Shown piece by piece: positions 1 to 64,000 of a stretch of 64,000 nucleotides of DNA (within the stretch, counting starts at the first letter, position 1; every line of letters starts with the position of its first letter). The DNA is from Marinobacter confluentis (GTDB taxonomy: Bacteria > Pseudomonadota > Gammaproteobacteria > Pseudomonadales > Oleiphilaceae): the NCBI RefSeq assembly GCF_004785685.1, contig NZ_SRPF01000001.1:248001-312000 (forward strand), read 5' to 3'. The notes below the pieces were generated by a model. That model was not told where the DNA came from. It ran no database searches and saw only the letters and a list, made by a program, of their open reading frames with translations. The translations under genes and the position numbers were made by a program.

Positions 1-159
1 GCCGAGACCGGCTGTGTGATGGTGAACCTGGCCACCGCCGGTACTGATTACCATGTGCCTTTTGGCGGCCGCAAGGAATCCAGTTTCGGCCCGCGGGAGC
101 AGGGCCAATACGCCCGGGAGTTCTATACCGTGGTGAAAACCTGCTACATCAAGGCCTGA
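1..159 (+). CDS. Aldehyde dehydrogenase, 3' end only
   Basis: The left edge cuts this gene; 52 codons remain, open from the first base to TGA. The tail contains PFGGRKESSFGPREQG and FYTVVKT, the typical C-terminal signature of NAD(P)-dependent aldehyde dehydrogenases near the 2-ketoglutarate-semialdehyde dehydrogenase branch. Those enzymes oxidise an aldehyde made during breakdown of sugars, hydroxyproline or amines to its acid. The catalytic Cys and Glu lie outside the window, so substrate cannot be judged. The stop is 10 bases before the dipeptidase-like gene, so it is probably co-transcribed with the transporter operon downstream. Confidence 0.85.
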   Translation, partial: AETGCVMVNLATAGTDYHVPFGGRKESSFGPREQGQYAREFYTVVKTCYIKA

Positions 160-169
160 GGACGCAGAG

Positions 170-1171
170 ATGTCACAGTCTGTACTGACAATCGATGGCC
201 TGCAGTACTCGAACTGGTCCCGGGCCATTTTCGAGGAAATGCGCGAGGGCGGTGTGGACGCGGTTCACGCCACCCTGGTGTATCACGAGAATTGCCGCGA
301 GACCCTGCTGCGCTTCGGCGAATGGCAGCGCCGGTTTGAAGAGCATGCGGACCTGATCATGCCGGTGTATCACCCGGATGATATTGAACGGGCCCGGGAA
401 ACCAACCGGGTGGGCATCTTTTTCGGCGCCCAGAATTGCTCACCCATTGAAGATGATGTGGACCTGGTGGCGATCATGCGGCGGCTGGGGCTGATGATCA
501 TGCAGCTGACCTACAACAACCAGAGCCTGCTGGCCTGCGGCTGCTATGAATCTGAAGACAGCGGCGTTACCCGTTTTGGCAAGCAGGTGATCCGCGAAAT
601 GAACCGGGTGGGCATGTTGATTGACATGTCCCACAGCTCCGAGCGCTCCACTCTGGACGCCATTGAGCTATCGGAAAGGCCGGTGATTATTTCACACGCC
701 AATCCGGCCAGCTTTCATGCGGCCAAACGCAACAAATCCGATAAGGTTCTGCGGGCAATCGCCGAGAGTGGCGGCATCCTGGGTTTTTCGGTTTACCCCT
801 TTCATCTGAAAAACGGGCCCGACTGCACCCTTGATGAGTTTTGCGGGATGGTCGCCGACACGGCGGAGCTGATGGGTATCGATCATATCGGAATGGGCAC
901 GGACCTGTGCCAGGGCCAGCCGGAATCCGTGCTGACCTGGATGCGCAACGGCCGCTGGACCAAGGCCATGGACTATGGCGAGGGCAGCCAGTCGAACGCG
1001 GGCTGGCCGTCGCCGCTGGCCTGGTTCAGCGATAACCGGCATTTCGGCAATATCGCCGAGGGGTTGCGCCAGAGAGGATTCAACCAAGAAGAAGTCGAGA
1101 AAATCATGGGGCGCAACTGGCTCCGGCAATTAACCGAAGGCACTCAGCCCCAGCCGGGCGCTGTGTTCTGA
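170..1171 (+). CDS. Peptidase M19 (renal dipeptidase-like) family protein
   Basis: The 333-residue protein has the M19 TIM-barrel hallmarks in its second half: H155 in DMSHSS, H176 in ISHANP and D245 in GMGTD. Classical M19 dipeptidases also need an N-terminal His-x-Asp and a bridging Glu. Here the first site reads DGLQY (L11 and Y13 in place of His and Asp), and the Glu region reads FFGAQN. This resembles the branch found beside dimethylglycine/betaine genes in pseudomonads, whose substrate is not settled. The start is supported by GAGGACGCAGAG just before the ATG. It lies between an aldehyde dehydrogenase and a BCCT carrier, which suggests a hydrolytic or cyclic-amide step in catabolism of an imported compound. 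Peptidase activity should not be assumed. Confidence 0.85.
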   Translation: MSQSVLTIDGLQYSNWSRAIFEEMREGGVDAVHATLVYHENCRETLLRFGEWQRRFEEHADLIMPVYHPDDIERARETNRVGIFFGAQNCSPIEDDVDLVAIMRRLGLMIMQLTYNNQSLLACGCYESEDSGVTRFGKQVIREMNRVGMLIDMSHSSERSTLDAIELSERPVIISHANPASFHAAKRNKSDKVLRAIAESGGILGFSVYPFHLKNGPDCTLDEFCGMVADTAELMGIDHIGMGTDLCQGQPESVLTWMRNGRWTKAMDYGEGSQSNAGWPSPLAWFSDNRHFGNIAEGLRQRGFNQEEVEKIMGRNWLRQLTEGTQPQPGAVF

Positions 1172-1211
1172 GCATTCAACCAAGCACCAACAACAAAAAC
1201 AGGTAAACGCC

Positions 1212-2846
1212 ATGACAACATCAGCCAGTTCCACGGCGGCTTCTAACGCGACCAGGGAAACGGGAGCAAGGCGCTTCGGCGACCCCATCGTGCTGGGCCT
1301 TAGCATCGGTTTCATTCTGCTGTTTCTTGGCCTGTCACTCTATGATATTGAGTGGACGGCCGGGTTGATTTCCAGCGGTTTTGCCTGGACGGCATCAACC
1401 CTGGGCTCTTTCTTTCAGTTGCTACTCCTGCTGACTTTCCTGATCGGCATGGGGGTTGCCATTTCCCCGGCCGGCAGTGCCAAGGTGGGCAATCTGAACA
1501 CGCCGGAGCTCAGCACGTTTAAATGGCTGTCTATCATCATGTGTACGCTTCTGGCGGGCGGCGGCGTTTTCTTTGCGGCCGGCGAGCCGGTGTATCACTT
1601 TGTGGTGACGCCGCCGGTGTTCAGTACCGAAGCCGGCACAGCGGAAGCGGTTGCACCGGCGCTGGCGCAGTCGTTCATGCACTGGGGCTTTCTGGCCTGG
1701 GCCATTCTGGGTACGCTTTCTGCCATTGTTCTGGCCCACGCCCACTATGTCAAAGGCCAGCCGCTGCAGCCCCGTACCCTGCTGTATCCGGTGTTTGGTG
1801 AGCGGATCATGCAAGGCTGGTTTGGTGGCGTTGTGGATGCGGCCTGTGTGATTGCGGTGGTGGCCGGTACCGTCGGTCCTATCGGGTTCCTGGCCACCCA
1901 GGTCAGCTTTGGCCTGCATGAATTGTTCGGCTTTCCCGAAGGCTATGGCACCCAGCTGGTGATACTGGCGGTGCTGGCGGGGGTTTACGTCACATCGGCG
2001 ATGACCGGCATTCACCGGGGCATCCAGATACTGAGCCGCTTCAATGTGTTTCTGGCTCTGGCGATTGCGGCCGTTATTTTCATCTTCGGCCCCACGCTGT
2101 TCTTGACCAACGCCTACACCCAGGGCTTTGGTGAATACATCAACTCATTCTTTGCCATGGCAACGGTGACCTCGGTGACGGCGGAAGGCTGGTGGATGCA
2201 GTGGTGGACCATTTTCTTCTTCGCCTGGTTCCTTGGCTACGGCCCGCTGATGGCGCTTTTCGTGGCGCGCATTTCCCGGGGCCGCACCATTCGCCAGATG
2301 ATTCTTGCGGTGGGTGTGATGGCGCCGGTAGCCACCACCGTCTGGTTTACCCTGCTGGGCGGTTCCGGCATTTTCTATCAGCTGACGGGGGTGATCGACC
2401 TGTCTGAAGCGCTGAACAATTTCCAGTTTGACGTCGCCACCCTGACCATTGCCCAGGCGCTGCCCGGGGGCTCCCTGATGGCACTGGCGATACTGATGCT
2501 GACCACGATTTTTGTGGCCACCACCGGCGACTCAATGAGCTATGCCATTGCCGTGGTCAGTGCCGGTCACGACGACCCTGAGCCGATTGTTCGCGCCTTC
2601 TGGGGGGTGGCCATGGCGTTGATGGCAGCAGTGCTGCTATACATGGGGGCAGGGCAGATTAGCGCACTTCAGCAGTTCATTGTCATCACCGCCATACCCG
2701 TGTCGCTTGTGTTGCTTCCGTCACTCTACATGGGCCCGAAGTCGGCCTATGCCATGGCCCGGGAACAGGGCATTGTGCCGCCCAAGGGTGAAGTGGCCCT
2801 GGTGGGTGAAACCACAGGTTCGCCTCAATCCTTGTCGGGGAAATGA
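1212..2846 (+). CDS. BCCT-family secondary transporter
   Basis: This 544-residue inner-membrane protein has about twelve hydrophobic segments and the family signature ending in FVARISRGRTIRQM (about residues 350-363). BCCT carriers import betaine, choline, carnitine, ectoine or DMSP with Na+ or H+. Two diagnostic positions differ from the usual: the glycine stretch of TM3 reads LLAGGGVFFAAGEP instead of the GMGIG type, and the TM8 aromatic box reads WWTIFFFAWFLGYGP, with Phe where several Trp residues normally line the quaternary-amine pocket. The substrate may therefore not be a standard betaine. It is 40 bases downstream of the dipeptidase-like gene and 3 bases before the next gene, so it is part of the same operon. 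Confidence 0.9.
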   Translation: MTTSASSTAASNATRETGARRFGDPIVLGLSIGFILLFLGLSLYDIEWTAGLISSGFAWTASTLGSFFQLLLLLTFLIGMGVAISPAGSAKVGNLNTPELSTFKWLSIIMCTLLAGGGVFFAAGEPVYHFVVTPPVFSTEAGTAEAVAPALAQSFMHWGFLAWAILGTLSAIVLAHAHYVKGQPLQPRTLLYPVFGERIMQGWFGGVVDAACVIAVVAGTVGPIGFLATQVSFGLHELFGFPEGYGTQLVILAVLAGVYVTSAMTGIHRGIQILSRFNVFLALAIAAVIFIFGPTLFLTNAYTQGFGEYINSFFAMATVTSVTAEGWWMQWWTIFFFAWFLGYGPLMALFVARISRGRTIRQMILAVGVMAPVATTVWFTLLGGSGIFYQLTGVIDLSEALNNFQFDVATLTIAQALPGGSLMALAILMLTTIFVATTGDSMSYAIAVVSAGHDDPEPIVRAFWGVAMALMAAVLLYMGAGQISALQQFIVITAIPVSLVLLPSLYMGPKSAYAMAREQGIVPPKGEVALVGETTGSPQSLSGK

Positions 2847-2849
2847 GAA

Positions 2850-4595
2850 ATGGCTACCCAGCTGGATGTTCAGACACCACTGAAACTGCGCCCTGCCGAC
2901 CGGGTGATGAACCTGGTGCGGCTGGGTAGCCTGCACGCCAGCCGCCTGAGTTTTGCCCGCAGCCTGGTGCGCCAGATGGCGCGGGAAGACTGGACCGTGA
3001 CCAATGTCCGTAATGACCTGGATGATCAGGGGCACGGTGTGGTTGTCTATCGGCTGCAGACGCCCCACCACGTCTACCATGGCGTGGTGTTTTCCCAGCA
3101 TCTGGAGCCGGAGCGCCGGTCTGACCGGGTGATTGCCGAAGCCTGGGACGTCACCTTTGCTCTGGTAGAAGGCGCGGTGGAAGACAGCCTGCTGGAGCAG
3201 ATGGCCGCCAACGTGCCGCTGCAGGAAGCCGGGAGGCAGCACCCCAGATTGCTGGTGTTATCCCGTGCTAACAAAAGCCTGCGTAACTTTGATCACTTTG
3301 TGACGGCGCTTGCCACAGGTCATCAGCCGGACCCCGCCTGGCTTACCCGGGTGGGCTATCTCTATCGCACAACCGCCGTGTATGGGAACGGTAAATTTGG
3401 CATCGCAGACTACGCCCGTCTGCAGAAAAATCCTGACTTTTACCGGCCCTTTTCCGCGCAGATGTTTGCTGTTTATCTTCTGCGCCATTTTTCTATTCAG
3501 CAGGTCGAACACCTGGCCCGATGCCGTGCGCCGGGCCGGGCGGTTGGGCTTGCACCGGCTTTGCAGCGTTACCTGGGTATCGGCAATTCCACCGGCCTGG
3601 GCATGGCGCCTTTCCTGATTAACCATCCGCAGTTGATTCAGCAGTGGGTGTATTGTCGCGAACGGGCTCTGGCCTGGGCGCGGGAGCAACCACCGACAGA
3701 AAGCTCGCGGGTGCATCTGATGACCCTGCTGCGCCGGGCGCACCAGCATTTTGTCGAGACCGTCACCGAGGATAACGAGCAGACACGGCGCAACCAGGCG
3801 ACTGTGGCCTCCATCGACGCCATCATCCGTTGGCTGGATGGCATGCAGGCCACGCCGGACCTGTGGGATGAACTGCTGGACTGGGCCGACGACAACTGCT
3901 CGCTGGAAGGCCAGGAACTGATCAACACGCTGTTGATTGAGCTCTACCCGGACCTGATTGATGCCGCCGAAGACGAGCTTGGCTGCGAGGAGATACTGGA
4001 GCTGCAGCCGGAAATGCGGGCAGTCGCGCTCAAGCAGTTGATCGAAACCCGATTTGCCTGGGCACTGGAATACGACCCCAAGAATCCCGACCACAAGTAC
4101 TGGTTCTGGTATCGCTCGGTTGAAAAAGAGGAGCCCCGGCTGGGTGTACGTGCCGAGGAACCGGGGGCAGAGAAAGAATTGCCGCTGGGCATAGGGCCGC
4201 GAATTCATCGCACTTACCAACTGCTGGATGCCTTTCTGGATCGCAGCCCCCGGGGTTCGGTGGTGGAATTCCTGATGGCGCACCCCGGGCAGAAGGAATG
4301 CGTGCGACGCATCCAGACCATGGGTGCGACGTCTTATGGTGAGATTCAGGCCAACCTCTGGCACCGGGACATGAAACCCATGCACCTGTTGCGCACCAAG
4401 CTGTCGTTTTTTGGCGCCAGCCGGTTTGACCCCAAGTCAGACCGCTGGGTGCGGGTGACTCTGTTTCAGGGGGCACCCCTGTTCTGCGAGCTGTTCAGCG
4501 ACCACGGCACTGACAAGGCGCGGCTGGCGGAACTGGATGACTGGAGCTTCCCGGTGGAGCCGGATGCGGGCTCTCTGACTTCAGGCGTCCTATGA
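2850..4595 (+). CDS. Conserved protein of unknown function, 581 aa, in transporter operon
   Basis: I do not recognise a domain. The protein is soluble in appearance, with no signal peptide or membrane segment. Distinctive stretches are VYGNGKFGIADY (about 174-185), GIGNSTGLGMAPFLINHP (about 246-263), a tryptophan-rich DHKYWFWYRSVEKEEPRLG-like segment near 412-430 and an N-terminal HGVVVYRLQTPHHVYHG segment. The reading frame has strong coding character and the gene begins 3 bases after the BCCT stop and overlaps the DUF3726 gene by 4 bases (ATGA), so translation is likely coupled. A catabolic enzyme, or a factor needed for one, is the simplest guess from context. The Gly-rich motif near 246 could be a ligand-binding loop, but that is only a suggestion. 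Confidence 0.85.
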   Translation: MATQLDVQTPLKLRPADRVMNLVRLGSLHASRLSFARSLVRQMAREDWTVTNVRNDLDDQGHGVVVYRLQTPHHVYHGVVFSQHLEPERRSDRVIAEAWDVTFALVEGAVEDSLLEQMAANVPLQEAGRQHPRLLVLSRANKSLRNFDHFVTALATGHQPDPAWLTRVGYLYRTTAVYGNGKFGIADYARLQKNPDFYRPFSAQMFAVYLLRHFSIQQVEHLARCRAPGRAVGLAPALQRYLGIGNSTGLGMAPFLINHPQLIQQWVYCRERALAWAREQPPTESSRVHLMTLLRRAHQHFVETVTEDNEQTRRNQATVASIDAIIRWLDGMQATPDLWDELLDWADDNCSLEGQELINTLLIELYPDLIDAAEDELGCEEILELQPEMRAVALKQLIETRFAWALEYDPKNPDHKYWFWYRSVEKEEPRLGVRAEEPGAEKELPLGIGPRIHRTYQLLDAFLDRSPRGSVVEFLMAHPGQKECVRRIQTMGATSYGEIQANLWHRDMKPMHLLRTKLSFFGASRFDPKSDRWVRVTLFQGAPLFCELFSDHGTDKARLAELDDWSFPVEPDAGSLTSGVL

Positions 4596-5359
4596 AAGTA
4601 TCGTTCAATGAACTGCAGGGCATGGGCCGCAAGGCCTTTATCGGGATTGGCTTTGCCGAGGGTGATGCCATTGATGCCGCGGAAATGGTCGCCTGGATGG
4701 AAGCTCATGGCCTGGGGGGTGTGGCGGCCCTGAAAAAAGGCCTGGACTACCTGCTGACCGAAGACCCGTCTGAAACCCCGACTCTGGTATACCAGGATGC
4801 TGATTTCAGCGTGCTGGACGCCCACAACCACAGCATTCTGGGCAACGCCAGCCTGGCAGTGGAACTGGGCTATGCCCGGGCCCGGGCACGGGGCCTGTCG
4901 ATCACCAAGATCCGCCGCTGCCATAACCGGGTGCTGGTGATTGGCTATCTGTCCCGGCTTGCGCGCCGGGGCATGAATGTGACCGCCTTCTGGCGTAACT
5001 CCCACGAACCATTGATAGAGCAGGTGGTTGGCTTCAAGGCCGGTCATCCGGTGCCGGAAATCTGCGTGTACAGCCTGGAAGACGTGCCCGATGACACGGA
5101 AAAGAACGACGGCATCACCCTGATCATGGCTAACCATGTGGACCTGCTGCCCAGCCTGCGCTCGGATTACGACCTGACCAACCTGATGCGCCAGACCGAG
5201 GAAGACCTGGAACGGCAGCGTGACCAGGCCCTGGTGGAAGGTCTGGAAGTGGACGATCAGCTCTGGAAAACCCTTAAAACCCTGGCTGACCGGCTTCTGG
5301 TTGAGGCCTCTGAGGCCTCACGCAGTGGCGCCGGGGCTGGCAAAAGTGATAACGACTGA
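4592..5359 (+). CDS. DUF3726 family protein
   Basis: The 255-residue protein starts MKVSFNELQGMGRKAFIG and continues AAEMVAWMEAHGLGG, which matches my memory of DUF3726, a family of unknown biochemical function. No signal peptide or membrane span is seen. Its ATG overlaps the stop of the 581-residue gene. The N-terminal half (start to about residue 60) looks helical and resembles the small regulatory or lid regions that go with malate/lactate-type oxidoreductases, but this is a weak impression. It belongs with the upstream gene and the RidA gene 15 bases downstream; the three probably act on one pathway. Confidence 0.8.
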   Translation: MKVSFNELQGMGRKAFIGIGFAEGDAIDAAEMVAWMEAHGLGGVAALKKGLDYLLTEDPSETPTLVYQDADFSVLDAHNHSILGNASLAVELGYARARARGLSITKIRRCHNRVLVIGYLSRLARRGMNVTAFWRNSHEPLIEQVVGFKAGHPVPEICVYSLEDVPDDTEKNDGITLIMANHVDLLPSLRSDYDLTNLMRQTEEDLERQRDQALVEGLEVDDQLWKTLKTLADRLLVEASEASRSGAGAGKSDND

Positions 5360-5374
5360 CCGGAGAACCAACGG

Positions 5375-5770
5375 ATGACAACTGCGCCACCAATCAAGCC
5401 TGTCGCCACCGAACTGCCGCGCTCTAAAGCGCCTCTGGAATGGGCGGTCAGTGCTAACGGCATCCTGTTCACGGCGCAGATTCCGATTGACGCCAGCGGC
5501 CAGGTCGTCGACGGCGGTATCGAAGCCCAGGCCCGGCAGACCATGGCCAACCTCAAACACACTCTGGACTGCGCTGGGGTAGGGATGGCGGGGCTGACCC
5601 AGGCGCTGATCTATGTCACTGACCGGGAACACCTGGCCGCTGTTAATCAGGTTTACGGGGAATACGTGTCAGAACCCTATCCCAATCGCGCCGCCATCAT
5701 CGTGTCCGGTTTTGCCCGGGCGGAGATGTTGGTCGAGATTGTGGCCTACGCGGCGGTTCCTGACGGATAA
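5375..5770 (+). CDS. RidA family (YjgF/YER057c/UK114) protein
   Basis: At 131 residues it is the normal size for a trimeric RidA-fold protein. The segment NGILFTAQIPIDASGQVVDGGIEAQ and the C-terminal PNRAAIIVSGFARAEMLVEI follow the family pattern; R in GFAR sits where many members hold the Arg that binds the substrate carboxylate. RidA enzymes hydrolyse reactive enamine/imine intermediates made by PLP enzymes or by amine oxidation. As the last gene of the operon it suggests that the pathway generates an imine or enamine, in line with catabolism of an amine-containing compound. GGAGAACCAACGG precedes the ATG. Confidence 0.88.
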   Translation: MTTAPPIKPVATELPRSKAPLEWAVSANGILFTAQIPIDASGQVVDGGIEAQARQTMANLKHTLDCAGVGMAGLTQALIYVTDREHLAAVNQVYGEYVSEPYPNRAAIIVSGFARAEMLVEIVAYAAVPDG

Positions 5771-5786
5771 GCGGGGACAGGCGGCT

Positions 5787-6179
5787 TCACTGAAACTGGG
5801 TATAACACTGTTGTCGTTTCTCAGCCAGGGCTTTTGATTCTCTTGTGTCAGTAGCCAAGTCGTAGCGGTCGATCACAGCGACAAACCTGCTCATGTAATC
5901 GCACTGGTCCATTGGCGGAAGCCATTCCAGGGGGCCGCGGCCACCGCGTTGTTCGATGGCCGCGTCGCTCAGAACCATCTGATTTTTCGGGTCCTGCAAG
6001 AAGGCATTTACCCTGTCCTGGTTCCAGTCGAGCGCCCCTCTTTCCCTGACATAGTCGAGAGGTACCACCTGTGTGTTGCGGACACTGGTGCCCGAGGAGA
6101 TGACGCCGATTACAACCACCGCGCCTATCATCGCTATCAATGCGGCAGATACCACCTTGGTGACCGGTGACGTTTTCAT
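5787..6179 (-). CDS. Small membrane-anchored hypothetical protein
   Basis: The 130-residue product has one N-terminal hydrophobic segment (about residues 8-29, KVVSAALIAMIGAVVVIGVI), which could be a signal anchor, followed by a polar domain of about 100 residues. Two Cys residues (in MDQCDYMS and RQQCYTQ) near the C-terminus could form a disulfide if the domain is periplasmic. No family is recognised. The start codon overlaps the amidase stop by 4 bases (ATGA on the - strand), so it is translated with the amidase. It may be an accessory or simply a neighbour. Confidence 0.7.
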   Translation of the reverse strand: MKTSPVTKVVSAALIAMIGAVVVIGVISSGTSVRNTQVVPLDYVRERGALDWNQDRVNAFLQDPKNQMVLSDAAIEQRGGRGPLEWLPPMDQCDYMSRFVAVIDRYDLATDTRESKALAEKRQQCYTQFQ

Positions 6180-7669
6180 TCCGGAGGCTCAAACCCGGCC
6201 AACCCCTGTTTTTCCAGAAGCTCGGCGAAGCGGATGGTGGTCAGGTCCATTCCCGGCGCGCCGATTACCTGAATGTTATAGGGCAGGCCATTTTTTGTCC
6301 GGCCAATGGGCACTGATGTGGCCGGCAGGCCCAGCAGTGTGGCCAGGGCAATCCAGCAGAACTGGTCCATGTAGGCGCGGGGTTTGTCGGCGACGGTGAT
6401 GGTGCGCTTGAACACAGGCTTGCTGTGATCATGGGGAATGGCAGCGGTCGGGGTGATGGGGGTCAGCAGCACATCGAACTCTTCAAACAGCTCGGTGATC
6501 TGCTTGCGCATTTTCTCCCGGGTTTCGTTCCAGGGCATCCATTCGTAGACCGGCTGGTTGGCGCCGCGCCCGTATTCGCCGATGTGGGCGGTCACCGGGC
6601 CGAACAGGTGAAGCCACTTTTCCAGGCGGGCGATCCATTTCATCTGGCGGCGTTGGGCGCTGTTCAGGGAAGTGCTCAGCAGGCTGCCCAGCAGGTTGAA
6701 GTAGGGCGGCAGAATGTGGGTCAGGTTGAGCAGGTTGTGCCTGGCCTCGGAGACCAGGGCACCATGGCTTTCCAGTGTGCGAGCCAGTTGCCGGTAGCCG
6801 TCGGTCAGTTCCTGATCAATGGGGCAAAGCAGGTCAGATAGCCACAGACCGACTCTTGCCTGTTCCAGGGAGTCGAATGTCGCTGGCGCCATGGCGAGCT
6901 TCCAGCTGGTCTGTTCCCGCTCTCCCGGTCCTGCGATCACGCTCAGAAGCAGCGCCAGGTCGCCGGCGGTTCTGGCCATGGGGCCGCCTTCGGCCAGGTC
7001 GGGCTGGGATTCGGTGCCGGGCGGCCCTGGCACGTGGCCGCGGAATGACACCAGTGTGCGGGACGGCTTGTGGCCGAACACGCCACAGAAATGTGCGGGA
7101 ATGCGGATAGAGCCTGCCAGGTCACTGCCGACTTCCAGTGGCGTCATGCCAGAAGCCAGCGCCGCAGCTGCGCCACCCGATGACCCGCCGGGCGTGTGGT
7201 CCGGGTTGTAGGGGTTGCGGGTTACGCCAAACAGTTTGTTGTAACTTTGCAGGTCGGTGGCGTAGATGGGCACGTTGGTTTTGCCGATGACGATGGCGCC
7301 GGCGTCTTCCAGCCTTTTAACGACGTCGGCATGGCGTTTCGGCCGGTGATCTTTCAGGGCGGGCGCCCCGGCGGTGCAGGTCATGCCGGCCACTTCCCAG
7401 GTGTCTTTCAGGGTCAGCGGCAGGCCATGCAGCGGGCCGATCGCTTCACCCCGGGCCAAAGCCGCATCGGCTTCGCCGGCACGGGCCATTGCCTGGTCCT
7501 CGTCCAGAGTGATAACAGCATTGATCTGCGGGTTTTGCTCCCGGATTCTCGCCAGCATGGCCCGGGTCAGTTCAGTGCTGGTCAGGCTGCCGTTCTGCAG
7601 CGCAGCAACCAGTTCGGTGGCAGACTGATAGTACAACGGGGACTGCGACACACTCTGCGACACACTCAT
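6176..7669 (-). CDS. Amidase signature family hydrolase
   Basis: The 497-residue protein contains the full amidase-signature Ser-cisSer-Lys machinery: K88 in LPLTLKDTW, the PGGSSGGAAAA stretch with S163/S164, and the nucleophile S187 in GSDLAGSIRIP. These enzymes hydrolyse carboxamides, anilides or fatty-acid amides. The sequence resembles the bacterial amidases often named fatty-acid amide hydrolase-like or 6-aminohexanoate-cyclic-dimer hydrolase-like, but the substrate cannot be read from motifs. No signal peptide is present; a short MSVSQSVSQSP leader precedes the fold. GACGAGGTTTCC lies before the ATG. It is convergent with the RidA operon and followed by the small membrane protein. Confidence 0.9.
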   Translation of the reverse strand: MSVSQSVSQSPLYYQSATELVAALQNGSLTSTELTRAMLARIREQNPQINAVITLDEDQAMARAGEADAALARGEAIGPLHGLPLTLKDTWEVAGMTCTAGAPALKDHRPKRHADVVKRLEDAGAIVIGKTNVPIYATDLQSYNKLFGVTRNPYNPDHTPGGSSGGAAAALASGMTPLEVGSDLAGSIRIPAHFCGVFGHKPSRTLVSFRGHVPGPPGTESQPDLAEGGPMARTAGDLALLLSVIAGPGEREQTSWKLAMAPATFDSLEQARVGLWLSDLLCPIDQELTDGYRQLARTLESHGALVSEARHNLLNLTHILPPYFNLLGSLLSTSLNSAQRRQMKWIARLEKWLHLFGPVTAHIGEYGRGANQPVYEWMPWNETREKMRKQITELFEEFDVLLTPITPTAAIPHDHSKPVFKRTITVADKPRAYMDQFCWIALATLLGLPATSVPIGRTKNGLPYNIQVIGAPGMDLTTIRFAELLEKQGLAGFEPPE

Positions 7670-7713
7670 GGAAACCTCGTCTAGATGGAAACCCTGTCCG
7701 ACCAGTTGCCTGC

Positions 7714-8718
7714 TCAGGGCAGATTCTCACGCCAGTGCTTCACCTTCACCTGGGCTTTAACGGCCTCCAGTATTTCGGTCAGCAGGTTGATCAACGCTTC
7801 GTTCTGTACGTGTTCCTCACTGCCATCCGGCTCAGGGAGGAAAACATTCACGATATCTTCAATAAACGCGTGGTTCGATGACAGCGCCAGGTCTTCAAGA
7901 ATCTGGTGAATCACGTGGGCAACAATATCGCCAACGCACTCTTCCAGGGTTTCCTGAATGGTCGGGCCGACCACCGGCAGATACTTTAACCTGGACAGCT
8001 CCAGGTTCTGCTTTAACGCGTTATCTACCCGGGTCTCCAGGTAACTGCGCAGAGCTCCCCTGTTGGGTACGTAGCCTTCTCTGGCGGCTTCTGCCACGCG
8101 CAGGGATAACCAGTCGGTCAGCATCGCCCGGCGGGGGTATAGGATGTCGTTCTGTATGCGATCAAACAATGGCGAGCCACGCCGGATTTCATCCTGTGCC
8201 CCGGACAGCACTTTGATCACAATCCTGTCGGACAGCTCTTCCAGAAACGCTTCGTAGTAGAAATTGAAGAACTGGAAGATCTTGGTCTGGGTAACATCAA
8301 TTACCTTGTACTGATGCAGGCGGTAGATGATCGATATGACCCGGAGTATCCGTAAGAACCTGAAGCTGCCCACCGGAATGCAGCCAATAATGTCGTACCA
8401 ATGTATGAAGGGATAAAAGTACCAGCGCGCGTAGACTTTGGCCTTGACCGCATAGCCCCAGCGCACAATAAATTCGGTCAGGAACACCGCGACAAACGCC
8501 AGGTCGTACACAATGAAGTTGTTGTGGATTGGCCGGTAGAACTCATTGATGGCCGGTGAAATGGCACTCAGGCCGTTCTGGACGATTTCGAACCCGTACA
8601 CCGAATCAAAAATAATAAAGGCCAGGTTGATGATCAGTAGCCCCAGCATCAGGAAATCGATCGCAAACCAGATCAGCTGGTGGCTCTTCTTCAGGTTGTC
8701 TGTGTTAATTTTAAGCAT
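7714..8718 (-). CDS. Voltage-sensor-domain membrane protein without a pore, unknown cytoplasmic domain
   Basis: The first 137 of 334 residues form a recognisable voltage-sensor domain: S1 about 15-40; S2 about 68-92 with F79, E82 and R86 in the charge-transfer pattern; S3 about 99-116 with D109; S4 about 117-137 with R120, R123, R126 and R133 spaced by threes (RFLRILRVISIIYRL). In voltage-gated channels an S5-P-S6 pore would follow. Instead there are about 195 polar, probably helical residues with no further hydrophobic segment long enough for a span. It is therefore not a pore-forming K+ or Na+ channel. It may be a stand-alone voltage sensor or proton-channel-like protein, or a sensor coupled to an unknown cytoplasmic activity. 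The C-terminal domain is unrecognised. It is transcribed away from tamA and sits 44 bases upstream of the amidase gene in the same direction. Confidence 0.8.
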   Translation of the reverse strand: MLKINTDNLKKSHQLIWFAIDFLMLGLLIINLAFIIFDSVYGFEIVQNGLSAISPAINEFYRPIHNNFIVYDLAFVAVFLTEFIVRWGYAVKAKVYARWYFYPFIHWYDIIGCIPVGSFRFLRILRVISIIYRLHQYKVIDVTQTKIFQFFNFYYEAFLEELSDRIVIKVLSGAQDEIRRGSPLFDRIQNDILYPRRAMLTDWLSLRVAEAAREGYVPNRGALRSYLETRVDNALKQNLELSRLKYLPVVGPTIQETLEECVGDIVAHVIHQILEDLALSSNHAFIEDIVNVFLPEPDGSEEHVQNEALINLLTEILEAVKAQVKVKHWRENLP

Positions 8719-8846
8719 TCAGGCGTCTGTTTTTGATGATGTTCAGTGAGATTAGCCTACCATGGATTAACTTGACCTGGTTCCGGGAAACTCCCAGTGT
8801 AATTCGACCAGACGCTTACATTTCAACGAGACCTTCAAGAAGCAGG

Positions 8847-10613
8847 ATGCGCCACCCCCGATTTTTTACACGTCGCACTTTCAGCTGTCGGGCCCTGCCC
8901 GGACTTTTAGTGCTCTTCCTGGTTGCCCCGATCTGTATGGCAAGCCAGGTGTCGGTTGAGGTTGAAGGCGACTACCCGGCACTGCAGGAAAACGCCGAGG
9001 CCTTTATCCAGGGGGTAGAGGGGCGTTCCGCCGATGGTCTGCGCCGTTACGTCAGTACCGCCAGGGAACAGATACGCAACGCCCTTAAGGCGCTGGGCTA
9101 TTATCAGCCCGAAATTGACTGGGAAATCAGCCAGCCCGACGAAGATGAAACCCCGGCACAGCTGCTGATGCGGGTAAAACCGGGCGAGCCGGTGCTGGTT
9201 CGGTCCCGCACGGTGACCATCAAGGGCCCGGCCGCGGAAGACAGTGAATTCAACCTGAACCTGCCGCCCCGGCCTGCAGAAGGCGATGTGCTGAACCACG
9301 GCCAGTACAATGCCCTGCGTGAGACCATCCGCAACACGGCCAGCCGGCTGGGGTATTTTGATGGCCAGTTCGAAACCCGAAGACTTGAAGTGAACCCGGA
9401 GGCAAGAACCGCAGACATCACCCTGATTTTTGCAAGTGGGCAGCGGTTTCGCCTCGGGGATGTGCAGTTCCGGGACGGGCACGGCTTTGATAACAGCCTT
9501 CTTGAACAGTTCGTGACCTTCGAAAAGGGCACCGAGTACCACTCGGACAAGGTTGCGAAGCTGAGCAATGATCTATCGAACAGTGGCTACTTTGCCAACG
9601 TGGATGTGGATGCTGATCCGGCGACCGCAAACGACGGCGTTATACCGGTCGATGTCACCTTGCGCACCCGTGACCCACGGTCGGTTGCCGCCGGCGTCGG
9701 CTTTTCCACGGATGTGGGGCCCCGGCTGAAGGGCAACTGGCGCGAACACTGGATCAATTCCATGGGCCACCGCCGGGGCGCGGAAACCGAGTTGTCCCAG
9801 CCGCGCCAGAACATTTCCGCCTGGTACGAGTTGCCTCTGGACCCGCCGATGACGGATTCGATCCGGCTTTCAGCGGGTTACCAGCGGGAAGACATCGAGG
9901 ACGTGGAGTCCGAGCTTTATACGCTGGGGCAGCAATGGAAGCACCAGCTGGATTCCGGCTGGATGCAAACGGCTTCCATCCGCCTGGAAGAAGAGCGATT
10001 CCGTTTTGGTGACGGCTCCGAAGACCGAAGCCGTCTGTTGTTGCCGGGTATCGGCTATTCCCGCCTTGAAGCCAATTCAGCCTTTGATCCTTCCCGGGGC
10101 TACCGCATTTCGGCGGAAGTGACCGGGGCGCACCGGGCGGTGGTGTCCGACGCCGACATTCTTCACGTGTTCCTGTTGGCAAAGGGCCTTTATACCCTGG
10201 CGGACGATCATCGGTTGCTGTCTCGCGTTCGATTGGGCGGGGTGGCGACCAACCGGTTCGAGGATGTGCCGCCATCGCTGCGTTTCTTTGCCGGCGGTGA
10301 CCAGACCGTTCGTGGTTATGGCTATGAAACCCTGTCGCCTGAGGACAGTGAAGGGGTTGGTGTGGGTGGCCGCTACCTGATGGTGGGCAGCGTGGAGTAT
10401 CAGTACGAATTCGTCGACAACTGGCGAGCGGCGGTGTTTGTGGATAAGGGCAATGCCGTCGACAATCTTTCCGATTCACTGGCAACCGGCGCAGGGGTTG
10501 GCATTCGCTGGATCAGCCCGGTTGGGCCAATACGGTTTGATATCGCCAAGGGGTTGGACCCGGAGTTCGGCGGTGAATGGCGGGTTCACTTTTCCATGGG
10601 GCCGGAGCTATGA
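8847..10613 (+). CDS. tamA: Outer-membrane assembly/transport protein TamA (Omp85 family)
   Basis: A 588-residue precursor if started at 8847. The open frame extends upstream to 8733, but the Sec signal (about residues 6-26, ending ICMAS) begins only at MRHPRFF, so the internal ATG is preferred. Three POTRA-like repeats (mature N-terminus to about residue 240) lead into a 16-strand Omp85 barrel; the lid motif VRGYGYE after FAGGDQT and the conserved C-terminal IRFDIAKGLD...WRVHFSMGPEL support this. TamA sits in the outer membrane and works with inner-membrane TamB in envelope biogenesis, either autotransporter/usher insertion or phospholipid movement. Its stop overlaps the tamB start. Confidence 0.93.
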   Translation: MRHPRFFTRRTFSCRALPGLLVLFLVAPICMASQVSVEVEGDYPALQENAEAFIQGVEGRSADGLRRYVSTAREQIRNALKALGYYQPEIDWEISQPDEDETPAQLLMRVKPGEPVLVRSRTVTIKGPAAEDSEFNLNLPPRPAEGDVLNHGQYNALRETIRNTASRLGYFDGQFETRRLEVNPEARTADITLIFASGQRFRLGDVQFRDGHGFDNSLLEQFVTFEKGTEYHSDKVAKLSNDLSNSGYFANVDVDADPATANDGVIPVDVTLRTRDPRSVAAGVGFSTDVGPRLKGNWREHWINSMGHRRGAETELSQPRQNISAWYELPLDPPMTDSIRLSAGYQREDIEDVESELYTLGQQWKHQLDSGWMQTASIRLEEERFRFGDGSEDRSRLLLPGIGYSRLEANSAFDPSRGYRISAEVTGAHRAVVSDADILHVFLLAKGLYTLADDHRLLSRVRLGGVATNRFEDVPPSLRFFAGGDQTVRGYGYETLSPEDSEGVGVGGRYLMVGSVEYQYEFVDNWRAAVFVDKGNAVDNLSDSLATGAGVGIRWISPVGPIRFDIAKGLDPEFGGEWRVHFSMGPEL

Positions 10614-13600
10614 CCGAAACCCGGAAACCAGAAACCGATACTGAAAACGAAGCACCGGTGGCGAAACCCCGGCGGCTCCGGTTCTGGCTGTTGATCGTTC
10701 TTGGGGTGCTGGTTCTGCTGCCGGTTGTGCTGATTGGCGCCATTCTGCTGGCCCTGAGATCGGAAACCGGCACTGCCTGGGTGATTGAGCAGGTACCCGG
10801 GCTTGAGGTCACCCAGGGACAGGGGTCTCTGTTGGGGCAGTGGCAGGCAGACACTCTGAACTGGCGCGGGTTTGGCGTTGGGGTTGATGTTCAGGCGCCC
10901 GTTGTCAGCTGGTCTCCCGGATGTCTGATTGAAAAGGAGCTGTGCCTCGACCGGCTGGAAGCCCGTGCCGTTGACGTAAGCCTGTTTGGTTCCGCATCAG
11001 ACGACTCGGCACCGGAGCCCATCAGTCTGCCGCAGTTGAACCTGCCATTGGCAGTGACCGTGGGTGCCGTTGATATTGGCCCGCTGACGGTGAACGACGG
11101 CGTTATCTGGGACCGGTTCCGGTTTGGGGCCAGTGGCTCCGGTGCGGACTGGTCGGTGTCCCGTCTCAGTGTCCAGCGTGATGATATGTCCCTGGATGTA
11201 TCAGGCAGGCTCGAAACCCGGGGCGACTGGCCCCTGGACCTTTCAGTGCAGGCACAGATCCCGCCCCCCGAGGGCGATCAATGGCTGCTGGACCTGAACC
11301 TGACCGGCAGCGTGGTTGAACTGCTGTTGCGTGGCACCAGCGAAGGCTACCTGAACGCCGATGTGTCAGGTCGGCTGCAACCTCTCGAACCTGCTCTTCC
11401 GGCAAGGCTGAGACTTCGTACCGCCCGCTTCACGGCGCTGAGTACCTTGCCGGAGACCCTGACCCTGCTGGACACAGAAATAAACGTGAATGGCAGCCTT
11501 GAAAACGGATTCAGGGTCGACAGTACCGGCCAGTTGCCAGGCAAAGACGGAAATATTGGCCTGGCCCTGGACGGCCTGGTAACCACCACCGGCGCCCGCG
11601 ACCTGGATCTGCGCCTGACCGGGCAGGGCACCGGCGATGCCGACACCGGCAGCGTCGCGGTGAATGGCAAGGTCAGTTGGGAAGAGGCGCTGGCCCTTGA
11701 TGCGACGGTGGCGTTGGACGCCTTTGCCTGGTTCAACCTGCTGCCTGATGTGGAGCCGCCACCGGTGGTTCTGAACAGCCTGAACGGCGAGATTGCCTAC
11801 CGGGATGGCCAGTACCAGGCCAGTCTGGAGGCCGTCGTCGATGGCCCTCAGGGCAGGGCGAATCTGGCCTCGGATATCGATGGTGACCTGGAATCTGTGA
11901 AGCTTTCTCAACTAAGGGTAGAAACGGGCGCGGGTTTCCTGAATGGCCAGGCGGACATTAGATTTGCGGGCCCGGTAACCTGGCAGACAAGCCTGGCGCT
12001 GAGCGAATTCAATCCCGGCTACTGGGTACCCGCCCTGGAGGCAAGCCTGAATGGCGATGTGACCAGCGAAGGCCGGATACCACCCGAAGGAAACCCGGAA
12101 ATCCAGGCAGCCTGGGACCTGACCGGAAACTGGCGGGCCAGTGAAGCCAATATACGCGGCAGCCTGAACCAGGCCGGCGATACCTTGGTTCTGTCGGATC
12201 TGGAATTGCGGGTTGATGAGAACCGGATTGCCGGCCAGGGGCAGTGGGGTCCGGAACTGGCGGGTGATTTCCAGCTGAATCTGCCACAACCTCAGCTTCT
12301 GCTGCCGCAGCTTGAGGGCTCACTTACCGGCCAGGTGACGGCCAGCGGAACCCCCGATGACCCCAGGGCATCGGTTTCCGTGTCTGGCAGCGATCTGGCC
12401 TGGGACGATCAGGTAGCGGTCGGCCAGGTTGATCTGTCCGCAAGCCTGACTGAGGGCCAGACCCTGGCAGGCGACCTGAAAGCCTCATCCCTGGAGGCAG
12501 CCGGGCAGGCGCTTGAAAGCCTGTCCCTGAGCCTGGCAGGCACCCGGGATGACCATCGCCTGAGTATCGGTGCAAGCCATTCCGAAGCAGACCTGCTGTT
12601 CCGGTTTGCCGGCGGCTTCGGCGAAGCCTGGACGGCCTGGCAGGGACAGCTGGCCGCGGGCGAGATTGATGTGACCAGCCAGGATCAGTTCTGGCGGCTG
12701 AACCGGCCTGCGGACCTGGCTTACAGCGAGGCCGGAAAGCTGACCTTTGGCCAACACTGCTGGACCTGGGAACAGGCTTCGGTATGCGCCGGCCAGCAGA
12801 CCCTGCTTCCGGACCCGGCGCTGGATTATCAGATACGGAACTTCCCCACGACCGCATTGGCGCCGCTGATGCCTGAAGCCCTTCGCTGGGACACCCTGCT
12901 GGATGCCGACCTGACCTTCAGAACAGCCGATTCAGGCCCGGAAGGCAGCCTGTCTGTGGATGCCGGCGACGGCGAGTTTTCCGTTCTGAACGACGATGAG
13001 TGGGAGGTATTTCAATACAACGCGCTGACCACACAGGTTGAGCTGCTGCCGGACCGGGCCAATCTGGTGTTCAACCTCCAGGGCCCGCGCCTGGGCACTC
13101 TGTCTGCGGATGTCAGCGTTGACCCGCAATCGGAGGCTCGAAACCTGGATGGCAGTTTCCGGATTTCTGAGCTGGATATTGCCCTGGCGGCGGTATTTGC
13201 CCGGCTTGAAGAGGTCAAAGGCCAGCTTAATGGCGAGGGTCAGATTTCCGGCCCACTGATGAAACCGGCGGTGAACGGTGAGATTGCCCTGACCGGCGGT
13301 GAGATTACCGATCCTTCGCTGCCCTTGCCACTGCAGGACATGGTCGTGAGCGTGACGCTCAAGGGTTACCAGGCGGACCTTTCCGGGCGCTGGAAAAGTA
13401 ATGAACGGGGCACCGGCGCCCTGGACGGTGAGGCAAGCTGGGAATCAGAACCGCAGGTGGACCTGCGCCTGACCGGCAAACGGCTGCCATTCCTGTATGA
13501 CCCCTACGCGCAGATCGAGATTGAGCCGGATCTGAGGATCGCCTTTGGTCCAGAGGGGTTGAGTATCAGTGGTCAGCTTGATGTGCCCCGGGGTGAGATC

Positions 13601-14380
13601 GAGATCACCCAGCTGCCAGCGCAGGCGGTATCGGTGTCCGATGACGAGGTGATCGTGGGCGCCGAACAGGATGAGTCCCAGCCGCTGGCTCTGAATATGG
13701 ACGTCAAGGTTGTGGTGGGTGAGGACCGGGTGACATTCAACGGTTTCGAGGTGATCGGCAATCTCGATGGCACCCTGCGGATTGGCAACAACATGGATAC
13801 CCGGGGTTCCCTCCGGCTGCAGGATGGTCGATATGAGGCGTACGGCCAAGAACTGGAGCTCAGGCGCGCCCGTCTGCTGTTCACCGGGCCCCTGGCGCAG
13901 CCCTATCTGGATATCGAGGCGATTCGCCGGGTGGATACAGTAGTGGCCGGTATCCGCCTGACGGGCCCGATATCCGCGCCCCAGACAGAGGTGTTTTCAG
14001 AACCGAGCATGCCCCAGACCGATGCGCTGTCCTACCTGGTTCTGGGCCGCGCACCGGGTGGCCCGAGCCAGGGCGGTGAAAGTGCGATGCGAAATGCGGC
14101 GATTTCCCTGGGCCTGAACCAGGCGGCGGGAGTGACCCGGGGAGTGGGTGAGGAACTGGGCATCCGTGAGCTGACCCTTGAGGCCGAGGGCTCCGGTGAC
14201 GAAGCTGCCGTGGTCGCCAGCGGCTATCTGACCGAGGACCTGAGCCTGCGTTACGGCGTGGGTATTTTCGAGCCCATTACTACGGTAGCCCTGCGATATG
14301 ACCTGGGCCGGTATTTCTATCTTGAGGCCGCCAGCGGGCTGGCGGCATCGCTGGATATTTTCTACACCCGGGATTTCTAG
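10610..14380 (+). CDS. tamB: Translocation/lipid-transport bridge protein TamB (AsmA-like, DUF490)
   Basis: A 1256-residue protein. The start at 10610 (ATGA overlap with the tamA stop) is chosen over an in-frame ATG at 10577 that lies inside tamA. One inner-membrane anchor (about residues 26-49, FWLLIVLGVLVLLPVVLIGAIL) is followed by more than 1,100 residues of repetitive beta-strand sequence, expected to form a long hydrophobic groove across the periplasm, and the conserved TamB/DUF490 C-terminus with SYLVLGR and a terminal aromatic (YTRDF) for contact with TamA. TamB-type proteins are linked to glycerophospholipid transport to the outer membrane. A terminator-like hairpin follows the stop. 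Confidence 0.94.
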   Translation: MTETRKPETDTENEAPVAKPRRLRFWLLIVLGVLVLLPVVLIGAILLALRSETGTAWVIEQVPGLEVTQGQGSLLGQWQADTLNWRGFGVGVDVQAPVVSWSPGCLIEKELCLDRLEARAVDVSLFGSASDDSAPEPISLPQLNLPLAVTVGAVDIGPLTVNDGVIWDRFRFGASGSGADWSVSRLSVQRDDMSLDVSGRLETRGDWPLDLSVQAQIPPPEGDQWLLDLNLTGSVVELLLRGTSEGYLNADVSGRLQPLEPALPARLRLRTARFTALSTLPETLTLLDTEINVNGSLENGFRVDSTGQLPGKDGNIGLALDGLVTTTGARDLDLRLTGQGTGDADTGSVAVNGKVSWEEALALDATVALDAFAWFNLLPDVEPPPVVLNSLNGEIAYRDGQYQASLEAVVDGPQGRANLASDIDGDLESVKLSQLRVETGAGFLNGQADIRFAGPVTWQTSLALSEFNPGYWVPALEASLNGDVTSEGRIPPEGNPEIQAAWDLTGNWRASEANIRGSLNQAGDTLVLSDLELRVDENRIAGQGQWGPELAGDFQLNLPQPQLLLPQLEGSLTGQVTASGTPDDPRASVSVSGSDLAWDDQVAVGQVDLSASLTEGQTLAGDLKASSLEAAGQALESLSLSLAGTRDDHRLSIGASHSEADLLFRFAGGFGEAWTAWQGQLAAGEIDVTSQDQFWRLNRPADLAYSEAGKLTFGQHCWTWEQASVCAGQQTLLPDPALDYQIRNFPTTALAPLMPEALRWDTLLDADLTFRTADSGPEGSLSVDAGDGEFSVLNDDEWEVFQYNALTTQVELLPDRANLVFNLQGPRLGTLSADVSVDPQSEARNLDGSFRISELDIALAAVFARLEEVKGQLNGEGQISGPLMKPAVNGEIALTGGEITDPSLPLPLQDMVVSVTLKGYQADLSGRWKSNERGTGALDGEASWESEPQVDLRLTGKRLPFLYDPYAQIEIEPDLRIAFGPEGLSISGQLDVPRGEIEITQLPAQAVSVSDDEVIVGAEQDESQPLALNMDVKVVVGEDRVTFNGFEVIGNLDGTLRIGNNMDTRGSLRLQDGRYEAYGQELELRRARLLFTGPLAQPYLDIEAIRRVDTVVAGIRLTGPISAPQTEVFSEPSMPQTDALSYLVLGRAPGGPSQGGESAMRNAAISLGLNQAAGVTRGVGEELGIRELTLEAEGSGDEAAVVASGYLTEDLSLRYGVGIFEPITTVALRYDLGRYFYLEAASGLAASLDIFYTRDF

Positions 14381-14396
14381 GTTGGGAGCTGTGCCG

Positions 14397-14421
14397 CCGT
14401 CGGTTCAGGGCGACGGTTTTT
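14397..14421 (+). terminator. Probable rho-independent terminator of tamAB
   Basis: CCGTCG (14397-14402) can pair with CGACGG (14411-14416) around an 8-base loop, followed by TTTTT. It lies 16 bases past the tamB stop and overlaps the last codons of the convergent hydrolase gene. The stem is short but GC-rich. Confidence 0.6.
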
Positions 14422-15130
14422 CCAGCCGGGCCAGCTTGCGTTCTTCTGCGGCCTGAATGAAATGGCGGAAGATACGGCGGTGGCCACCGTGATAAAGCAG
14501 ATATTCAGGGTGCCACTGGATGCCCATCAGCCACTGGCCGGTGGTGTTTTCAATGGCCTGTACGAAGCGGTCCTTGTCTACCGCAACCACTCGCAAATGT
14601 CGTCCCAACCGTTTGATGCTCTGGCTGTGAATGCGATTCGCCCCGATCACAGGTTCCTTCATGACCTCGATCAGACGGCTGCCCTGAACCAGGCGAACGG
14701 TCTGCAACGGCAGTAATAGCGGCCGGTGCCGGGTCTGTTTGCGTAACGGCGTGACGTTCTGACACAGGGAGCCACCCCGGAAAATATTGATCAGCTGGGC
14801 TCCGCGGCAGACACCCAGTACCGGGATGCCCAGATTTTCAGCCTGGGACAGCAGGTGAAAGTCGGTTTCATCCCGCCTTGGGTCATAGTTGGCGGTGACC
14901 GCCGGTTGCTGGCCGTACCGGGAGGGGTGAACGTGGGTGCCGCCAGACAGCACCAGGCCGTCCAGCAGGGTCACATCGACTTTCGAGCCGGGCCGGATGG
15001 TATGGGTGCGGGCACCCTGTAGCCGCAGTGCGAAACTGAGCAGCCGGTGTGCCAGGGTGCGTCTTGCCGGGCCGCTGATGCCGATAGTCAGGCCCGGATG
15101 TTCCGGTTGTTCCTCTGCAATGTCAGACAT
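14405..15130 (-). CDS. Class I glutamine-amidotransferase-like hydrolase (peptidase C26 / PuuD-like)
   Basis: The 241-residue protein carries the C26 nucleophile elbow GVCRGAQLIN (Cys at about 121), the substrate loop RIHSQSIKRLG and the catalytic GIQWHPEYL near the C-terminus (His and Glu). PuuD-type enzymes hydrolyse gamma-glutamyl amide bonds, for example in gamma-glutamyl-GABA. Its start overlaps the end of the amidoligase gene by 8 bases. Literature on amidoligases describes the same pairing of a COOH-NH2 ligase with a GAT-type peptidase, so this enzyme probably cleaves or edits amide conjugates made by its partner. It could be part of a gamma-glutamylation cycle; the conjugate is unknown. 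Confidence 0.88.
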   Translation of the reverse strand: MSDIAEEQPEHPGLTIGISGPARRTLAHRLLSFALRLQGARTHTIRPGSKVDVTLLDGLVLSGGTHVHPSRYGQQPAVTANYDPRRDETDFHLLSQAENLGIPVLGVCRGAQLINIFRGGSLCQNVTPLRKQTRHRPLLLPLQTVRLVQGSRLIEVMKEPVIGANRIHSQSIKRLGRHLRVVAVDKDRFVQAIENTTGQWLMGIQWHPEYLLYHGGHRRIFRHFIQAAEERKLARLEKPSP

Positions 15131-16118
15131 AATTCCGGTCGCTGAGCCATTGATGGGTGGTGTCTATCCAGCTGTGAGTCAGGTTGCGCAGGCTCAGTTT
15201 CCGGCTGTTACGGAAGGCTTCGGTCAGCTCGGCCAGGTCCGGTGCATTCGCCACAATCTGCTCCAGCATGACCCAGTCATTCCATACCGTTGAAAAATGC
15301 CAGCGCGGGTTATCAACATCGCAATCTGGCAGGCGGTAATGAAGGGTTGGCCGGCTTTTGATCCGGCTGTCCTCAACGTATTGCCCCAGCAGGTCGCTGT
15401 CGATATGGGCAAACAGCGGCAGCAGGTCCAGTGCCTTGTTGCGCGTGGGGTTGTAGTGCAGGTAATCCTTCATCAGCTGGGGCATGTCCGGTGCGTAATC
15501 CTCGGCGATCAGCAGATCAATGTAGGCACTGCTCCAGGGCTCAATGTAGGTGGTGAGCTTGCGACTGATGTCCAGCTGATGACGGCTTTTCAGCCATTCG
15601 TAAAGAGCAGCGAAACATCTCAGGTATCGCAGCAGGGTTGCTGGCTCAAGATCCGGCAGTTCCGGGTTCAGTTGCAGACCGAAGGCGTAGTAAATGGCCT
15701 CCCGGCTTCCCAGCGCGCCCTCATTGTGCAGCTCATCGCACAGCGTCTCGATACGTTCCAGGGCGCTGAACGGCAGCGGTGGTGTGATGATCTCAAGCGG
15801 GACGATTTTTTCCGCAGCAGCGTCAATCACGCTCATGGCGTGGCCGCCCAGTTCTCGAACGGATTCGGGAAGCCGCGAATCCTGCAGGTCCAGATCCTTG
15901 ATGGGGTCTGAGTCGAGTTCTATGGTGAACGCGCCCAGATCTGTTTCCACCTCCGAGACATAGCGCGCAACCTGGGAGCTTTTGCCGCCCAGTAACCGGC
16001 TGCAGAGACTGACCAGCTGTTCATAGCCAAGCCCCGAAAGTTCAATTTCAACACCGACCTTCCTTTCGGAGCCTTCTCTGGTGTTCAGGATGTCGGGCAT
16101 TCTGCATCTGTCGCTCAT
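15123..16118 (-). CDS. Putative amidoligase (COOH-NH2 ligase family)
   Basis: This 331-residue protein has the pattern of the amidoligase branch of the glutamine-synthetase/ATP-grasp-like ligases: an early VGVEIEL strand, a TDLGAFTIELDSDP segment, VPLEIITPPLPFSAL, and YAFGLQLNPEL where the family usually has a G-x-H-x-N-like metal or nucleotide site. Such enzymes are proposed to form amide bonds using ATP, conjugating amino acids or peptides in small-molecule or cell-wall modification. There is no signal peptide. It is first in a two-gene unit with the C26 hydrolase and is divergent from lexA. Starts at 16118 or at the internal Met (16100) are both possible; AAGGCAGAG before the first favours 16118. 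Exact activity is inferred only. Confidence 0.8.
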   Translation of the reverse strand: MSDRCRMPDILNTREGSERKVGVEIELSGLGYEQLVSLCSRLLGGKSSQVARYVSEVETDLGAFTIELDSDPIKDLDLQDSRLPESVRELGGHAMSVIDAAAEKIVPLEIITPPLPFSALERIETLCDELHNEGALGSREAIYYAFGLQLNPELPDLEPATLLRYLRCFAALYEWLKSRHQLDISRKLTTYIEPWSSAYIDLLIAEDYAPDMPQLMKDYLHYNPTRNKALDLLPLFAHIDSDLLGQYVEDSRIKSRPTLHYRLPDCDVDNPRWHFSTVWNDWVMLEQIVANAPDLAELTEAFRNSRKLSLRNLTHSWIDTTHQWLSDRNYV

Positions 16119-16220
16119 GACTCTGCCTTTTTGGAAACCTGCAAGGACCTTAACACACCCATGGTTACAGGAGTTGGAACACCCCTGGACCCTTGCCGAT
16201 AAAAAATTCCAGACCCTGGC

Positions 16221-16249
16221 TTTACACTGGATGAAACACTGTATATAGT
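16221..16249 (+). promoter_or_regulatory. lexA promoter (-35 TTTACA, -10 TATAGT)
   Basis: TTTACA (16221-16226) and TATAGT (16244-16249) are separated by exactly 17 bases. The -10 box lies inside the first, degenerate SOS half-site, and a perfect SOS box follows directly, an arrangement that fits autorepression of lexA. Confidence 0.6.
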
Positions 16250-16254
16250 CAATT

Positions 16255-16274
16255 TACTGTATATAAAAACAGGC
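16255..16274 (+). promoter_or_regulatory. LexA-binding SOS box upstream of lexA-sulA
   Basis: TACTGTATATAAAAACAG contains a perfect CTGT-N8-ACAG operator (16257-16272), 20 bases before the lexA ATG. A second copy at 16239-16254 has CTGTATATAGTC but ends AATT instead of ACAG, so it is degenerate in its right half. The two sites are 18 bases apart, close to the double-operator layout of the Escherichia coli lexA promoter. Confidence 0.88.
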
Positions 16275-16292
16275 ACGTTTTGGGGCTTACCA

Positions 16293-16904
16293 ATGAAACT
16301 GACAGCAAGGCAACAACAGGTACTGGACATCATCCGCCGTTCCGTGGATGAGACCGGCTATCCGCCTACCCGCGCTGAAATCGCGACAGAGCTGGGCTTC
16401 CGTTCTGCAAACGCGGCGGAAGAGCATCTGCGGGCTCTGGCGCGTAAAGGCGCGATTGAGATGGTGCCTGGCGCCAGCCGCGGGATACGGCTGCCAGAAG
16501 CGGAAGAAGACCTTGGCCTGCCGGTGATTGGCCAGGTGGCCGCCGGTAGCCCGATACTTGCCCAGGAGCATATAGAGGACCATTGCACCGTGCGGCCGGA
16601 ATTTTTCTCGCCTTCGGCAGATTACCTGCTGCGGGTAAGAGGCATGAGCATGAAAGACATCGGCATTCTGGATGGTGATCTGCTGGCGGTTCACCGCACC
16701 CAGGACGTCCAGAATGGTCAGGTCGTGGTTGCCCGCGTGGGTGAAGACGAGGTTACGGTCAAACGCTTTCGTAAGCAGGGTAACAAGGTGCTGCTGATTG
16801 CAGAAAACGAAGAATTTGACCCCATCGAAGTGGATCTGACTGAACAGGAACTGTTCATTGAAGGTCTGGGTGTGGGCGTGATCCGGCGTTCGGATTTCCA
16901 TTGA
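16293..16904 (+). CDS. lexA: SOS repressor LexA
   Basis: The 203-residue protein has the N-terminal winged helix ([14 protein letters not shown], then [15 protein letters not shown]) and an S24 autoprotease domain. Self-cleavage would occur at A84-G85 in VAAGSP; S119 in RGMSM and K157 in VTVKRF form the catalytic dyad, matching the Escherichia coli positions within a residue. It represses DNA-damage genes until RecA filaments trigger its cleavage. The SOS box just upstream shows autoregulation. sulA follows 55 bases downstream on the same strand, giving the lexA-sulA operon known from pseudomonads. Confidence 0.97.
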
Positions 16905-16959
16905 CCCGGCAATAACACTTCAGTTTCCGGTTTCGGTTGAAAGGCAGGTGAGGCATATC

Positions 16960-17409
16960 ATGGAACAACTCAGTTTTAATCAGAATCTGGCGTATGCAAA
17001 CAGGGTAGGGCTTTCACTGAGCGCGGCCAGCGCCCGGCCGGAGCCTGAGCCGGCAACCGGAAACGTCACGGAAATCATCATGCCCCAGGGGCAGGTGGAA
17101 AATTTCCAGTTGCTGCTGCCAATGCTGACCCAGCTGAATCAGGAAAAGCGCTGGTTGGCATGGATCGATCCGCCCCAGAGTCTGGTGAGCAAGTGGCAGA
17201 AAATGCGGGGTATCGTGGCGGGAGAACTGCTGGTGTTGCGGTCGACGCCTGAGCATCCGGCACGTGACCTTGCGGAGCGCGCCCTGAGTGCAGGCACCTG
17301 CCATGCCGTTGTAATGTGGACCCAGAAGCTGGGCAGGCAATCATTGGCGGCACTGGAACAGGCGTCCGCGAAAGGCAACAGCCACGGCGTGGTGTTGCGT
17401 CAGCGCTAA
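16960..17409 (+). CDS. sulA: SOS cell-division inhibitor SulA
   Basis: A 149-residue protein starting MEQLSFNQNLAYAN. The GGTGAGG just upstream supports this ATG rather than the in-frame GTG at 16948. The central segment VTEIIMPQGQVENFQLLLPMLTQLN and WLAWIDPPQSLV match SulA; the fold is RecA-like without nucleotide binding. SulA binds FtsZ and blocks septation during DNA damage. Co-transcription with lexA from the SOS-controlled promoter explains its control; no separate SOS box is visible in the 55-base gap. Confidence 0.9.
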   Translation: MEQLSFNQNLAYANRVGLSLSAASARPEPEPATGNVTEIIMPQGQVENFQLLLPMLTQLNQEKRWLAWIDPPQSLVSKWQKMRGIVAGELLVLRSTPEHPARDLAERALSAGTCHAVVMWTQKLGRQSLAALEQASAKGNSHGVVLRQR

Positions 17410-17411
17410 GC

Positions 17412-17672
17412 TCAGTGAAGCGTGTAGGAGGGCCGGGCGGCTGTGTTGTCCAGCTCTTCCTCTTCAAATTCCATATCGTGGCTGATATCACCAGCCGCCT
17501 CGATACCCGCAGCGATCATGGCTTTGGCCACTGCCATATCACGGTCTTCCATCATTTCTCTGGCTTCAGAGGAAAATGAAATCTTTACCAGTGGTGCGCT
17601 GTCGTCGTCTACCCGGCGCAGAGCGTAATCGCCGTTACTCAGTTGCACAATTTCATAGAAGGATGGTGACAT
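17412..17672 (-). CDS. Small conserved acidic protein (PA3009-like)
   Basis: The 86-residue protein has the pattern MSPSFYEIVQLSNGDYALRR followed by an Ala-rich helix and an acidic tail (EFEEEELD). I recall the same small gene next to lexA-sulA in pseudomonads, where its function is unknown. It is convergent with sulA (2 bases between stops), and on the same strand as and 56 bases after the DUF6586-like gene. GAAAGG lies 8 bases before the ATG. Probably a small soluble regulatory or structural protein. Confidence 0.75.
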   Translation of the reverse strand: MSPSFYEIVQLSNGDYALRRVDDDSAPLVKISFSSEAREMMEDRDMAVAKAMIAAGIEAAGDISHDMEFEEEELDNTAARPSYTLH

Positions 17673-17728
17673 TTCAAAAGCCTTTCAGTTCATTGCCCTT
17701 CAAGCGTGGAGGCACACAAGCGAAGAAT

Positions 17729-18205
17729 TCACCATTCGCTGTGGCGTTCCTCAAGGGCGTCGATAAAGTGTTTGAGGTCTGCAAGCGCCTGCTCGAGGGC
17801 TTTCGATGACCGGTCAGGCCCGGTATCTGCAGCAACCGCAATGATGTTTTCGTCGCTGACGGTTTTTTTGGCCGCCGGTGGACGAGTCTGGTAATGCTCA
17901 AGCTGGTTCAGGTAAACCCACCAGTTCGAGGCGCCTGCATCGAGCGCTTCGAGCTCCGTAATTTCCGGAATATTCTCCCCAAGTAATGCCCTCAAGGCAT
18001 CAAGGCTGCCAGGTTCCGCGCGTTTTTCCTGGTAGAGCCGCGCGACCATGACCATAAGCAGTTGGCGCGACCGTAAGGCAAGCTCTACCGCGCCTTGCCA
18101 CATGGCTTCCTGGCCATGCACCGAATCCACTCTGTCACGCTGCGACAGCAGGGTTCTGGCAAGAAAGACTTTCTGCGATACCAGCGAATGCCACTGCGAT
18201 GCCAT
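17729..18205 (-). CDS. DUF6586-like conserved protein
   Basis: A 158-residue, mostly helical soluble protein. The N-terminus, WHSLVSQKVFLARTLL, and the segment RSRQLLMVMVARLYQE match the small family that sits beside the sulA neighbourhood in pseudomonads. No catalytic motif is seen. Ends in a charged helix (ADLKHFIDALEERHSEW). It begins a two-gene unit with the 86-residue protein; GGCAGG lies 6 bases before the ATG. The conserved neighbourhood suggests a link to division or DNA-damage response, but nothing in the sequence proves it. Confidence 0.75.
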   Translation of the reverse strand: MASQWHSLVSQKVFLARTLLSQRDRVDSVHGQEAMWQGAVELALRSRQLLMVMVARLYQEKRAEPGSLDALRALLGENIPEITELEALDAGASNWWVYLNQLEHYQTRPPAAKKTVSDENIIAVAADTGPDRSSKALEQALADLKHFIDALEERHSEW

Positions 18206-18339
18206 CAGATACCTGCCGGGAACGGTAAGGGGAATAGTCAGGAATTACAGATATAGCGCACATCCTACCATTTCCTGAACAAAAATTCTTCTATCCGGTT
18301 GCTTGCGTTCTTTTGACAATAAAAAACAAACGACCACTT

Positions 18340-18353
18340 GAAACGGGCGTTTG
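18340..18353. promoter_or_regulatory. Possible PsrA-like operator
   Basis: GAAAC-GGGC-GTTTG is an inverted repeat that matches the published PsrA consensus (C/G)AAAC-N2-4-GTTT(G/C). It lies 70 bases before the DUF1329 start, downstream of a TTGACA at 18313-18318. PsrA responds to long-chain fatty acids. Short sites like this occur by chance, so the call is tentative. Confidence 0.3.
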
Positions 18354-18422
18354 AATTTGGCAAAAAGGCCGCTGTAATTTGAGCATTTGCGACCAGTAGC
18401 CTTCCACAAAAGGAGATAAGTG

Positions 18423-19781
18423 ATGCGGAACCAGCTGTTAACAGGGTTCATGGCGGTGTTAATGGGGCTTTCAGGTGCTGCACAGGCAAAGGTGTCTGCA
18501 GAGGAAGCGGAGCGACTGGGCAATGAATTGACGCCGGTCGGGGCGGTAAAAAGTGGTAACGCCTCGGGTGTTATTCCGGCCTGGAGTGGCGGTCTCTCAG
18601 AGCCACCCGCGAATTGGCGACCTGGCGAAATTGAGGTGGATCCCTACCCGCAGGATGAGCCGCTGTTCGTGATTTCGAAGGCTAACCTGCATCTGTACCG
18701 GGACAGACTGACCGACGGTCATATCCGGATGCTCGAACAGTACTCGCCAGAGTTTGTGATGCCGGTCTATCAGACCCGTCGTTCAGCGGCGTTTCCAGAT
18801 CATGTCTATGACAAGTACAAGGAAAACGCGGTGAGTGCTGAGCTGCTTTCCAACGGTAACGGCGTGCGTGACACCATCATGACGAGCCCGTTTCCAATTC
18901 CGCGGACTGGCCTGGAGGTCATCTGGAACCATATCCTGCGTTATCGGGGAGAGGAGATCGCGTTTCGAAGTGCTTCAGCGACACCCCAGACCAACGGCGC
19001 GTACAACGAAGTGGTGAACAACTATGACTATTTCATTGCGTACAGCCGCCAGGGTGCGAATCTCGCTGAAATAGATAACAAGATCTTCTACCTCAAGACG
19101 GATACCGTTGCCCCATCCAGTCTTGCGGGTACGATTACGCTGGTCCATGAGACCCTTGATCAGGTCCGTTCTCCCAGGCTTGCCTGGCGGTACGATGCTG
19201 GTTCCCGGCGCCTGCGCCGGTCGCCGAACCTGGCCTACGAAACTGATCTACCGAACTCCTCGTCACTGCGTGCGGTGGACCAGAAAGATATGTACAACGG
19301 TGCACCGAACCAGTACGAATGGGAATTGAAAGGCCGCCGCGAAATTTACGTGCCTTACAATGCCTATCAGCTGCATGACGGCGACGTTCGCCCGGATGAT
19401 ATTATCCGCCCGCAGCACATCAATCAGGAGCTTGCCCGTTACGAGCTGCACCGGGTCTGGGTGGTTGAAGCCACGCGCCGGGTGGGAATCAGCCATATCT
19501 ATGACCGCCGGGTTTTCTATGTAGATGAAGATAGCTGGCAGGTACTGGCCACCGAGGAGTACGATGAGAACGGCGAATTGTGGCGCGTGTCTGAAGCCCA
19601 CAATATAAATTTCTACAGTGAGCCGGTTTTCTGGACCACCATGGAAATGACTTACGACCTGAAGGCCGAGCGGTATTACATCGACGGCCTGGACAATGGC
19701 TACCCGGCCTACGATTTCAACCCGGGCTTCCGCGGCGATCAGTTTTCGGCTTCCGCTGCGCGAAGGGACGCCCGCCGCTAA
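18423..19781 (+). CDS. DUF1329 exported protein
   Basis: A 452-residue precursor with a Sec signal peptide (about residues 1-23, ending GAAQA). After it, the mature N-terminus KVSAEEAERLGNELTPVGA and GNASGVIPAWSGG are the family signature of DUF1329, beta-rich periplasmic or outer-membrane-associated proteins related to the LolA/VioE-like lipoprotein-binding fold. They are often near RND exporters or lipid genes and are suspected to bind hydrophobic ligands. The ATG at 18423 is preferred over the GTG at 18420 because AGGAG lies 7 bases before it. It stands alone, 217 bases after the divergent gene; a PsrA-like palindrome lies in its leader. Confidence 0.88.
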   Translation: MRNQLLTGFMAVLMGLSGAAQAKVSAEEAERLGNELTPVGAVKSGNASGVIPAWSGGLSEPPANWRPGEIEVDPYPQDEPLFVISKANLHLYRDRLTDGHIRMLEQYSPEFVMPVYQTRRSAAFPDHVYDKYKENAVSAELLSNGNGVRDTIMTSPFPIPRTGLEVIWNHILRYRGEEIAFRSASATPQTNGAYNEVVNNYDYFIAYSRQGANLAEIDNKIFYLKTDTVAPSSLAGTITLVHETLDQVRSPRLAWRYDAGSRRLRRSPNLAYETDLPNSSSLRAVDQKDMYNGAPNQYEWELKGRREIYVPYNAYQLHDGDVRPDDIIRPQHINQELARYELHRVWVVEATRRVGISHIYDRRVFYVDEDSWQVLATEEYDENGELWRVSEAHNINFYSEPVFWTTMEMTYDLKAERYYIDGLDNGYPAYDFNPGFRGDQFSASAARRDARR

Positions 19782-19797
19782 ATCTGGAGAAGCTGCA

Positions 19798-20121
19798 ATG
19801 ACTGATGACCGGTTCGATGCAATTGATACGTTGATAGATCATCTTGAAACGGCCCTGTCCGAAAAAGACTGGGATGAGCTATCGCGGCTGAACCAGCTTG
19901 TTCGGCCCACGATCGAGCCGGTGATGGCTGCCCTGGAGGCGGGTGAGCTGGATGCCGAACCGGTTCGCGAGCGCCTCGCCGGCCTTCAGACCTTCTGTGA
20001 CCGTGCCAATAATTCGGCGATGGATGCCAAGGCCGAGGCGCGCAAGGCGCTGGAGGGTATCAACCAGAATCGAAGTGCCGCCAGGGCTTATCAGAATGTC
20101 TCAGGAAGCCCGCAAAAATAG
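19798..20121 (+). CDS. FliT-like flagellar chaperone
   Basis: A 107-residue, helical, acidic protein starting MTDDRFDAIDTLIDHLE; the open frame extends into the DUF1329 gene, but GGAGAAGCTGCA supports this ATG. Composition and position just before fleQ match the FliT/PA1096-type protein that sits between fliS and fleQ in pseudomonads, acting as chaperone of the cap protein FliD or as a flagellar regulator. Here fliD and fliS are not adjacent, so only this member remains beside fleQ. No strong sequence motif; the call rests mostly on context and size. Confidence 0.65.
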   Translation: MTDDRFDAIDTLIDHLETALSEKDWDELSRLNQLVRPTIEPVMAALEAGELDAEPVRERLAGLQTFCDRANNSAMDAKAEARKALEGINQNRSAARAYQNVSGSPQK

Positions 20122-20131
20122 CGTCATAAAA

Positions 20132-20160
20132 TTGACTCCTGCAGAGGTTCAGTCTTAAAT
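20132..20160 (+). promoter_or_regulatory. Probable sigma-70 promoter of fleQ
   Basis: TTGACT (20132-20137) and TTAAAT (20155-20160) are separated by 17 bases, 35 bases before the fleQ ATG. fleQ is sigma-70 dependent in pseudomonads, while its targets use sigma-54, so a vegetative promoter is expected here. Confidence 0.5.
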
Positions 20161-20194
20161 ACGGCACAAATATGCCCGCAAGAGATTCGTTTTA

Positions 20195-21640
20195 ATGTCC
20201 AAGAATAATAAAGTGCTGGTTCTCAGCGAAGACGATGCCAGAAGACGTGACATTTTTACTATCCTCGAATTCATCGGTGAAGAAGAAATAGCCGCCGGCT
20301 CGGAGGCTCTGGCACTTCTGGCAGAGCCAGCCGCTCTTGAGGAGGCATCCGTAGTTATCCTGGATGGCAGCGATCCCTCAGCCGAACAGACCGTGGCTAC
20401 CATCAGCCAGTCTACCCGTGGCGTCCCCATCCTGATGGTGGGCGACCCCGACCTGAACCGGTTATCCGATGACGAAACCGGTCGAATCATTGCCCGCATG
20501 GAATGGCCCCTTAATTACACCAAGTTTGTGGATTCTCTCTATCGCGCCCAGATTTTCAGGGACCAGTTTGCCCGTCATCAGGAGCGTGGCCAGCAACGGG
20601 GCCTTCAGCTGTTCCGTAGCCTTGTTGGCACCAGTCGCCGGGTTCAGTCGGTGCGCCAGTTGATGGAGCAGGTGGCGGATAAAGACGTCAGCGTGCTGAT
20701 CACCGGCGAGTCCGGCACCGGTAAGGAAGTGGTCGCCCGTAACCTGCATTACCATTCCAGTCGCCGTGACCGGCCTTTTGTGCCGGTCAATTGTGGCGCC
20801 ATTCCTGCTGAATTGCTGGAAAGCGAACTGTTTGGCCACGAGAAAGGCGCTTTTACCGGCGCGATTACCGCCCGGGTAGGGCGTTTTGAACTGGCTGAAG
20901 GCGGCACCCTGTTTCTCGATGAAATTGGTGACATGCCCCTGAACATGCAGGTGAAAATTCTGCGGGTTCTGCAGGAACGGACGTTTGAAAAGGTGGGCAG
21001 TAACCGCACCCAGACCGCCGATGTGCGGATTATTGCCGCGACTCACAAGCATCTTGAAGACATGATTGAAAGTGGCAACTTCCGCGAGGACCTGTATTAC
21101 CGATTGAACGTGTTTCCCATCGAGATGCCGGCCCTGAGGGAGCGGGTTGAAGATATACCGCTGCTGATCAATGAGCTGATCTCCCGCATGGAGAAGGAAA
21201 AGCGTGGTTCCCTGCGGATGAACTCGGCAGCGATAATGAGCCTGTGCCGGCACGAATGGCCCGGTAACGTGCGTGAGCTCGCGAACCTGGTTGAGCGGCT
21301 TGCCATCATGCATCCCTACGGGGTGATCGGGGTGCAGGAACTGCCGAAGAAGTTCCGGTACGTGGACGACTTCGATGAAAACCGGCCGGTTGAAGATTCC
21401 GGTATGCCCTCCGGTATTCCGGGACTGGTGGGGCTGGATGCCCCCGCCTTGTTGCCGGTCAACGGCATTGATCTGAAAGAATATCTGTCCAACCTGGAAA
21501 AACAGCTGATCCAGCAGGCGCTGGATGAGTCCAGCGGTGTGGTTGCTCGGGCTGCAGAGAAGCTGCGTATCCGGCGGACGACACTGGTTGAAAAAGTCCG
21601 CAAGTATGGCCTGCGGGATGAAGAATCCGAGGAAACCTGA
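20195..21640 (+). CDS. fleQ: Flagellar master regulator FleQ (sigma-54 enhancer-binding protein)
   Basis: The 481-residue protein has three parts: a degenerate receiver-like FleQ domain (about 1-120, beginning [13 protein letters not shown]), a AAA+ domain with Walker A GESGTGKE (171-178) and the sigma-54 contact loop GAFTGA (218-223), and a Fis-type helix-turn-helix (about 445-475, [24 protein letters not shown]). FleQ drives transcription of flagellar genes from -24/-12 promoters and, as known in Pseudomonas, binds c-di-GMP and is opposed by FleN, encoded at 48.4 kb. The start has a poor ribosome site. It heads the whole flagellar region. Confidence 0.95.
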
Positions 21641-21774
21641 GCCTTTCAGGTAACTTCTGGCGGCGTCAAAGGTTTGTAACCTTCGGCGCCGTTCTGCATT
21701 AAGGGTGACAGAAAACCGTCATTTTACCCGTTTCTGATATTCCTACCCTCTGAAAAATAAAGAAAAAGTAATCC

Positions 21775-21790
21775 TGGCACAGTCCTCGCT
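21775..21790 (+). promoter_or_regulatory. Sigma-54 promoter of fleSR
   Basis: TGGCACAGTCCTCGCT has the invariant GG (21776-21777) and GC (21788-21789) exactly 10 bases apart, and the strong -24 form TGGCAC. It lies 68 bases before the fleS ATG in a 217-base gap, the expected FleQ-activated promoter. Confidence 0.8.
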
Positions 21791-21857
21791 TTGAATCCTC
21801 AAACGATCCATCCGATTGTTGCCGGCCCGCTTTCAGGCCTGGTCAGAGGACGAGTTT

Positions 21858-23099
21858 ATGAGCCAGCTACAATACAACGCCGCGGCTGACGTTAACGACA
21901 AAGTGACCGCATTGTTCCCGGAACAGGACGATGAGGCCGTGGGCACGGCGCTGGAACTGTTCAACCAGATGTCCCGGCAGATCACCGATTCCTATCGCAC
22001 CCTTGAATCCCGGGTCAATCAGCTTTCCGGTGAGCTGACGGCAGAATCGCGCCAGCGCCAGGCTGAGCTGGAACAGAAGGAAGAGCTGGCAGACCGTCTT
22101 TCTACCCTCCTTCAGGCCCTGCCGGCCGGTGTGGTGGTGCTCGACAGCCAGGGTGTGATTACCCAGACCAACCCGGCGGCCATTACCCTGCTGGGTGAGC
22201 CTTTGGACGGTGCCCGCTGGGTTGATGTTATTCGCCGTTGCTTTGCCCCCCGCCGGGACGACGGCCACGAAGTGTCGCTGAAAGACGGCCGTCGGGTGAG
22301 CATTGAAATCCGTACTATGGAAAACCAGCCCGGCCAGCTGATTCTGCTGACTGACCTGACCGAAACCCGGCAGCTTCAGGGCCAGCTTGCCCATGCCCAG
22401 CGGTTGTCCGCCATGGGCAAGATGGTGGCATCCCTGGCTCACCAGATTCGCACACCGCTGTCTGCCGCCATTCTCTACGGTGGCCATTTGGGCCAGCCCG
22501 ACCTTGATGAAGAACTGCGGCAGCGCTGCGCATCCCGGCTGATGTCTCGGCTGACCCATCTGGAACAGCAGGTGCGGGACATGCTGATTTTCGCCCGTGG
22601 GGAAACCCGCCTGGCGGAAGAATTATCCACTGAAAGCCTGGCTCAGGCGCTGAAAGCAGCGATTGAAGGCTTGCGGCATCCAGCAGATGCACAGATAGAG
22701 ATGCACAGCGAGGTGGCCGATCAGCCCATGCTCTGCAACCGGGATGCCCTGGTGGGTGCCTGTACCAATCTTGTGAACAACAGTATCGAGGCGGGGGCGA
22801 AGCGCATCAGCGTTACGCTTAAGCAGCAGCAGAACGAACTGACGATCCGGGTAACAGACGACGGCCCCGGATTCTCCGCCGACCAGACACAGCAGATGCT
22901 TGAAGCCTTCTACACCACCAAGTCCCACGGCACCGGGTTGGGACTGGCCGTGGTTCAGGCAGTGGTGAAAGCACATCAGGGTCACTTTGCCATTGAATCG
23001 CCTGCCAGCGGCGGCGCCACAGCGACTCTTTCCCTGCCGTTACTGCGCGCCGCATCCGGCGAGCGGCAGCCGAATAACAAGCAGAATACCAGTAAGTAA
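21858..23099 (+). CDS. fleS: Flagellar sensor histidine kinase FleS
   Basis: 413 residues from the ATG at 21858 (AGAGGAC upstream); an in-frame ATG at 21816 lies too close to the promoter and lacks a ribosome site. Domains in order: coiled N-terminus (about 25-85), PAS (about 86-170, LLQALPAGVVVLDSQG), HisKA with the phosphoacceptor H195 in SLAHQIRTPLS, and HATPase with NLVNNSIEAGA, DDGPGF and TKSHGTGLGLAVV. No membrane segment is seen, so it is a cytoplasmic kinase, probably reading assembly state. It phosphorylates FleR, encoded 12 bases downstream. Confidence 0.94.
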   Translation: MSQLQYNAAADVNDKVTALFPEQDDEAVGTALELFNQMSRQITDSYRTLESRVNQLSGELTAESRQRQAELEQKEELADRLSTLLQALPAGVVVLDSQGVITQTNPAAITLLGEPLDGARWVDVIRRCFAPRRDDGHEVSLKDGRRVSIEIRTMENQPGQLILLTDLTETRQLQGQLAHAQRLSAMGKMVASLAHQIRTPLSAAILYGGHLGQPDLDEELRQRCASRLMSRLTHLEQQVRDMLIFARGETRLAEELSTESLAQALKAAIEGLRHPADAQIEMHSEVADQPMLCNRDALVGACTNLVNNSIEAGAKRISVTLKQQQNELTIRVTDDGPGFSADQTQQMLEAFYTTKSHGTGLGLAVVQAVVKAHQGHFAIESPASGGATATLSLPLLRAASGERQPNNKQNTSK

Positions 23100-23111
23100 T
23101 CGGAGACCATT

Positions 23112-24551
23112 ATGGCCAAGGCGCACATTCTGATTGTTGAAGACGACCACGACCTGCGCGAAGCGCTGGTCACGACGCTGGAACTGGCAAAGTTCCGGGT
23201 ACGGGAGGCTGAAAATGCCGAACAGGCCCTGAAGTGTCTGGCGGAAGGCTCAGTGGATATGGTGGTCAGCGACGTCAATATGCCGGGGATGTCAGGCCAC
23301 GAGTTACTGTTTGAGGTGCAGCGACTGCACCCGGGCCTGCCGATGATGCTGATTACCGCCTACGGCCAGATTAGCCACGCGGTATCGGCGATGCAGGCGG
23401 GCGCAATCGATTATCTGGTTAAACCTTTCGAGCCTTCGGTGCTGGTGGAAGCGGTCAGCCGCATTGTCGGAGGCAGCCGCCAGAAGGGCAGCGATGCGCC
23501 GGTGGCCGAGGACCCGATCAGCAAACGGATGTTCCAGTTGGCTGCCAAGGTAGCCGCCAGTGATTCAACGGTGATGATCTCGGGCGAAAGCGGCACCGGC
23601 AAGGAAGTGCTGGCCCGTTATATTCACAATCAGTCGCCCCGTTCAGAACAGCCGTTTATTGCCATCAACTGTGCCGCCATCCCCGAAAATATGCTGGAAG
23701 CCATTCTGTTCGGCCACGAGAAAGGCGCCTTTACCGGAGCCGTCGCGTCATCGCCCGGCAAGTTTGAGCAGGCCAATGGTGGCACCATTCTGTTGGACGA
23801 AATCTCAGAAATGGATCTGGGCCTGCAGTCCAAACTGTTGCGGGTGCTTCAGGAGCGGGAGGTTGAACGCGTGGGCGGTCGCAAGACCATCCATCTGGAT
23901 GTCCGGGTGATTGCGACCACCAACCGCGATCTGGGGCATTACGTCCGCGAGGGCCAGTTCCGTGAAGATCTGTATTACCGCCTGACGGTTTTCCCCATGC
24001 ACTGGCAACCACTGCGCGAGCGGCCCATGGACATCATGCCGCTGGCCGTCTCATTGCTGAAGGCCCACTGCCGTAAAATGAAGCTGACCGGCATCACCTT
24101 TGCCCCGGATGCCAAGCAGGCGTTAACCGCCCACCGCTGGCCCGGCAACGTGCGCGAGCTGGACAACGCCCTGCAGCGAGCCCTGGTGCTGCACCAGGGC
24201 AATGTGATTCACGCCGACGATCTTTGCCTGGAACTGGGAATCAGCGGGCGCATGGAGGCGGAAGCGCCTTCTGCAATCCGCCCGGATCTGACGCCTGATG
24301 TCGCTTTTCAGGCCAGTGGACAGACCGACCAGATGACCATCGCGGAGATCAGCGGCGAACAAACAGGCTCGCTGGGCGACGAAGTTCGCCAGCGGGAGTT
24401 CAGAATCATTATTGAGACGCTGCGCAGAGAGCGTGGCCGCCGTAACCGCGCAGCCGAGCAACTGGGCATCAGCCCACGGACCCTGAGGTATAAACTGGCA
24501 CAGATGCGGGATGCCGGTATTGACCTGGATTCGGAGCTCGCAGCCGTTTGA
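23112..24551 (+). CDS. fleR: Flagellar response regulator FleR (sigma-54 activator)
   Basis: A 479-residue NtrC-type regulator. The receiver domain (about 1-120) has the acidic pair in IVEDDHD, phosphorylation site D54 in VVSDVNMPG and Lys in YLVKPFE. The AAA+ domain carries GESGTGKE and EKGAFTGA, and the C-terminus is a Fis-type HTH (RNRAAEQLGISPRTLRYKL). FleR~P activates the later sigma-54 flagellar genes (basal body and hook class). A rho-independent terminator follows, ending the fleSR unit before fliE. Confidence 0.95.
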   Translation: MAKAHILIVEDDHDLREALVTTLELAKFRVREAENAEQALKCLAEGSVDMVVSDVNMPGMSGHELLFEVQRLHPGLPMMLITAYGQISHAVSAMQAGAIDYLVKPFEPSVLVEAVSRIVGGSRQKGSDAPVAEDPISKRMFQLAAKVAASDSTVMISGESGTGKEVLARYIHNQSPRSEQPFIAINCAAIPENMLEAILFGHEKGAFTGAVASSPGKFEQANGGTILLDEISEMDLGLQSKLLRVLQEREVERVGGRKTIHLDVRVIATTNRDLGHYVREGQFREDLYYRLTVFPMHWQPLRERPMDIMPLAVSLLKAHCRKMKLTGITFAPDAKQALTAHRWPGNVRELDNALQRALVLHQGNVIHADDLCLELGISGRMEAEAPSAIRPDLTPDVAFQASGQTDQMTIAEISGEQTGSLGDEVRQREFRIIIETLRRERGRRNRAAEQLGISPRTLRYKLAQMRDAGIDLDSELAAV

Positions 24552-24575
24552 TGCATTGAACCGTCTCCTTCGATT

Positions 24576-24599
24576 GGCACCCTCGGGTGCCTTTTTTAT
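24576..24599 (+). terminator. Rho-independent terminator after fleR
   Basis: GGCACC-CTCG-GGTGCC (24576-24591) is a perfect 6-bp stem with a stable UUCG-like CTCG loop, followed by TTTTTT. It lies 24 bases after the fleR stop and isolates fleSR from the fliE operon. Confidence 0.92.
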
Positions 24600-24678
24600 T
24601 TGTCAAAAGATTGTCACGGCTCAGGAGTGGATTTCAGGATTAATTGCCAAAATACTGAAATGTATAGTTTTAATGCGG

Positions 24679-24695
24679 TTGGCCTGCTATTTGCT
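24679..24695 (+). promoter_or_regulatory. Sigma-54 promoter of fliEFGHIJ
   Basis: TTGGCCTGCTATTTGCT has GG (24681-24682) and GC (24693-24694) exactly 10 bases apart, with a TTGCT -12 element. It lies 69 bases before the fliE ATG and after the fleR terminator. Confidence 0.75.
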
Positions 24696-24763
24696 GAACA
24701 AAAAGTAATTCGTGAACAGCGGTAAGAGCAGGCCCGATGCAGGGCTGCCCGGGAGAGAGAATC

Positions 24764-25132
24764 ATGGTTCAGCGTGCCGACATCAACAGTGTCCTTTCTG
24801 AAATCCGCAACATGCGCGCCCAGATGATGGACAACCAGCGTGTTCAGCAGGACAACGCCATTCGTGGCCAGGTCGACCGGCCGTCCGGCGTTCAGGAAAC
24901 CCAGCAGACGCCAAAATTCAGCGACATGCTGAGCCAGGCCGTGGGATCGGTGAACGAACTGCAGCAGACCTCCAACAGTATGAAAACCGCCTACGAAATG
25001 GGCGACCCCAACGTTGATATTACACGGGTGATGATCGCTTCTGAAAAAGCTTCCATCTCGTTCGAGGCGCTGACCCAGGTGAGAAACCGCGTGGTGCAGT
25101 CCTACGAAGACATCATGAACATGCCGATCTGA
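24764..25132 (+). CDS. fliE: Flagellar hook-basal body complex protein FliE
   Basis: 122 residues from MVQRADINSVLSEIRNMRAQ; GGGAGAGAGA precedes this ATG, whereas the upstream in-frame ATG at 24737 has no ribosome site. The C-terminal half (DPNVDITRVMIASEKASISFEALTQVRNRVVQSYEDIMNMPI) is the conserved FliE region that joins the MS ring to the rod. First gene of the basal-body operon, 15 bases before fliF. Confidence 0.95.
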   Translation: MVQRADINSVLSEIRNMRAQMMDNQRVQQDNAIRGQVDRPSGVQETQQTPKFSDMLSQAVGSVNELQQTSNSMKTAYEMGDPNVDITRVMIASEKASISFEALTQVRNRVVQSYEDIMNMPI

Positions 25133-25147
25133 TAGCGGAGCACACCC

Positions 25148-26866
25148 ATGGCCAGCGTACCTGCCCAGACTTCCAGCGCCAATATGCCCGCCGCCCGGGG
25201 CGCCGGGGCTTCTGACGGATCGGATGGCATCGACAGCCGAAGCGATCTGATGTTCGGATTCAACCGGTTGAACCTGCTGCGCCAGATTGGCCTGATGGTG
25301 GGGCTGGCTGCCAGTGTCGCCCTGGGCGTGTCCGTGGTGCTCTGGGCCCAGGAACCCAACTACCAGCCAGTCGTGGGCGATATGTCCGGCTACAACCCCC
25401 AGGACGTCACCGGCATCCTCAGCAGCAACAATATTGAATACCGCATGGACCCGCGCACGGGCGCGCTTCTGGTGCCCGCAGACCAGGTTTACGATGCCCG
25501 GCTCAAGCTGGCCGCCGAGGGCGTCACCGACGAGCAGACCATTGGCTATGAGCTGCTGGATCAGGACCGTGGCCTTGGCACTTCCCAGTTCATGGAAACC
25601 ATCAGCTATCGCCGCGGCCTTGAGGGCGAACTGGCGCGCACCATCAGCAGTATGCGTACCGTTCGCTCTGCCCGGGTACACCTGGCGATGCCCGAGCGTT
25701 CAGTGTTTATTCGCGATGCCCGCGAGCCCACGGCTTCGGTGTTCCTCGAAGTGTTTGCTGGCCGCAAGCTTGATCAGGAGCAGATTGCTTCAATTACCAA
25801 TCTTGTGGCGGGCAGCGTTCCGCAAATGAGCAAAGCCAACGTGACGGTGGTTGATCAGAGCGGCAACCTGCTGACCGGCCAGGACGAGGGCGGCGACACA
25901 CAGCAGATGGAAGACCAGTACGATTACACAAGTCGGGTTGAGCAAAGGCTGGCCAACCGGGTGGCTTCGCTGGTTCGACCTGTTGTCGGTGATGGGCGCT
26001 TCCGTGCAGAAGTGACCGCCGATCTTGATTTCTCATCGGTAGAGCAGGCGGAAGAACTGTTCAATCCGCAACAACAGGCGGTCCGCAGTGAACGCTCGAT
26101 GACCGAGCAGCGTTCCTCGGCCGGAGCCCGGGGCATTCCGGGCGCGCTGTCCAACCAGCCTCCGGCGGATGCTACCGTGCCGGAGCAGGCAAACGCCGGT
26201 AACGATGAGGAAGGCGCGCCACCTGCGCCGGTGAACATTCGCGAGGAATCCACTCGCAATTACGAGATGGACCGCACCGTTAGCTACATCCGCCAGGAAT
26301 ACGGCCGTATCAACCGCCTGAACGTCGCCCTGGCGGTAGATGATATGCGGGTGGTTAACCCGGAAACCGGCGAAGTCACCTTCGAGCCCTGGCCCGAGGC
26401 CGAGTTGCAGCGCCTGACCATGCTGGTTCGTGATGCGGTTGGCTACTCCGCAGCGCGGGGCGACAGCGTGACGGTCATGAATACCGCCTTCGCCTCGGAG
26501 GAAGAAATTGAATTTACGCCGCCGAGCTTCTGGGAGCAGCCCTGGTTCTGGGACCTGATGAAGCAGGTGCTTGCCGGGTTGGTGATTCTGGTGCTGGTGC
26601 TGGGGCTGTTGCGCCCGACTCTGAAATCGCTGTCCGGCGGCGGCAGGTCACAGCGTGGCGAAGGCCGCGGGGATGACTACGACGGACTGGACGGCATTGA
26701 AGGCAGCGACGAGCTTCGCGAAGCCATGAAGAGCCAGGACGATCTGCTTTTGCCCGGTGCGACAGACAGCTATGATAGGCAATTGAACGCCCTGAAAGGC
26801 CTGGTTGCTGAAGACCCGGCCCGGGTGTCCCAGGTGATGCGCCAGTGGGTGAATGTCGATGACTGA
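25148..26866 (+). CDS. fliF: Flagellar MS-ring protein FliF
   Basis: The 572-residue protein has two inner-membrane segments (about 40-62, LLRQIGLMVGLAASVALGVSV, and about 463-483, MKQVLAGLVILVLVLGLL) flanking the periplasmic ring-building motifs. The EFRYMDPRTGALLVPADQVY-type RBM region and the YVRNQ-like TSRVEQRLANRVASLVRPVVGDGRFRAEV segment are typical. The cytoplasmic C-terminus (LNALKGLVAEDPARVSQVMRQWVN) binds FliG. It builds the base ring around the export gate. Ends overlapping fliG. Confidence 0.96.
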   Translation: MASVPAQTSSANMPAARGAGASDGSDGIDSRSDLMFGFNRLNLLRQIGLMVGLAASVALGVSVVLWAQEPNYQPVVGDMSGYNPQDVTGILSSNNIEYRMDPRTGALLVPADQVYDARLKLAAEGVTDEQTIGYELLDQDRGLGTSQFMETISYRRGLEGELARTISSMRTVRSARVHLAMPERSVFIRDAREPTASVFLEVFAGRKLDQEQIASITNLVAGSVPQMSKANVTVVDQSGNLLTGQDEGGDTQQMEDQYDYTSRVEQRLANRVASLVRPVVGDGRFRAEVTADLDFSSVEQAEELFNPQQQAVRSERSMTEQRSSAGARGIPGALSNQPPADATVPEQANAGNDEEGAPPAPVNIREESTRNYEMDRTVSYIRQEYGRINRLNVALAVDDMRVVNPETGEVTFEPWPEAELQRLTMLVRDAVGYSAARGDSVTVMNTAFASEEEIEFTPPSFWEQPWFWDLMKQVLAGLVILVLVLGLLRPTLKSLSGGGRSQRGEGRGDDYDGLDGIEGSDELREAMKSQDDLLLPGATDSYDRQLNALKGLVAEDPARVSQVMRQWVNVDD

Positions 26867-27899
26867 AGAAAATACTCGCGAAGGCAACGCGCCGCAAAAA
26901 TCACAGCGGAAAATTCCGCGGGTAGAGCAGGCCGCGATTCTGCTGATGTCTCTGGGTGAAAGTGATGCCGCGCAGATACTCAAGCACATGGGCCCGAAAG
27001 AGGTTCAGCGGGTGGGCGTGGCCATGGCACAGATGAAGGAGGTCAGCAAGGACGACGTCACTTTTGTGCTGAACAATTTTGTTGAGGCCGTTGGCGGCCA
27101 GACCGGTCTTGGCGTTGGCAACGATGACTATATCCGTACCATGCTCACCCAGGCCCTGGGCGACGACAAGGCGTCCAGCCTGATCGACCGCATTCTGATC
27201 GGCGGCAACACCACCGGCCTGGACACTCTGAAATGGATGGAGCCCCGCGCCGTGGGCGACATCATCCGCTATGAGCACCCGCAGATTCAGGCCATTGTCA
27301 TCTCTTACCTGGACCCGGACCAGGCCGCTGAAATTCTTGGCACGCTGGACGACAAGGTGCGCCTGGATGTGATGATGCGGGTTGCCTCGCTGGAAAGTAT
27401 CCAGCCCCAGGCCCTGCAGGAACTGAACGATATTCTCGAGAAGCAGTTCTCCGGCGGATCCGCCGCCCAGACCAGTCGCATTGGCGGTGTGAAACGGGCG
27501 GCGGACATCATGAACTTCATGGAGCGCAGTGCCGAGGGCACCCTGATGGACTCCATCAAGGATATGGACCCGGACCTGGCATCCACCATCGAAGACCTGA
27601 TGTTTGTGTTCGACAATCTTGCGGAAATCGATGATCGCGGCATCCAGGCGTTGCTGCGTGAGGTGTCCTCTGAAGTTCTGGTTGTTGCCCTGAAGGGCGC
27701 CGACGATGCCGTTCAGGAGAAGATCTTCAAGAACATGTCCAAGCGGGCTTCCGAGCTTCTGCAGGATGACCTTGAGGCCAAGGGGCCGGTCAAGGTCAGC
27801 GAAGTGGAATCTGCCCAGAAAGACATTATCACCATCGCACGCCGTATGGCCGAGGCCGGTGAAATCACCCTCGGTGGTGCTGGCGAAGAAATGATGTGA
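26859..27899 (+). CDS. fliG: Flagellar motor switch protein FliG
   Basis: 346 residues if started at 26859, or 348 at the in-frame ATG 26853; both overlap the fliF stop and neither has a clear ribosome site, so coupling to fliF is likely. The three FliG domains are seen: N-terminal RVEQAAILLMSLGE, middle EHPQIQAIVISYLDPDQAAEIL with EHPQ motif, and C-terminal torque helix region (MFVFDNLAEIDDRGIQALLREV) carrying the charged residues that meet the stator. FliG joins FliF to FliM/FliN. Confidence 0.96.
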   Translation: MTEENTREGNAPQKSQRKIPRVEQAAILLMSLGESDAAQILKHMGPKEVQRVGVAMAQMKEVSKDDVTFVLNNFVEAVGGQTGLGVGNDDYIRTMLTQALGDDKASSLIDRILIGGNTTGLDTLKWMEPRAVGDIIRYEHPQIQAIVISYLDPDQAAEILGTLDDKVRLDVMMRVASLESIQPQALQELNDILEKQFSGGSAAQTSRIGGVKRAADIMNFMERSAEGTLMDSIKDMDPDLASTIEDLMFVFDNLAEIDDRGIQALLREVSSEVLVVALKGADDAVQEKIFKNMSKRASELLQDDLEAKGPVKVSEVESAQKDIITIARRMAEAGEITLGGAGEEMM

Positions 27900-27909
27900 T
27901 GCTGACGTG

Positions 27910-28755
27910 ATGAAAGACCCGCGCCGCAACCTCGACCGCATTCCAAAAGAGAATCTCACCGCCTATGAGCGCTGGGAATTGCCTCTGCTGGATGCCAAAG
28001 GCAACGAGGTTCCGCGACAAGAAGAGCGCAACGTTAAACCGCTGACCGCCGCCGACCTTGAGGACATTCGCCAGGCCGCCTACACCGACGGGCTCGAAGA
28101 GGGCCGCAAGGAAGGGTTTGAAGCCGGACACAGGGAAGGCCGTGAAGCCGGGCACAAGGAGGGCTATGCCGCCGGCGAACAGGAAGGAACGCGGACCGGC
28201 ACAGACACCGCCCTGGCAGAAACCCGCAAAGACGTTGAAGCCAAGCTCGAGCGCCTGGAAGTGCTGATGGGCGAGTTACTGGTGCCGATCCAGCGCCATG
28301 AAGACGAGCTTGAAACCGCCCTGGTGAACCTCACCACGGTACTGTCCCGGGCTGTGCTCTACCGCGAACTGTCCCTGGATTCTTCCCAGATTGCCGCAGT
28401 GGTGCGAAAGGCCATGGCGTCGCTGCCGTCCACCAGCGACAACGTTCGCATTCATATCCACCCCGATGATTACCAGTTTGTGGGCGAAGTCGCCGAGCGA
28501 TTTGAGGCCCGGACGTCTGTGGTTGAAGATGCCTCCGTTATGCGCGGAGGGTGCAGGCTTGAGACCCGTCACAGCCTGGTGGATTTCACCATTGAGAAAC
28601 GATTCCAGAAGGCCGTACAGGACATGCTCAGCGTCGAGCTTGACAGCGACACACCGGGCGATGGCGAAGAGCTGGATGCCATCATGGACGACCTGACTGA
28701 TTTCCGTCGCGACGTGCTTGGCAAGGAGGATGGGGATGACGGCAAATCTGGCTGA
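27910..28755 (+). CDS. fliH: Flagellar export ATPase regulator FliH
   Basis: 281 residues from the ATG at 27910 (the GTG at 27907 is in frame but less likely). The N-terminal part carries the FliH Gly-x-x-x-Gly helix repeat at about residues 61-97 ([20 protein letters not shown] and on), then an acidic coiled region and the C-terminal domain that binds FliI (about 150-240). FliH holds FliI inactive and delivers it to the export gate. The gene overlaps fliI by 20 bases. Confidence 0.93.
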
Positions 28756-30121
28756 GCGCCTGGAAAGGCTGCAGAAAGGCCTTTCCAGTGAACCGGAGCC
28801 GGAGCTGTCTGGCCGCCTGACCCGGATGGTGGGGCTGACCCTGGAATGCGTAGGATGCCCGATGGTGGTGGGTGACCGCTGTGTGATTACCGGCCAGGGT
28901 GCCGGTACCGTCGAAGCCGAAGTGGTGGGCTTTGAAGATGAAAAAGTCTACCTGATGCCGCTGACCGCCATCGAAGGCCTGCGCCCCGGAGCCCGCGTGG
29001 TTCCCATGGCAGTTGCCAGCCGCGTTCCCGTTGGTCCTGAATTGCTGGGCCGAGTGGTCAACGGCAATGGCGAACCGCTGGACGGCAAAGGCCCCTTGCA
29101 GACCGAGAAGCGGGTGTCACTTGCCGGTGACATCATTAACCCGCTGGACCGGGCACCGGTTCGACAGTCCATGGATGTTGGTATTCGCGCCATCAACTCG
29201 CTGATGACCGTTGGGCAGGGCCAGCGCCTTGGCCTGTTTGCCGGCAGTGGTGTCGGTAAAAGCGTTCTACTGGGCATGATGACCCGTTTTACCGATGCCG
29301 ACATTACCGTGGTCGGCCTGATTGGCGAGCGGGGACGGGAAGTAAAAGAATTCATTGAAGACATTCTGGGCGACGAAGGCCTGAGCCGGTCTGTGGTGGT
29401 CGCATCCCCGGCGGATGACTCACCGCTGATGCGCCTGCGGGCGGCCATGCTTACGACCCGGATCGCCGAGTATTACCGGGACCAGGGCAAGCGCGTACTA
29501 CTGCTGATGGACTCGTTGACCCGTTACGCCCAGGCCCAGCGGGAGATAGCGCTGGCCGTGGGTGAGCCACCGGCCACCAAGGGCTATCCGCCCTCCGTAT
29601 TTGCCAAACTGCCGCAACTTGTTGAGCGAACCGGTAACGGTCGCCCGGGTGGCGGTTCCATTACCGCCTTCTACACCGTTCTGACAGAAGGCGACGACCA
29701 GCAGGACCCCATTGCCGATGCGGCCCGAGCCATCCTTGATGGCCACATCGTGCTGTCCCGTCGCCTTGCGGAGGAAGGCCACTATCCGGCCATCGACGTG
29801 GAAGCCTCCATCAGCCGGGTGATGCCTCAGGTGACAGAGCCCGCGCATTTTGCCCGGGGGCAGCGTTTCAAGCAGGTGTATTCCCGCTATCAGCAGGCAC
29901 GGGACCTGATCAGTGTCGGCGCTTACGTCAAGGGCTCTGACCCGGAAACCGATTTTGCCATTGCCCACATTGCCAATATGCGTCAGTTCCTGCAGCAGGG
30001 CCTGAATGAGCGCTCGACCCTGAAACAGAGTGTCGACGAGCTGATGGCCGTGGTGCCGGAGCGGCGTTCGCCGGACCGGGCCAAATCGCCGCCGCAGAGC
30101 GGCCCGGCTGAGGCAGGCTGA
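28736..30121 (+). CDS. fliI: Flagellum-specific type III export ATPase FliI
   Basis: 461 residues from the ATG at 28736, which has AAGGAGG six bases upstream; longer in-frame TTG/ATG starts at 28718 and 28730 lie in or before that site. Walker A is [15 protein letters not shown] (about 175), Walker [19 protein letters not shown], and [22 protein letters not shown] is the conserved F1-beta-like loop. It powers unfolding and delivery of export substrates. Overlaps fliH at the start and fliJ by one base at the end. Confidence 0.97.
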
Positions 30122-30561
30122 TGCTGCGCTCGCAACGGCTGCTAGTGGTGCTCAGGCTGGAGGAGCAAAAAGAGCAACGGGCCCTCGAGAAAATGGCAGA
30201 GGCGCAAAAAGCCCATGAGGCCCAGCGCCAGCAGATTGCCAACCTGGAAGGCTACCAGCAGGAATACCGGAATCAGATCCGCGCCAACCAGCAGGGCGTG
30301 GTGCCGGTCTCCCGCCTACAGGCTTGGCAGGCGTTTATCGCCCAGCTCGATCAAGTGATTGTGCAGCAGCGCACGGTGCTTGAGCAGGCACAGGCGAAGC
30401 TGGATGCCCGCCGCGAAGACTGGCAGAAGGCCTGGGAGCGTCGACGGGGTATGGAAAAATACATCGAAACCTGTCGCCGCCAGGAACAGCAGGAGCTGGA
30501 CGCCCGGGAGCAGAAGCTGGCCGACGAGGCAGCAAGCCGGGCCTACCAACGCCGCCGCTAG
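30121..30561 (+). CDS. fliJ: Flagellar export chaperone FliJ
   Basis: A 146-residue, almost wholly coiled-coil protein rich in Gln, Glu and Arg (RLEEQKEQRALEKMAEAQKAH and on). This matches FliJ, the gamma-subunit-like stalk that sits in the FliI ring and recycles chaperones. ATG overlaps the fliI TGA by one base. Family sequence conservation is weak; identity rests on coiled-coil character plus position after fliI. Confidence 0.9.
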   Translation: MLRSQRLLVVLRLEEQKEQRALEKMAEAQKAHEAQRQQIANLEGYQQEYRNQIRANQQGVVPVSRLQAWQAFIAQLDQVIVQQRTVLEQAQAKLDARREDWQKAWERRRGMEKYIETCRRQEQQELDAREQKLADEAASRAYQRRR

Positions 30562-30652
30562 GTCCATTTCAGCGACAGATGCAAATTCAAACCATTCGAC
30601 TATCCTTAGGGCGCGGTAACGATCTTTTCCAGCACCTTACGGAGACTCCTGA

Positions 30653-30958
30653 ATGCCGATCAACACACATCGCAGCGACGATGGTCACACCCTGACCATA
30701 CGGATTGAAGGGCGATTTGATTTCAGCACTCATCAGGCCTTCCGCAATGCTTACGAGCAGGACAATCAGGAGGTCAAGGAGTTCGTGGTGGATCTTTCCC
30801 AAACCACCTACCTCGACAGTTCGGCTCTCGGCATGCTGCTGTTGCTGCGCGACTATGCCGGTGGCGACGGCGCCAGAATCGAGCTCAAAAACTGCAATAA
30901 CGATGTTCGCCGGATTCTGACGATCTCCAATTTCGAGCAGCTTTTTTCCATTAAATGA
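30653..30958 (+). CDS. STAS-domain anti-anti-sigma factor (HsbA-like)
   Basis: A 101-residue single STAS domain. The loop TTYLDSSALGML holds the candidate phospho-serine (S56, with S57 next to it), the same position given for Pseudomonas HsbA. These proteins bind a kinase/anti-sigma partner when unphosphorylated. The following gene starts inside its stop codon (ATGA). With the next two genes it forms an HsbA-HsbR-HptB-like module; in Pseudomonas that module controls FlgM/FliA release and biofilm choice. Here it is placed inside the fli operon, 91 bases after fliJ. Confidence 0.9.
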   Translation: MPINTHRSDDGHTLTIRIEGRFDFSTHQAFRNAYEQDNQEVKEFVVDLSQTTYLDSSALGMLLLLRDYAGGDGARIELKNCNNDVRRILTISNFEQLFSIK

Positions 30959-32700
30959 CGGACAGCAAGCCCCTGCGAATCCTGATCGCCGATGACAGCG
31001 ACAGCGACCGTCTGATCCTGAAAACCCTGATGAAGCGCCTGGGCCACCAGGTCCGGGCGACGGCCAACGGCAGCGAAGCCGTAGCCATTTTTCCGGAATA
31101 CCTGCCCGACGTTGTTCTACTGGACGTGATGATGCCGGTGATGGACGGCATCACCGCAGCCCGGGAAATCAAGGCCATGGCCGGGGAGGAGCTGGTCCCG
31201 GTTATCTTCCTGACCTCCCTGACTGACGCCGGCGCTCTGGCCCGCTGCCTGGATGCCGGTGGCGACGATTTTCTGACCAAGCCCTACAACAAAATCATCA
31301 TCCAGGCCAAGCTGGGCGCGTTCAACCGGATGCGTCAGATGCACAAAACCCTGAGCCAGCAGCGGGATCTGATACGGGAGCGCAACCGCCAGCTGCTTGA
31401 GGAACAGCAACTGGCCAAGCGGGTGTTCGATAACATTGCCCACACCGGCTGCCTGAATGCCGATAATATCCGGCATCATGTATCGCCCATGTCCATTTTC
31501 AACGGCGATATCCTGTTTGCCTGCCCGCGACCTGCGGGCGGAATGCATATCCTGATTGGCGATTTCACCGGCCACGGCCTGCCGGCCGCCATTGGGGCGT
31601 TGCCCATCGCTGAGATTTTCTATGGTATGACCAGCATGGGGTTCAGCGGTAACGACGTGTTGCGGGAGGTGAACGACAAGCTCGGGCGAATTCTTCCCAC
31701 CGGCATGTTCTGTTGTGCGGCAATGATCCAGGCAGATTTCCATCTCAATCAGCTGCGGATATGGAACGGAGGCCTGCCGGACGTCGTGTTATTAAGAAAG
31801 GGTGGCCCGCGCGAGCTGGTTCCGTCGCGTCATCTTCCCCTTGGGGTGCTCGATTCAGCCAGGTTTGATGCCACCATGGAACTGTTCCATACCAGCGCCG
31901 GCGACACCTTGCTGATGATGACTGACGGCGTGCTGGAAGCCGAAAACGAGCAGGCTGAGCGATATGGGGAAGGGCGCCTGAAGCAGGCACTGGACACAGC
32001 ACCCGCCGGCGAGCCACCCATTGACACGGTGCTGGGTGCAATCCGGTCATTTACCGGCGAACAGTCGGGCCATGATGACCTGACACTGGTGTCGCTGGAC
32101 ATGGTGGTGGCGTCAGATTTCCATGAGTCGGCTGAGCGCCTGCCCCAGTCTGCCCTGAAAGGCCCGGCCCAGTGGCATTGCGTTTACGAGGTGAGGGATG
32201 ACACCCTGGCCCAGTTCAGTCCCTTGCCGCTGCTGCTGCACATCTGCATGGAAGTGCCGGGCCTGCGGCGCAAAAGTGCCGACATTTATACCCTGTTATC
32301 AGAGCTGTACACCAATGCACTGGAACACGGGGTACTCGGTCTGTCATCGGATCTTAAAACCTCGCCGGACGGGTTCAGCTATTATTATTCGGAACGCGAG
32401 CGGCGGCTGGAGCAGGTTTCCGGGCATTATATAAGGTTTACCCTGACGCACTCGATGACCAGAAAAGGCGGCAAGCTGATCATTACCTGCGAGGACAGCG
32501 GCCAGGGGTTCGATCACAGCAGCCAGATCACCACCGGGGCAGCGGACGAATCTGGCAATGCGAACATCAAATATAGCGGCCGAGGATTGTTACTTATGCA
32601 GAAGCTGGGGCATTCCCTGCGCTATTCGGAGTATGGCAGCCGGGCTGAAATTGTTTATGATTGGGAGTTAGCCATCAAACAACCAGGGGGTTGGTCATGA
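30955..32700 (+). CDS. Response regulator with PP2C phosphatase and HATPase domains (HsbR-like)
   Basis: The 581 residues hold three domains: receiver (1-120; acidic D13-D14, phosphosite D57 in VVLLDVMMP, K109 in FLTKPY), a SpoIIE/PP2C phosphatase (about 150-385; IGDFTGHGLPAAIGALP and MTDGVLEAENEQAERYG), and a GHKL kinase-like domain (about 420-575; LYTNALEHGVLGL, DSGQGFDHS, YSGRGLLLMQKLG). HsbR-type proteins reverse and add phosphate on the STAS partner depending on receiver phosphorylation. It is likely phosphorylated through the Hpt protein encoded next; their genes overlap (TCATGA). Confidence 0.93.
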   Translation: MTDSKPLRILIADDSDSDRLILKTLMKRLGHQVRATANGSEAVAIFPEYLPDVVLLDVMMPVMDGITAAREIKAMAGEELVPVIFLTSLTDAGALARCLDAGGDDFLTKPYNKIIIQAKLGAFNRMRQMHKTLSQQRDLIRERNRQLLEEQQLAKRVFDNIAHTGCLNADNIRHHVSPMSIFNGDILFACPRPAGGMHILIGDFTGHGLPAAIGALPIAEIFYGMTSMGFSGNDVLREVNDKLGRILPTGMFCCAAMIQADFHLNQLRIWNGGLPDVVLLRKGGPRELVPSRHLPLGVLDSARFDATMELFHTSAGDTLLMMTDGVLEAENEQAERYGEGRLKQALDTAPAGEPPIDTVLGAIRSFTGEQSGHDDLTLVSLDMVVASDFHESAERLPQSALKGPAQWHCVYEVRDDTLAQFSPLPLLLHICMEVPGLRRKSADIYTLLSELYTNALEHGVLGLSSDLKTSPDGFSYYYSERERRLEQVSGHYIRFTLTHSMTRKGGKLIITCEDSGQGFDHSSQITTGAADESGNANIKYSGRGLLLMQKLGHSLRYSEYGSRAEIVYDWELAIKQPGGWS

Positions 32701-33041
32701 ACGACAAACCGCACCTTGATGAAGAAGCACTGACAGAACTTCAGGACGTTATGGAAGACGAGTTCGATGTTCTGATTGAAACCTACCTGAAAGACTCTTC
32801 TGACCGGATAAGCCACCTTCGCAGTGCGATTGGAAGTGCGGATCCCGACGCGTTTGCCAGAACCGCGCACAGCTTTAAAGGCAGTTCTATCAATATTGGT
32901 GCGCCGATGCTCGGAGAACTCTGCCTGAGGGCTGAGGAAGCCGGCAAGGATAACCGCCTTGACGAGGCATCAGACGTTGTCGATGCCATTGAAGTGGAAT
33001 TCCAGCGCATCGAACAGACCCTCAAGCGTTTTCTGGCCTGA
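32697..33041 (+). CDS. Histidine phosphotransfer protein (HptB-like)
   Basis: 114 residues from the ATG at 32697, inside the previous stop. A single Hpt four-helix domain with the phosphoacceptor H58 in RTAHSFKGSSINIG. It would pass phosphate from hybrid sensor kinases, encoded elsewhere, to the receiver of the upstream protein. The order STAS-regulator-Hpt is the mirror of the Pseudomonas hptB-hsbR-hsbA order, and it sits directly upstream of the fliK promoter. No terminator was seen between it and fliK. Confidence 0.9.
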   Translation: MNDKPHLDEEALTELQDVMEDEFDVLIETYLKDSSDRISHLRSAIGSADPDAFARTAHSFKGSSINIGAPMLGELCLRAEEAGKDNRLDEASDVVDAIEVEFQRIEQTLKRFLA

Positions 33042-33071
33042 ATCGCCGCCGGTCTCTTGCCCCATGCGTAA

Positions 33072-33087
33072 TGGCATTGCTTTTGCT
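33072..33087 (+). promoter_or_regulatory. Sigma-54 promoter of fliK
   Basis: TGGCATTGCTTTTGCT has GG (33073-33074) and GC (33085-33086) 10 bases apart, with an exact TTTTGCT -12 region. It lies 70 bases before the fliK ATG and probably gives fliK its own FleQ/FleR-activated transcript. Confidence 0.75.
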
Positions 33088-33156
33088 GTGATACTGGAAA
33101 GCTGATTTATTTCTGAAAATCAGCGCTTTTTCCCAGTAAAGCGGCAAGAGGTTGCC

Positions 33157-34458
33157 ATGTCACAAATGGTTCTCCCACAAAATCTTTCCCGGAGCCCGTC
33201 GCCGGAGGCTGGTAGAGCGCCAGCGTCATCCGGGCCAGGCAATGAAAAATCCGGCGATAGCGCATTTGATACGGTGTCCCGGTCAGAGCAGCAGCGCATT
33301 CAGGCGAAAGAGGCAAAGGAAGCGAGGGAAGCCCGCCAGGCTGAACGCGCTGACGATAGCCGGAAGGCCGAAAAGTCTCAGGCTGCGGATGATAAAGCGG
33401 TCAGGTCAGACGCCGAAGCGGACGCCCCCGAAAAGACCGATGATACCCAAAGCGCTGACGCCAGTTCCCCCCAAAGCGATTCTGCTGGCGATGACCAGGG
33501 GCAGAAGCTTGCCGCTGATAATGCCGGCGAACCCGTATCCGGGACAAACCCCTTGCCACAGCAGGCGTCCGCCAGTTCCGTAGCTGCCGCAGCGTTGGAC
33601 CTGAAAGCCGCGGAAACGTCAATCAATGCTGAGGTTGACAGCATCCCCGTGACCTTCGCCGGGTTACAGACCTTGGCGGCGTCAGCGCAGACTCAGGGAG
33701 CCGGTGCTGCAACCGGCGCTCAGTCCAATGGCCAGGCCTTGCCATTCCTCCAGGGGGCAATGATGACCGTAGCCGGCCTGAATGGTGCTGGCAGGCCGGG
33801 AACCATGGCGCTCCAGACCTCTGGCCAGAATGGACCGGTATCCGGTATTGCGCTGTCCGAATCACTGCTGGCCGGGGTCACAGCGGATGGCGGCAAAGCC
33901 GCAGACAGCCCGATGCTGCAGAATGCGATCCGGTTCCAGGGCGCCCTGGAATCCGCCGGCGCCCAGGCTAATGCCGTGAATACCCCAAAAATGGCACCGG
34001 ATGCGCCGATACTGCGCGGCTACACGACTTCCATTGATGTGCCGGTCAGCCACGCTGAGTGGGGTGACAAAATGGCAGGAAAACTGACCTGGCTAACCGC
34101 GAGAAATATGTCCGTCGCCGAGATTCACCTGACACCACCGGATATGGGCCCCATGGAGGTCCGCGTTCAGGTGCAGCAGGACCAGGCCAATATTTCCGTC
34201 CACTCTGCCAACCCGGTAGTGCGCGAGCAGCTGGAACTTCACAGCCACCGGTTGAGGGATATGCTCAACGAGCAGGGGTTTTCACTCGAGCAGTTTGATG
34301 TGTCGGATTCCGGCCGTGACCAGACCGGAGACGGCGAGACCGGCGGCGAACAGACCCAGGGCCAGGGCGTGATTGCCGACTCTGAACTGGACGACTCCGG
34401 CGCTGAACTACAGTCCCTTGATCTGACCTGGAGAGGCGAGGTCGACATCTTCGCCTGA
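33157..34458 (+). CDS. fliK: Flagellar hook-length control protein FliK
   Basis: 433 residues. The first 300 are low-complexity, rich in Ala, Gln, Ser and charged residues, as in the secreted ruler region. The conserved C-terminal switch domain (about 320-410) reads AEIHLTPPDMGPMEVRVQVQ then HSHRLRDMLNEQGF, the FliK signature that contacts FlhB. FliK measures the hook and flips export from rod/hook to filament substrates. GCAAGAGG lies before the ATG. A second FliK-like protein is encoded at 59.1-60.6 kb. Confidence 0.92.
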   Translation: MSQMVLPQNLSRSPSPEAGRAPASSGPGNEKSGDSAFDTVSRSEQQRIQAKEAKEAREARQAERADDSRKAEKSQAADDKAVRSDAEADAPEKTDDTQSADASSPQSDSAGDDQGQKLAADNAGEPVSGTNPLPQQASASSVAAAALDLKAAETSINAEVDSIPVTFAGLQTLAASAQTQGAGAATGAQSNGQALPFLQGAMMTVAGLNGAGRPGTMALQTSGQNGPVSGIALSESLLAGVTADGGKAADSPMLQNAIRFQGALESAGAQANAVNTPKMAPDAPILRGYTTSIDVPVSHAEWGDKMAGKLTWLTARNMSVAEIHLTPPDMGPMEVRVQVQQDQANISVHSANPVVREQLELHSHRLRDMLNEQGFSLEQFDVSDSGRDQTGDGETGGEQTQGQGVIADSELDDSGAELQSLDLTWRGEVDIFA

Positions 34459-34484
34459 TCACCTTCCTGCAACAGTCTTTGCCG

Positions 34485-34529
34485 ATCCCCCTTACCAGCG
34501 CTAAACTGCTGTTCTGATAAGGGGGATTT
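34485..34529 (+). terminator. Stem-loop between fliK and fliL, possible terminator or attenuator
   Basis: ATCCCCCTTA (34485-34494) pairs perfectly with TAAGGGGGAT (34518-34527) around a 23-base loop, followed by only two T residues. It lies 26 bases past the fliK stop and directly before the sigma-54 promoter of fliL. The weak U-tract makes efficient termination uncertain; RNA-end protection is an alternative. Confidence 0.45.
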
Positions 34530-34536
34530 GTCATTC

Positions 34537-34552
34537 TGGCCCGCCCTTTGCT
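34537..34552 (+). promoter_or_regulatory. Sigma-54 promoter of fliLMNOPQR
   Basis: TGGCCCGCCCTTTGCT has GG (34538-34539) and GC (34550-34551) 10 bases apart and a TTTGCT -12 element, 52 bases before the fliL ATG and 8 bases after the fliK stem-loop. Confidence 0.75.
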
Positions 34553-34603
34553 TCACATCTCTTAAACCTGACCGTTACGACGGAATTCTGGCAGACGAAA
34601 TCT

Positions 34604-35110
34604 ATGGCTGAAGATAACGCACCGGCACCGGCGCCGAAGAAAAAAGGCAAGCTGAAGCTGATTCTGATCCTGACACTGCTGGTGGTGCTGGCAATCGGGC
34701 TGTCAGTGGTCGGTACACTCTGGTTCATGGGTGCGGACATTCCCGGACTCAGTGGCGGTGATACGCCAACCGAGGAAGTGGAAGAAGCCTTTGTGCCCAG
34801 TGGTTACACGGTTCTGGAAAAAGCACTGGTGACAACCGTGCAGGCCGAAGGGCGGCAGCGTTATGCTCAGGTCTACCTGGCACTGGAAGCGAAAGACCAG
34901 GCTGCACTGGATGCTGCGAAGCTGCACATGCCGTTGCTGCGCAGCCAGTTGATCGGTGTGTTGGCGGGCAGCGATTTCATGGCACTGCAGACGCCAGACG
35001 GGCGCAAGGCACTGGCAGATCAGATGCTGGTCGCCGCCAACGGCGTGCTGGAGCAGGAAGGCGAACCGCCGCTGTCGCGGGTGTTGTTCAGGAATTTCGT
35101 AGTTCAATAG
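34604..35110 (+). CDS. fliL: Flagellar basal-body-associated protein FliL
   Basis: A 168-residue single-pass protein: a short basic cytoplasmic N-terminus (APAPKKKGKLK), one membrane segment (about 23-47, LILILTLLVVLAIGLSVVGTLWF) and a periplasmic domain ending LSRVLFRNFVVQ. FliL forms rings around stator units and stabilises the motor. The last codons continue beyond the stop as a 12-base tandem repeat (see the separate entry). It opens the fliL operon from its own sigma-54 promoter. Confidence 0.92.
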   Translation: MAEDNAPAPAPKKKGKLKLILILTLLVVLAIGLSVVGTLWFMGADIPGLSGGDTPTEEVEEAFVPSGYTVLEKALVTTVQAEGRQRYAQVYLALEAKDQAALDAAKLHMPLLRSQLIGVLAGSDFMALQTPDGRKALADQMLVAANGVLEQEGEPPLSRVLFRNFVVQ

Positions 35111-35146
35111 AGAATTCAGTAGAGAGTTCAGTAGCGGGTCCAGTAA
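35099..35146 (+). repeat. Four 12-base tandem repeats at the end of fliL, each ending in an in-frame stop
   Basis: The units are GTAGTTCAATAG, AGAATTCAGTAG, AGAGTTCAGTAG and CGGGTCCAGTAA. In the fliL frame they read VVQ-stop, RIQ-stop, RVQ-stop and RVQ-stop. Only the first is inside the gene. The array looks like a duplication of the last four codons, giving three back-up stops in the 101-base gap to fliM. Confidence 0.75.
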
Positions 35147-35179
35147 AGACGGACCGATCTTAAACAGAGCGCAAGACAG

Positions 35180-35205
35180 GCCAGGGGCCTGGCTCAGAGG
35201 CTGAG
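35180..35205 (+). repeat. Two adjacent small palindromes before fliM
   Basis: GCCAGG-GG-CCTGGC (35180-35193) is followed at once by CTCAG-AGG-CTGAG (35193-35205), 7 bases before the fliM ATG. The second could hide the GAGG that serves as fliM ribosome site. Whether this tunes fliM translation is not known. Confidence 0.45.
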
Positions 35206-35211
35206 AAACCT

Positions 35212-36210
35212 ATGCAGGATTTACTGTCACAGGACGAAATTGATGCGCTGCTCCACGGTGTGGACGATGGCGACATTGATACTTATGACGAATCTGACGG
35301 GGAGGGCGTCAAGAATTACGACCTCGCCAGTCAGGACCGGATCGTCCGTGGCCGGATGCCCACTCTGGAAATGATCAACGAGCGCTTTGCCCGCTACACC
35401 CGTATCAGCCTCTTCAACCTTCTGCGCCGTAACGCCGACGTATCAACCGGTGGCGTCCAGATCATGAAATTCGGCGAATACATCCATACGCTCTATGTTC
35501 CCACCAGCCTGAACCTGACCAAGGTTCGCCCGCTGCGTGGCACTTCCCTGTTCGTGCTGGATGCCAAGCTGGTGTTCAAGCTGGTCGATAACTTTTTCGG
35601 AGGCGAGGGACGTCACGCCAAGATTGAAGGCCGCGAATTCACGCCCACGGAAACCCGCATCGTGCAGATGGTGCTCAACCAGGTTTTCCACGACATGAAA
35701 GAAGCCTGGCACGCCGTTCTGAAAGTAGATTTCGAGTACCTGAGTTCCGAAGTAAACCCGGCCATGGCGAACATTGTCAGCCCCAGCGAAGTGGTGGTGG
35801 TCAGTACGTTCCATATCGAACTGGACGGTGGTGGCGGCGAGCTTCATATGGCACTGCCTTATTCAATGATTGAGCCGGTCCGGGATGTGCTGGATGCGGG
35901 CGTGCAGAGCGATATAGATGACGTGGATGAGCGTTGGGTCAGCGCACTGCAGGAAGACATCAAAGACGTTCATGTTCCCATCAACGCGACGGTTTGCCGC
36001 CGGCGAATTTCACTGAGGGATGTTGCCCGGTTCAAGGAAGGCGACATCATTCCGGTGGAAATACCGGACACACTGACGCTCACTGCCAATGGTATTCCGG
36101 TTTACCACGCAACCATGGGAACCCGTGACGGCAAGCTGGCACTCAAGATCAAGGGTCGGGCAACGCTGCCCAAAGTAAAAAAACAACTGAAGGTGGGACG
36201 CAATGGCTGA
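35212..36210 (+). CDS. fliM: Flagellar motor switch protein FliM
   Basis: 332 residues. The N-terminal peptide LLSQDEIDALLHGV is the CheY~P-binding segment, followed by the CheC-like middle domain (about 45-240, MPTLEMINERFARYTRISLFN and GRHAKIEGREFTPTETRIVQMV) and a SpoA-type C-terminal domain that docks FliN (about 260-325). FliM passes the chemotaxis signal to the rotor and thereby sets rotation direction. It overlaps fliN by 8 bases. Confidence 0.96.
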   Translation: MQDLLSQDEIDALLHGVDDGDIDTYDESDGEGVKNYDLASQDRIVRGRMPTLEMINERFARYTRISLFNLLRRNADVSTGGVQIMKFGEYIHTLYVPTSLNLTKVRPLRGTSLFVLDAKLVFKLVDNFFGGEGRHAKIEGREFTPTETRIVQMVLNQVFHDMKEAWHAVLKVDFEYLSSEVNPAMANIVSPSEVVVVSTFHIELDGGGGELHMALPYSMIEPVRDVLDAGVQSDIDDVDERWVSALQEDIKDVHVPINATVCRRRISLRDVARFKEGDIIPVEIPDTLTLTANGIPVYHATMGTRDGKLALKIKGRATLPKVKKQLKVGRNG

Positions 36211-36712
36211 CGACGACAAGAAAGACGAGCAGGAGCTCAGTGAAGACGAGAAGCTCGCCGCCGAGTGGGAATCTGCCATGGAAGAATCGGGCGATTCAGA
36301 CGGCGAAGATCGGGATGATGAATGGGCAGCCGCCATGGCAGAAGCTGGCGAAACCGGCGAGGACGAAAAGCCCAGGAAGGACAACGTACGCGCAGCGCCC
36401 ATGGAAGAATTCCCGGAAGGTTCCAGAATTTCCCAGGGCGACGGCCCGGCGCCGGACCTGGACGTTATCCTTGATATCCCGGTGACCATTTCCATGGAAG
36501 TGGGCAACACCCAGATTCCCATTCGCAACCTGCTGCAGTTGAACCAGGGCTCGGTGATCGAACTGGACCGGCTGGCGGGCGAACCGCTGGACGTGCTGGT
36601 CAATGGCACCCTGATTGCCCACGGTGAAGTGGTTATGGTGAACGAGAAGTTCGGCATACGCCTGACCGACGTGATCAGCCCGGGCGAGCGTATCAAACGG
36701 CTGCAGAAATAA
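36203..36712 (+). CDS. fliN: Flagellar motor switch protein FliN
   Basis: 169 residues, longer than many FliN proteins because of a very acidic first half (about 1-85, with two near-identical EWESAMEES / EWAAAMAEA segments). The C-terminal SpoA domain (about 90-165) holds ILDIPVTISMEVGNTQIPIRNLLQLNQGSVIELDRLAGEPLDV and NEKFGIRLTDVISPGERI, typical of FliN. It forms the bottom of the C ring and helps dock FliH. One base separates its stop from the fliO start. Confidence 0.95.
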   Translation: MADDDKKDEQELSEDEKLAAEWESAMEESGDSDGEDRDDEWAAAMAEAGETGEDEKPRKDNVRAAPMEEFPEGSRISQGDGPAPDLDVILDIPVTISMEVGNTQIPIRNLLQLNQGSVIELDRLAGEPLDVLVNGTLIAHGEVVMVNEKFGIRLTDVISPGERIKRLQK

Positions 36713-36713
36713 T

Positions 36714-37133
36714 ATGGACGGCGACGAACAGGCTGCAGCAGCGGCGGCGGCAGAGACCGCAACAACGGGGTCAGCCCCGGACACACTAATGACCATGCTG
36801 AGCCTTGGTCTTGGCCTGCTGGCGGTGATCGCCGTTATCTTTGGCTGCGCCTGGCTTGTTCGCCGGATGAGCGGCATGACCGGCGGCAATACCCGCGCCA
36901 TGAAAGTGGTGTCGGTGATGCCCATGGGCACCCGCGAACGGATTGCCCTGATCGACGTTGGCGGCAAACAGATCCTGATTGGCGTAACGCCCCAGGCCAT
37001 TCGCACCCTCCACGTGTTTGACGAGCCGGTGGTTGCCCCCGGCGAGCCTGTGTCCGGCGATTTCGCCCGTAAACTCCAGGGCATGATCGGCAAATCCTGG
37101 GGATCCGGTTCCGCTAACAGGGACGGTTCCTGA
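36714..37133 (+). CDS. fliO: Flagellar biosynthesis protein FliO
   Basis: A 139-residue protein with an acidic Ala-rich N-terminus, one membrane segment (about 27-49, [22 protein letters not shown]) and a small cytoplasmic domain with [36 protein letters not shown], the FliO pattern. It stabilises FliP during assembly of the export gate. Stop and fliP start are one base apart. Confidence 0.9.
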
Positions 37134-37134
37134 C

Positions 37135-37908
37135 ATGATCTTTCGGCTTTCCGGGCGGAGCGTCGCTCTGGTTTCGTTGATTCCGCTTCTTTTCTGGCTG
37201 CCGTCTGCGATGGCTCAGGATGCCGGTATTCCAGGCATCCCTGCATTCACGGTAACGCCCGGCGAAGGCCAGGGCACCGAGGAATACTCGGTATCGCTGC
37301 AGATTCTGGCGTTCATGACGGCGCTGACCTTCCTGCCGGCGATGCTGATGATGATGACCTCGTTCACCCGCATCATCGTGGTGTTTGCCATTCTGCGGCA
37401 GGCCCTGGGCCTTCAGTCGACGCCTTCAAACCAGGTGCTGCTAGGGCTGACGCTGTTTCTCACCATTTTCATCATGAAACCGGTGTTCGAAGAGGTGAAC
37501 ACCCTGGCACTGCAGCCCTATATGCAGGAAGAAATTACCTCAATGGAAGCGGTAGAGCAGGCCAGCCTGCCGTTCCGCGAGTTCATGATGGCCCAGACCC
37601 GCGAAAGCGATCTGGCGCTGTTCATGCGGATTTCGGATGAACAGGCCGCAACCCCTGAGGACGTATCATTCTGGGTGTTGATGCCTGCATTCGTGACCAG
37701 CGAACTGAAAACCGCGTTCCAGATCGGCTTTATCCTGTTTATCCCGTTCCTGATCATCGACATGGTCGTAGCCAGCGTTCTGATGGCCATGGGTATGATG
37801 ATGCTGTCGCCGATCATTATTTCCCTACCGTTCAAGATCATGCTGTTTGTGCTTGTGGACGGCTGGGCCCTGATCATGGGCACCCTGGCGGCCAGTTATG
37901 GGATATAG
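37135..37908 (+). CDS. fliP: Flagellar export gate protein FliP
   Basis: 257 residues: a signal peptide (cleavage near PSAMA, residue 27) and four membrane helices. [29 protein letters not shown] and the C-terminal [20 protein letters not shown] are the family blocks. FliP forms, with FliQ and FliR, the helical pore of the type III gate. Confidence 0.96.
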
Positions 37909-37938
37909 ATCCGCTATGACACCGGAAGGAGCACGCTC

Positions 37939-38208
37939 ATGACACCCGAGACCGTCATCGATATCCTCCGTGAGGCGCTCTGGATGATTGTGCTGCTGGC
38001 CAGCCTTATCATCGGGCCGGGCCTGGTGATTGGTCTGGTGGTGAGCACGTTTCAGGCGGCCACCCAGATCAACGAACAGACCCTGAGCTTTCTGCCGCGT
38101 CTGCTGATCACCCTGATCACCATCATCGTCGCCGGGCCCTGGATGCTGACCCAGTTGATGGACCACGCCGAACGCCTGATTTCCAGCGTTCCCTATCTGA
38201 TCGGCTGA
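37939..38208 (+). CDS. fliQ: Flagellar export gate protein FliQ
   Basis: An 89-residue hairpin of two membrane helices; MTPETVIDILREALWMIVLL and GLVVSTFQAATQINEQTLSF fit FliQ exactly. AAGGAG sits 8 bases before the ATG. It wraps the FliP/FliR core of the gate. Confidence 0.95.
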   Translation: MTPETVIDILREALWMIVLLASLIIGPGLVIGLVVSTFQAATQINEQTLSFLPRLLITLITIIVAGPWMLTQLMDHAERLISSVPYLIG

Positions 38209-38214
38209 CCGGGA

Positions 38215-38997
38215 ATGCCCACCGAAATTACCGTCGACCTGATCAGCCAGTGGATCGGCCAGCATTTCTGGCCCCTGTTCCGGCTGGCCAGTTTCATGAT
38301 GGTGATTCCGTTCATTGGAACCCAGCTGGTCCCCGCCCGGGTTCGCCTGGGCCTGGCGCTACTGATCACCGTGCTGATTGTTCCCATGATTCCCCCGGTG
38401 CCCACCGTTGACCCTTTCAGCGCCAACGCAGTGATCATTACCCTGCAACAGATACTGATCGGCGTCGGCATGGGCTTCGCCCTGACGGCACTGTTCCAGC
38501 TTTTTGTGGTGGCGGGCCAGATGATCGCCATGCAGATGGGGCTTGGCTTTGCGTCCATGGTGGACCCGGCCAACGGCGTAAACGTACCGGTGCTGTCTCA
38601 GATCTACAGCATCACCATCACTCTGCTGTACCTCGCGATGAACGGCCACCTGGTGGCGTTCGATGTGTTTATTGAAAGCTTCTACACCCTGCCCATCGGC
38701 CTTGAAGGGTTGGGGCAGGCCGGTGTTTGGTCCCTGGCCCACAGAATCAGCTGGATGTTCGCCGCCGCCATGCTGCTGGCGCTGCCGGCTGTAACTGCCG
38801 TGTTTATCGTCAACATCTCCTTCGGCGTGATGACCCGCGCCGCGCCCCAGATGAACATTTTCGCCCTGGGCTTCCCGATTGGCCTGATTTTTGGATTGTT
38901 TGCCATATGGGTACTGCACGCCAATTTTCTGCCACATTTCGAGCAGTATTCCCGAGAGACTTTCGAATTCATGCGCCAACTGCAGGGCCAGCCTTAG
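38215..38997 (+). CDS. fliR: Flagellar export gate protein FliR
   Basis: 260 residues with six membrane segments; ends in the usual cytoplasmic tail (FEQYSRETFEFMRQLQG). GFASMVDPANGVNVPVLSQIY is the conserved central block. It completes the FliPQR core. Followed by a 189-base gap to flhB that contains a large inverted-repeat element, which is unusual because fliR and flhB are normally almost adjacent. Confidence 0.95.
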   Translation: MPTEITVDLISQWIGQHFWPLFRLASFMMVIPFIGTQLVPARVRLGLALLITVLIVPMIPPVPTVDPFSANAVIITLQQILIGVGMGFALTALFQLFVVAGQMIAMQMGLGFASMVDPANGVNVPVLSQIYSITITLLYLAMNGHLVAFDVFIESFYTLPIGLEGLGQAGVWSLAHRISWMFAAAMLLALPAVTAVFIVNISFGVMTRAAPQMNIFALGFPIGLIFGLFAIWVLHANFLPHFEQYSRETFEFMRQLQGQP

Positions 38998-39052
38998 CCA
39001 GCAATGAACAGATGAAATGTTTTTGTTTAAGGCGCGCTTAGACGTTGGCAAA

Positions 39053-39162
39053 GGTTGGTGGGGATGGTTATCCAAAACTGTGCGGAGCCATGGATGGCGG
39101 AGCCCAAGCGTCACATGGATGTGCCGTAAGGAGCGTGTTTTGGATAACCATCCCCACCAACC
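39053..39162. repeat. Composite palindromic element (26-bp perfect inverted repeat, 58-base centre)
   Basis: Positions 39053-39078 are the exact reverse complement of 39137-39162 (arms beginning GGTTGGTGGGGATGGTTATC). The 58-base centre holds two shorter palindromes with the same core: GCCAT-GG-ATGGC and CACAT-GG-ATGTG. The whole lies between fliR and flhB without interrupting either. It may be a non-autonomous mobile or REP-like repeat; no transposase is present, and no flanking target-site duplication could be established. Confidence 0.85.
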
Positions 39163-39186
39163 GACACCCCCAGAGTAGAAAGTAAA

Positions 39187-40323
39187 ATGGCTGAAGAGAA
39201 CGATAACAGTCAGGAGAAAACCGAAGAGGCCACCCCCCGAAGGCTAGAAAAAGCCAGGGAGGATGGCCAGACTGCCCGTTCCAAAGAGCTGGCCACCATG
39301 GCCGTGCTGCTCGCCGGTGCCGGCGGGCTGCTGGTGTTCGGCGCCGCTATGGGCACGTCCATGGTCGACATCATGCGCGACAACTTCATTCTGGAACGGT
39401 CCGCCATATTCGACACACGGGAAATGAGCAACCAGCTGCTGGCTGCCGCAAAAGATGCCACCTGGGCCACAGCGCCCCTGTTGATACTGATGCTGGTAGC
39501 CGCCATTGCCGGTTCCATCGGCATCGGCGGCCTGCTGGTCAGTGGCAAAGCGATAGCGCCCAAGCTGAACCGGATGGACCCGATCAAAGGGCTGGGCCGA
39601 ATGTTTTCAATGCGCTCGCTGATTGAGCTGGTTAAAGCCCTGCTCAAAGTGGGCCTGGTGCTCGTGGTGGCAATTCTCATCCTCAACGTGCGCACCGACG
39701 ACCTTCTGAGTATCTCCGAGGAACCTGTCAATTCAGCGGTGGAGCATGTGCTCTGGACCCTGGGCTGGAGCTTTGTGATTCTGGCCTGTGCCACCATTAT
39801 TATCGCGGCCATCGACGTGCCTTTCCAGATCTACGATCACCAGAAAAAGCTGCGGATGACCAAGCAGGAAGTGAAGGACGAGTTTAAGGACACCGAGGGC
39901 AAGCCGGAGGTCAAAGGCCGCATTCGCCAGTTGCAGCGCGAGATGGCCCAGCGCCGGATGATGCAGGAAGTGCCGGGGGCCGACGTGGTGATTACCAACC
40001 CGACCCATTATGCGGTAGCGTTGAAGTACGATCAGAAAAAGATGGCGGCGCCGGTTGTGGTCGCCAAAGGATCGGATGAAACGGCTTTCAAGATCATGGA
40101 GATCGCCCGTGAGCACAAAGTGGAAATCATGCGAACGCCGCCGTTGACCCGGGCGGTTTACCACAACACCGAGCTGGGTGATGAGATTCCGGATGGCTTG
40201 TATATGGCCATTGCCCAGGTTCTGGCCTACGTGTTCCAGCTAAGGCAGTTCCGCAAGGGGCGCGGTGACAAACCTCATGTGCCGGACTTCCCGATTCCTT
40301 CAGATCTGCGGCGGGATGTTTAA
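39187..40323 (+). CDS. flhB: Flagellar export switch protein FlhB
   Basis: 378 residues: a basic N-terminus (ENDNSQEKTEEATPRRLEKAREDG), four membrane helices (about 35-210) and a cytoplasmic domain with the self-cleaving motif N271-P-T-H in VITNPTHYAVALKYD. Cleavage at N/P and contact with FliK switch export specificity from hook to filament. It overlaps ydbH by 8 bases, so the envelope genes downstream may be translated from the flagellar transcript. Confidence 0.96.
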   Translation: MAEENDNSQEKTEEATPRRLEKAREDGQTARSKELATMAVLLAGAGGLLVFGAAMGTSMVDIMRDNFILERSAIFDTREMSNQLLAAAKDATWATAPLLILMLVAAIAGSIGIGGLLVSGKAIAPKLNRMDPIKGLGRMFSMRSLIELVKALLKVGLVLVVAILILNVRTDDLLSISEEPVNSAVEHVLWTLGWSFVILACATIIIAAIDVPFQIYDHQKKLRMTKQEVKDEFKDTEGKPEVKGRIRQLQREMAQRRMMQEVPGADVVITNPTHYAVALKYDQKKMAAPVVVAKGSDETAFKIMEIAREHKVEIMRTPPLTRAVYHNTELGDEIPDGLYMAIAQVLAYVFQLRQFRKGRGDKPHVPDFPIPSDLRRDV

Positions 40324-41995
40324 GCGAATACTGGTTCTGTTGGTTATTCTGGCGCTCTCCGGGGCCCTGTATGCGCGCCATGAGTGGCAGCAATGGCGCG
40401 CGGCCAACCATATTCAGGACCTTGAATGGCAGGGTATGGGCGTTTCCTGGAATGGTGTCAGCTTCGATAGCCTTTCAGTGACTCAACTGCGTGACGGGCA
40501 ACCCTGGCATGCCCGGGGCGACCTGAAGGTCTCAGGGCTTCTCACGCCCGGTGAACGGGAGTTTACGACCGGCTCCATGACCGTCACAGCGCCTCTCCCC
40601 AATAGGGCGCTGGCCGGCTGGCAGCCCCGTGAAGGCCAGGTCAACCTGGTCATTGCCGGAACCGCAAGCGAGCAATCCGCAACCCTGACCCTGATGGCTG
40701 GCAGCCGCCTCGAGCTTGCCGAATTGACCGCACCCGAGGGTGCCGCGAGTTTCGACAGACTGACCCTGGATCTGGCCGGTCTGGAAGTGAACGGCGAATA
40801 CACCCTGGCCCCCATATCACTGGAAAGCCTTGTGTTCAGCGGTCCGATTGTGGCCGCGGCGCAGGCCATCCATCAGCCGCAGTTGTTGCCTCAGCCATGG
40901 CGCCTGAAAGGACATCTGAACGGAAATCTGGAATCGGTCGCACTGGATGGCAGGCTGTCTTCGGATGCCGGCGCCGATACTGATATCAGCCTGCAGTTGC
41001 CGTTTAACGGGGTTCCGGAGCTTGACGTTGAGTTGGTCTCCACCGGCGCCTTGGGCGGTCGGGCTCTGGCAGCCACGTTTACCGCCTGGCCTGAAGCGCT
41101 GGAAATTACGGAAGGCACTGCAAAGGCGGTTCTTGGCGTGAAACTCCTGCCCGAGGGCACCAGTTTGAACGGAGACTTTGAGTTTGAAACGGTGAGCGGA
41201 TTGTTCGACCGAACCGCCTGGACCGGACTCAATGGCTCTGTCGCCCTGAACATATCCGGGGAACAACTTGATGTGAGCACATCGGATCTGTCTCTGGATA
41301 CGGTGAACCCGGGTATTGCACTGAGCAACATCCGTTTTACCGGCCGCTATGGTTCGGCACTGGAAAAGCCGTTAGAAGGCGAACTCTCAGTGAATCGCGC
41401 AAGCGCCGGGTTGCTGGGTGGTCTGGTTCAGGTTGAACCGGGCCAATGGCAGCTGTCGGATCTGTCGTCCCGGAGACCCCTGCGGGTGCCTGTTGATCTC
41501 TCGGGTATCAAGCTGTCAGAACTGATGCAGGTATACCCCGCCGAAGGGCTGGCGGGCAGTGGGGTGATCCATGGTCGAATTCCGGTTCTGGTGGGGCCCG
41601 ATGGAGTTACTGTCGAAGCCGGGCGGGTGGCGGCAATGGCCCCGGGGGGAACACTGAAGCTGCCCGCCGACCGGCTCAGGGGCCTGGCTCAGGGCAACGA
41701 GGCAATGGCGCTGGTGGTTCAGGCCATGGAAAACTTTAACTATGACGTGCTGAGCAGCACCATAGACTATGATCAGGATGGTAGGCTGATGCTGGGACTA
41801 AGGCTTGAGGGCAACAGCCCTGAGGTGCGCGACGGCCACCCGATTGTGCTCAACATCAATCTGGAAGAGGACATCCCCGCGCTACTGACCAGCCTTCAGC
41901 TCAGCGGCCGAGTCAATGAGGCGGTGACAGAAAAGGTGCGCGACCTGATCCAGAAGCGGAATGCGAAGCCCCAGTCAGACGGGTCGGGGAAATAA
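40316..41995 (+). CDS. ydbH: Intermembrane phospholipid-transport protein YdbH (AsmA-like)
   Basis: 559 residues from the ATG at 40316, the last bases of flhB; the longer frame from 40265 lies wholly in flhB. One N-terminal anchor (about 3-20, KRILVLLVILALSGALYA) precedes a long beta-rich periplasmic region and the conserved end with EDIPALLTSLQLSGRVNEAV. In Escherichia coli, YdbH and the lipoprotein YnbE form a bridge that partly duplicates TamB in lipid homeostasis, with YdbL as helper. The same three-gene order is found here. tamB is also in this window. Confidence 0.85.
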   Translation: MFKRILVLLVILALSGALYARHEWQQWRAANHIQDLEWQGMGVSWNGVSFDSLSVTQLRDGQPWHARGDLKVSGLLTPGEREFTTGSMTVTAPLPNRALAGWQPREGQVNLVIAGTASEQSATLTLMAGSRLELAELTAPEGAASFDRLTLDLAGLEVNGEYTLAPISLESLVFSGPIVAAAQAIHQPQLLPQPWRLKGHLNGNLESVALDGRLSSDAGADTDISLQLPFNGVPELDVELVSTGALGGRALAATFTAWPEALEITEGTAKAVLGVKLLPEGTSLNGDFEFETVSGLFDRTAWTGLNGSVALNISGEQLDVSTSDLSLDTVNPGIALSNIRFTGRYGSALEKPLEGELSVNRASAGLLGGLVQVEPGQWQLSDLSSRRPLRVPVDLSGIKLSELMQVYPAEGLAGSGVIHGRIPVLVGPDGVTVEAGRVAAMAPGGTLKLPADRLRGLAQGNEAMALVVQAMENFNYDVLSSTIDYDQDGRLMLGLRLEGNSPEVRDGHPIVLNINLEEDIPALLTSLQLSGRVNEAVTEKVRDLIQKRNAKPQSDGSGK

Positions 41996-42022
41996 TCGGG
42001 TAACTAATCGGGAGCAAGGCAG

Positions 42023-42241
42023 ATGGACGGATACAGACCGGGCAACTCACCCGGAAAGAGTCGGAAAGTACTGGTGATTCTGGCGTTTGTTCTGGGGGCG
42101 GCAGCCTGCACACCCACCGTTCGGATGGAGGCACCCAAAGAGCCCATCACTGTGAATCTTAACGTCAAGATTGAGCACGAAATCTACGTGAAGGTGGATG
42201 AAGATGTGGATGAACTCTTCGGTGAAAAGGGCTTGTTCTGA
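42023..42241 (+). CDS. ynbE: Outer-membrane lipoprotein YnbE
   Basis: A 72-residue lipoprotein precursor: hydrophobic segment (about 14-28) ending GAAACTP, a slightly non-standard lipobox with Cys29. The mature part, TPTVRMEAPKEPITVNLNVKIEHEI, matches Escherichia coli YnbE closely. It joins YdbH at the outer membrane, probably by strand addition. GGGAGCAAGGCAG precedes the ATG. Next gene is ydbL. Confidence 0.88.
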   Translation: MDGYRPGNSPGKSRKVLVILAFVLGAAACTPTVRMEAPKEPITVNLNVKIEHEIYVKVDEDVDELFGEKGLF

Positions 42242-42270
42242 TGGTTAACTCTGAATCCAGGGAGTCACTC

Positions 42271-42615
42271 ATGAAACGGTTTGTACAGATCGGTGCTTTC
42301 GTCCTTGCGCTCTGCCTGGCCCTGCCAGCATTCGCAATGGAGCTGAACGACGCTAAAAAACAGCTGGATACGGCCAAACAACAGGGCCTGGTGGGTGAAA
42401 CCCCGACCGGTTATCTGGACGTGGTCAGATCCGAGGGCAATGCCAGCAGCATTGTGGAGGCCATTAATCAGGCCCGGCGGGACGAATACGCCCGCATCGC
42501 AGAGAAGCACAACATCCCTGTCACTCAGGTGGAAACGGTTGCCGGCCAGAAAGCCCTGGAGAAAACACCGGCGGGGCAGTACATCCTGGTAAACGGGCAG
42601 TGGAAGAAAAAATAG
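42271..42615 (+). CDS. ydbL: YdbL family periplasmic protein (DUF1318)
   Basis: 114 residues from the ATG at 42271, with GGGAG upstream; the frame opens at 42241 without a ribosome site. A clear signal peptide (about 1-22, ending LPAFA) leads to a small domain with DVVRSEGNASSIVEAINQARRDEYARIAEKHN and a C-terminal PAGQYILVNGQWKKK. Known YdbL modulates YdbH-YnbE bridge assembly. Last gene before a hairpin and convergent uraA. Confidence 0.88.
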   Translation: MKRFVQIGAFVLALCLALPAFAMELNDAKKQLDTAKQQGLVGETPTGYLDVVRSEGNASSIVEAINQARRDEYARIAEKHNIPVTQVETVAGQKALEKTPAGQYILVNGQWKKK

Positions 42616-42661
42616 ACGTGTGCTGCTGATTCGCCTCAACCGGCCTGGTCAGGCACCTCCG

Positions 42662-42683
42662 ACCGGTGCCAGACGGCACCGGT
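42662..42683. terminator. Hairpin between convergent ydbL and uraA
   Basis: ACCGGTGCC-AGAC-GGCACCGGT is a perfect 9-bp stem with a 4-base loop, placed in the 117-base gap between two convergent genes. There is no T-tract on either side, so it is at best a pause or bidirectional end site. Confidence 0.45.
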
Positions 42684-42732
42684 GTAGAGGGCGTTAAACC
42701 TGATTCCGCTGCTGCCGCTGGCTGAGCGGTCC

Positions 42733-43986
42733 TTAGTGGTCCGGCGTTTCATCGATATTCCCCCAGGCCTCGCCTTTACCGGGCAACACCAGGTTCAGGA
42801 CGATGGCGGCGACGGCGCATAGGGCGATGCCTTCCATCTGGCCCAGCGCCATACCGCCGATGCCGAACACGAGGGTAATGGCCACAATCACCAGGTTCCG
42901 CGCCTGGGACAGGTCTACCTGATGACGGATCAGGGTGTTCAGGCCTACGACCGCGATAGAGCCAAACAGCAGGCATAGAATGCCGCCCATGACCGGAACC
43001 GGGATGGTCTGCAGGGCCGCGCCAAACTTGCCGACAAAGGCCAGCACAATGGCAATGGCTGCGGCCCAGATCATCACTTTCGGGTTGAAGTTGCGGGTCA
43101 GCACGACAGCGCCGGTAACTTCCGAGTAAGTGGTGTTGGGTGGCCCACCAAATGCCGCCGCTGCGCTGGTTGCCAGGCCGTCGCCCAGCAGGGTGCGGTG
43201 CAGGCCGGGTTTCTTCAGGTAGTCCTTGTGGGTGACGTTGCCAATGGCCAGTATGTCGCCGATGTGTTCTATCGCCGGGGCAATGGCTACCGGAATCATG
43301 AACAGAATGGCGCCGGTGCTGAACGCCGGGGCGACGAAATTGGGAATGGCCAGCCAGGGTGCGTCGGTAATCGGTGAGAAATCAACAATGCCGGTAAAAT
43401 AGGAAATCACGTAACCGACAATGATGCCAAACATGATCGGAATCAGTCGCAGGAAGCCGCTGGTCCAGACCGACATGACCACGGTGACCAGCAGTGAAAT
43501 CATCGCTATCCAGATGGCAGTGTCGTAGGGGATCAGCTGATTCGCGCCATCACCGGTGCGGCCAGAGGCCATATGAACCGCAACCGGCGCCAGGCTGAGG
43601 CCGATCACCATGATCACCGGGCCGATGACCACCGGGGGCAGCAGTCGAGTGATGAAGCCGGTGCCCCGGGCTTTGACCAGTCCGCTCAGAACGATGTAGA
43701 GAATACCCGCGGCCATCAGGCCACCCAGGGTTTCTTCCATGCCAAAGCGGCCCTTGGCAGCGATGATGGGGGCAATAAAAGCGAATGACGATGCCAGAAA
43801 GATGGGAATCTGTCCGCCAGTCACGATGTGGAAGATCAGGGTGCCAATGCCGGCGGTGAACAGCGCTACGTTGGGGTCCAGCCCGGTGATCAGGGGCATC
43901 AGCACCAGTGCGCCGAAGGCAACCAGCAGCATTTGCGAGCCGGCAATGACCTGTTTCCAGACCGGGTCGTTGGTGTGGTCCTGCAT
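42733..43986 (-). CDS. uraA: Uracil permease (NCS2 family)
   Basis: 417 residues with about 14 hydrophobic segments. Family blocks include TAGIGTLIFHIVTGGQIPIFLASSFAFI near the N-terminus and FGGPPNTTYSEVTGAVVLTRNF (NCS2 motif with QNxGxxxxT replaced by the uracil-type PNTTYSE). UraA takes up uracil with H+. Two bases after upp, the usual salvage pair, so import and conversion to UMP are co-expressed. Confidence 0.94.
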   Translation of the reverse strand: MQDHTNDPVWKQVIAGSQMLLVAFGALVLMPLITGLDPNVALFTAGIGTLIFHIVTGGQIPIFLASSFAFIAPIIAAKGRFGMEETLGGLMAAGILYIVLSGLVKARGTGFITRLLPPVVIGPVIMVIGLSLAPVAVHMASGRTGDGANQLIPYDTAIWIAMISLLVTVVMSVWTSGFLRLIPIMFGIIVGYVISYFTGIVDFSPITDAPWLAIPNFVAPAFSTGAILFMIPVAIAPAIEHIGDILAIGNVTHKDYLKKPGLHRTLLGDGLATSAAAAFGGPPNTTYSEVTGAVVLTRNFNPKVMIWAAAIAIVLAFVGKFGAALQTIPVPVMGGILCLLFGSIAVVGLNTLIRHQVDLSQARNLVIVAITLVFGIGGMALGQMEGIALCAVAAIVLNLVLPGKGEAWGNIDETPDH

Positions 43987-43988
43987 GA

Positions 43989-44627
43989 TCAGACGTCCTT
44001 TTGTTTAGTACCGAAGATTTTGTCGCCGGCGTCGCCGAGGCCGGGAAGGATATAGCCTTTTTCGTTGAGACCGTCGTCAATTGACGCGGTGTAGATTGAA
44101 ACATCCGGATGCTTATCAAGCACTTTTTTGATGCCTTCGGGCGCTGCCACCAGTACCAGCGCGCGTATTTCATTGCTGCCGGCTTTCTTCAGGAGGTCAA
44201 TGGTGGAAATCATTGAGCCACCGGTGGCCAGCATAGGATCAACGATCATCGCCATGCGTTGATCCAGTTCGCCCACCAGTTTTTCGAAATAAGTGCTCGC
44301 TTCCAGGGTTTCTTCGTTCCGCACCTGACCAACCACGCTGACCCGCGCACCCGGTATCAGGTTCAGCACGCCATCCAGCATGCCGAGGCCCGCGCGCAGT
44401 ATCGGCACGATGGTGATTTTCTTGCCCTGGATCTGTTCGATGGTGACCGGCCCAGCCCAGCCTTCAATGGTTTTTGGCTGAAGCGAGAAGTCCTTGGTGG
44501 CTTCATAGGTAAGCAGGGCGCCGACTTCCTGGGCCAGTTCCCGGAAGTTCTTGGTGCTGATTTCAGCGCGGCGCATCAGGCCGAGTTTGTGACGAATGAG
44601 CGGGTGTTTGACCTCGTGAACGGGCAT
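43989..44627 (-). CDS. upp: Uracil phosphoribosyltransferase
   Basis: 212 residues starting [16 protein letters not shown] (AAAAGG upstream on the - strand); the longer frame to 44675 is not needed. The PRPP loop is [14 protein letters not shown], and the C-terminal [15 protein letters not shown] is the uracil-binding end. It converts uracil and PRPP to UMP and diphosphate. Divergent from flhA, from which it is separated by 181 bases holding the flhA sigma-54 promoter. Confidence 0.96.
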
Positions 44628-44710
44628 GGCGCTACCTTTTTTGCAAAAGCGCAAGGATACCGCATCTGGAAACAAGCGTCAGGCCGGGTGTGAATAAAAT
44701 AATGCAGTAC

Positions 44711-44726
44711 TGGTACGGATATTGCG
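44711..44726 (+). promoter_or_regulatory. Sigma-54 promoter of flhA
   Basis: TGGTACGGATATTGCG has GG (44712-44713) and GC (44724-44725) 10 bases apart with a TTGC -12 core, 83 bases before the flhA ATG, in the upp-flhA divergent gap. Confidence 0.75.
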
Positions 44727-44808
44727 ATGACTCCCTGAAACCGGCCCTGGCGTCAAAAAAACCACTGGCCCCGCCGGCCACAGAGCGATAATCAGAGAGT
44801 TTTCCGGC

Positions 44809-46971
44809 ATGGACCGAGCGTTAATCGTCAATAATGTCAAATCCCTGACGCGGGGCAATATCGGCATCCCGGTGATGCTGATGGGGCTTCTGGGCATGAT
44901 GATTCTGCCCATGCCAACGTTTTTGCTGGACGTGTTTTTCACTTTCAACATCACCCTGTCCATTGTCATTCTGCTGGTGTGTGTCTATGCACTACGGCCG
45001 GTGGAGTTTGCGGCTTTTCCCACGGTTCTGCTAGTTGCCACTCTGTTCCGTCTGGCGTTGAACGTGGCGTCTACCCGGGTTGTTCTGTTGAACGGCCAGG
45101 AGGGTGGTGACGCTGCCGGTAAGGTCATCGAGGCGTTCGGCGCCGTCCTGATCGGCGGTAACTACGCGGTCGGCCTGATCGTGTTTGCCATTCTGATGAT
45201 CATCAACTTCCTGGTGGTGACCAAAGGTGCCGGCCGGGTATCGGAAGTCAGCGCCCGTTTCACCCTGGACGCCATGCCGGGCAAGCAGATGGCGATCGAT
45301 GCCGACCTGAACGCCGGGCTGATTAATCAGGAGGAGGCCAAGTTCCGGCGCGCCGAAATCGCCCAGGAAGCGGACTTTTACGGCTCGATGGACGGTGCCA
45401 GTAAATTCGTCAAGGGCGATGCCATTGCCGGTCTGCTGATTCTGGCGATCAACATTATCGGCGGTGTGGCCATCGGTATGATCCAGCACGGGCTGGAATT
45501 TGGCACTGCCATGCAGAACTACGCGCTGTTGACCATCGGTGACGGACTGGCGGCGCAGATTCCTTCGCTGCTGCTGGCTACGTCCGCGGCTATTATGGTG
45601 ACCCGGGTTACCTCCAGTCAGGACATGGGCGGCCAGATCCTGCAGCAGATGTTCAATGCCCCCAAGGCCATCGGCATTGCTGCCTTTATTCTGATTATCC
45701 TCGGTCTTATTCCCGGCATGCCTCATCTGGCGTTTCTGGGCCTGGGCGCCATTGCCGCCGCCATTGCCTGGTATATCTGGCAGAAAGACCGCCAGACGGT
45801 AGAAGAAGAAACCGTGGTGCCAGCCCGCGGCGGCGCAAGGCCGGCGGGCCGTGATATTCAGGCTGGCGATACCAGCGACCAGGGCCGTCAGCTTCCCGCG
45901 CCGGGCGAGACCCGGGAGCTGGGCTGGGATGATGTGGCCACCGTTGACATTGTCGGCCTGGAAGTGGGCTATCGCCTGATTCCCATGGTGGACAAGTCCC
46001 AGGGCGGGCAGTTGCTCAGCCGTATCAAGGGCGTGCGCAAGAAACTGTCCCAGGACCTGGGTTTCCTGATGCCGTCGGTGCACATCCGCGACAACCTGGA
46101 TCTGATGCCCAACGTTTATCGCATCACCCTGATGGGCGTGACCATTGCCGAAGCGGAGATCCATCCGGACCGGGAACTGGCCATTGATCCCGGCCAGGTG
46201 TTCGGCAAGATCGAGGGTATTGAGGGCAAAGACCCTGCGTTTGGCCTGGACGCCAGCTGGATTGAAACCGACCGGAAAGATCAGGCCCAGACCCTGGGCT
46301 ACACCGTGGTGGATGCCAGCACCGTGGTGGCCACCCACCTGAACCAGATTCTTCAGAAGCACGCCCACGAATTGCTCGGCCACGAGGAAGTGCAGAAGTG
46401 GCTGGACCAGCTTGAAAAACTGTCACCGAAGCTGGCGGAAGAACTGGTGCCAACCACGGTATCCATCAGCCTGCTTTTGAAGGTGCTTCAGAACCTGTTG
46501 AAAGAAGAAGTGCCGATTCGCGATATGCGCTCTATCGCCGAGGCCATTGTCAACGTTCATCCCAAGAGCCAGGACCCGAAAGTTCTCACCACCATGGCCC
46601 GGCAGGCCCTGCGCCGGATGATCATCCAGAGCATCTGCGGCAATGAAAGCGAAATCCCGGTGATTACCCTGGACCCCGATCTGGAACAGTTATTGCTGAA
46701 GTCGGTTCAACAGAGTCAACAATCTGGCGGCCAGGACGACATTGGTCTGGTGCTTGAGCCCAACATGGTTGAGAAGTTGCAGCGGTCCCTGCGGGACAGT
46801 GTCCAGCGCCAGGAAATGCTGGGTAAGCCCGCCATTCTGCTGGTTTCCGGGCCGCTGAGGCCGGTGCTGGCGCGCTTTGCCAGTTACGGGGTCGAACGCC
46901 TGCACGTGCTGTCTTATCAGGAAGTGCCGGATAACAAACAGATAACGATTGTGGCCTCCGTTGGCCAGTAA
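44809..46971 (+). CDS. flhA: Flagellar export gate protein FlhA
   Basis: 720 residues. Eight membrane segments (first about 330) include the FHIPEP-type block LRPVEFAAFPTVLLVATLFRLALNVASTRVVLL and VVTKGAGRVSEVSARFTLDAMPGKQMAIDADLN. A linker leads to the cytoplasmic ring domain (about 370-720), ending ASVGQ. FlhA forms the nonameric export ring and binds chaperone-substrate pairs. It opens the flhA-flhF-fleN-fliA cluster. Confidence 0.97.
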   Translation: MDRALIVNNVKSLTRGNIGIPVMLMGLLGMMILPMPTFLLDVFFTFNITLSIVILLVCVYALRPVEFAAFPTVLLVATLFRLALNVASTRVVLLNGQEGGDAAGKVIEAFGAVLIGGNYAVGLIVFAILMIINFLVVTKGAGRVSEVSARFTLDAMPGKQMAIDADLNAGLINQEEAKFRRAEIAQEADFYGSMDGASKFVKGDAIAGLLILAINIIGGVAIGMIQHGLEFGTAMQNYALLTIGDGLAAQIPSLLLATSAAIMVTRVTSSQDMGGQILQQMFNAPKAIGIAAFILIILGLIPGMPHLAFLGLGAIAAAIAWYIWQKDRQTVEEETVVPARGGARPAGRDIQAGDTSDQGRQLPAPGETRELGWDDVATVDIVGLEVGYRLIPMVDKSQGGQLLSRIKGVRKKLSQDLGFLMPSVHIRDNLDLMPNVYRITLMGVTIAEAEIHPDRELAIDPGQVFGKIEGIEGKDPAFGLDASWIETDRKDQAQTLGYTVVDASTVVATHLNQILQKHAHELLGHEEVQKWLDQLEKLSPKLAEELVPTTVSISLLLKVLQNLLKEEVPIRDMRSIAEAIVNVHPKSQDPKVLTTMARQALRRMIIQSICGNESEIPVITLDPDLEQLLLKSVQQSQQSGGQDDIGLVLEPNMVEKLQRSLRDSVQRQEMLGKPAILLVSGPLRPVLARFASYGVERLHVLSYQEVPDNKQITIVASVGQ

Positions 46972-47031
46972 GCGCAGCGGTTCACAGAGCGGCCGGCGAC
47001 AGATGTCGCAGGCCCTGGAGGAAAGTTCATC

Positions 47032-48348
47032 ATGAAAGTACAACGGTTTTTTGCCAAAAGCATGTCTGAAGCGCTGCGTCAGGTGCGTGATCAGATGGGA
47101 GAGGACGCAGTGATTCTCTCGAACCGACGGGTGGACGGCGGCGTCGAAATCGTGACAGCTCTAGATTATGACGAGAATATGGCGCGTCAGCGCCTGGGCG
47201 ATGCCGCCAAGGAAGCCACCAATGGCTCTCGCCTGGCAGAACTTCAGGCGGAACAGCACCGCAGGCTGGAAGCGGAACTGAGCCGCTCCCGCGACCGGAT
47301 ACGGGAAGTGCGGGACGGCCAGTCTGAAAAAGACAGGCCGGAGCCGTCACGCCCTGTTCACACCGAGTCGCTGGCGGGCGTCTACCCACAGTTCAGCGAA
47401 GAACCGGCCAACGAGTTTGCCGAGCCCGGCTATTCCGGCGAGCTCGCCCAGATGCGGGCGGAAATCAGCTCGCTTCGGGATATGATGAGTGCCCAGCGTA
47501 TCCGTCAGGAAGGTCAGAGAGGCAGAACTGACGCTCCTGAAAAAACCGGCACCAGTGCGGTACAGCAACGTCTGGCCGAGCGGCTTCAGGAATTTGGCCT
47601 GGGTGCGGAACTGTCGGGCAGCCTCGCCCGCCGCCATCGTGAGGGTCGCCTGGAAGATGGCTGGAAGCAGAGCCTCAAAATGCTGGCGGCGGGCGTTAAA
47701 ACTGCCCGCGGCGATTGGGGCGCAGAGGGCGGTGTCTACGCGTTAGTGGGCCCGACCGGGTCTGGCAAAACCACGACCATTGGCAAGCTTGCGGCCCACT
47801 ATGTTCTGAGCAATGGCCCGGAGTCGCTGGCGCTGGTCACCACTGACCGTTATCGGGTCGCGGCCCACGAACAGCTTTTCGTGTTTGGCCGGATTCTGAA
47901 TGTGCCGGTCAGGGTGGTTGATGAACGCCATTCCCTTGATGATATTCTTGATGAGCTGTCCGACCGGCACCTGGTGCTGATCGACACCGCGGGACTGACC
48001 AGTTCCGACAAAGGGTACGAAGAACAGCTCAATGAACTGGCCAGAAGTCACCACCAGATAAGGACCCATCTGGTGGCCTCGGCAACCAGTCAGCCGCGGA
48101 TTATGAAATCCGTCTGGCATTGCTATAAGATGGCGAATCTCACTGGTTGCGTGGTGACGAAAACCGATGAAGCACTGACCCTCGGGGAAGCTCTCGGCTT
48201 TGTGATGGAAACAGGTTTGCCCGTTGCCTACTACACTAACGGACAGAAGATTCCGGAAGACCTGCATCGGGCAGAATCTGTGCCGCTGGTGCGCATGGCA
48301 GTAGAGAGGCTGAAAAAGATTCAGCAGCAGTCCCCGTTGGCCGTCTGA
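47032..48348 (+). CDS. flhF: Flagellar polar-placement GTPase FlhF
   Basis: 438 residues: a basic N-terminal B domain (VQRFFAKSMSEALRQVRDQMGEDAVILSNRRVDGGVEIV), a low-complexity stretch and a signal-recognition-particle-type NG domain with the P-loop VGPTGSGKTTTIGKLAA, LVTTDRYRVAAHEQL, LIDTAGL and TKTDEALTLG. FlhF marks the cell pole for the first flagellar parts; it implies a polar flagellum. GGAGGAAAG lies before the ATG. Confidence 0.96.
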   Translation: MKVQRFFAKSMSEALRQVRDQMGEDAVILSNRRVDGGVEIVTALDYDENMARQRLGDAAKEATNGSRLAELQAEQHRRLEAELSRSRDRIREVRDGQSEKDRPEPSRPVHTESLAGVYPQFSEEPANEFAEPGYSGELAQMRAEISSLRDMMSAQRIRQEGQRGRTDAPEKTGTSAVQQRLAERLQEFGLGAELSGSLARRHREGRLEDGWKQSLKMLAAGVKTARGDWGAEGGVYALVGPTGSGKTTTIGKLAAHYVLSNGPESLALVTTDRYRVAAHEQLFVFGRILNVPVRVVDERHSLDDILDELSDRHLVLIDTAGLTSSDKGYEEQLNELARSHHQIRTHLVASATSQPRIMKSVWHCYKMANLTGCVVTKTDEALTLGEALGFVMETGLPVAYYTNGQKIPEDLHRAESVPLVRMAVERLKKIQQQSPLAV

Positions 48349-48426
48349 TTACAGCAGCCCGGAAAAAGCACTCAAAAATTACAAAACAGAGCCCTCGGTT
48401 TTCAAGGGCAAGAGATCAGAGCCAGT

Positions 48427-49239
48427 ATGAGCAGACCACACGCGGTTCAGGTAATAGCGGTCACAGGCGGTAAAGGAGGGGTTGGCAAGAGCAACGTATC
48501 GGTCAACCTGGGCATCGCGCTGTCCCAGATGGGGCGCCGGGTTGTGCTGCTGGATGCCGACCTTGGTCTTGCAAACATAGATGTGCTGCTCGGCATTACG
48601 GCCAACCGCAACATTCAGGATGTCATATCCGGCGATTGTGACCTGCGCGACGTTCTGGTCAATGGCCCGGGTGGCATAAAGATCGTTCCTGCCTCCTCGG
48701 GCACCCAGAGAATGACCCAGCTGTCGAACCTGGAACATGCCGGGTTGATCAATGCATTCAGCGAGCTGGGCGACCAGATTGACGTGCTGATTGTGGATAC
48801 CGCAGCGGGCATTTCCGAATCGGTTGTCAGCTTTCTTCGCGCTTCCCAGGAGCTGCTGCTCGTGGTCTGTGACGAACCCACGTCCATCACCGATGCCTAC
48901 GCGCTGATCAAACTGATGAATCGGGATTATGGCACTGACCGATTCCGGATTCTGGCCAACCAGGTTCGCAACGAGCAGGAAGGCCGCCACCTGTTTGAAA
49001 AACTGACCAGAGTGACCGAGCGATTCCTTGATGTGGCGCTACAATATGTGGGTATCGTGCCTTACGACGAAGCCGTGAAGAAGGCGGTGCAAAGACAGAA
49101 AGCGGTTCTGGATGCCTATCCCCGGGCCAAAGCGTCGTTGGCGATCAAAGCCCTTGCCGAAAAAGTCGACAACTGGCCGTTGCCGATGTCTCCCCGGGGC
49201 CATCTTGAATTCTTTGTGGAGCGGCTCGTCGAAGTCTGA
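48427..49239 (+). CDS. fleN: Flagellar number regulator FleN (FlhG), MinD-like ATPase
   Basis: 270 residues with the deviant Walker A GGKGGVGKSNVSVNLGIAL, VLLDADLGLANIDVLLG and DVLIVDTAAGISESVVSFLRASQE. The C-terminal amphipathic helix (LEFFVERLVEV) can bind membrane. It limits flagellar number and, in Pseudomonas, binds FleQ to hold down its activity. Lies between flhF and fliA as in related polar-flagellate genomes. Confidence 0.95.
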   Translation: MSRPHAVQVIAVTGGKGGVGKSNVSVNLGIALSQMGRRVVLLDADLGLANIDVLLGITANRNIQDVISGDCDLRDVLVNGPGGIKIVPASSGTQRMTQLSNLEHAGLINAFSELGDQIDVLIVDTAAGISESVVSFLRASQELLLVVCDEPTSITDAYALIKLMNRDYGTDRFRILANQVRNEQEGRHLFEKLTRVTERFLDVALQYVGIVPYDEAVKKAVQRQKAVLDAYPRAKASLAIKALAEKVDNWPLPMSPRGHLEFFVERLVEV

Positions 49240-49269
49240 TTCTGATCCTGTCACTGAGTAACCGGATAC

Positions 49270-50004
49270 ATGACATTGGCGAAAGAACTAGGAATCTACC
49301 AGAGAACCGGAGCGGGCGGCGCTTCAGCACTTGTTGAAGAGCATGCGCCTCTGGTCAAGAAAATCGCACTTCACCTTCTGGCCCGCCTCCCGGCTTCCGT
49401 CCAGTTGGAAGACCTGATGCAGGCCGGAATGATGGGGCTGCTGGAAGCTTCCCAACGCTATACCTCCACCAAGGGCGCCACTTTCGAAACCTACGCCGGT
49501 ATCCGTATCCGCGGTGCCATGGTCGATGAAATCCGCAAGGGTGACTGGGTGCCACGGTCAGTTCACCGTAATGCCCGGCGTATTTCGGCGGCGATCAAGG
49601 TGGTTGAGGACCGGCTTGGCCGCGAAGCCCAGGACTGGGAAGTGGCGGAGGAACTGGGGCTGGAGCTGAACGATTATTATGCCAGCCTAAATGATGCAAG
49701 TAGCGGACGTCTTTTTAGTCTCGATGAGCTCAATGAATCCGGCGAGCTGCCGATAGACGTTCAGGACGTGGGAGATAACCCACTGGAGGGGCTGGCGTCT
49801 GACAATTTCAAAGCCAGCCTTGCCGGCGCCATTAACGAATTGCCCGAACGGGAAAAACTGGTGCTCAGCCTGTACTACCAGGAAGAGCTTAACCTGAAGG
49901 AAATCGGCGCGGTGCTCGGAGTCAGCGAGAGCCGGGTCAGCCAGATTCACAGCCAGGCCGCCCTGCGACTCAGAGGCCGTCTGTCAGACTGGCGTCAGTC
50001 ATAG
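49270..50004 (+). CDS. fliA: Flagellar sigma factor FliA (sigma-28)
   Basis: 244 residues with sigma regions 2 (APLVKKIALHLLARLPASVQLEDLMQAGMMGLLEAS and TFETYAGIRIRGAMVDEIRKGDW), 3 (VHRNARRISAAIKVVEDRLGRE) and 4 (LNLKEIGAVLGVSESRVSQIHSQA). It directs late genes such as flagellin and chemotaxis, and is held by FlgM. No sigma-28 promoter was convincing in the 78-base gap before cheY. Confidence 0.96.
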   Translation: MTLAKELGIYQRTGAGGASALVEEHAPLVKKIALHLLARLPASVQLEDLMQAGMMGLLEASQRYTSTKGATFETYAGIRIRGAMVDEIRKGDWVPRSVHRNARRISAAIKVVEDRLGREAQDWEVAEELGLELNDYYASLNDASSGRLFSLDELNESGELPIDVQDVGDNPLEGLASDNFKASLAGAINELPEREKLVLSLYYQEELNLKEIGAVLGVSESRVSQIHSQAALRLRGRLSDWRQS

Positions 50005-50082
50005 CCGGTGCAAAAAAAACGCTATAAACAAGGGCCTGCTAAACTGAACACTATTTTCGGGCACTTTTAACGGGAGGTCCCA

Positions 50083-50466
50083 TTGGACAAAAACATGAAA
50101 ATCCTGATCGTGGATGATTTCTCAACCATGAGACGGATCATCAAGAATCTGCTGCGCGATCTCGGGTTTACCAATACCGATGAAGCGGACGACGGCAACA
50201 CGGCCCTGCCAATGCTGAAAAGCGGCAAATACGATTTTCTGGTAACTGACTGGAACATGCCGGGCATGTCCGGGCTGGATCTGCTGAAGGAAGTGCGGGC
50301 GAATGAGCAGCTCAAGACCATGCCGGTGCTGATGGTGACCGCCGAGGCAAAGCGGGATCAGATCGTGGCGGCGGCCCAGGCGGGCGTGAATGGTTATGTG
50401 GTCAAGCCGTTCACCGCTGCCGTCCTGAAGGAAAAGATCGAAAAGATCTTCGAACGCATCCAGTAA
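50083..50466 (+). CDS. cheY: Chemotaxis response regulator CheY
   Basis: 127 residues if translated from the TTG at 50083, which has CGGGAGG five bases upstream. The next in-frame ATG (50095) lacks a ribosome site but would give the usual [12 protein letters not shown] start. The receiver fold is complete: D11/D12 (in IVDDFSTM), phosphosite D56 (LVTDWNMPG), T in VTAEAKRDQ and K in VVKPFTA. CheY~P binds FliM to reverse rotation. Confidence 0.95.
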
Positions 50467-50486
50467 CCAGAGGTCGGATAGGCTCT

Positions 50487-51281
50487 ATGAGCAAGCATGA
50501 GACAGGCCATCAGGGCCTCGACGCCGAGGTTACAGAAAAACTTCGAACCCAGGCGACAAAGCTGGTCGAGCAGCTGAATGCGGGTGACTACGCAGGCGCG
50601 ATGACGGTCATAAACGACCTCAGTGAAGTGCGGGACCAGAGCCTTTATCGGGAAGTGGGCAGGCTCACCCGAAGTCTTCATGAGGCGATACGGAATTTCC
50701 AGATAGACCCCCGTAATCCCGAGCAGTCTGAAGCGCTTTCCAAGATGACCGACGCATCGGACCGACTGGAATATGTGGTCCAGATGACCAGCAAAGCGGC
50801 TAACCGCACCATGGACCTGGTGGAAGAGGCGATGCCTCGGGCCAGCTCGATGCGGGATGAGGCGGCGGAACTGCGTGATGAGTGGCAGCGGTTGCGGCGT
50901 CGGGAAATGAAACCGGCCGAATTCCGGGCGCTGTATGCACGCATCGACAGTTTTTTCGTGACGCTCAATGCAGACGCCAATGCGACCTACGACAACCTGT
51001 CTGAAATCCTGTTGGCACAGGATTTCCAGGATCTGACCGGGCAGGTGATTCAGAAAGTCACGGCACTGGTGAAAGAGGTCGAAGAACACCTGTTGAGCCT
51101 GGTGGTGATGGCCAGCCACGTTGACCAGATAACCGGGACCGTCCATGAAGTTTCTCTGGACGACCGGGAACCGGAATCGGCAGAAAAGGGCGTTGGGCCC
51201 CAGATCAAGGCCGGCGAACGGGAAGATGTAGTGTCCGGACAGGACGATGTAGACGACCTTCTGTCCAGTCTTGGTTTTTGA
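50487..51281 (+). CDS. cheZ: CheY phosphatase CheZ
   Basis: 264 residues, long four-helix hairpin. The active region is LLAQDFQDLTGQVIQKVTALV, where a Gln/Asp pair of CheZ promotes CheY~P hydrolysis. The last residues, DVDDLLSSLGF, are the CheY-docking peptide typical of the family. It ends the signal and stands 16 bases before cheA. Confidence 0.94.
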   Translation: MSKHETGHQGLDAEVTEKLRTQATKLVEQLNAGDYAGAMTVINDLSEVRDQSLYREVGRLTRSLHEAIRNFQIDPRNPEQSEALSKMTDASDRLEYVVQMTSKAANRTMDLVEEAMPRASSMRDEAAELRDEWQRLRRREMKPAEFRALYARIDSFFVTLNADANATYDNLSEILLAQDFQDLTGQVIQKVTALVKEVEEHLLSLVVMASHVDQITGTVHEVSLDDREPESAEKGVGPQIKAGEREDVVSGQDDVDDLLSSLGF

Positions 51282-51297
51282 GTTGCGAGGTTAACCC

Positions 51298-53355
51298 ATG
51301 GCGTTGGATGCTGATGAAGAGATTCTGCAGGACTTCCTGATTGAAGCCGGCGAGATTCTCGAAAAACTGTCGGAGGAGCTGGTCGAGCTGGAGCAGCGCC
51401 CTGACGACAGCGATTTGCTGAACGCCATTTTCCGGGGTTTCCACACCGTGAAAGGCGGTGCCGGTTTCCTTCAGCTTGATGCGCTGGTGAGCTGCTGTCA
51501 CTCGGCGGAAAACGTATTTGATACACTCCGGAATCACAAGCGCAAGGTCGATTCGGATCTGATGGACGTTGTGCTTCAGGCCCTGGACAACGTCAATGCC
51601 ATGTTTGAGCAGGTTCGCCAGCAGGAGGAACCCACGCCCGCGCCGGATGAACTGATCAGGGCGCTCGACAGGCTGGCGGTGCCGGCCAGTCAGGATCAGC
51701 CCGCCGCTGATGCCACCCCCGATGCTGAAGAGTCTGAGCCCGTCGACGCCGGGGCGGCTGACGGCGACATCACCGATGATGAATTCGAGCAGCTGCTGGA
51801 TGCCTTGCAGGATAACGGCGAGGAAGAACAGGGCAGCGGTGATGAGATCTCCGACGACGAATTTGAAAGCCTGCTGGACGAATTGCACGGCAAGGGCAAG
51901 TTTTCCGGCCCGCCGACAGCAGACAAGGCGCCGGCTGGTCAGGAAGACAGCGACCCGGACCTGATCAGCGATGATGAATTCGAGCGCTTGCTGGACGACC
52001 TGCACGGCAAGGGCGGAAGCCCCACCGAACCCAGTGCTTCAAAGCCCGCAGCGAAGAAACCCGCAGCAGACAAATCACCTGCTGACAAAAAGCCGGCGGA
52101 CAAAAAGCCTGAAAAGGCCGCTGCGCCAGAACCAGCGCCAGCAAAAGAGGCCCCGGCTGCGCCAGCCATGCCCGCAAGGGATACTGCTGCGCCCGTGGCA
52201 GAAACGTCTGTGCGTGTGGATACCAAGCGCCTGGACGACATCATGAACATGGTGGGCGAACTGGTGCTGGTGCGTAACCGGCTGCAGCGGCTGGGTGGTG
52301 AAAGCGAAGACGAGCAGATGCACAAGGCGGTGGCCAACCTGGACGTTGTCACGACTGATCTGCAGTCGGCTGTCATGGCCACCCGTATGCAGCCGATCAA
52401 GAAAGTATTCGGCCGCTTCCCCAGGGTCGTTCGTGACCTTGCCCGCAGCCTCAAGAAAGAGATCAATCTTGAGATGCACGGCGAAGAGACAGACCTCGAC
52501 AAGAATCTGGTTGAGGCACTGTCCGATCCGCTGGTTCACCTGGTCCGCAACTCTGTAGACCATGGCATCGAAGCCCCGGACGTCCGGGAAAAGGCCGGTA
52601 AGCCCCGGCAGGGCAATGTTGTGCTGTCAGCGGAGCAGGAAGGGGACCACATTCTTCTGTCGATCAGCGATGACGGCGCTGGCATGGACCCGGCGGTTCT
52701 GCGTCGAAAAGCCGTGGAAAAAGGCGTCTATGACCAGGACGCTGCGGACCGGCTGACCAACAACGAATGCTACAACCTGATCTTTGCCGCGGGTTTCTCC
52801 ACCAAGGACCAGATTTCCGACGTGTCCGGCCGTGGTGTGGGCATGGATGTGGTCAAAACCAAGATCAGCCAGCTCAACGGCCAGATCAGCGTTGAATCGG
52901 AGCTGGGCAAAGGCTCGCGAATCATTATCAAGGTGCCGCTGACCCTGGCGATCATGCCCACTCTGATGATCAAGCTGGGCGATCAGGCGTTTGCGCTGCC
53001 GCTGGTCAACGTGGTGGAAATCTTCCATCTGGATCTGACCAAAAAGAACATTGTCGACGGGCGCGAGTGCATCGTGGTCAGAGACAAGGTATTCCCGCTG
53101 TTCCATATCAAGCGCTGGCTGGTGAAAAAGAATGGCGAGCCAGAACCAGAGAACGGCCACGTTGTGATCGTGGCCATGGGCACACGCCGGGTCGGATTTG
53201 TGGTAGACCAGTTGGTGGGGCAGGAGGAAGTGGTTATCAAACCTCTGGGCCGGGCGCTTCAGGGCACTCCGGGCATGGCGGGGGCCACGATCACAGGGGA
53301 TGGCCGTATTGCACTTATCATTGATGTGCCGAGCCTGCTTCAACACTACGGTTAA
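51298..53355 (+). CDS. cheA: Chemotaxis histidine kinase CheA
   Basis: 685 residues. P1 (1-105) holds phospho-His H49 in FRGFHTVKGGAGF. A 190-residue acidic and Ala/Lys/Pro-rich linker (about 110-300) has three copies of D-D-E-F-E-x-L-L-D-x-L (160-170, 186-196, 225-235) and no recognisable P2 fold. P3 begins VRVDTKRLDDIMNMVGELVLVRNRL (about 305), followed by HATPase P4 (LVRNSVDHGIE, DDGAGMDP, FSTKDQISDVSGRGVGMDVVK) and CheW-like P5. It phosphorylates CheY and CheB within receptor arrays. Confidence 0.96.
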   Translation: MALDADEEILQDFLIEAGEILEKLSEELVELEQRPDDSDLLNAIFRGFHTVKGGAGFLQLDALVSCCHSAENVFDTLRNHKRKVDSDLMDVVLQALDNVNAMFEQVRQQEEPTPAPDELIRALDRLAVPASQDQPAADATPDAEESEPVDAGAADGDITDDEFEQLLDALQDNGEEEQGSGDEISDDEFESLLDELHGKGKFSGPPTADKAPAGQEDSDPDLISDDEFERLLDDLHGKGGSPTEPSASKPAAKKPAADKSPADKKPADKKPEKAAAPEPAPAKEAPAAPAMPARDTAAPVAETSVRVDTKRLDDIMNMVGELVLVRNRLQRLGGESEDEQMHKAVANLDVVTTDLQSAVMATRMQPIKKVFGRFPRVVRDLARSLKKEINLEMHGEETDLDKNLVEALSDPLVHLVRNSVDHGIEAPDVREKAGKPRQGNVVLSAEQEGDHILLSISDDGAGMDPAVLRRKAVEKGVYDQDAADRLTNNECYNLIFAAGFSTKDQISDVSGRGVGMDVVKTKISQLNGQISVESELGKGSRIIIKVPLTLAIMPTLMIKLGDQAFALPLVNVVEIFHLDLTKKNIVDGRECIVVRDKVFPLFHIKRWLVKKNGEPEPENGHVVIVAMGTRRVGFVVDQLVGQEEVVIKPLGRALQGTPGMAGATITGDGRIALIIDVPSLLQHYG
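51775..52002 (+). repeat. Triple acidic motif repeat within cheA linker
   Basis: The encoded motifs DDEFEQLLDAL, DDEFESLLDELHGKG and DDEFERLLDDLHGKG lie at CheA residues 160-170, 186-200 and 225-239. The last two share HGKG, indicating a recent duplication. They resemble the CheY-docking tail of CheZ (VDDLLSSLGF). Confidence 0.85.
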
Positions 53356-53390
53356 GGGACGCCCTGCATGGCAGTGTCTAGGAGAAATGG

Positions 53391-54536
53391 ATGACGGTTT
53401 CTGTTCTGGTCGTTGATGATTCCGGATTCTTCCGTAAACGGTTGACGGAAATACTGACGGTTTCGGGCCAGATCAAGGTTGTGGGCGTTGCCACCAATGG
53501 CCGCGAAGGCGTCGATATGGCCGAGAAACTTCGGCCAGACGTGATCACCATGGACTACGAAATGCCGGTCATGGACGGCATTTCGGCGGTACGGGAAATT
53601 ATGGCCAGGCGCCCGGTTCCGGTGCTGATGTTTTCCTCGCTCACCTATGAGGGCGCACGGGTCACTCTTGATGCCCTGGAAGCCGGCGCCGTTGATTTCC
53701 TGCCCAAAAACTTCGAAGAAATTGCCCGGGATTCAAGCCAGCTCCAGCGAATTCTGATTGATCGGGTGCTGGATGTGGCCCGCAGCAGCCCCGGGTCCCG
53801 GCCGACGGCGTCGACCAGTGTCGCGGCTTCGCCTTCGCCGGCGCGCCAGCCAGCGCCGGCACCCACTTCACGTCCATCAAGGCCGCAGGCTTCAGTTGCT
53901 GAGGTCCGGGCAGCGTCTTCACAGCCGGAAACGCCCCGGTCGACTTTCCGGCGCAGCCCGGCCAAGCGCTACAGTGTTGTGGCCATTGGCACATCGACCG
54001 GCGGCCCGGTGGCGCTTCAGCGGGTGCTGACCCACCTGCCTGCGTCTTTCCCGGCGCCGGTGGTTCTGGTCCAGCACATGCCGGCCAGTTTTACCCCGGC
54101 TTTTGCCGAACGCCTGAACAAACTGTGCAAGATTGAGGTTCGGCAGGCGGAAGACGGAGACCTGTTAAAGCCGGGGCTGGCATTACTGGCCCCCGGCGGC
54201 AAGCAGATGGTGATTGAGAACCGCGGAGGCCAGGGCAGGGTGAAAATTCTGCCCGGTGATGACCGCCTGCATTACAAGCCGTGTGTGGACGTTACCTTTG
54301 GCTCACTGGCCAGAGCCTACCCCGGCAAGACCCTGGGCGTGATCCTCACCGGCATGGGCGCCGATGGTAAAGAAGGTTGCCGGCTGATGAAACAGAGCGG
54401 CTCGGTTGTCTGGTCGCAGGACGAGAAGTCGTCGGTGATTTACGGCATGCCCATGGCCGTTGCCAAAGCCGGCCTGACCGACGAGGTGCTGTCGCTGGAT
54501 GACGTGGGTCCCCGGCTGATCGAGGGAGTGAGCTGA
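53391..54536 (+). CDS. cheB: Chemotaxis methylesterase CheB
   Basis: 381 residues: receiver (about 1-120, phosphosite D55 in ITMDYEMP), an Ala/Pro/Ser-rich linker (about 130-190) and the methylesterase with catalytic Ser in IGTSTGGPVAL, His in LVQHMPASFTPAFAERL and Asp in LTGMGADGKEG. It removes methyl groups from chemoreceptors for adaptation. Stop TGA and the motC ATG overlap by one base. No cheR is seen in the window. Confidence 0.96.
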   Translation: MTVSVLVVDDSGFFRKRLTEILTVSGQIKVVGVATNGREGVDMAEKLRPDVITMDYEMPVMDGISAVREIMARRPVPVLMFSSLTYEGARVTLDALEAGAVDFLPKNFEEIARDSSQLQRILIDRVLDVARSSPGSRPTASTSVAASPSPARQPAPAPTSRPSRPQASVAEVRAASSQPETPRSTFRRSPAKRYSVVAIGTSTGGPVALQRVLTHLPASFPAPVVLVQHMPASFTPAFAERLNKLCKIEVRQAEDGDLLKPGLALLAPGGKQMVIENRGGQGRVKILPGDDRLHYKPCVDVTFGSLARAYPGKTLGVILTGMGADGKEGCRLMKQSGSVVWSQDEKSSVIYGMPMAVAKAGLTDEVLSLDDVGPRLIEGVS

Positions 54537-55276
54537 TGGATATTCTCAGCCTGCTGGGAATCATTCTTGCGTTTGTTGCCATTCTGGGAGGAAACCTGCT
54601 GGAGGGTGGTGCCCTCGGCTCGCTGTTCAATGGGCCGGCGGCCCTGATCGTGATCGGTGGCACCCTAGCCGCCACCATTCTGCAGACTTCGTGGCCGCTA
54701 CTGAAACGCGCCTGCCGCCAGGTTCGCTGGGTGTTCTTCCCGCCTTATATCAGCCTGGAAGACGGCATTGGCAAAGTGATCGACTGGAGTGTGAAAGCCC
54801 GCAAGCAGGGGCTTCTGGGGCTTGAGGGCCTGGCGGAAAAAGAACCGGAGCGGTTCGCCCGAAAGGGTCTGCAACTTCTGGTAGACGGTTCCGAGGCGGA
54901 AACCATTCGCAGCATTATGGAAGTGGAGCTGGAATCCCGCGAACAGAGGGACATGGAATCTGCCCGGGTATTTGAGGCCATGGGCGGTTACTCCCCGACC
55001 ATTGGCATTATCGGCGCGGTGATGGGGTTGATTCAGGTGATGACCAACCTGGAAGACCCGGAGTCCCTGGGCAGCGGCATAGCGACGGCCTTTGTCGCCA
55101 CTATTTATGGCGTCGCCCTTGCCAACCTGCTGTTTTTCCCGGTGGCCAACAAACTGAGGGGAATTCTCAGAGAGCGTACCCGCTACGAAGACATGATGAT
55201 CGACGGCATTATTGCCATCGCCGAAGGCGAGAATCCGAAATCCATTGAGCTCAGGTTGCGGGGCTTCCTACAGTGA
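54536..55276 (+). CDS. motC: Flagellar stator protein MotC (MotA/ExbB type)
   Basis: 246 residues with four membrane segments; the C-terminal pair (about 145-210: YSPTIGIIGAVMGLIQVMTNLEDP and AFVATIYGVALANLLFFPVANKL) is the conserved MotA block and the cytoplasmic loop (about 60-140) faces FliG. With MotD it forms a five-to-two ion-driven stator. The MotCD set needed for swarming in Pseudomonas has the same place beside cheB. Confidence 0.94.
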   Translation: MDILSLLGIILAFVAILGGNLLEGGALGSLFNGPAALIVIGGTLAATILQTSWPLLKRACRQVRWVFFPPYISLEDGIGKVIDWSVKARKQGLLGLEGLAEKEPERFARKGLQLLVDGSEAETIRSIMEVELESREQRDMESARVFEAMGGYSPTIGIIGAVMGLIQVMTNLEDPESLGSGIATAFVATIYGVALANLLFFPVANKLRGILRERTRYEDMMIDGIIAIAEGENPKSIELRLRGFLQ

Positions 55277-55289
55277 AAGGTTTTCTGCA

Positions 55290-56075
55290 GTGATCCGACG
55301 CCGCCGCAGGGCAGAAGAAGACGATCTGCACAACAAGGAACGCTGGCTGATTTCCTACGCCGATTTCATCACCCTGCTGTTCGCTTTTTTTGTGGTGATG
55401 TATTCCGTGTCTTCGGTAAACGAGGGCAAGTACAAGGTACTGTCTGAAACCCTCACCGGTGTCTTCAATGCCCCGCAGCGTTCTCTTCAGCCTATTGAAA
55501 TAGGAGAGGAGCCGCCGGTTTCAGCGCAGCCGAGCCAGGATGTGATTCAGCCCCCGGTTACCGAAGCGCCGCGCAATCCGGACATGGATGAGGCGGGTCG
55601 GACCGAAGCCCTGCGGGCTATGGCGGATACCCTGGCTCTGGAGTTTGATGAACTGATCAACCAGGGCGTGGTGACGGTGGAAAGTAATGAGGCCTGGCTT
55701 GAGCTTAGCCTGCGAAACAGCCTGCTGTTCAGCAGCGGCGATGCAGAGCCACACTATGACGCCTTTGAAGTGATTGAAACCATCGCCTCGGTGCTTGTGA
55801 ACAAAGACAACGCCGTGCGGGTCGAAGGTTTTACCGATGACCAGCCCATTCGCACCAATGCCTTTCCCTCGAACTGGGAGCTCTCTACGGCCAGGGCGGC
55901 AGCGGTTGTTCGCATGCTGACCATGGAAGGGGTCGAACCCGAACGCATGGCCGCCATCGGGTATGGCCAGCACCAGCCGGTTGCGCGGAATGATACTGAG
56001 GAAGGACGCCGCCGGAACCGGCGGGTTGTATTGCTGATCTCAAGGGATGCCAGCATTCGCGGGGCTGTGCGTTAG
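55290..56075 (+). CDS. motD: Flagellar stator protein MotD (MotB type)
   Basis: 261 residues if started at the GTG 55290 (MIRRRRRAEED); the open frame reaches upstream into motC without a ribosome site. One membrane helix carries the ion-binding Asp in ISYADFITLLFAFFVVMYS. The OmpA-like domain (about 150-255) with VEGFTDDQPIRTNAFPSNWELSTARAAAVVR and RRNRRVVL anchors to peptidoglycan. The GTG has AAAGG about 9 bases upstream. Confidence 0.93.
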   Translation: MIRRRRRAEEDDLHNKERWLISYADFITLLFAFFVVMYSVSSVNEGKYKVLSETLTGVFNAPQRSLQPIEIGEEPPVSAQPSQDVIQPPVTEAPRNPDMDEAGRTEALRAMADTLALEFDELINQGVVTVESNEAWLELSLRNSLLFSSGDAEPHYDAFEVIETIASVLVNKDNAVRVEGFTDDQPIRTNAFPSNWELSTARAAAVVRMLTMEGVEPERMAAIGYGQHQPVARNDTEEGRRRNRRVVLLISRDASIRGAVR

Positions 56076-56179
56076 GCGGTAAATTGCTTGCCGAAAATTC
56101 TTCAAGTTAGGCGGATTTCAGCCGATAACTCTTTGTGGATTCCGGGTTTTCCGGAGCGGTTCATTCTGGGGAGCAGCGT

Positions 56180-56969
56180 GTGCGGATCTGGGCAGTAGCC
56201 AATCAGAAAGGTGGTGTGGGTAAGACGACCTCCGTCGTTGCCCTGGGCGGCTTGCTGGCAGAGCGGGGCAAGCGGGTGCTTGTGGTGGATCTTGACCCCC
56301 ATGGCTCACTGACCAGCTGGTTCGGCTATGACCCGGACACCATCAGCCACAGCGTTTTCGATCTGTTCCAGCATCAGGGCAAGGTGCCCGATGGTCTGAC
56401 TGCCCAGCTGATTACTGAAACCAGCTGCAAGGGTCTGTCCCTGCTGCCGGCCAGCACGGCGTTGGCGACCCTTGAGCGGAAAATGGTGGGCGTGTCCGGA
56501 ATGGGACTGATTATTTCCAGGGCGTTGGCGCAGATCTGGGACGATTTCGATTATGTGCTGCTGGACAACACGCCCTCACTGGGGGTTCTGATGGTCAATG
56601 CTCTGGCGGCGGCCCAGCATCTGATCATTCCTGTTCAGACTGAATTCCTGGCGCTCAAGGGTCTGGAGCGCATGCTGCACACCCTTGAGATGATCATGCG
56701 GTCTCAGAAAAATACCCTGTCCTACACCATTGTTCCGACCCTGTTTGACCGCCGCACCCAGGCATCGGTCAAGAGTCTGAACCAGCTTCGCAAAAGCTAT
56801 CCGGATACCCTCTGGAAATTTGCCATACCGGTGGACACCAAATTCCGGGATGCCAGCCATGCCGGGCTTACTCCTTCAGCACTTGATTCCGAAACCCATG
56901 GGGTCAGGGCTTACGCTCGGCTGCTCAATGACCTGCCGTCGCTGACCCGTGCACGGTCGGAGCAGCAAC

Positions 56970-56977
<8 letters not shown>
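56180..56977 (+). CDS. parC: ParA-like ATPase positioning chemotaxis arrays (ParC)
   Basis: 265 residues from a GTG at 56180, supported by GGGGAG six bases upstream and by the usual start MRIWAVANQKGG; the longer frame to 56135 is less likely. Deviant Walker A is NQKGGVGKTTSVVALG, then VDLDPHGSLTSWFGYD. In Vibrio and Pseudomonas this ATPase (ParC, not topoisomerase IV) brings chemotaxis arrays to the flagellated pole. Overlaps the next gene by 8 bases. Confidence 0.88.
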
Positions 56978-57713
<736 letters not shown>

Positions 57714-57729
57714 CCGAACTGAAAACCGC

Positions 57730-57756
57730 CCGTGCCCTGCGCTAGTGGCACGGTTT
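57730..57756 (+). terminator. Stem-loop between parP and cheW
   Basis: CCGTGCC (57730-57736) pairs with GGCACGG (57747-57753) around a 10-base loop, followed by three T residues, 17 bases after the parP stop. A partial terminator or processing site. Confidence 0.4.
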
Positions 57757-57843
57757 GTGCCCTGAACTATAGTAATGGGCACTGGTGATGATTTTTTGAC
57801 GATCAGGTTGCCCGCCGGGCAGCCGAACAGGAGAGACAAGGCT

Positions 57844-58332
57844 ATGGCATCCCCGAGCGGACAACAGAAACAGGCTCACGATGATCAGGTACTGCAGTAT
57901 GTGACTTTCAGGCTGGACGATGAAACCTACGGCATTGACGTGATGCAGATTCAGGAAGTGCTGCGTCACACCGAGATCGCCCCCGTACCCGGCGCGCCGG
58001 ATTACGTACTCGGCATCATCAACCTGAGGGGCAATGTGGTAACAGTGATTGATACCCGCCGCCGCTTTGGACTGGCCGACGCTGAGATCACCGATTCGAC
58101 TCGGATTGTGGTGATGGAATCAGCCAATCAGGTGATGGGTATTCTGGTGGATTCAGTGGCCGAGGTGGTTTACCTGAAGGCCAGTGAAATTGAAACAGCG
58201 CCCAATGTGGGCAACGAGGAAAGCGCCCGGTTCATTCAGGGTGTGTGTAACAAGAACGGCGAACTGATCATTCTGGTCGAGTTCGACAAGATGTTGTCAG
58301 ACCACGAGTGGGCTGAAATCTCCGGACTGTAA
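57844..58332 (+). CDS. cheW: Chemotaxis adaptor CheW
   Basis: 162 residues from the ATG at 57844 (AGGAGA and AAGG upstream). The CheW fold blocks are QYVTFRLDDETYGIDVMQIQEVLRHTEIAPVPGAPDYVLGIINLRGNVVTVIDTRRRFGLAD in order (about 18-80). It couples receptors to CheA P5. The short first 17 residues are polar. Confidence 0.96.
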   Translation: MASPSGQQKQAHDDQVLQYVTFRLDDETYGIDVMQIQEVLRHTEIAPVPGAPDYVLGIINLRGNVVTVIDTRRRFGLADAEITDSTRIVVMESANQVMGILVDSVAEVVYLKASEIETAPNVGNEESARFIQGVCNKNGELIILVEFDKMLSDHEWAEISGL

Positions 58333-58399
58333 AACCGGCCTGAACCCGGACAGATCCCAGATGGACGTTCCCGTGGCATCACAAGCGAGGACGTCCGTA

Positions 58400-58792
58400 A
58401 TGACCGAAATTCTGTTTGCAAAGGCCCCCTGGTTCCTGACCGCTGCCATTCTATGCCTGATGTTTGTTCAGGGTATTGCCGCCCGCCGCCAGATCCACAA
58501 GCTGCGGGCGGAACTCAAAGCCCGCTGTGAAGATCTTGGCCGCGAACTGCACGCAACCGCCAGTGGCAGCATGGGGGTCGGCCAGCGGGTTGTGGCCTGT
58601 GAGCGCCAGCTGCATGAACTGCGTGGCACCCTGGATGAAATGCGCCAGAACGATCCCCTGAGAATTTCCTACGATGAAGCCTCCCGGCTGGTGGACCTGG
58701 GCGCCGATATAGACGACCTGATGAATACCTGTGGAATTTCCCGGCCGGAAGCTGAACTGGTGTCTGCCCTGAGAAAACGACAGGCCGCCTGA
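58400..58792 (+). CDS. DUF2802 membrane-anchored protein
   Basis: 130 residues from the ATG at 58400 (GAGGAC about 8 bases upstream); an in-frame ATG at 58361 has no ribosome site. One N-terminal hydrophobic segment (about 9-26, WFLTAAILCLMFVQGIA) is followed by a coiled region and the DUF2802 end YDEASRLVDLGADIDDLMNTCGISRPEAELV, an HTH-like pattern. Found next to cheW in pseudomonads; function unknown. Convergent with flhB2. Confidence 0.88.
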   Translation: MTEILFAKAPWFLTAAILCLMFVQGIAARRQIHKLRAELKARCEDLGRELHATASGSMGVGQRVVACERQLHELRGTLDEMRQNDPLRISYDEASRLVDLGADIDDLMNTCGISRPEAELVSALRKRQAA

Positions 58793-58805
58793 CCGCTGCA
58801 GCGCA

Positions 58806-59111
58806 TCAGTCTCTGCTGGGGGGATGGCCCGCGTCCTCGGGTGTCCGGCCCTCCAGGTTGAAGGCAAACGCCAGAATCTCCGCAATGACCCGGTACAGGG
58901 TTTCGGGGATTTCCTCGTTCAGGTCCAGTCGCGCCAGAATTCCGGCAAGTTCGGCATTCTCGTAAAGCGGTACCCCGTGCTCACGGGCGATCCGGATGAT
59001 CTCTTCCGCCAGTTCGTGGGTGCCTGTGGCCGCAATGGTCGGCGCGTGCGTGCCGTCGTATTTCAGGGCCACAGCCGCAGGTGATGCCGGTTTCTGATTG
59101 CTGTCTGTCAT
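58806..59111 (-). CDS. FlhB C-terminal-domain-like protein (FhlB/FlhB2)
   Basis: 101 residues starting MTDSNQKPASP. The fold AVALKYDGTHAPTIAATGTHELAEEIIRIAREHGVPLYENAELAGILARLDLNEEIPETLYRVIAEILAFAF matches the cytoplasmic domain of FlhB, but the NPTH self-cleavage site and all membrane helices are absent. Begins just after that site. Overlaps the FliK-like gene (ATGA on the - strand). It could act with it in substrate-specificity switching. Confidence 0.88.
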   Translation of the reverse strand: MTDSNQKPASPAAVALKYDGTHAPTIAATGTHELAEEIIRIAREHGVPLYENAELAGILARLDLNEEIPETLYRVIAEILAFAFNLEGRTPEDAGHPPSRD

Positions 59112-60553
59112 GCCCTTGTATCCACCAGCCGGTGTTCCAGATGGGTTGTTGCCCCCCGGGGTATACCTCGGCGGCATTCGAGATCGGTCACCTCCAGCCC
59201 CAGGTCGACCAGGCTTCTGCGAAGCTCGGGCAGCCGTTCCCTGGCCTGCTGGAGCGTCGACTGTCTTTCTGCCCAGACCTGCGCGGATACCTTTCCGAAC
59301 CCCAGTGACACATCGAAATGCAGGGCGCCTGCTTCGTCAAGATTCATTGCCAGGGACAGCTTCCATTCGGTGTTCCGGGACCGGTTGTTGCGGTCGTTAT
59401 CGCTTTCCCTGGCCTGTTCTTCCACCCTTACCTGTATGACCCGGGGTTCATTGTTCTGGTTCAGCCAGGGCAGGTCCACTACCAGGGTGTTGTTCGGCGC
59501 TGGCGCGTCTGCGGTGGTTCGTGTGGACAATATCTGGCTGTGCAACTGGTTTACGGTGATCCGGTTCAGCACCCCGGCCAGCAGCCTGAGCATCTGGCCC
59601 ACGCTGACGGGTTCTGATGAGAACTGCGCCATCTGTGGGCTGGAGGCGGCCGGGAACTGCAGCGGTGCCTGCACCAGATCCGGGCTGGGGATGGGCGTCA
59701 GCCGGTTGAATGCGTTCAGGTTCTGGCCCTGCAGTTCCAGTAGCTGATGAATGATTCTTCCGATCGCCAGTTTCAGGTCGGCCGGCGGGGCATCGGGGGC
59801 GCGGGCGGTTCGGGATTCCGCAAAAACCCCGCTTTGTTCAAGCCATTGCCTGATCTGATTGGCCGCAGGTGCGCCGGGGCCCGTTGTAGTTGCGGCACCA
59901 CTGCCACCAAGAGGCGCGGACCCGGCGGCTGGTGGGGCCGCCTGCCCGCGGGGGCCAGCATCTCCGGCGACCAGCGCGGACAGGGCCTGGCGGTTGGGTA
60001 ACAGGGTTGCTAACTGTTCGATAGCCTGGCGTACCCCTGGCGGCAGCGGTTGGGCGGCGTCCGTAAATCCCGTGGCAGGCGCCGGGATGGCAGTGCCTGC
60101 ATCGGCTCTAACCCCGCTGGTCAGAGCAGTCAGTACCCGCGCCAGGCCTGCATCCAGGGACTGCTGCCAGGGCAGCCGCTGGGCCAGGGCTCTGGCAACG
60201 GTGGATTCGGCGGCAGTCGCAAGTTTCCCCATTAGTCGCAGTTCGTTGCCGGCCCGCATGACCTTGACCCAGTCGCCGGTTTCCAGCGCGGTTTCACCAA
60301 TGGTGGCATTGACCGCCAGGCTCTGCCCGCGCACATCGAGGAGCAGGCGGCTGGCGCCAGTGGACTGCTGGTTAATGACTTCTGCCACCCGTGCCAGTAC
60401 GGTCTCGCGGTTGGCAAGATTGAGCTGGGCAAGCTGGGCCCGTGCAGAATTGGCCTGGCTGACCTCTGCGGGCTGGCCTTGCAATGCCGCGCGGGCGGTC
60501 TGCAAAGGCCCGTCCGGAGCTGGGGGCGGCAGATTGCCGTTAGGTACTTTCAT
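59108..60553 (-). CDS. FliK-like C-terminal domain protein
   Basis: 481 residues from the ATG at 60553 (the frame extends to 60703 into the divergent promoter). Ala/Gln/Pro-rich for most of its length; the C-terminal domain (about 380-475; TEWKLSLAMNLDEAGALHFDVSLGFGKVSAQVWAERQSTLQQARERLPELRRSLVDLGL) has the FliK switch pattern. It is not the hook ruler that lies at 33.2 kb. Pairing with a FlhB C-domain-only protein suggests a second specificity module. Confidence 0.8.
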   Translation of the reverse strand: MKVPNGNLPPPAPDGPLQTARAALQGQPAEVSQANSARAQLAQLNLANRETVLARVAEVINQQSTGASRLLLDVRGQSLAVNATIGETALETGDWVKVMRAGNELRLMGKLATAAESTVARALAQRLPWQQSLDAGLARVLTALTSGVRADAGTAIPAPATGFTDAAQPLPPGVRQAIEQLATLLPNRQALSALVAGDAGPRGQAAPPAAGSAPLGGSGAATTTGPGAPAANQIRQWLEQSGVFAESRTARAPDAPPADLKLAIGRIIHQLLELQGQNLNAFNRLTPIPSPDLVQAPLQFPAASSPQMAQFSSEPVSVGQMLRLLAGVLNRITVNQLHSQILSTRTTADAPAPNNTLVVDLPWLNQNNEPRVIQVRVEEQARESDNDRNNRSRNTEWKLSLAMNLDEAGALHFDVSLGFGKVSAQVWAERQSTLQQARERLPELRRSLVDLGLEVTDLECRRGIPRGATTHLEHRLVDTRA

Positions 60554-60612
60554 CGCGTCTGGTCTCGAGTCCGAATTGCTGCCTGAGCAGAGTATTCCGG
60601 TAGCTCTTTCGT

Positions 60613-60618
60613 TATAAT
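60613..60618 (+). promoter_or_regulatory. Possible -10 element of the ccm promoter
   Basis: A perfect TATAAT lies 57 bases before the ccmA ATG in the fliK2-ccmA divergent gap. No good -35 hexamer is at the right distance, so this is only a candidate. Confidence 0.35.
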
Positions 60619-60674
60619 ACCGGCCGCCGGCGGGTCTTGCCCGGCCGCAACCATGAACCAGTTCCGGGGCCGTG

Positions 60675-61325
60675 ATGTCCGAACCACTGCTACAGGCCGT
60701 CAATCTGCATTGTGAGCGGGATCATCGTACCCTGTTCCGGGACCTGTCCTTCTCCATACTGCCCGCTACCCTGACCCGTGTCGAGGGCCCGAACGGTTCC
60801 GGCAAAACCACGCTGTTGCGGGTGCTGGCGGGCCTGAACGATAACGCTGACGGCCAGGTGCTCTGGCATGGCGAGGATCGTGGTGCCAGTCGCGAATCCT
60901 TTTTGCGCAATACCCTCTATATCGGTCACCGGCCCGGAATCAAGGCCATGCTGACTCCTCTGGAGAATCTTCAGGCCCTGACCGCCGGAAGGGGAGGTTG
61001 CCCGGATTCAGCCCTGCGCCAGGCCCTCGCGGGTACCGGGCTGTCGGGTTTTGAGGATATTCCCTGCCGCCGCTTGTCTGCAGGTCAGCAGCGACGGGTT
61101 GCGTTGGCCCGGTTGCTGGTCGCGGATGAGCCACTTTGGATTCTCGATGAGATTTTCACCGCCATCGACGCCCAGGGCGTTGAGGCGCTGGAGCGTCTGC
61201 TGGTTCAGCGGGTGGCAGAAGGTGGCAGTATTATCCTGACCACCCATCACGATCTGCGGGTGCCGGGCATGGAGCGCATCCGTCTGGGAGATAGCGACCA
61301 TGAGGAGGTCAGCCATGGGCTCTGA
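60675..61325 (+). CDS. ccmA: Heme exporter ABC ATPase CcmA
   Basis: 216 residues from the ATG at 60675 (a GTG at 60672 is in frame). Walker A VEGPNGSGKTTLLRVLAGL, signature LSAGQQRRVALARLLV and Walker B PLWILDEIFTAID are clear. CcmA works with CcmB (and CcmC) to release holo-CcmE in cytochrome c maturation. Its end overlaps ccmB by 11 bases. Confidence 0.96.
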   Translation: MSEPLLQAVNLHCERDHRTLFRDLSFSILPATLTRVEGPNGSGKTTLLRVLAGLNDNADGQVLWHGEDRGASRESFLRNTLYIGHRPGIKAMLTPLENLQALTAGRGGCPDSALRQALAGTGLSGFEDIPCRRLSAGQQRRVALARLLVADEPLWILDEIFTAIDAQGVEALERLLVQRVAEGGSIILTTHHDLRVPGMERIRLGDSDHEEVSHGL

Positions 61326-61998
61326 CCTCTCGGCGATGAAAGCGGTGATGTTGAGGGATATCAAAACGTCCCTGCGTCAGCCCCAGGATCTGTTGAACCC
61401 GCTACTGTTCTTTATTCTGGTGGTCATGCTGTTTCCTCTGGGGGTCAGCCCGGAAGTGGAGTTCCTGCAGCCTGCCGGTGGGGGTATCCTTTGGGTGGCG
61501 GCGCTGCTGTCGGTGTTGCTGTCGCTGGACCATCTGTTCCGGCACGACTTTGATGACGGCACCCTGGAACAGTTGATGCTCCAGCCTCAGCCACTGTTTC
61601 TGCTGGTGCTGGCAAAATCCATCGCCCACTGGCTGCTGACCGGGCTGCCGCTGGTCGTGCTGACGCCATTGCTCGCGGTTATGGTGCATCTTGAGGGGAA
61701 CTCCATTGGCGTTCTCTGTCTAACGCTGCTGATCGGCACCCCGGTACTGAGTCTGATCGGCGCGATTGGTGCGGCCCTGACCCTGGGTTTGCGATCGGCA
61801 GGGGTGCTCTTGTCCCTGATGATCATTCCGCTGTACATTCCGGTCCTGATTTTTGGTACCGGCACGGTGATGGCCGCGGCAGAAGGTGCTGCGGTTGCGG
61901 GGCAGCTGGCGCTGATGGGCGCGTTTCTGGCGCTGGCGCTGACCCTGGCGCCTTTTGCAGCAGCAGCGGCATTAAGAATCAGTCTGTCGAACGGCTGA
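61315..61998 (+). CDS. ccmB: Heme exporter membrane subunit CcmB
   Basis: 227 residues from the ATG at 61315, with AGGAGG six bases upstream. Six membrane segments; the block LNPLLFFILVVMLFPLGVSPE and DFDDGTLEQLMLQPQPLFLLVLAKSIAHWL are family traits. Subunit of the CcmAB complex in the inner membrane. Confidence 0.95.
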   Translation: MGSDLSAMKAVMLRDIKTSLRQPQDLLNPLLFFILVVMLFPLGVSPEVEFLQPAGGGILWVAALLSVLLSLDHLFRHDFDDGTLEQLMLQPQPLFLLVLAKSIAHWLLTGLPLVVLTPLLAVMVHLEGNSIGVLCLTLLIGTPVLSLIGAIGAALTLGLRSAGVLLSLMIIPLYIPVLIFGTGTVMAAAEGAAVAGQLALMGAFLALALTLAPFAAAAALRISLSNG

Positions 61999-62030
61999 CC
62001 GGACAAGGCAAAGAGGAAGGTAAAGACCGA

Positions 62031-62777
62031 ATGTGGCAAATTTTTCACAAACTGGGATCGCCTAAATGGTTCTACGGCATTGCGTCCCGGTTGATGCCAT
62101 GGTTGCTGTGGGTCGGGGTTGCGCTGTTCATCGCAGGGGTCATCTGGGGCCTGGCGTTCGCGCCACCGGAACGCCTTCAGGGCAACAGTTACCGGATCAT
62201 CTATATCCATGTTCCGGCTGCGTTTCTGGCCCAGTCTGTCTATGTCATGATGGCGGTCGCCGCAGTGGTGACCCTCGTGTGGCGCATGAAGCTGGCGGAT
62301 GTCTTCGTCAAATCGGTTGCGCCGATAGGCGCACTGCTGACTTTTCTGGCACTGTTTACCGGCGCGGTCTGGGGCAAGCCCACCTGGGGTACCTGGTGGG
62401 TCTGGGACGCGCGGCTGACCTCCATGCTGATACTGATGTTGCTGTACGCCGGCGCGATTGCACTGGGCCGGGCCATACAGGATGAAAAATCATCGGCCCG
62501 GGCGGTTGCCGTACTGGTGCTGGTGGGAGTAGTGAACATTCCCATCATTCAGTATTCGGTTGAGTGGTGGAATACGCTGCATCAGCCATCCACCTTCAAA
62601 CTCACCGAGAAGCCGAAAATGGCCTCGGAGATGTGGGTGCCGCTACTGATGGCGATTCTTGGCCTGTACATGCTGTTCGGTTGGCTGGCCTGCCTGAGAA
62701 TGCAGACCGAGGTGCTGGTTCGTGAAGGTCGAACACGCTGGGTGAAAGAACTGATACAGCAGGGAGGTACTCGCTAA
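62031..62777 (+). CDS. ccmC: Heme handling protein CcmC
   Basis: 248 residues, six membrane segments, with the heme-binding WWD-type loop GKPTWGTWWVWDARLTSMLIL (about 120-140). CcmC attaches heme to CcmE. AGAGGAAGG lies before the ATG; stop and ccmD start overlap by one base. Confidence 0.96.
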   Translation: MWQIFHKLGSPKWFYGIASRLMPWLLWVGVALFIAGVIWGLAFAPPERLQGNSYRIIYIHVPAAFLAQSVYVMMAVAAVVTLVWRMKLADVFVKSVAPIGALLTFLALFTGAVWGKPTWGTWWVWDARLTSMLILMLLYAGAIALGRAIQDEKSSARAVAVLVLVGVVNIPIIQYSVEWWNTLHQPSTFKLTEKPKMASEMWVPLLMAILGLYMLFGWLACLRMQTEVLVREGRTRWVKELIQQGGTR

Positions 62778-63004
62778 TGGCATTCGATTCCCTGGAAGCC
62801 TTTATTACCATGGGTGGTCACGGACCCTACGTCTGGTCCTGCTATTTCGTCTTTTTTGCGCTGTCGCTCGTACTGATTCAGTGGTCGCGGGTTCATCGCC
62901 GTTTTGTGCTGCGAACCCTGGCGCGAGGCTATGCCGAGCCAGACACCGCGGGTACCAGCAGGGCCAGCGCCGATTTCGCGCGGGTGGACACTTCAGATCA
63001 CTGA
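62777..63004 (+). CDS. ccmD: Heme exporter protein CcmD
   Basis: A 75-residue protein with one membrane segment (about 15-37, YVWSCYFVFFALSLVLIQWS) starting with FITMGGHGPYVW, the usual CcmD beginning. It is needed to release holo-CcmE from CcmABC. Confidence 0.9.
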   Translation: MAFDSLEAFITMGGHGPYVWSCYFVFFALSLVLIQWSRVHRRFVLRTLARGYAEPDTAGTSRASADFARVDTSDH

Positions 63005-63036
63005 GCTATCGATTCAATCATTGACGGGTAGGCAAA

Positions 63037-63513
63037 ATGCATCCGATTCGTAAAAAACGGCTGACCATTGTTCTGTTTCTGGTGGTTGGCGTGTCAGTGG
63101 CAGTGGCGCTGACGACCTACGCCCTACGACAGAACATCAACCTGTTCTATGACCCCAGCCAGATTGCCGCCGGCGAAGCGCCTGTGGATGTCCGTATCCG
63201 CGCCGGTGGCATGGTCGAGGAAGATTCAGTGATCAGGGACCCGGAAAGCCTGATGGTTGAATTCAAGGTAACCGACTTTTCCTCCTCCGTGCTGGTGGAA
63301 TACACCGGCATACTTCCGGACCTGTTTGCGGAAGGTCAGGGCGTGGTTGCCATGGGGCGCCTGAATGGCCAGGGCCGGTTCGTCGCCGATCAGGTGCTTG
63401 CAAAACACGATGAAAACTACATGCCGCCGGAAGTGAATGAAGCTCTCGAGAAAGCGGCCAACAAGCGCGCCAGCGAGAGCGGCGGACAGCTTGAGACATC
63501 GGCAGGCTACTGA
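63037..63513 (+). CDS. ccmE: Cytochrome c heme chaperone CcmE
   Basis: 158 residues: one anchor (about 7-27) and a periplasmic beta barrel ending in the heme-binding [13 protein letters not shown], whose His binds heme covalently. The tail after it is polar and flexible. It carries heme to CcmF. Confidence 0.96.
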
Positions 63514-63546
63514 GCCGGCTGACACACAGACTTCTGGAGTAAATCG

Positions 63547-64000
63547 ATGTATCCCGAACTCGGACAGATGACGCTGATACTGGCGCTGTTGCTCGCGGTA
63601 CTGCTGTCGGTGGTGCCGCTCTATGGCTCGGTCACCGGCAGGGAGCAACTGCAGGCGTTCGCCAGGCCCTTGACCGCCGGGCTGTTTGTGTTTGTGGCCC
63701 TGGCATTCGCGCTGCTTACCCACGCCTTCCTGACCGATGATTTTTCGGTGGCCTATGTGGCCAATAACAGCAACAGCCTGCTGCCCTGGTATTACAAGTT
63801 CAGCGCTGTCTGGGGCGGCCACGAAGGGTCGCTGGTGCTGTGGATTCTGATGCTGGCAGGCTGGGCGCTGGCGGTGGCGATCTTCAGCCGCCGGCTGCCA
63901 TCAGTCATGGTGGCGCAGGTGCTGTCTGTGATGGGCATGGTGACGGTCGGTTTTCTGCTGTTCACTGTGCTGACGTCCAATCCTTTTGACCGGATTCTGC
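63547..64000 (+). CDS. ccmF: Cytochrome c heme lyase CcmF, 5' part
   Basis: The right edge cuts this gene; 151 codons from ATG 63547 are open. The start MYPELGQMTLILALLLAVLLSV, several membrane helices and WGGHEGSLVLWILMLAGW, the CcmF N-terminal WGGHEGSL signature, identify it. It transfers heme from CcmE to apocytochrome c. The gene is expected to continue for another 500 codons. Confidence 0.94.
   Translation, partial: MYPELGQMTLILALLLAVLLSVVPLYGSVTGREQLQAFARPLTAGLFVFVALAFALLTHAFLTDDFSVAYVANNSNSLLPWYYKFSAVWGGHEGSLVLWILMLAGWALAVAIFSRRLPSVMVAQVLSVMGMVTVGFLLFTVLTSNPFDRIL

Follow-up and report, generated by a model that had tools for sequence, protein, structure and literature searches.

Voltage-gated cation channels (Ion_trans, PF00520) combine a voltage-sensor domain (VSD), marked by a Phe, Glu and Arg in S2, an Asp in S3 and an arginine at every third residue of S4, with the S5-P-S6 segment. 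Hv1 has a VSD without a pore domain, and the voltage-sensitive phosphatase (Ci-VSP type) has its VSD joined to a cytoplasmic domain, with HCx5R as the defining catalytic motif. The human protein TMEM266 is described as a VSD of S1-S4 only in which S4 is prolonged into a helix (PMC13095418); its likeness to the family reported here is one of description and not of sequence comparison. As stated in a 2023 review, all prokaryotic VSDs then known come with a pore, as verified by database searches, and Hv1 was not found in prokaryotes (PMC10377628). Among the matches listed for open-licence PubMed Central, a collection that mostly does not cover subscription papers, no paper described a pore-less VSD from bacteria.

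The window analysed here, a stretch of 64,000 nucleotides from Marinobacter confluentis, contains a gene whose product has the same S2, S3 and S4 pattern as the voltage-gated cation channels, whereas about 195 other residues take the place of their S5-P-S6 (Table 1). The ORF was present where an earlier note on this DNA had placed it, on the minus strand according to the ORF list, and its stop codon occupies positions 7714-7716. F79, E82, R86, D109, R120, R123, R126 and R133 were all at the positions claimed for them, and the proposed architecture, a VSD of S1-S4 with a cytoplasmic domain of no known family and without a pore, is kept across many genera.

Table 1. Features of the voltage-sensor gene and of its neighbours in the window
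Feature	Position	Strand	Basis or remark
Whole gene, pore-less voltage-sensor protein, 334 aa	7717..8718	minus	ORF call and orthologues
S1 helix, residues 15-42, polar N31 and D38 inside	8593..8676	minus	hydropathy
S2 helix, residues 68-92, charge-transfer centre F79/E82/R86	8443..8517	minus	conservation, profile, hydropathy
S3 segment (short), residues 101-117, carries D109	8368..8418	minus	conservation, profile
S4 helix, residues 118-136, R120/R123/R126/R133	8311..8367	minus	conservation, profile
Amphipathic post-S4 helix, residues 146-182, EExSDR motif; proposed transducer	8173..8283	minus	conservation, helical moment, weak model
C-terminal all-helical domain, presumably cytoplasmic, residues 183-334	7717..8172	minus	conservation, hydropathy, prediction
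Amidase gene (PF01425), downstream	6176..7669	minus	44-nt gap, same strand
Divergent tamA (Omp85/POTRA)	8733..10613	plus	ORF start TTG, true start may be downstream
tamB (PF04357)	10577..14380	plus	Pfam

Relatives were collected as 180 matches in 179 loci. Six matches shorter than 290 aa were dropped first (the second copy in L138, and L148, L178, L163, L164 and L165), after which sequences at least 72% identical to a kept one were removed. The 52 non-redundant relatives obtained are full-length by selection, because the shorter matches had been taken out beforehand; an alignment (A1) was made from 45 of them, leaving out seven with a late ATG start or X. Identity among the 52 reaches down to about 21%, and 12 residues are invariant in all of them: F75, W87, W99, P103, W107, Y108, P115, R123, R126, E160, P248 and G251. 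Position 79 in S2 is F in 34 relatives, Y in 9, L in 7 and W in 2, position 82 is acidic in all (E 40, D 12) and position 86 is R in 39, G in 12 and Q in one. The S3 position 109 is also acidic throughout (D 43, E 9). R123 and R126 of S4 occur in 52/52 relatives each, R120 in 51/52 (one H), and position 133 is R in 51 and K in one. The polar S1 residues D38 and N31 are found in 49/52 and 45/52 relatives, respectively, and six relatives from family f35 (L158, L159, L160, L162, L174 and L176) have Asp31. Gly86 defines a subgroup of 12 relatives (for example L149, L150, L154, L167 and L172); with Gly86 in these and Asp82 in 12/52, the transfer centre therefore has a changed inner charge there. 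Comparison of the whole gene with six Marinobacter orthologues gave a dN/dS of about 0.08-0.14, a rough figure because synonymous sites are close to saturated, with both halves constrained; purifying selection appears to be strong on both halves of the gene.

The VSD columns of the family (51 sequences) were compared by hhalign with a profile of 30 channel ORFs picked by Pfam Ion_trans. This alignment reached a probability of 94, a P of 1.4e-7 and a score of 52.0, with F79/E82/R86 and D109 in register, and the controls stayed below that score (at most 33.4 in 60 local column shuffles, and 21.6 for the reversed profile). The window protein alone was without a match to Ion_trans (PF00520) even at E 10, and 18/45 relatives matched it at E <= 1, the best at 7.2e-5. 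For the window protein, the Pfam search returned only MMS19_C at E 0.11, the NCBIfam search no match and a sequence search of solved structures one unrelated chain at E 0.11. A full-length AlphaFold model, built from 50 sequences (the window protein and 49 Marinobacter loci), had a low mean pLDDT of 51, with residues 1-150 at about 53-78. The VIA fold comparison of this weak model gave, among the 50 matches listed, mostly voltage-gated or related six-helix channels, with Z up to 7.8, all below 8 and middling by the tool's own scale; one example is 8zyn_A (hERG; Z 7.7, 105 aligned, 4.5 A, model residues 17-153). A Foldseek search with the same low-confidence model returned nothing at E <= 0.001. 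As no Foldseek E fell below 0.001 and no VIA Z reached 8, the structure matches are regarded as supporting only. Family conservation, hydropathy and the profile comparison confirmed, at the sequence level, the VSD of four membrane segments suggested in the earlier note, with its S2 F-E-R centre, S3 acid and S4 arginine ladder, and S1-S4 are assigned by homology to a VSD in the inner membrane.

The same note had stated that S5-P-S6 is missing, and this was borne out when hidden pore-like helices were looked for by hydropathy and found in 0/52 relatives. The peak 19-residue hydropathy after S4 was below 1.6 in 52/52 relatives, the top value being 1.49; the same measure was at least 2.17 in 28/28 channel ORFs, namely those of 31 in which the S4 pattern was found. 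The family-average 19-residue hydropathy does not exceed 0.6 past residue 138, with a maximum of 1.2 for the window protein itself, and the K-type and Nav-type filter patterns tried were found in 0/52 relatives. As judged from its sequences, the family is not one of voltage-gated ion channels, having neither S5-P-S6 nor a selectivity filter of the types tried.

In place of the S4-S5 linker and S5 of a channel, the protein has the post-S4 helix, which the weak AlphaFold model draws as a helix at residues 146-179. The EExSDR motif (E160 in 52 relatives, E161 in 49, S163 in 49, D164 in 50 and R165 in 50) is, apart from the VSD, the most strongly conserved block and lies directly after S4, on or beside the most amphipathic stretch, with the highest family-average helical moment in the sequence windows at 163-182. 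Further towards the C-terminus, W329 is kept in 50/52 relatives next to the invariant P248 and G251 of the C-terminal domain. Modelled alone, this part was all-helical at low confidence (pLDDT 51). Searches of Pfam and NCBIfam gave no family for it, and the weak matches in relatives were scattered. The proteins constitute a conserved bacterial family of pore-less VSDs with a C-terminal domain outside all families searched. A sequence search of the PDB with the family profile returned helical-repeat and other unrelated chains (best TEL2, E 0.0092). DUF445 (PF04286), an idea that came from weak matches in 3/45 relatives, had an hhalign probability of 3 and a score of 24.1, which exceeds the best of 30 column shuffles (18.7) but not the control with a reversed profile (28.4), and was dropped for the latter reason. 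Other weak Pfam matches among the families listed (MMS19_C 3/45, TetR_C_11 3/45 and FerA 2/45) were scattered and taken as chance.

Some more distant sequences share parts of this architecture. The short cousins L190:1267-2049 and L164:4915-5691 (minus), of 261 and 259 aa and from families f71 and f35, likewise have a pore-less VSD and a shared C-terminal stretch (P 3.7e-15 for the full profile and 6e-6 for the C-terminal part alone versus the family); they differ in a much shorter C-terminal domain. With L190 as query, 17/299 genomes matched, and 15 of those 17 ORFs had a K-channel filter; one of the others was the cousin L164/L256 itself and one was L267. The latter, a 242-aa frame with a voltage sensor and later hydrophobic segments but no filter motif, is possibly a degenerate channel. 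A 200-aa frame at L163:5054-5653 (minus) carries the C-terminal domain only, and the window protein matches no VSD ORF in that locus; the domain may therefore act without a VSD, or the gene has decayed.

The conserved residues make it rather likely that S4 moves with membrane voltage. A change in membrane potential would then move S4 so that its three arginines pass the F79/E82/D109 centre, and since S4 continues into a conserved amphipathic helix in place of S5, its movement would shift the EExSDR helix at the inner membrane face. Through this shift, the C-terminal helical domain may in turn change its shape, its oligomeric state or its binding to partners or lipids. Such control of the C-terminal domain by S4 fits the kept gating charges and is put at roughly an even chance; the reading as a whole, a non-channel voltage sensor acting as a voltage-controlled regulator through the post-S4 helix, is one that we hold with evenly balanced confidence. 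Speaking against this reading are L or W at position 79 in 9/52 relatives and an S4 with only three regularly spaced arginines, the latter a feature that would also suit a static membrane anchor or scaffold, in which the VSD fold holds the C-terminal domain and senses no voltage. The loss of R86 in 13/52 relatives and the existence of a C-terminal-only relative point the same way, but even strongly divergent sequences keep R120/R123/R126 and the acidic partners of these arginines almost without exception, and an anchor would not obviously need them. This explanation is regarded as unlikely. An auxiliary subunit that provides voltage sensing for a pore or transport protein distinct from it is possible in principle and is considered improbable: no channel family occurred among the immediate neighbours listed (downstream, 25 of 30 families), and the transporter family MFS_1 was seen once in 36 upstream and once in 38 downstream ORFs (for the latter, among the families listed).

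The VSD itself could also be a voltage-gated pathway for protons or another ion, as in Hv1, with a C-terminal domain that only oligomerises or regulates. The layout without a pore and the conserved charge-transfer centre are shared with Hv1, and Asp31 is present in 6/52 relatives, all from f35. Against this, the Hv1 motif RxWRxxR is absent from S4 in all 52 relatives, its single match among them (L155) falling after S4. Moreover, where Hv1 has an Asp in S1, 45/52 relatives including the window protein have N31; this is the residue that we take to correspond to human Hv1 D112, and presumably the S1 site that sets proton selectivity in Hv1. The C-terminal domain of Hv1 is also smaller, and the conserved one found here exceeds the size that a coiled coil would need. 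Ion conduction by the VSD is given a low probability, and on the basis of S4 and of N31 at the presumed Asp site, membership of the family as a bacterial Hv1 counterpart, which the earlier note had considered, was not supported. The other counterpart considered there, the voltage-sensitive phosphatase, has the same layout of a VSD joined to a cytoplasmic domain; membership was not supported here either, with HCx5R in 0/52 relatives, a C-terminal domain predicted to be all-helical, unlike that of the phosphatase, and no phosphatase family for the window protein in Pfam.

The gene was detected in 36/37 genomes of the Marinobacter sample, the window's own counted in; same-genus genomes without it are G033 (62% complete) within the 37 and G179 outside them. 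At the level of the order it was present in 96/390 genomes and 35/142 genera, counts in which G134 is represented by a short cousin and G068 by an ORF with the C-terminal domain only. The class sample contained it in 11/369 genomes, with six near full-length and two partial matches (G443 and G549) outside the order. From the phylum sample 21/398 genomes matched, all 21 of them Gammaproteobacteria, and no relative outside this class was found among the 398; the match in G1073 covers 74 positions within a 1227-aa frame (E 3.5e-5). Second matches in G071 and G208 are other ORFs; that in G071 (L165) is a pore-bearing channel. A collection of named genomes yielded 102 relatives, of which 80 were kept, all labelled Marinobacter except L042, which is labelled as a Rhodopirellula metagenome bin. 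Acinetobacter baumannii (six records) and Halomonas (one record) contributed further relatives. Of the 348 residues of the A. baumannii protein (L273:5929-6975), 18-340 match the family (E 9e-99); two records give this protein the name preprotein translocase subunit SecA. This label is misleading: no SecA family was obtained for the window protein in Pfam or NCBIfam, and for 45 relatives none was found among 25 of 51 families listed or among all 16 of a second search. Viral contigs gave 48 pattern matches and 0 relatives. In genome G004, of the same genus, the gene occurs twice: a shorter second copy, which matches residues 3-214, lies some 5 kb away from the complete one (L138:4060-4885 and 10135-11302).

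The gene neighbourhood was examined in the same loci, with flank counts for Marinobacter based on the 76 and 78 of 80 loci that had enough flank. The amidase gene is downstream on the same strand in 53/78 Marinobacter loci, and also in some loci of another genus and family, and may possibly be co-transcribed with the voltage-sensor gene. The tamA neighbourhood to which the earlier note had pointed held within the genus, where tamA is divergent upstream within 5 kb in 76/76 loci and within 500 nt in 56. It is not family-wide, because a scan of more distant loci with the TamA of the window found no tamA beside the voltage-sensor gene in any of them. Of the neighbouring ORFs, called crudely as the longest ATG ORFs, 36 out of 47 on the upstream side and 38 out of 45 on the downstream side were compared with Pfam. 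The context is different outside Marinobacter: the 36 upstream ORFs included 8 for acyltransferase, 6 for Exo_endo_phos and 5 for 4HBT thioesterase, and MinC was found in 9/45 downstream ORFs, all nine from family f35. One A. baumannii record shows the order acyltransferase - voltage-sensor gene - minC - minD - minE. MinD localisation is dependent on membrane potential, according to one report (PMC4829611). The immediate neighbours differ between clades, so that no fixed partner is shown, and as no partner is common to all clades, the neighbourhood gives no more than a hint of a role in the envelope, lipids or division. Given that several clades have lipid/envelope genes as neighbours and one family has minCDE, the output of the voltage-controlled regulator would probably, at low confidence, be a cell-envelope or division process.

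The existence of this pore-less family contradicts the statement on prokaryotic VSDs in the 2023 review (PMC10377628). Rather tentatively, the protein could be the first known prokaryotic non-channel voltage sensor, converting membrane potential into a signal of a cytoplasmic domain that acts on the envelope, or on division placement where it is encoded beside minCDE (f35, Acinetobacter). It may thus let bacteria act on their own membrane voltage. If voltage is sensed, the protein would explain directly, in molecular terms, how bacteria could read membrane potential without ion passage, and its simple, conserved form would make it a tractable model for a voltage sensor driving a non-pore output. 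Elsewhere in the window, a 581-aa ORF without a Pfam match at E 0.001 (window:2850-4595) adjoins a DUF3726/Ldh_2-like ORF (4592-5359).
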